Source: an uncultured Collinsella sp. (GTDB lineage Bacteria > Actinomycetota > Coriobacteriia > Coriobacteriales > Coriobacteriaceae). From it: a DNA stretch of 10,407 bases. The stretch lies in NCBI GenBank assembly GCA_958439775.1, contig CAUBWQ010000020.1, forward strand, positions 1 to 10,407. Direction: 5' to 3'. Shown piece after piece: positions 1 through 10,407 of this stretch. The stretch's first letter is position 1. Every line of letters begins with the position of its first letter. The notes under the pieces were generated by a model. The model was given only the letters and a program-made list of their open reading frames with translations, was not told the DNA's origin and ran no database searches. A program made the translations under genes and the position numbers.

Positions 1-2090
1 AGGGCAAGAGCGAGCTCTTCCGCGTCGGCAGGCAGCTGCTTCTTGGTGCGGCGATACACCAGGCGCACGTTCTTCACACCAGCCAGGCGCTTGGCCACGC
101 GGGCAGCATCCATGGCGGTGTTGCCGGCGCCAATGACTACGACGTCCTCGCCCAGCTCGAGCTTCTCGCCCTTCTTGGCGGCCTCGAGGAACTCCAGCAC
201 GTCGAGCTCGGCACCCTCGCCCAAACCCGCAGAGCCGGGCATCCAGGCACCGGTGGCCACGACCACGTCGGTGAAGCCCTGGGCCTTGAGCTCGTCAATG
301 GACTCCACGCGGGCATTGAGCTGCACCTTGGCACCAAAGGCCAGGCAGAGCTCGGCATCGTGGGAGATATCGTCGCTCGCAATGCGGAACTCAGGAATCA
401 CGTGACGGACCACGCCGCCGAGCGAATCGCGAGCCTCAAAGATGGTGACGGGCACGCCGGCGCGCGTCAGGAAGAACGCCGTCGCCAGGCCGGCCGGGCC
501 GCCGCGGATAACGGCAACGTTGCGCTCGCCGTCGTTTGCGATGGCCTGGGCGCGTAGCTTGGGCAGCACGGCGGTCATGGCCTCGCGGGCGGCCTTGAGC
601 TTGCTGGCGCGGATCTGGGCGCCCTCGGGCTCGTAGAACGCACGCTCGCAGGCACGGCCGCAGGGATGCGGGCAGATGGTGCCGGTAATGAACGGCAGGG
701 CGTTGCGCTCGATGATGATGTTGAGCGCGTCCTCGTAGCGGCCCTCGTCAACAGCCGCCAGATAGGCGGGAATATCCTGCTGGATGGGGCAGCTCGTGCG
801 GCACGGCGTGGTAAAGCAGTCGGAAAGCGGGCTCTTGCCGGCGACCTTGCGATCGGGCAGCGGGCGCAGCGGCTTCTTGTAGAGCGGGTTGGTGAGCGAG
901 TCGGTCTGGATTGCGGTCACGGCCTCGAGCGAGACGCCCGCGAACGGCTTGCCATCCAGGTCGGTAAACTCGCCGGCCATCTGGCTAAAGCGCTCGTAGC
1001 CACCGGGCTTGAGCACGTCGGTCGCCAGGGTAACGGGCCAAATGCCGGCATCGTACAGGGCGCGGATGTTGTAGACCGTGGCGCCGCCGGAGTAGCTGAT
1101 GCGCAGCTTGCCATCGAACTGCTCGGTAATGCGGCGGGCGGCCTCGATGGTCAGCGAGAACAGCGAACGGCCGGACATGTACATCTCGGTGGAGGGCAGT
1201 TCGTTTCTCGTCACGTCGACGGGGAACGTGTTGGTCAGCTTGACGCCAAATTCCAGGCCGCGCTCGGCGCACAGGGCAATCAGGCGCTCGAATATGGGCA
1301 CGGCGTCGGCCCACTGCAGGTCCTCGCGGAAGTGCGTATCGTCGAAGACGATGTAGTCAAAGCCCAGCTCGTTCAGACGCTGGCGGGCAAACTCATAGCC
1401 CAGCAGCGTGGGGTTGCACTTGATGTAGGTGTTGAGGCCCTTCTCGGTGATCAGATAGGTCGCGATGCGCTCGATCTCCGCCGGCGGGCAGCCGTGCAGG
1501 GTGGACTCGGTGATGGAGTTGGAGACGCGTGCCGGGATGGACTCGACAAACGCGGCGTCGACATGCTCAAACTTATTCATGCCCTCGATGTAGGCGTCGA
1601 CCTTGGGGCTCTTGATGCCCTCCAGGTCATAACCCACGGACATGTTGAAGACAAAGCCGTCCGGGCTGCCCAGGCCGTACTCGCGAGCGATCAGGTGGCA
1701 GGCAAACCATGCCTTCACGTACTCGGCAAAAGCCTGCGGAACCTCGAGCTCGGTCGACCACTCGCAGTTGTAGCACTCGTCCTGCGCCACGATGCAGGGC
1801 TTGTTCACGCACTTGGAGAGCTCCTCGCCGTCCATCACCTGAACGGTCTTAAGCTCAAAGAAGCGGGAACCGGACACGTAGGATGCCACGATGTTCTGGG
1901 CAAGCTGCGTATTGGGACCGGCGGCCGGGCCAAACGGGGTCTCGATGCGCTCGTCAAAAATGGGAAGCGCGCCCTCCTGGGTGGTCGTGACCATCTTGCG
2001 CACGCCAAAGATGGCGCCCTGAGTCTTGTGCTCCTCGATGATCCAGTTCATCAGCTGCGAAAACGGGATCGGCCTCATGATGTCGCTCAT
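1..2090 (-). CDS. ygfK: YgfK, putative selenate reductase subunit / FAD-Fe-S oxidoreductase (3' end cut by window edge)
   Basis: A multidomain redox flavoprotein of the YgfK family, assigned in E. coli to selenate reduction and, in gut anaerobes, to anaerobic purine degradation; its exact reaction is not settled. 696 codons are visible; E. coli YgfK has about 1030, so the C-terminal third, including its ferredoxin-like clusters, lies off the left edge. Start ATG 2088-2090 is preceded by GAGAGGAG with 6 bases between GGAG and ATG; the opening MSDIMRPIPF closely resembles E. coli MGDIMRPIPF. Residues 1 to about 410 form a dihydroorotate-dehydrogenase-like barrel. C425, C430, C434 and C473, C477, C481 match the GltD/DPYD-type Fe-S region. 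A FAD-binding motif begins near 525, though its first glycine is R529. The second dinucleotide-binding motif GAGNTAMD (654-661) is intact. It is the last visible gene of the permease-ssnA-ygfK operon, likely cytoplasmic. Family assignment is firm; the substrate is not. Confidence 0.93.
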   Translation of the reverse strand, partial: MSDIMRPIPFSQLMNWIIEEHKTQGAIFGVRKMVTTTQEGALPIFDERIETPFGPAAGPNTQLAQNIVASYVSGSRFFELKTVQVMDGEELSKCVNKPCIVAQDECYNCEWSTELEVPQAFAEYVKAWFACHLIAREYGLGSPDGFVFNMSVGYDLEGIKSPKVDAYIEGMNKFEHVDAAFVESIPARVSNSITESTLHGCPPAEIERIATYLITEKGLNTYIKCNPTLLGYEFARQRLNELGFDYIVFDDTHFREDLQWADAVPIFERLIALCAERGLEFGVKLTNTFPVDVTRNELPSTEMYMSGRSLFSLTIEAARRITEQFDGKLRISYSGGATVYNIRALYDAGIWPVTLATDVLKPGGYERFSQMAGEFTDLDGKPFAGVSLEAVTAIQTDSLTNPLYKKPLRPLPDRKVAGKSPLSDCFTTPCRTSCPIQQDIPAYLAAVDEGRYEDALNIIIERNALPFITGTICPHPCGRACERAFYEPEGAQIRASKLKAAREAMTAVLPKLRAQAIANDGERNVAVIRGGPAGLATAFFLTRAGVPVTIFEARDSLGGVVRHVIPEFRIASDDISHDAELCLAFGAKVQLNARVESIDELKAQGFTDVVVATGAWMPGSAGLGEGAELDVLEFLEAAKKGEKLELGEDVVVIGAGNTAMDAARVAKRLAGVKNVRLVYRRTKKQLPADAEELALA

Positions 2091-2109
2091 AATGAGCTCC
2101 TCTCTGTAA

Positions 2110-2225
2110 CGCCCGGCGAGACCGCGCGGCGGGCGCAAATACGGTGTAGCGCTAGCACAGCGCCGGCGACCCCGCGGAGGTCGCCTACACGCGCGTCAGA
2201 TGCGGCGAAACATCCGACGCGCGTG
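2110..2225 (-). other. Hairpin-dense ssnA-ygfK intergenic region (possible structured leader)
   Basis: The gap between the ssnA stop and the ygfK start is 149 bases with no gene. In transcript order it holds: a 15-bp stem (arms 2211-2225 and 2188-2202, 8-base loop) whose single irregular pair is G-U on the minus strand but A-C on the plus; then a possible three-way junction, closed by 2186-2190/2144-2148 (GTGTA/TACAC), with arms 2179-2185/2165-2171 (7 bp) and 2159-2163/2149-2153 (5 bp); then 2130-2135/2110-2115 (6 bp), just before the ygfK Shine-Dalgarno. The first stem and the junction share 2188-2190, so they compete at three bases. No T-tract follows the first stem, so a classical terminator is not supported. 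It may be an intra-operon processing or attenuation element; the high G+C makes chance hairpins more likely. Confidence 0.45.
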
Positions 2226-2239
2226 AATCTACTTGTGAA

Positions 2240-3595
2240 TTAGTAGGTGCGATCGTTGAGCGTGCTCCAGAGCTTCTTGGACTCAGCCATGGTCCACGCG
2301 TTGATCTTGTCCTCATCGATACCGACGAACTCGCGATCCTTGTACAGGACGCGGCCGTTGATGATGGTGGTGCGGCAGTTTTTGCCCATCATGCCAAAGA
2401 GCATGTGGCCGTCGATGTTCTCCTCGCTCAGTGGCGTAAAGGGCTTGTAGTCCATGACGATGACGTCGGCGGCAGCGCCGGCCTCGAGCACGCCGAGCTT
2501 GCGATCGAAGTACTTGCTGGCCATCTTGGCGTTGTTTTCGAACAGCATCGTCATGGCCTCGCACCAGCCCACGTTGGGCATGGCGGCGTTGTGGCGCTGA
2601 ATGATCAGGAAGACCTTGAGACTCTCGAGCATATCGTGGGTGTAGGCGTCGGTGCCCATGCACACGGGGATACCGCGGCGGAAGAACTCGAGCACGGGGG
2701 CGCAGCCCACGGCGTTTCCCATATTGGATTCGGGGTTGTTGACCAGCCAGGTACCGGACTCCTTGACGATATCCATCTCGGCGGGCGTCACATGGATGCA
2801 GTGGCCGAGCATGGTGTCGGGACCGAGCAGGTTGTGCTGCAGCAGGCGCTCGACGGGGCTGATGCCGCCGCGGTTGAGGCGGGAGTCCCACACGTCGTTC
2901 ATGCCCTCGCACACATGGATGTGGAAGCCGGTCAGGCCGTTGTTGGCCTCGGCCATCTTATCCATGGTCTCGTCCGACAACGTAAAGGTGGCGTGACCGC
3001 CAAACATGGCGGCGATCATGTGGTTATCGTTATCGCGACGCTCCTTGGCGGCCCACTGGGCAAACTCGGCGTTCTCGGCAATAGCCTGGTCGCACTTTTC
3101 CTGACCACGGCGGTCGGGAACCTCGTAGCACAGGCACGAACGCATGCCCAGCTCCTGAGCGGCGTCCTTAATGGTAAAGAGGCTACCCGGAATCTCGCAG
3201 AAGCTTGCATGGTGATCGAAAATCGTGGTGACGCCATCGCGGATGGAGTCCAGAATCGTGGCATAGGCGCTTGCCTTGGTGCCGTCGAGCGTCAGGTTGT
3301 CGTCGATCTTCCACCACTGCTGCTCAAGATTTTCCAGGAAGTTGGTGGGGTTGCAGCCCTTAATGGCAAGGCCGCGGGCCAGACCCGAGTAGATGTGGGT
3401 GTGGCAGTTGATGAGTCCGGGCATGATGAGGTTGCCCCGGGCGTCGACGTACTCGGCATTCGGGTACTTGGCCTTGAGCTCGCGCTCGGGGCCCACTTCG
3501 ACGATCGTATCTCCGTCAATGGCGACCGCACCGTTGGGAATGAACGGAGTCTGAGCGTTGCGGGTAAAGACGGAACCGTTAGCGACCAGAAGCAT
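2240..3595 (-). CDS. ssnA: SsnA-type amidohydrolase
   Basis: A metal-dependent hydrolase of the amidohydrolase superfamily, SsnA branch, related to chlorohydrolases and guanine/cytosine deaminases. It is 451 aa, near the E. coli length of about 442. Start ATG 3593-3595 was chosen because AAGGGAGC lies directly upstream with good spacing; an in-frame ATG six codons earlier (3611-3613) overlaps that site and is rejected. Visible metal-site residues are H65 and H67 (NCHTHIYSG), H201, H225 with H227 and E230 (HIHVCE), H265 (GHCIH) and D316 (GTDAYTHD). The IFDHHAS segment (residues 125-131) is also typical of SsnA. It ends with the usual small beta-domain (ADVIVMDYKPFTPL, then INGRVLYKDREF). No signal peptide, so cytoplasmic. 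Located between a purine-type permease and ygfK, it probably acts on an imported purine or a ring-opened product; the substrate cannot be read from sequence. Base composition resembles its neighbours. Confidence 0.93.
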   Translation of the reverse strand: MLLVANGSVFTRNAQTPFIPNGAVAIDGDTIVEVGPERELKAKYPNAEYVDARGNLIMPGLINCHTHIYSGLARGLAIKGCNPTNFLENLEQQWWKIDDNLTLDGTKASAYATILDSIRDGVTTIFDHHASFCEIPGSLFTIKDAAQELGMRSCLCYEVPDRRGQEKCDQAIAENAEFAQWAAKERRDNDNHMIAAMFGGHATFTLSDETMDKMAEANNGLTGFHIHVCEGMNDVWDSRLNRGGISPVERLLQHNLLGPDTMLGHCIHVTPAEMDIVKESGTWLVNNPESNMGNAVGCAPVLEFFRRGIPVCMGTDAYTHDMLESLKVFLIIQRHNAAMPNVGWCEAMTMLFENNAKMASKYFDRKLGVLEAGAAADVIVMDYKPFTPLSEENIDGHMLFGMMGKNCRTTIINGRVLYKDREFVGIDEDKINAWTMAESKKLWSTLNDRTY

Positions 3596-3652
3596 AAATG
3601 CTCCCTTCAACATCAGGGGCGGGGTTTGACACCTCTGACATGGCGGAAGTGC

Positions 3653-3775
3653 GAAGCGCCGGCCTACACCGGAAACGGGCCCTCTCCCGTCAACGCTTCA
3701 CCAAAGGGACAAGCCCTTTGAAGTGCGGCTTGGCGCCGCATGGCGTCGGCGGACGAGGCGATGGGTCCGCCGACG
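3653..3775 (-). other. Hairpin array upstream of ssnA (possible structured RNA leader)
   Basis: The permease-ssnA gap (3596-3791) contains no gene but four successive structures within 123 bases. In transcript order: a 10-bp stem 3766-3775/3744-3753 with a 12-base loop, 16 bases past the permease stop; a 6-bp stem 3735-3740/3724-3729 (GCCGCA type, 5-base loop); a 7-bp stem 3714-3720/3702-3708 (CAAAGGG/CCCTTTG, 5-base loop); and a three-way junction closed by 3694-3699/3653-3658 (GAAGCG/CGCTTC), whose arms are 3686-3690/3675-3679 (ACGGG/CCCGT) and 3669-3672/3659-3662 (CCGG/CCGG). Linkers between structures are only 2-3 bases. The ssnA Shine-Dalgarno lies about 50 bases beyond. No poly-T follows the first stem. 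I did not match it to a known riboswitch; a dispersed genomic repeat or an mRNA-processing element is equally possible. Confidence 0.5.
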
Positions 3776-3791
3776 AATAGCACCGAATTGG

Positions 3792-5186
3792 TTACTTCTT
3801 GCTCTCGGGCAAGACCAGATCCACGGCGGCATCCTTGGCGGCATCGATGTGCTGAGCCACGACCGGCGTCTGCGGAAGGATCAGGTTAAGGACAATGGCC
3901 ATGATGGCGGTGGGGGTCACGGCGTTGGAGCCGATGACGGTGGACACCCAGGTGGGCATACCCTCGCCGGCAAGGCAGCCGCTGGCCATCCAGATACCCA
4001 GGCCAAAGACGACGGAGGTGCCGACGATGGTGGTAGTACGCTGCGTGAGGCCCTCGCGGGTGAACATGCGCACGCCGTTCATGGTGATGGTGCCAAAGAC
4101 GCCGACGGTCGCGCCGCCGATGACAGGCTGCGGGATGGCGGAGAGCACGGCAGAGAGCTGCGGGAACAGACCGGCGATGGCAAAGACGGCCGCGATGATC
4201 ACAAAGACCCACTTGTTGACGACCTTGTTGGAGCAGATGATGCCCACGTTCTGGCCAAGGGCGCTGGTGGGAAGACCGCCCAGCAGGCCGCCGACCATAG
4301 AGGTGAGGCCCTGGGACACAATAGCGCCGGAGAGCTCGCGCTCGGTGGGCATACGGTCGATGGAGCCCAGGCAGGCAGCGGAGACGTCGCCGATAACCTG
4401 GATGGCAACCATGGGGAACACGACGGCGAGGGTAATGCAGACCTCGGGATCAAACTCGAGCGCGTAGGGCATGAGCTTGGGAAGAGCGAAGACCTGAGCG
4501 GTGGCGACGCTGGAGAAGTCGATCATGCCAAAGGGGATCGAAACGATCATGCCAACGATCATGCCAAAGAACACGGATCCCAGCTTGAGCGTGCCCTTGC
4601 CAAAGTTGGCGAGTGCGAAGACCACGGCGAAGGTGATAAGAGCGACGCACCATGCCTGCGGGGTACCCCACAGCGGCGTGCCCATGCCACCGGCCATGTA
4701 CTTGACGGCCGTGGGATAGAGAGAGACGCCAATGGAGAAGATGACCGTACCGGTCACGACGGGCGGGAACAGCCACTTGATCTTGCTGTAGGCCAGACCA
4801 AAGAGGACAGCAACGGCACCGCCGACGATCTCGCCGCCCAGCAGCGCGCCAAAGCTAAAGCCCGAGGCGCCCATGGCCTGGAGGGCCGGGAGGAACGCGA
4901 ACGAAACGCCCATGACGATGGGCAGGCCGCCGCCGATGCGACGGAAGGGAGCGAAGGCCTGAAGGGCCGTGTCGATCGCCGAAAGAATGAGCGCGACCTG
5001 GATGATGTCGGTACTCTGCTGGCTATTAAAGCCGTAGACGCCGGCCATGATGACCGCCGGGGTAATGATGCCGGCAAACGATGCCAGTACGTGCTGAAGG
5101 GCACACGGGATCATTTCCTTAACGGGAGGCATGCCTTCGCGAGTGAACAGGGCTTCAGTGCCGTTCGTAACCGTCTCCTGGGTCAT
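3792..5186 (-). CDS. NCS2-family purine/uracil-xanthine permease
   Basis: A 464-aa integral membrane transporter of the nucleobase-cation symporter-2 (NAT) family, the usual length. Repeated hydrophobic segments run from about residue 25 to 440, consistent with 14 membrane spans. Family landmarks are Q31-H32 in the first span (ALQHVLASFAG), the GD motif in span 8 (IQVIGDVSA, G266-D267), DRMPTERELSG (277-287) and the signature segment GLPTSALGQNVG (304-315) in span 10. The residue that is Glu in the best-studied members (UapA, XanQ, UraA span 8) is Q263. Start ATG 5184-5186 has a weak GGTGG close upstream and GAGG further out. It is the first gene of the operon with ssnA and ygfK, so xanthine, uric acid or another purine is a more likely cargo than uracil; specificity is inferred from context. 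A candidate promoter lies about 90 bases upstream. Confidence 0.92.
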   Translation of the reverse strand: MTQETVTNGTEALFTREGMPPVKEMIPCALQHVLASFAGIITPAVIMAGVYGFNSQQSTDIIQVALILSAIDTALQAFAPFRRIGGGLPIVMGVSFAFLPALQAMGASGFSFGALLGGEIVGGAVAVLFGLAYSKIKWLFPPVVTGTVIFSIGVSLYPTAVKYMAGGMGTPLWGTPQAWCVALITFAVVFALANFGKGTLKLGSVFFGMIVGMIVSIPFGMIDFSSVATAQVFALPKLMPYALEFDPEVCITLAVVFPMVAIQVIGDVSAACLGSIDRMPTERELSGAIVSQGLTSMVGGLLGGLPTSALGQNVGIICSNKVVNKWVFVIIAAVFAIAGLFPQLSAVLSAIPQPVIGGATVGVFGTITMNGVRMFTREGLTQRTTTIVGTSVVFGLGIWMASGCLAGEGMPTWVSTVIGSNAVTPTAIMAIVLNLILPQTPVVAQHIDAAKDAAVDLVLPESKK

Positions 5187-5538
5187 TTGACCACCAATCC
5201 TCGAAGTAGTTGTTTTCGCATCTGACGCTCTATTGTGACGCAGTGCGGGGTTGAGGTTGTGCCTTCATTGCATATCGTATTAAAGATGATTCTCATTCTC
5301 AATAATAATTTTTTGTTATCAGACTATTCTTCAGCTGAAATTACGCATTTCCGCAGGTCAGGAAAGTGTCTGGTCAAAATAACATCTAACATTTCTTTTG
5401 GTCAACCGTTTACCGCTAAATTCCTACCGTTCGTCTGCATTACGCAATGTACCTGCGGATATACGAGATGATGGGCAGCGTGTTACCATGAGAAAAAATT
5501 GTTATGAACATTTCCGATTTCACCCAAAGGAGTTGCCC
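5187..5538. promoter_or_regulatory. Divergent control region between permease operon and YheO-like regulator
   Basis: A 352-base A+T-richer gap with no convincing gene. It contains the candidate permease promoter, a palindrome TTCAGCTGAA (5330-5339), three copies of GGTCA (5356-5360, 5372-5376, 5400-5404), a direct repeat ATTACGCA (5340-5347 and 5439-5446) and an inverted pair CCGCAGGT (5351-5358) / ACCTGCGG (5451-5458). A weak plus-strand promoter for the regulator can be drawn as TTGTTA, 17 bases, TGAAAT (5313-5341), which I do not trust. The long 5' leader and clustered repeats fit autoregulated divergent control by the adjacent regulator, but no binding site is proven. Confidence 0.5.
5274..5302 (-). 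promoter_or_regulatory. Candidate promoter of the permease-ssnA-ygfK operon
   Basis: On the minus strand, TTGAGA (5297-5302, 5 of 6 consensus) is followed by exactly 17 bases and TACGAT (5274-5279, 4 of 6). Transcription would begin near 5267, giving a leader of about 80 bases before the permease ATG. The spacer is A+T rich and contains GAGAATGAGAATC, which resembles a Fur-type operator. Spacing and position are good; the -10 box is only moderate. Confidence 0.45.
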
Positions 5539-6195
5539 GTGAACGAGACCGTACGTCGCTTTTTGCCGATGGTCGATTTTCTGGAGCAGATACTCGGCAA
5601 AAACAGCGAAATCGTGCTGCACGATTTCTCGGATCCCGACCACGCCATCGTCGATATTCGCAACGGCATCGTGAGCGGCCGCAAGGTCGGCGGTCCCGCC
5701 ACCGATCTGGCACTCAAGATCATGCACGACGCCAAGTATCGCGACCTGCCGTTTATTACGGGCTACGAGGGGCGCGGTGCCGGCGGCAAGACGTTGGAGT
5801 CAGCGACGTACTTTATCCGCGAGAATGATGAGATCGTCGGTATGCTCTGCGTCAACACCGACCTCTCGACCGTGCGCTCCATCAACGCCATGGCGCAGCA
5901 GCTCATGGCGTGCTTCGACGCGGCGCCGACGCGCACGGAGCCCGCCCCTATCGAGGTCGAAAGCCTTTCGGAGTCTACACAGGAGCTCATCGACCGCAGC
6001 ATTGCCGAGTTGCTGAGCGCGCGCGGGCTGGATGTAGCGTCGCTTGGTCAGAGCGACCGCGTGGACGTCATTCGCCACCTCAACGGTAACGGGGTGTTCA
6101 TGCTCAAGGGCGCCGTGGCCTGCGCCGCCGCCGCGCTGGGCATCTCTGAGCCCAGCGTCTACCGCTACCTGCAAAAAGTCCGCAAGGAAGGCTAA
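5539..6195 (+). CDS. YheO-like PAS/HTH transcriptional regulator (DauR family)
   Basis: A 218-aa DNA-binding regulator with the two-domain YheO/DauR layout. Residues about 7-125 form the PAS-like sensor domain (MVDFLEQILGKNSEIVLHDF, then VGGPATDLALKIM and GKTLESATYFIRENDEIVGMLCVN in family-typical order). Residues about 147-215 form the helix-turn-helix domain, ending in KGAVACAAAALGISEPSVYRYL. The GTG start at 5539-5541 is chosen because AAAGGAG (5526-5532) sits 6 bases upstream and it begins exactly at the conserved family N-terminus; an in-frame ATG at 5398 would add 47 non-family residues. It is transcribed divergently from the permease operon, which suggests it controls that operon and perhaps itself. 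DauR of Pseudomonas represses D-arginine catabolism; the effector here is unknown, with a purine or nitrogen metabolite a plausible guess. Transcription ends at the terminator at 6240-6278. Confidence 0.9.
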   Translation: MNETVRRFLPMVDFLEQILGKNSEIVLHDFSDPDHAIVDIRNGIVSGRKVGGPATDLALKIMHDAKYRDLPFITGYEGRGAGGKTLESATYFIRENDEIVGMLCVNTDLSTVRSINAMAQQLMACFDAAPTRTEPAPIEVESLSESTQELIDRSIAELLSARGLDVASLGQSDRVDVIRHLNGNGVFMLKGAVACAAAALGISEPSVYRYLQKVRKEG

Positions 6196-6239
6196 CGAGC
6201 AAAATGGAGTGCGGCTCCACAAGCGATCCGTCACTTGAT

Positions 6240-6278
6240 AAAAGACCCTGCAGCTCGCACGCGCTGCAGGGTCTTTTT
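6240..6278. terminator. Bidirectional intrinsic terminator
   Basis: A perfect 15-bp stem (arms 6240-6254 and 6263-6277, AAAAGACCCTGCAGC and its complement) encloses an 8-base loop. It has a T-run on the plus strand (6274-6278) and an A-run on the left side that gives a T-run on the minus strand. It sits between the convergent regulator stop (6195) and ridA stop (6308), so it can end both transcripts. Confidence 0.93.
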
Positions 6279-6307
6279 GCATGTCATGTTTAGTTGTGGC
6301 CAACGCC

Positions 6308-6685
6308 TTAGAGAGCGGCAACGACCTCGATCTCGACCAGACCGCCAGCCGGAAGGGCGGCAACCTGGAAGGCGCTGCGCGCGGGGAACGGGGCCTCAAA
6401 CTTGGAGGCGTAGATCTCGTTCACAGCGGCGAAGTCGGCGATGTCGGCCAGGTAGACCGTGGTCTTGACGACATCGGCAAAGGTAGCGCCGGCAGCGGTC
6501 AGCAGGGCCTCGACGTTGGCGAGGGACTGCTTGGCCTGGGCCTCGACGCCCTCGGGCATCTTGCCGGTCGCGGGATCGATGCCCAGCTGGCCGGACAGGA
6601 ACACCATGTTGCCGGCCTGGATACCGGGGGAATACGGGCCGATGGCTGCGGGTGCGTTATCGGAAGACACGACGGTCTTGCTCAT
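6308..6685 (-). CDS. ridA: RidA family 2-iminobutanoate/2-iminopropanoate (enamine) deaminase
   Basis: A 125-aa cytoplasmic protein of the YjgF/YER057c/UK114 (RidA) family, which forms trimers and hydrolyses reactive enamines and imines such as 2-aminoacrylate to keto acids and ammonia, protecting PLP enzymes. The family length is about 125-130. Key residues seen are Y18 (AIGPYSPG), R103 (PARSAF) and E118 (GLVEIEV), matching Y17, R105 and E120 of E. coli RidA and placing it in the active RidA subgroup. The start at 6683-6685 is fixed by AAGGAG with GGAG 6 bases from ATG; the in-frame upstream extension to 6760 lies inside the leader hairpin and is rejected. It converges on the regulator gene and shares its terminator. 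It has its own candidate promoter and a stable 5' hairpin. It may serve the neighbouring nitrogen-catabolic genes or be a general housekeeping protein. Confidence 0.95.
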   Translation of the reverse strand: MSKTVVSSDNAPAAIGPYSPGIQAGNMVFLSGQLGIDPATGKMPEGVEAQAKQSLANVEALLTAAGATFADVVKTTVYLADIADFAAVNEIYASKFEAPFPARSAFQVAALPAGGLVEIEVVAAL

Positions 6686-6718
6686 GTTTTTCTCCTTACG
6701 ATCAATTGAGAGAGCGTG

Positions 6719-6766
6719 AGCGCGGTGTTCACACCGGGAGGCACAGTTCGGTCTGAACACCGCGCT
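6719..6766 (-). promoter_or_regulatory. 13-bp hairpin in the ridA leader
   Basis: A perfect inverted repeat, AGCGCGGTGTTCA (6719-6731) with its complement at 6754-6766, separated by 22 bases. If the promoter at 6775-6803 is right, it forms the extreme 5' end of the ridA mRNA, about 20 bases upstream of the Shine-Dalgarno. No T-run follows, so it is more likely an mRNA-stabilising or regulatory stem, or a DNA operator, than a terminator. Confidence 0.55.
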
Positions 6767-6774
6767 TGATTGGG

Positions 6775-6803
6775 ATAGTACTCAAGGTTTCTGTTTGATG
6801 CAA
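6775..6803 (-). promoter_or_regulatory. Candidate ridA promoter
   Basis: On the minus strand, TTGCAT (6798-6803) is followed by 17 bases and TACTAT (6775-6780). Predicted start of transcription is near 6768, directly before the 13-bp hairpin. Both hexamers are moderate matches; spacing is ideal. Confidence 0.4.
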
Positions 6804-6834
6804 GAATATTATCAGCTTGCGAGAATATTTTATC
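6800..6834. repeat. Tandem A+T-rich direct repeat upstream of ridA
   Basis: GCAAGAATATTATC (6800-6813) and GCGAGAATATTTTATC (6819-6834) are two near copies 19 bases apart, roughly two helical turns. The first copy abuts the candidate -35 box of ridA. This is a plausible activator or repressor site pair, or an UP-like element. Confidence 0.45.
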
Positions 6835-6921
6835 GCCCAACGGTTTCCCCGAACCGCTGAACGGTTCTCATGTGGAGCAGCCAGTCCAAGCTGCTGAAGA
6901 CTTTGTCCTGCTTAGGCTGCG

Positions 6922-6953
6922 GGCGTCGCCCACCGCAGCGACGCCACTATACT
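6922..6953 (+). promoter_or_regulatory. Candidate U32 operon promoter with adjacent inverted repeat
   Basis: TATACT (6948-6953) is a good -10 box 33 bases before the ATG at 6986. No clear -35 lies 17 bases upstream. That space is instead taken by an inverted repeat, GGCGTCGC (6922-6929) and GCGACGCC (6938-6945), which overlaps an alternative pair CTGCGG (6917-6922) / CCGCAG (6933-6938). The repeat could be an operator or an activator site compensating for the missing -35. Confidence 0.35.
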
Positions 6954-6985
6954 TTTGAATATCTGAGCATTTTGAAAGGCAGGAT

Positions 6986-7912
6986 ATGACCGCAACCGCC
7001 AGCCGAACCACTAACCGCAGGCCCGAGCTTTTGGCCCCCGCCGGAGGCCCGGAGCCCTTTGCCGCCGCGCTCGCCGCCGGGGCAGACGCCATCTACTGCG
7101 GCATGGGCAGCTTCAACGCCCGCCGCAAGGCAACCAACTTTACCGACGAGGCCTTTGAGCAAGCCTGCCGCGCCGCGCATCTAGCCGGGTCGCGCGTCTA
7201 CGTCACGGTCAACATCGTCATCAAGCAGTCCGAGATGGGCGATGCACTGCAGCTCATTCATCGCTGCTCCACGCTGGGCGCCGATGCCTTCATTATCCAG
7301 GACTGGGGTCTGTTCTTTGAGTCCAAGCGCACCATGCCCGGCATCGAGACACATATCTCGACCCAGGCGAACATCCACGACGACCGCGGAACCCTTTGGT
7401 GCCGTGAGCAGGGCGCCGACCGCGTGACTCTCTCGCGCGAGCTCTCCATTGACGAGATCGCCGCCATTCACGACGCCGCGCCCGATGTGGACCTTGAGGT
7501 CTTCAGCCATGGCGCCATCTGCTTTTGCTACTCGGGCCTGTGCCTGCTGTCGAGCTTTGCCATGGCGGGACGATCGGCCAACCGCGGCATGTGCGCCCAG
7601 CCCTGCCGCCTGCCCTACGAGTTGATCGACGAGAACGGTCGCGCGCTCTCCCCTGCCGGTCGCGAGCGCGCGCTGTGCCCGCGTGACACCAACACCTCAC
7701 AGCTTGTTCGCCGTCTGTATGACGCCGGCGCCGCATCGCTCAAGCTCGAGGGCCGCATGAAGGCACCCGATTACGTGTACTCCATCGTTGATGTGTATCG
7801 TCACGAAATTGACGACATGCTATCCGGAGCCGCCGTTGCCAAGGACGAGGAAGCCGCCCGCCAGCGCCAGCTCAAGCGCTGCTTCAGGACGGCACCTCGG
7901 GCGGCGAGATGA
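6986..7912 (+). CDS. U32 family protein, N-terminal fragment (RlhA-like)
   Basis: The 308-aa N-terminal part of a U32 protein. Family members such as E. coli RlhA and TrhP/YegQ are Fe-S proteins that hydroxylate RNA bases; others were called collagenase-like proteases. ELLAPAGGPEPFAAALAAGADAIY is split across residues 14-37 as the barrel's first strand. The U32 signature EVFSHGAICFCYSGLCLLSS spans 171-190. C179, C186, C203 and C207 (NRGMCAQPCR) match the four expected cluster ligands. The start ATG 6986 has AAAGG 6 bases upstream. The last eight residues after F300 (RTAPRAAR) are out-of-frame tail, ended by TGA at 7910-7912. The core barrel is complete, so some function may survive. The stop overlaps the next ATG by an ATGA, which could allow coupled translation of the second half. 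Confidence 0.85.
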   Translation: MTATASRTTNRRPELLAPAGGPEPFAAALAAGADAIYCGMGSFNARRKATNFTDEAFEQACRAAHLAGSRVYVTVNIVIKQSEMGDALQLIHRCSTLGADAFIIQDWGLFFESKRTMPGIETHISTQANIHDDRGTLWCREQGADRVTLSRELSIDEIAAIHDAAPDVDLEVFSHGAICFCYSGLCLLSSFAMAGRSANRGMCAQPCRLPYELIDENGRALSPAGRERALCPRDTNTSQLVRRLYDAGAASLKLEGRMKAPDYVYSIVDVYRHEIDDMLSGAAVAKDEEAARQRQLKRCFRTAPRAAR

Positions 7913-9456
7913 TGAGCTATGAGCGTTCCAACAACCGCGGCCAGATCGTGGGCACGGTGCTGGGCAGCCGCCCGGCCAACCGCGATGTGCGCGGCCTCAA
8001 GTCCGACGACCGCCGTCGCCGCGCCGCCATCGCCCGCATTGAGCTGTTTGAGCCCGTGGGCAAAGGCGACCTGCTGGAGCTTCGCCACGATAACGAGTTT
8101 GACCAGTTCCTGACCACCATTGCCGCCGATGATGCCGCCGCCGGTGACATCATTGAGTGCCGCGTGCCCCGTAGCATGCCCGAGGGCTGCCGCGTGCGCG
8201 TGATTCGAAGCCAGAGCGCCATTGACGCCGCCGGCGCCGCGCTCAAGCGCGATGTGCTGCGCCGCCGCGCCGTAGACGTGTCCGTTGTGGCGCGTCTGGG
8301 CGAGCCGTTTACCGTTACGCTCACCTGCTGCGACGACCCTTCGCTTACGGCCACGGCCACGGGCTTTACCGTCGAGGCTGCCAAGACCCGCGCCGTCGAG
8401 GCATCCGATCTGGTTGAGCACGTCGGGCGCATGGGCTCCTCTCCCTTTGAGGCCGCAAGCTTTGACGTTTCGCTCGACGCCGGCTGCGGTATGGGCTTTT
8501 CCGCCGTGCACAAGGTGCGCGCCGCCGCTTGTAAGGCGCTGGAAGAGGCCATTCTGGCACCGTACGAGGAGCGCGCGAAAAAGCTCGAGCTGCCGGCGAT
8601 TGTAACCAGTGATTCCCGCCCCGCGCCCGAGCACTACCGCGATGAGCCGCAGATCTGCGCCACCGTCACCTCGCTCGAGGCCGCCGAGGCCGCTCGCGCG
8701 GAGGGCGCCACGCGCATCTATATGACCACCGACGCGCTCGAGGCTGTCGGACTCTCCCCTGCCGATGCATTTGAGCAGGGTATCGTGCCCGTACTCGATG
8801 AGGTCTGCCGCGCCGTCGACCACGAGCGCGTCGATCCTTGGATCAATGCCGGAGCCACCGTCGCCGTCGGCAATATCTCCGAGCTCGCCGTAGCCGCTCA
8901 TGCCGGCGCCACGGCCGAGATTCGCTCTTGCCTGCCGGTGCATAACACGCCCTGCATGGAGGCGCTTGCCGAGCGCGGAGCCGGTGCGTTTTGGCTCTCG
9001 CCCGAGATCACGCTCGGCGAGATCGTCTCGCTTGGCACCGCCGCGCCCGCAGCCCTGGGCATCACTGTGTTCGGCCGCCCGCGCGTTATGACGAGCGAGC
9101 ACTGCATCCTGCAGGTGGCCAATGGCTGCATCCACGATTGTGCCAGCTGCCGTCTGCGCGCCCGCAAGCTGTCGCTCAAGAATATCGACGGAAAGGTCAT
9201 GCCCGTGCGCACCGACATCCATGGCCGCTCTCGCTTGTACGACGCCTACCCCATCGACCTCACGCCGCAGGTACCGCAGTTGCTCGACGCCGGCGTCCGT
9301 CGTCTTATGGTCGACGGAACCTTGCTCGAGGCCGATGAGATTGGCCGTGCCGTCGCTCGCGTCCGTCGTGCCGTCGAGGCCGCGCAAGCCGGCCGCAAGC
9401 CCGCCGCTCGCCTGCGCGGCTCCACCTCGGGCTGCATGTTTGTGGGAATTAGCTAA
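7909..9456 (+). CDS. U32 family protein, C-terminal fragment (DUF3656 and second barrel)
   Basis: The 515-aa C-terminal part of the same broken U32 gene. It opens with MMSYERSNNRG, the conserved sequence that in intact relatives lies inside the protein just after the U32 domain, so 7909 is the first usable start after the lesion rather than a native start. Just upstream in this frame, QDGTSGGE (7885-7908) is the rest of the original linker. Residues about 10-225 are the DUF3656-like region. Residues about 248-480 form a second barrel-like half with C399, C407, C411 and C414 (EHCILQVANGC, HDCASC), a second possible metal cluster. GGCGGCGAG before the ATG is a poor ribosome site, so expression would rely on coupling through the ATGA overlap. 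The gene ends 15 bases before the pseudouridine synthase. Confidence 0.82.
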   Translation: MMSYERSNNRGQIVGTVLGSRPANRDVRGLKSDDRRRRAAIARIELFEPVGKGDLLELRHDNEFDQFLTTIAADDAAAGDIIECRVPRSMPEGCRVRVIRSQSAIDAAGAALKRDVLRRRAVDVSVVARLGEPFTVTLTCCDDPSLTATATGFTVEAAKTRAVEASDLVEHVGRMGSSPFEAASFDVSLDAGCGMGFSAVHKVRAAACKALEEAILAPYEERAKKLELPAIVTSDSRPAPEHYRDEPQICATVTSLEAAEAARAEGATRIYMTTDALEAVGLSPADAFEQGIVPVLDEVCRAVDHERVDPWINAGATVAVGNISELAVAAHAGATAEIRSCLPVHNTPCMEALAERGAGAFWLSPEITLGEIVSLGTAAPAALGITVFGRPRVMTSEHCILQVANGCIHDCASCRLRARKLSLKNIDGKVMPVRTDIHGRSRLYDAYPIDLTPQVPQLLDAGVRRLMVDGTLLEADEIGRAVARVRRAVEAAQAGRKPAARLRGSTSGCMFVGIS

Positions 9457-9471
9457 CCGAAAGGCTTACAC

Positions 9472-10131
9472 GTGAACGAAGAACCTCAAGTCCTTTACTG
9501 CGACGCCTGGCTCATGGCCATCGACAAGCCCGCCGGCATGATCGTCCACGGCGACGGCACCGGCGAGCGCACGCTCACCGACTACGCCAGCGATCTGTTG
9601 CTGGCGATGGGCGACGGCTTTGCCGCGACTGACATGCAGCCGCTCAACCGCCTGGACCGCAACACCACCGGCGTGGTGTTGTTTTCGCTCGACAAACAGA
9701 CGCAGCCCGCCTTTGACCAGATGGTGATCGACCACGCCTTCAAAAAGCACTATCTGGCGCTGGCCGAGGGCAAGATCGACTGGAACGAGAAGCTCATCGA
9801 CAAGCCCATCGCCCGCGACCGCCACGATAGCCGCAAGATGCGTGTCGGCGCCAGCGGCAAGCCGTCACAGACGCGCGTGAAGGTGCTCAAGCGCCTTAAG
9901 AGCCGCCGAGGCCTGCCCGCGCGTTCGTATATCGATGTCGAGCTACTCACCGGCCGCAAGCACCAGATCCGCGTGCACCTGGCAAGCGAGCGCCATCCCC
10001 TGGTTGGCGACGACCTGTACGGCACGCCGCGTCCTTGTGGCCTCATGCTTCACGCCCACAGCGTGTCCTTCACGCATCCCGTAACCGGCGAGCACATCCA
10101 CATCGAAGCCCCCTGCCCCTGGGAGCCCTAA
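9472..10131 (+). CDS. RluA-family pseudouridine synthase (no S4 domain)
   Basis: A 219-aa RNA pseudouridine synthase of the RluA family that isomerises uridine in rRNA or tRNA. The catalytic motif is NRLDRNTTG (residues 59-67) with D62 the nucleophilic aspartate. The second conserved block is LLTGRKHQIRVHL (158-170), followed by HPLVGDDLYG (175-184). No S4 RNA-binding domain is present, so it resembles the short RluA/RluC-catalytic forms; which base is modified cannot be told. The GTG start at 9472-9474 has GAAAGG (9459-9464) with 7-base spacing. It follows the U32 gene by only 15 bases, so they are likely cotranscribed, consistent with a joint RNA-modification role. The stop TAA overlaps the left arm of the candidate terminator. 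Cytoplasmic. Confidence 0.93.
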   Translation: MNEEPQVLYCDAWLMAIDKPAGMIVHGDGTGERTLTDYASDLLLAMGDGFAATDMQPLNRLDRNTTGVVLFSLDKQTQPAFDQMVIDHAFKKHYLALAEGKIDWNEKLIDKPIARDRHDSRKMRVGASGKPSQTRVKVLKRLKSRRGLPARSYIDVELLTGRKHQIRVHLASERHPLVGDDLYGTPRPCGLMLHAHSVSFTHPVTGEHIHIEAPCPWEP

Positions 10132-10169
10132 ACCACCACAATGGGGACAGGCGCCTTCGCGGTGGTTTT
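10130..10169 (+). terminator. Candidate terminator of the U32-pseudouridine synthase operon
   Basis: An 8-bp stem AAACCACC (10130-10137) / GGTGGTTT (10161-10168) encloses a 23-base loop that has further internal pairing, and is followed by one more T and then G. The left arm overlaps the stop codon. The T-run is short (TTTT), so termination may be partial. Confidence 0.55.
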
Positions 10170-10200
10170 GCCGCAATGGTTCAACCGCGGTCCCAAAACG

Positions 10201-10407
10201 TCTCGATCTGTAACAGTTAGAACCCATTTTCCGGTCTATCTGTTACAGATCGAGACAGTCGAATCCCCCTCAAGGGAAAATCTCGATCTGTAACAGTAAC
10301 TCGGCAAAATCGGTCCCAGATGTTACAGATTGAGACAAAGGAACGGCGCGGTTCGGAAGTATCTCAATCTGCAACACCTAGCCCACTTTTAACGGTCCAG
10401 TTGTTAC
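10201..10407. repeat. Alternating inverted 15-mer array with a 40-base period (runs off window)
   Basis: TCTCGATCTGTAACA and its complement alternate: forward at 10201, reverse at 10241, forward at 10281, reverse at 10321 (TGTTACAGATTGAGA), forward at 10362 (TCTCAATCTGCAACA) and reverse from 10402, truncated at the window end. Starts are 40, 40, 40, 41 and 40 bases apart. The stretches between copies are 25, 25, 25, 26 and 25 bases. Each forward/reverse pair can form a 55-base hairpin with a 15-bp stem (17 bp for the first, 10200-10216/10240-10256). The second pair is kept by a G-T wobble; the third has one A-C mismatch in the visible part. The 25-base loops share a faint core (CGGTC near the right side), while the linkers between hairpins look unrelated. 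No gene is visible here. It may be a tandem mobile repeat, a protein-binding array or a structured RNA. Confidence 0.9.

Follow-up and report, generated by a model that had tools for sequence, protein, structure and literature searches.

The window analyzed here, a stretch of 10,407 nucleotides from the Collinsella aerofaciens complex, ends in a 15-base repeat of alternating orientation, and the question raised by this locus is whether such an array is read as paired RNA, as the ends of a mobile element, as recombination sites or as double-stranded DNA bound by a protein. The first-pass annotation had described the repeat as flipping orientation from copy to copy, and this was confirmed, with five full arms starting at 10201 (+), 10241 (-), 10281 (+), 10321 (-) and 10362 (+), followed by a sixth (-) arm from 10402 of which six bases are present. 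The five arm matches found in the window at up to three mismatches compare with an expectation of 0.27, and five or more were reached in 0 of 200 shuffles. The array and its neighboring gene are arranged as follows:

9472..10131, + strand: RluA-family pseudouridine synthase gene, a neighbor outside the array
10201..10255, no strand: unit 1, a 25-bp interior between inverted arms at 10201-10215 and 10241-10255
10256..10280, no strand: linker between units 1 and 2, 25 bp
10281..10335, no strand: unit 2, a 25-bp interior between inverted arms at 10281-10295 and 10321-10335
10336..10361, no strand: linker between units 2 and 3, 26 bp
10362..10407, no strand: unit 3, incomplete at the window edge, with arm 10362-10376 and six bases of its partner from 10402

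The gene order at this locus (U32 peptidase, RluA, array, DeoR/GlpR regulator) is the same as that annotated in the C. aerofaciens record NZ_OY725717.1, and a scan for a terminator between rluA and the window array found none. Two overlapping open frames occupy the U32 peptidase region of the window (6986-9456), whereas a single gene of ~2.5 kb is annotated there in NZ_OY725717.1. Across 13 genomes, the window locus was found to carry three units in nine, and four, two, one and no units in one genome each. The array had been thought to go on beyond the window, which holds in that unit 3 is cut by the edge; judged from the orthologous loci of these 13 genomes, the array probably ends near 10416, close to that edge.

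The geometry of the repeat was determined from 120 stretches among the matches listed, each picked for a perfect unit, together with the window. The building block was found to be a 55-bp unit, TCTCRATCTGTAACA-N25-TGTTACAGATYGAGA, joined to the next by a linker of 25 or 26 bp to give a period of 80 or 81 bp; arrays usually have 1 to 4 units and the largest observed has 8. The step from a + to a - arm was 40 bp in 374 of 379 cases, while the step from a - to a + arm was 40 (138 cases), 41 (103), 39 (8) or 38 bp (1), such that 241 of 250 were 40 or 41 bp. The equality of loop and linker length reported at first is, thus, only approximate and combines two different things: a 40-bp step inside the unit and a step of 38 to 41 bp between units. 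Pure series of (+-) pairs made up 130 of the 151 arrays with two or more arms; therefore, the unit is the arm pair and not the single 15-mer. Furthermore, linkers of 25 and 26 bp were about equally common, so the units are not kept in one helical phase. The 15-mer did not prove to be confined elsewhere to isolated palindromes with variable loops: arms outside intact units were few and were mostly (i) length variants; (ii) arms cut by contig edges; or (iii) parts of units split by insertions.

The profile of 359 distinct units, WWTG-TCTCRATCTGTAACA-nnTAG-S-rich-WWW-S-rich-CTAnn-TGTTACAGATYGAGA-CAWW, revealed that bases directly outside the arms are also conserved on both sides (WWTG/CAWW and TAG/CTA), with the TG...CA more common at the outer than at the inner edges of arrays. 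A GTAG/CGTC-type head was absent from this profile. The longest inverted repeat inside the arm is 3 bp, and the folding energy of the extended arm is -0.2 to -0.3 kcal/mol. After orientation by a simple EM procedure, a weak consensus running in one direction, around TAG, TTTT and CTA, emerged from the interiors and scored 1296 compared with at most 1136 in 20 column shuffles. Relative to transcription, 52 interiors were of T-tract and 95 of A-tract orientation, counts that include orthologous repeats and are too unsafe for a claim.

Copy number and spacing of the 15-mer across genomes, a comparison proposed by the first-pass annotation, identified a genome-wide repeat of many copies and fixed spacing. 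The nearest genome, G001, was found to have 83 copies at no more than one mismatch (0 for a backwards control), with 79 arms at no more than one mismatch in G014 and 102 at no more than two in G024. Matches to the array were detected in 24 of 43 Collinsella genomes, of which 22 were dense (at least 28 matches) and two had one or two matches, with the remaining 19 having none; a subset of 24 same-genus genomes included 13 that were array-dense and 2 with one or two matches. No arrays were found in 15 genomes of other genera, and among named genomes of bacteria and archaea a scan listed at least 120 stretches, with all of the 80 titles in the matches listed being Collinsella. The paired-arm pattern was found in 0 stretches of viral contigs. 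The search against phages and plasmids, also proposed at the outset, gave no phage match for the window array and a single plasmid record, NZ_OY725717.1. This 900-kb record, labeled "plasmid 6" of C. aerofaciens TSDC17.2-1.1, encodes core enzymes and the ribosomal proteins L24 and L14, and because of these ribosomal protein genes it is taken to be, probably, a piece of chromosome deposited as a plasmid. A CRISPR does not fit the alternating orientation, the motifs common to the interiors, the lack of the paired-arm pattern in viral contigs and the lack of a phage match for the window array.

Two further aspects of the distribution were observed. One perfect unit (L044, 1505-1559) was present in G013, of an otherwise array-less species, beside a stretch that reads like a tRNA-Met gene; since its right flank resembles the flank of the G001 unit adjoining a defence island, the sequence suggests that this unit was acquired by transfer. 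In the near-complete genomes G024 and G014, array-free stretches lie opposite dnaA (G024:C1 1716.7 kb to 55.8 kb, ~585 kb; G014:C1 397.9-1036.3 kb, ~638 kb), and these count as one observation because the loci are common by descent.

The arrays were found to be intergenic, with 0 of 146 overlapping a called gene, where the calls were those of our own script (at least 60 codons and above a score cut) and weaker calls overlap some arrays. The genes on either side were on the same strand for 57 of these arrays, convergent for 50 and divergent for 39; the median distance was 61 bp to gene ends and 178 bp to gene starts. A Pfam scan of 29 neighbor proteins identified a mixture of metabolism, transport, regulators and insertion sequences, with no clear function common to these neighbors. 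Regions beside rluA homologues of array-less species were searched for the same layout built on another word, and nothing convincing was found.

The position of many arrays shortly past gene ends, together with the 15-bp stems that the inverted arms could form, would be expected if the repeat were an RNA element whose transcribed hairpins stabilize or terminate transcripts. The divergent placement of 39 arrays speaks against such a role, and a scan of the window with Rfam gave no match at gathering scores. Base pairing was examined after reducing the 359 distinct units to a non-redundant set of 121. The variable arm pairs 4/52 and 5/51 were found to pair in 70% and 51% of these units compared with 69% and 49% in shuffled columns, revealing no covariation at either pair in this set, and pairing is avoided at interior positions 23/33 and 27/29 (z of -5.0 and -7.5, respectively). 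Real units folded at -22.3 and were slightly less stable than column shuffles (-23.5, sd 0.38). Arm changes had been proposed to be partly tolerated as wobble pairs, which is not borne out: pairs 4/52 and 5/51 stand at the shuffled level, and among 148 units from arrays flanked by same-strand genes A-C (26) was about as frequent in the sense strand as G-T (33), a count that includes orthologous repeats. With no covariation in the arms, and units that fold worse than their column shuffles, base pairing is therefore not the target of selection, and we regard an RNA element as very improbable.

Orthologous units were compared to determine which parts of the sequence are retained in place. The first comparison was of units detected as such in both copies, with equal layout, alike flanks and interiors alike at 17 or more of 25 positions; it comprised 178 comparisons with each pair in both orientations, or ~89 pairs. 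Without positions 4 and 5, the arms had 0.011 differences per site, and those two positions had 0.117; the value for the variable interior was 0.073 and that for the flanks 0.121. In a second comparison, the other copy was taken by its flanks alone, and pairs more than 25% different were dropped. The 91 pairs obtained displayed 0.013 differences per site in the arms, 0.159 at arm positions 4 and 5, 0.142 in the interiors, 0.134 in the linkers and 0.064 at the linker edges, compared with a BLAST divergence of 0.053 for the flanks, which are partly coding. Thus, when anchored by flanks, the arms change ~11 times less than the interiors. The central A/T tract differed at about 0.01 in the first comparison versus 0.109 in the less filtered, flank-anchored one. 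Conservation is robust for the arms but not for the central tract, and this makes a fixed bend point doubtful. Copying between units could be part of the source of the arm uniformity. Arm position 5, where A and G replace each other, had 0.17 differences per ortholog comparison (flanks, 0.12); the G form creates GATC, and a methylation-linked hotspot is possible at this position.

The comparison of spacers between relatives, as initially recommended, hence found diverging interiors and retained arms. Amplification of an 80-base unit in which nearly all but the arms diverged had been suggested from the window, and the unit profile and the comparisons within arrays and between orthologs all agree with this description. 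Binding by a protein, the other suggestion made from the window, is supported as a possible reading by arms that are conserved in place without pairing covariation. On this comparative sequence evidence, we consider it likely that the arms are recognized at the DNA level by a putative protein.

The arrays were also examined for change in unit content. Clustering by flanks grouped 205 arrays into 58 clusters, of which 19 with at least three distinct alleles were counted. Unit number varies at 15 of these 19 loci, with ranges such as 1 to 5 and 2 to 8. In G009 the window locus lacks the middle unit, and in G010 two unrelated units replace its third; one array (L144) has a tandem pair of near-identical units. 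By comparison, 17 of 21 G024 arrays lie beside a G001 array with at least one matching flank, and both flanks match in 11. Of the remaining G024 arrays, two (one IS21-split array) are at the place of a damaged G001 arm, one has its flank in G001 with no array nearby, and one is outside the fetched stretches. Judged by these flanks and units, the position of an array is old and its unit content young.

Mobile DNA was detected inside several arrays. A 4.3-kb element with a gene for a 346-aa tyrosine recombinase lies inside the right arm of a G024 unit (L202 5255-9590; G024:C1 ~1712.3-1716.6 kb); the uninterrupted allele is L166, and the element is at the same locus in G018 and, with stops in the recombinase gene, in G009. 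A defence island in G001 (L268 ~13359-22020; G001:C6 761.36-770.02 kb), which includes an ABC-three-component part, a type II restriction endonuclease with dcm and a Phd/YefM-RelE pair, is located between array units, and three other strains have a 4-unit array in its place. Copies of the IS21 family were observed inside units at different unit positions (L190 ~5770-8165 and L198 ~7041-11686), with a 4-bp duplication at one and with the L198 copy itself split by another insertion. The tyrosine recombinase element, the island between units and the turnover in whole units are what would be seen if the arms were recombination or attachment sites, read by a site-specific recombinase that gives rise to unit-by-unit exchange and to islands. 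Strong matches to the recombinase, however, were confined to 4 of the 13 array-dense genomes; one of these matches has stops and another is not near an array. The recombinase was rejected as a general partner, and homologous recombination between units suffices for the turnover. An attachment-site function is, thus, improbable.

The first-pass annotation recognized no named element with this layout, and here known systems provide a correction. In the portion of PMC2817692 available to us, BIMEs, including the REP clusters of Xanthomonas campestris, are described as extragenic, regularly spaced and of alternating orientation, with a number that varies per cluster; the X. campestris REPs combine a GTAG-type head with an internal palindrome, and their transposase genes are REP-flanked. 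As far as that text extends, the Collinsella arrays resemble BIMEs in being extragenic, of many copies, regularly spaced and alternating, and differ in that the repeat has neither an internal palindrome nor a GTAG-type head and that no arm-flanked transposase was found in G001 or G024. The arrays are BIME-like in layout, and membership in the REP, BIME or REPIN groups is not claimed. REPINs, according to the available part of PMC3116915, are inverted pairs of a conserved 15- to 16-mer around a variable spacer, with some tandem clusters of nearly identical copies. The Collinsella unit is likewise an inverted pair of conserved words around a variable interior; unlike what that part describes, its interiors differ strongly within an array, its spacing is fixed and pairing is not maintained. 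With respect to the hairpin that REPINs form as REP doublets, the arms are complementary by sequence, yet they do not covary and pairing in the interior is avoided. The dRS3/RS arrays of Neisseria are intergenic, with a short inverted word flanking variable segments and mobile elements integrating there. Those segments are longer and of variable length, whereas the Collinsella period is fixed at 80/81. A literature search by title and beginning of abstract, with subscription papers mostly outside its scope, found no description of the Collinsella repeat, and the texts of PMC8040213 and PMC12306157, searched for Collinsella, had nothing on it.

The main rival to protein binding in the service of the host is a selfish element of REPIN or MITE type, in which the unit represents the paired ends, moved in trans by a transposase whose reading of the arms keeps them conserved, with arrays and unit exchange as by-products. 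Paired inverted words around a variable interior, in many intergenic copies, are like REPINs (available part of PMC3116915), the excess of TG...CA at outer array edges is also consistent with this origin, and of 24 same-genus genomes 22 have Y1 transposases. In G001 and G024, however, 1 of the 10 Y1 genes is no more than 1 kb away from an arm, an IS200/IS605 tnpA beside a damaged array, and no arm-bracketed gene was detected in the loci scanned. The 17 of 21 G024 arrays with a G001 counterpart indicate that loci move little, and arms are retained in copies at fixed loci, although spent copies would be free to lose them. Y1 transposases were rejected as the partner of the arms, being present in genomes with and without arrays and not arm-flanked in G001 or G024. 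Three 9-kb G024 loci around non-IS200 Y1 genes had no arm better than three mismatches, and a search of the loci scanned for an autonomous element with arm ends, in which the termini of an IS256 in L266 were also inspected, revealed nothing convincing. The single allele inspected for an empty site (L221) was also without the flank, in a search that covered few loci. We judge the selfish reading unlikely overall; a REPIN- or MITE-like beginning may nevertheless be true of the origin of the arrays even if their present role serves the host.

The reading that we favor, tentatively and at somewhat less than even confidence for the whole, is of intergenic arrays of double-stranded DNA sites for a putative protein dimer, with a BIME-like structuring or boundary role. 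The 55-bp unit would be the recognition site, composed of two inverted, non-palindromic half-sites exactly 40 bp apart, each an extended motif of about WWTG-TCTCRATCTGTAACA-nn-TAG, around a short A/T tract. A putative sequence-specific protein would read this unit as a dimer and would probably bend the DNA at the A/T tract. Arrays between transcription units would then act as local chromosome-structuring or boundary sites, the likeliest role but the weakest step of the proposal and a rather doubtful one, with units presumably gained, lost and exchanged singly by recombination. A bolder version, which we consider speculative and less likely still, is a new boundary or nucleoid-organizing system: in each chromosome, some 20 fixed loci between operons would carry arrays of dimeric sites for a dedicated putative protein, with half-sites selected by the host, a fast-evolving unit number that may tune local strength, and a dense presence in only one part of a gut genus. 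The dedicated protein of such a system would perhaps be a domesticated transposase, each monomer of which has two DNA-binding domains.

The host role of BIME-like arrays is an old open question, and in the Collinsella arrays recognition by base pairing can be separated from recognition of double-stranded DNA sequence. The arrays, in addition, indicate where mobile islands land. Furthermore, the combination of arms conserved in place and unit numbers that differ among close relatives provides a natural dose series, usable in a common gut commensal for effects on expression, supercoiling and chromosome folding.
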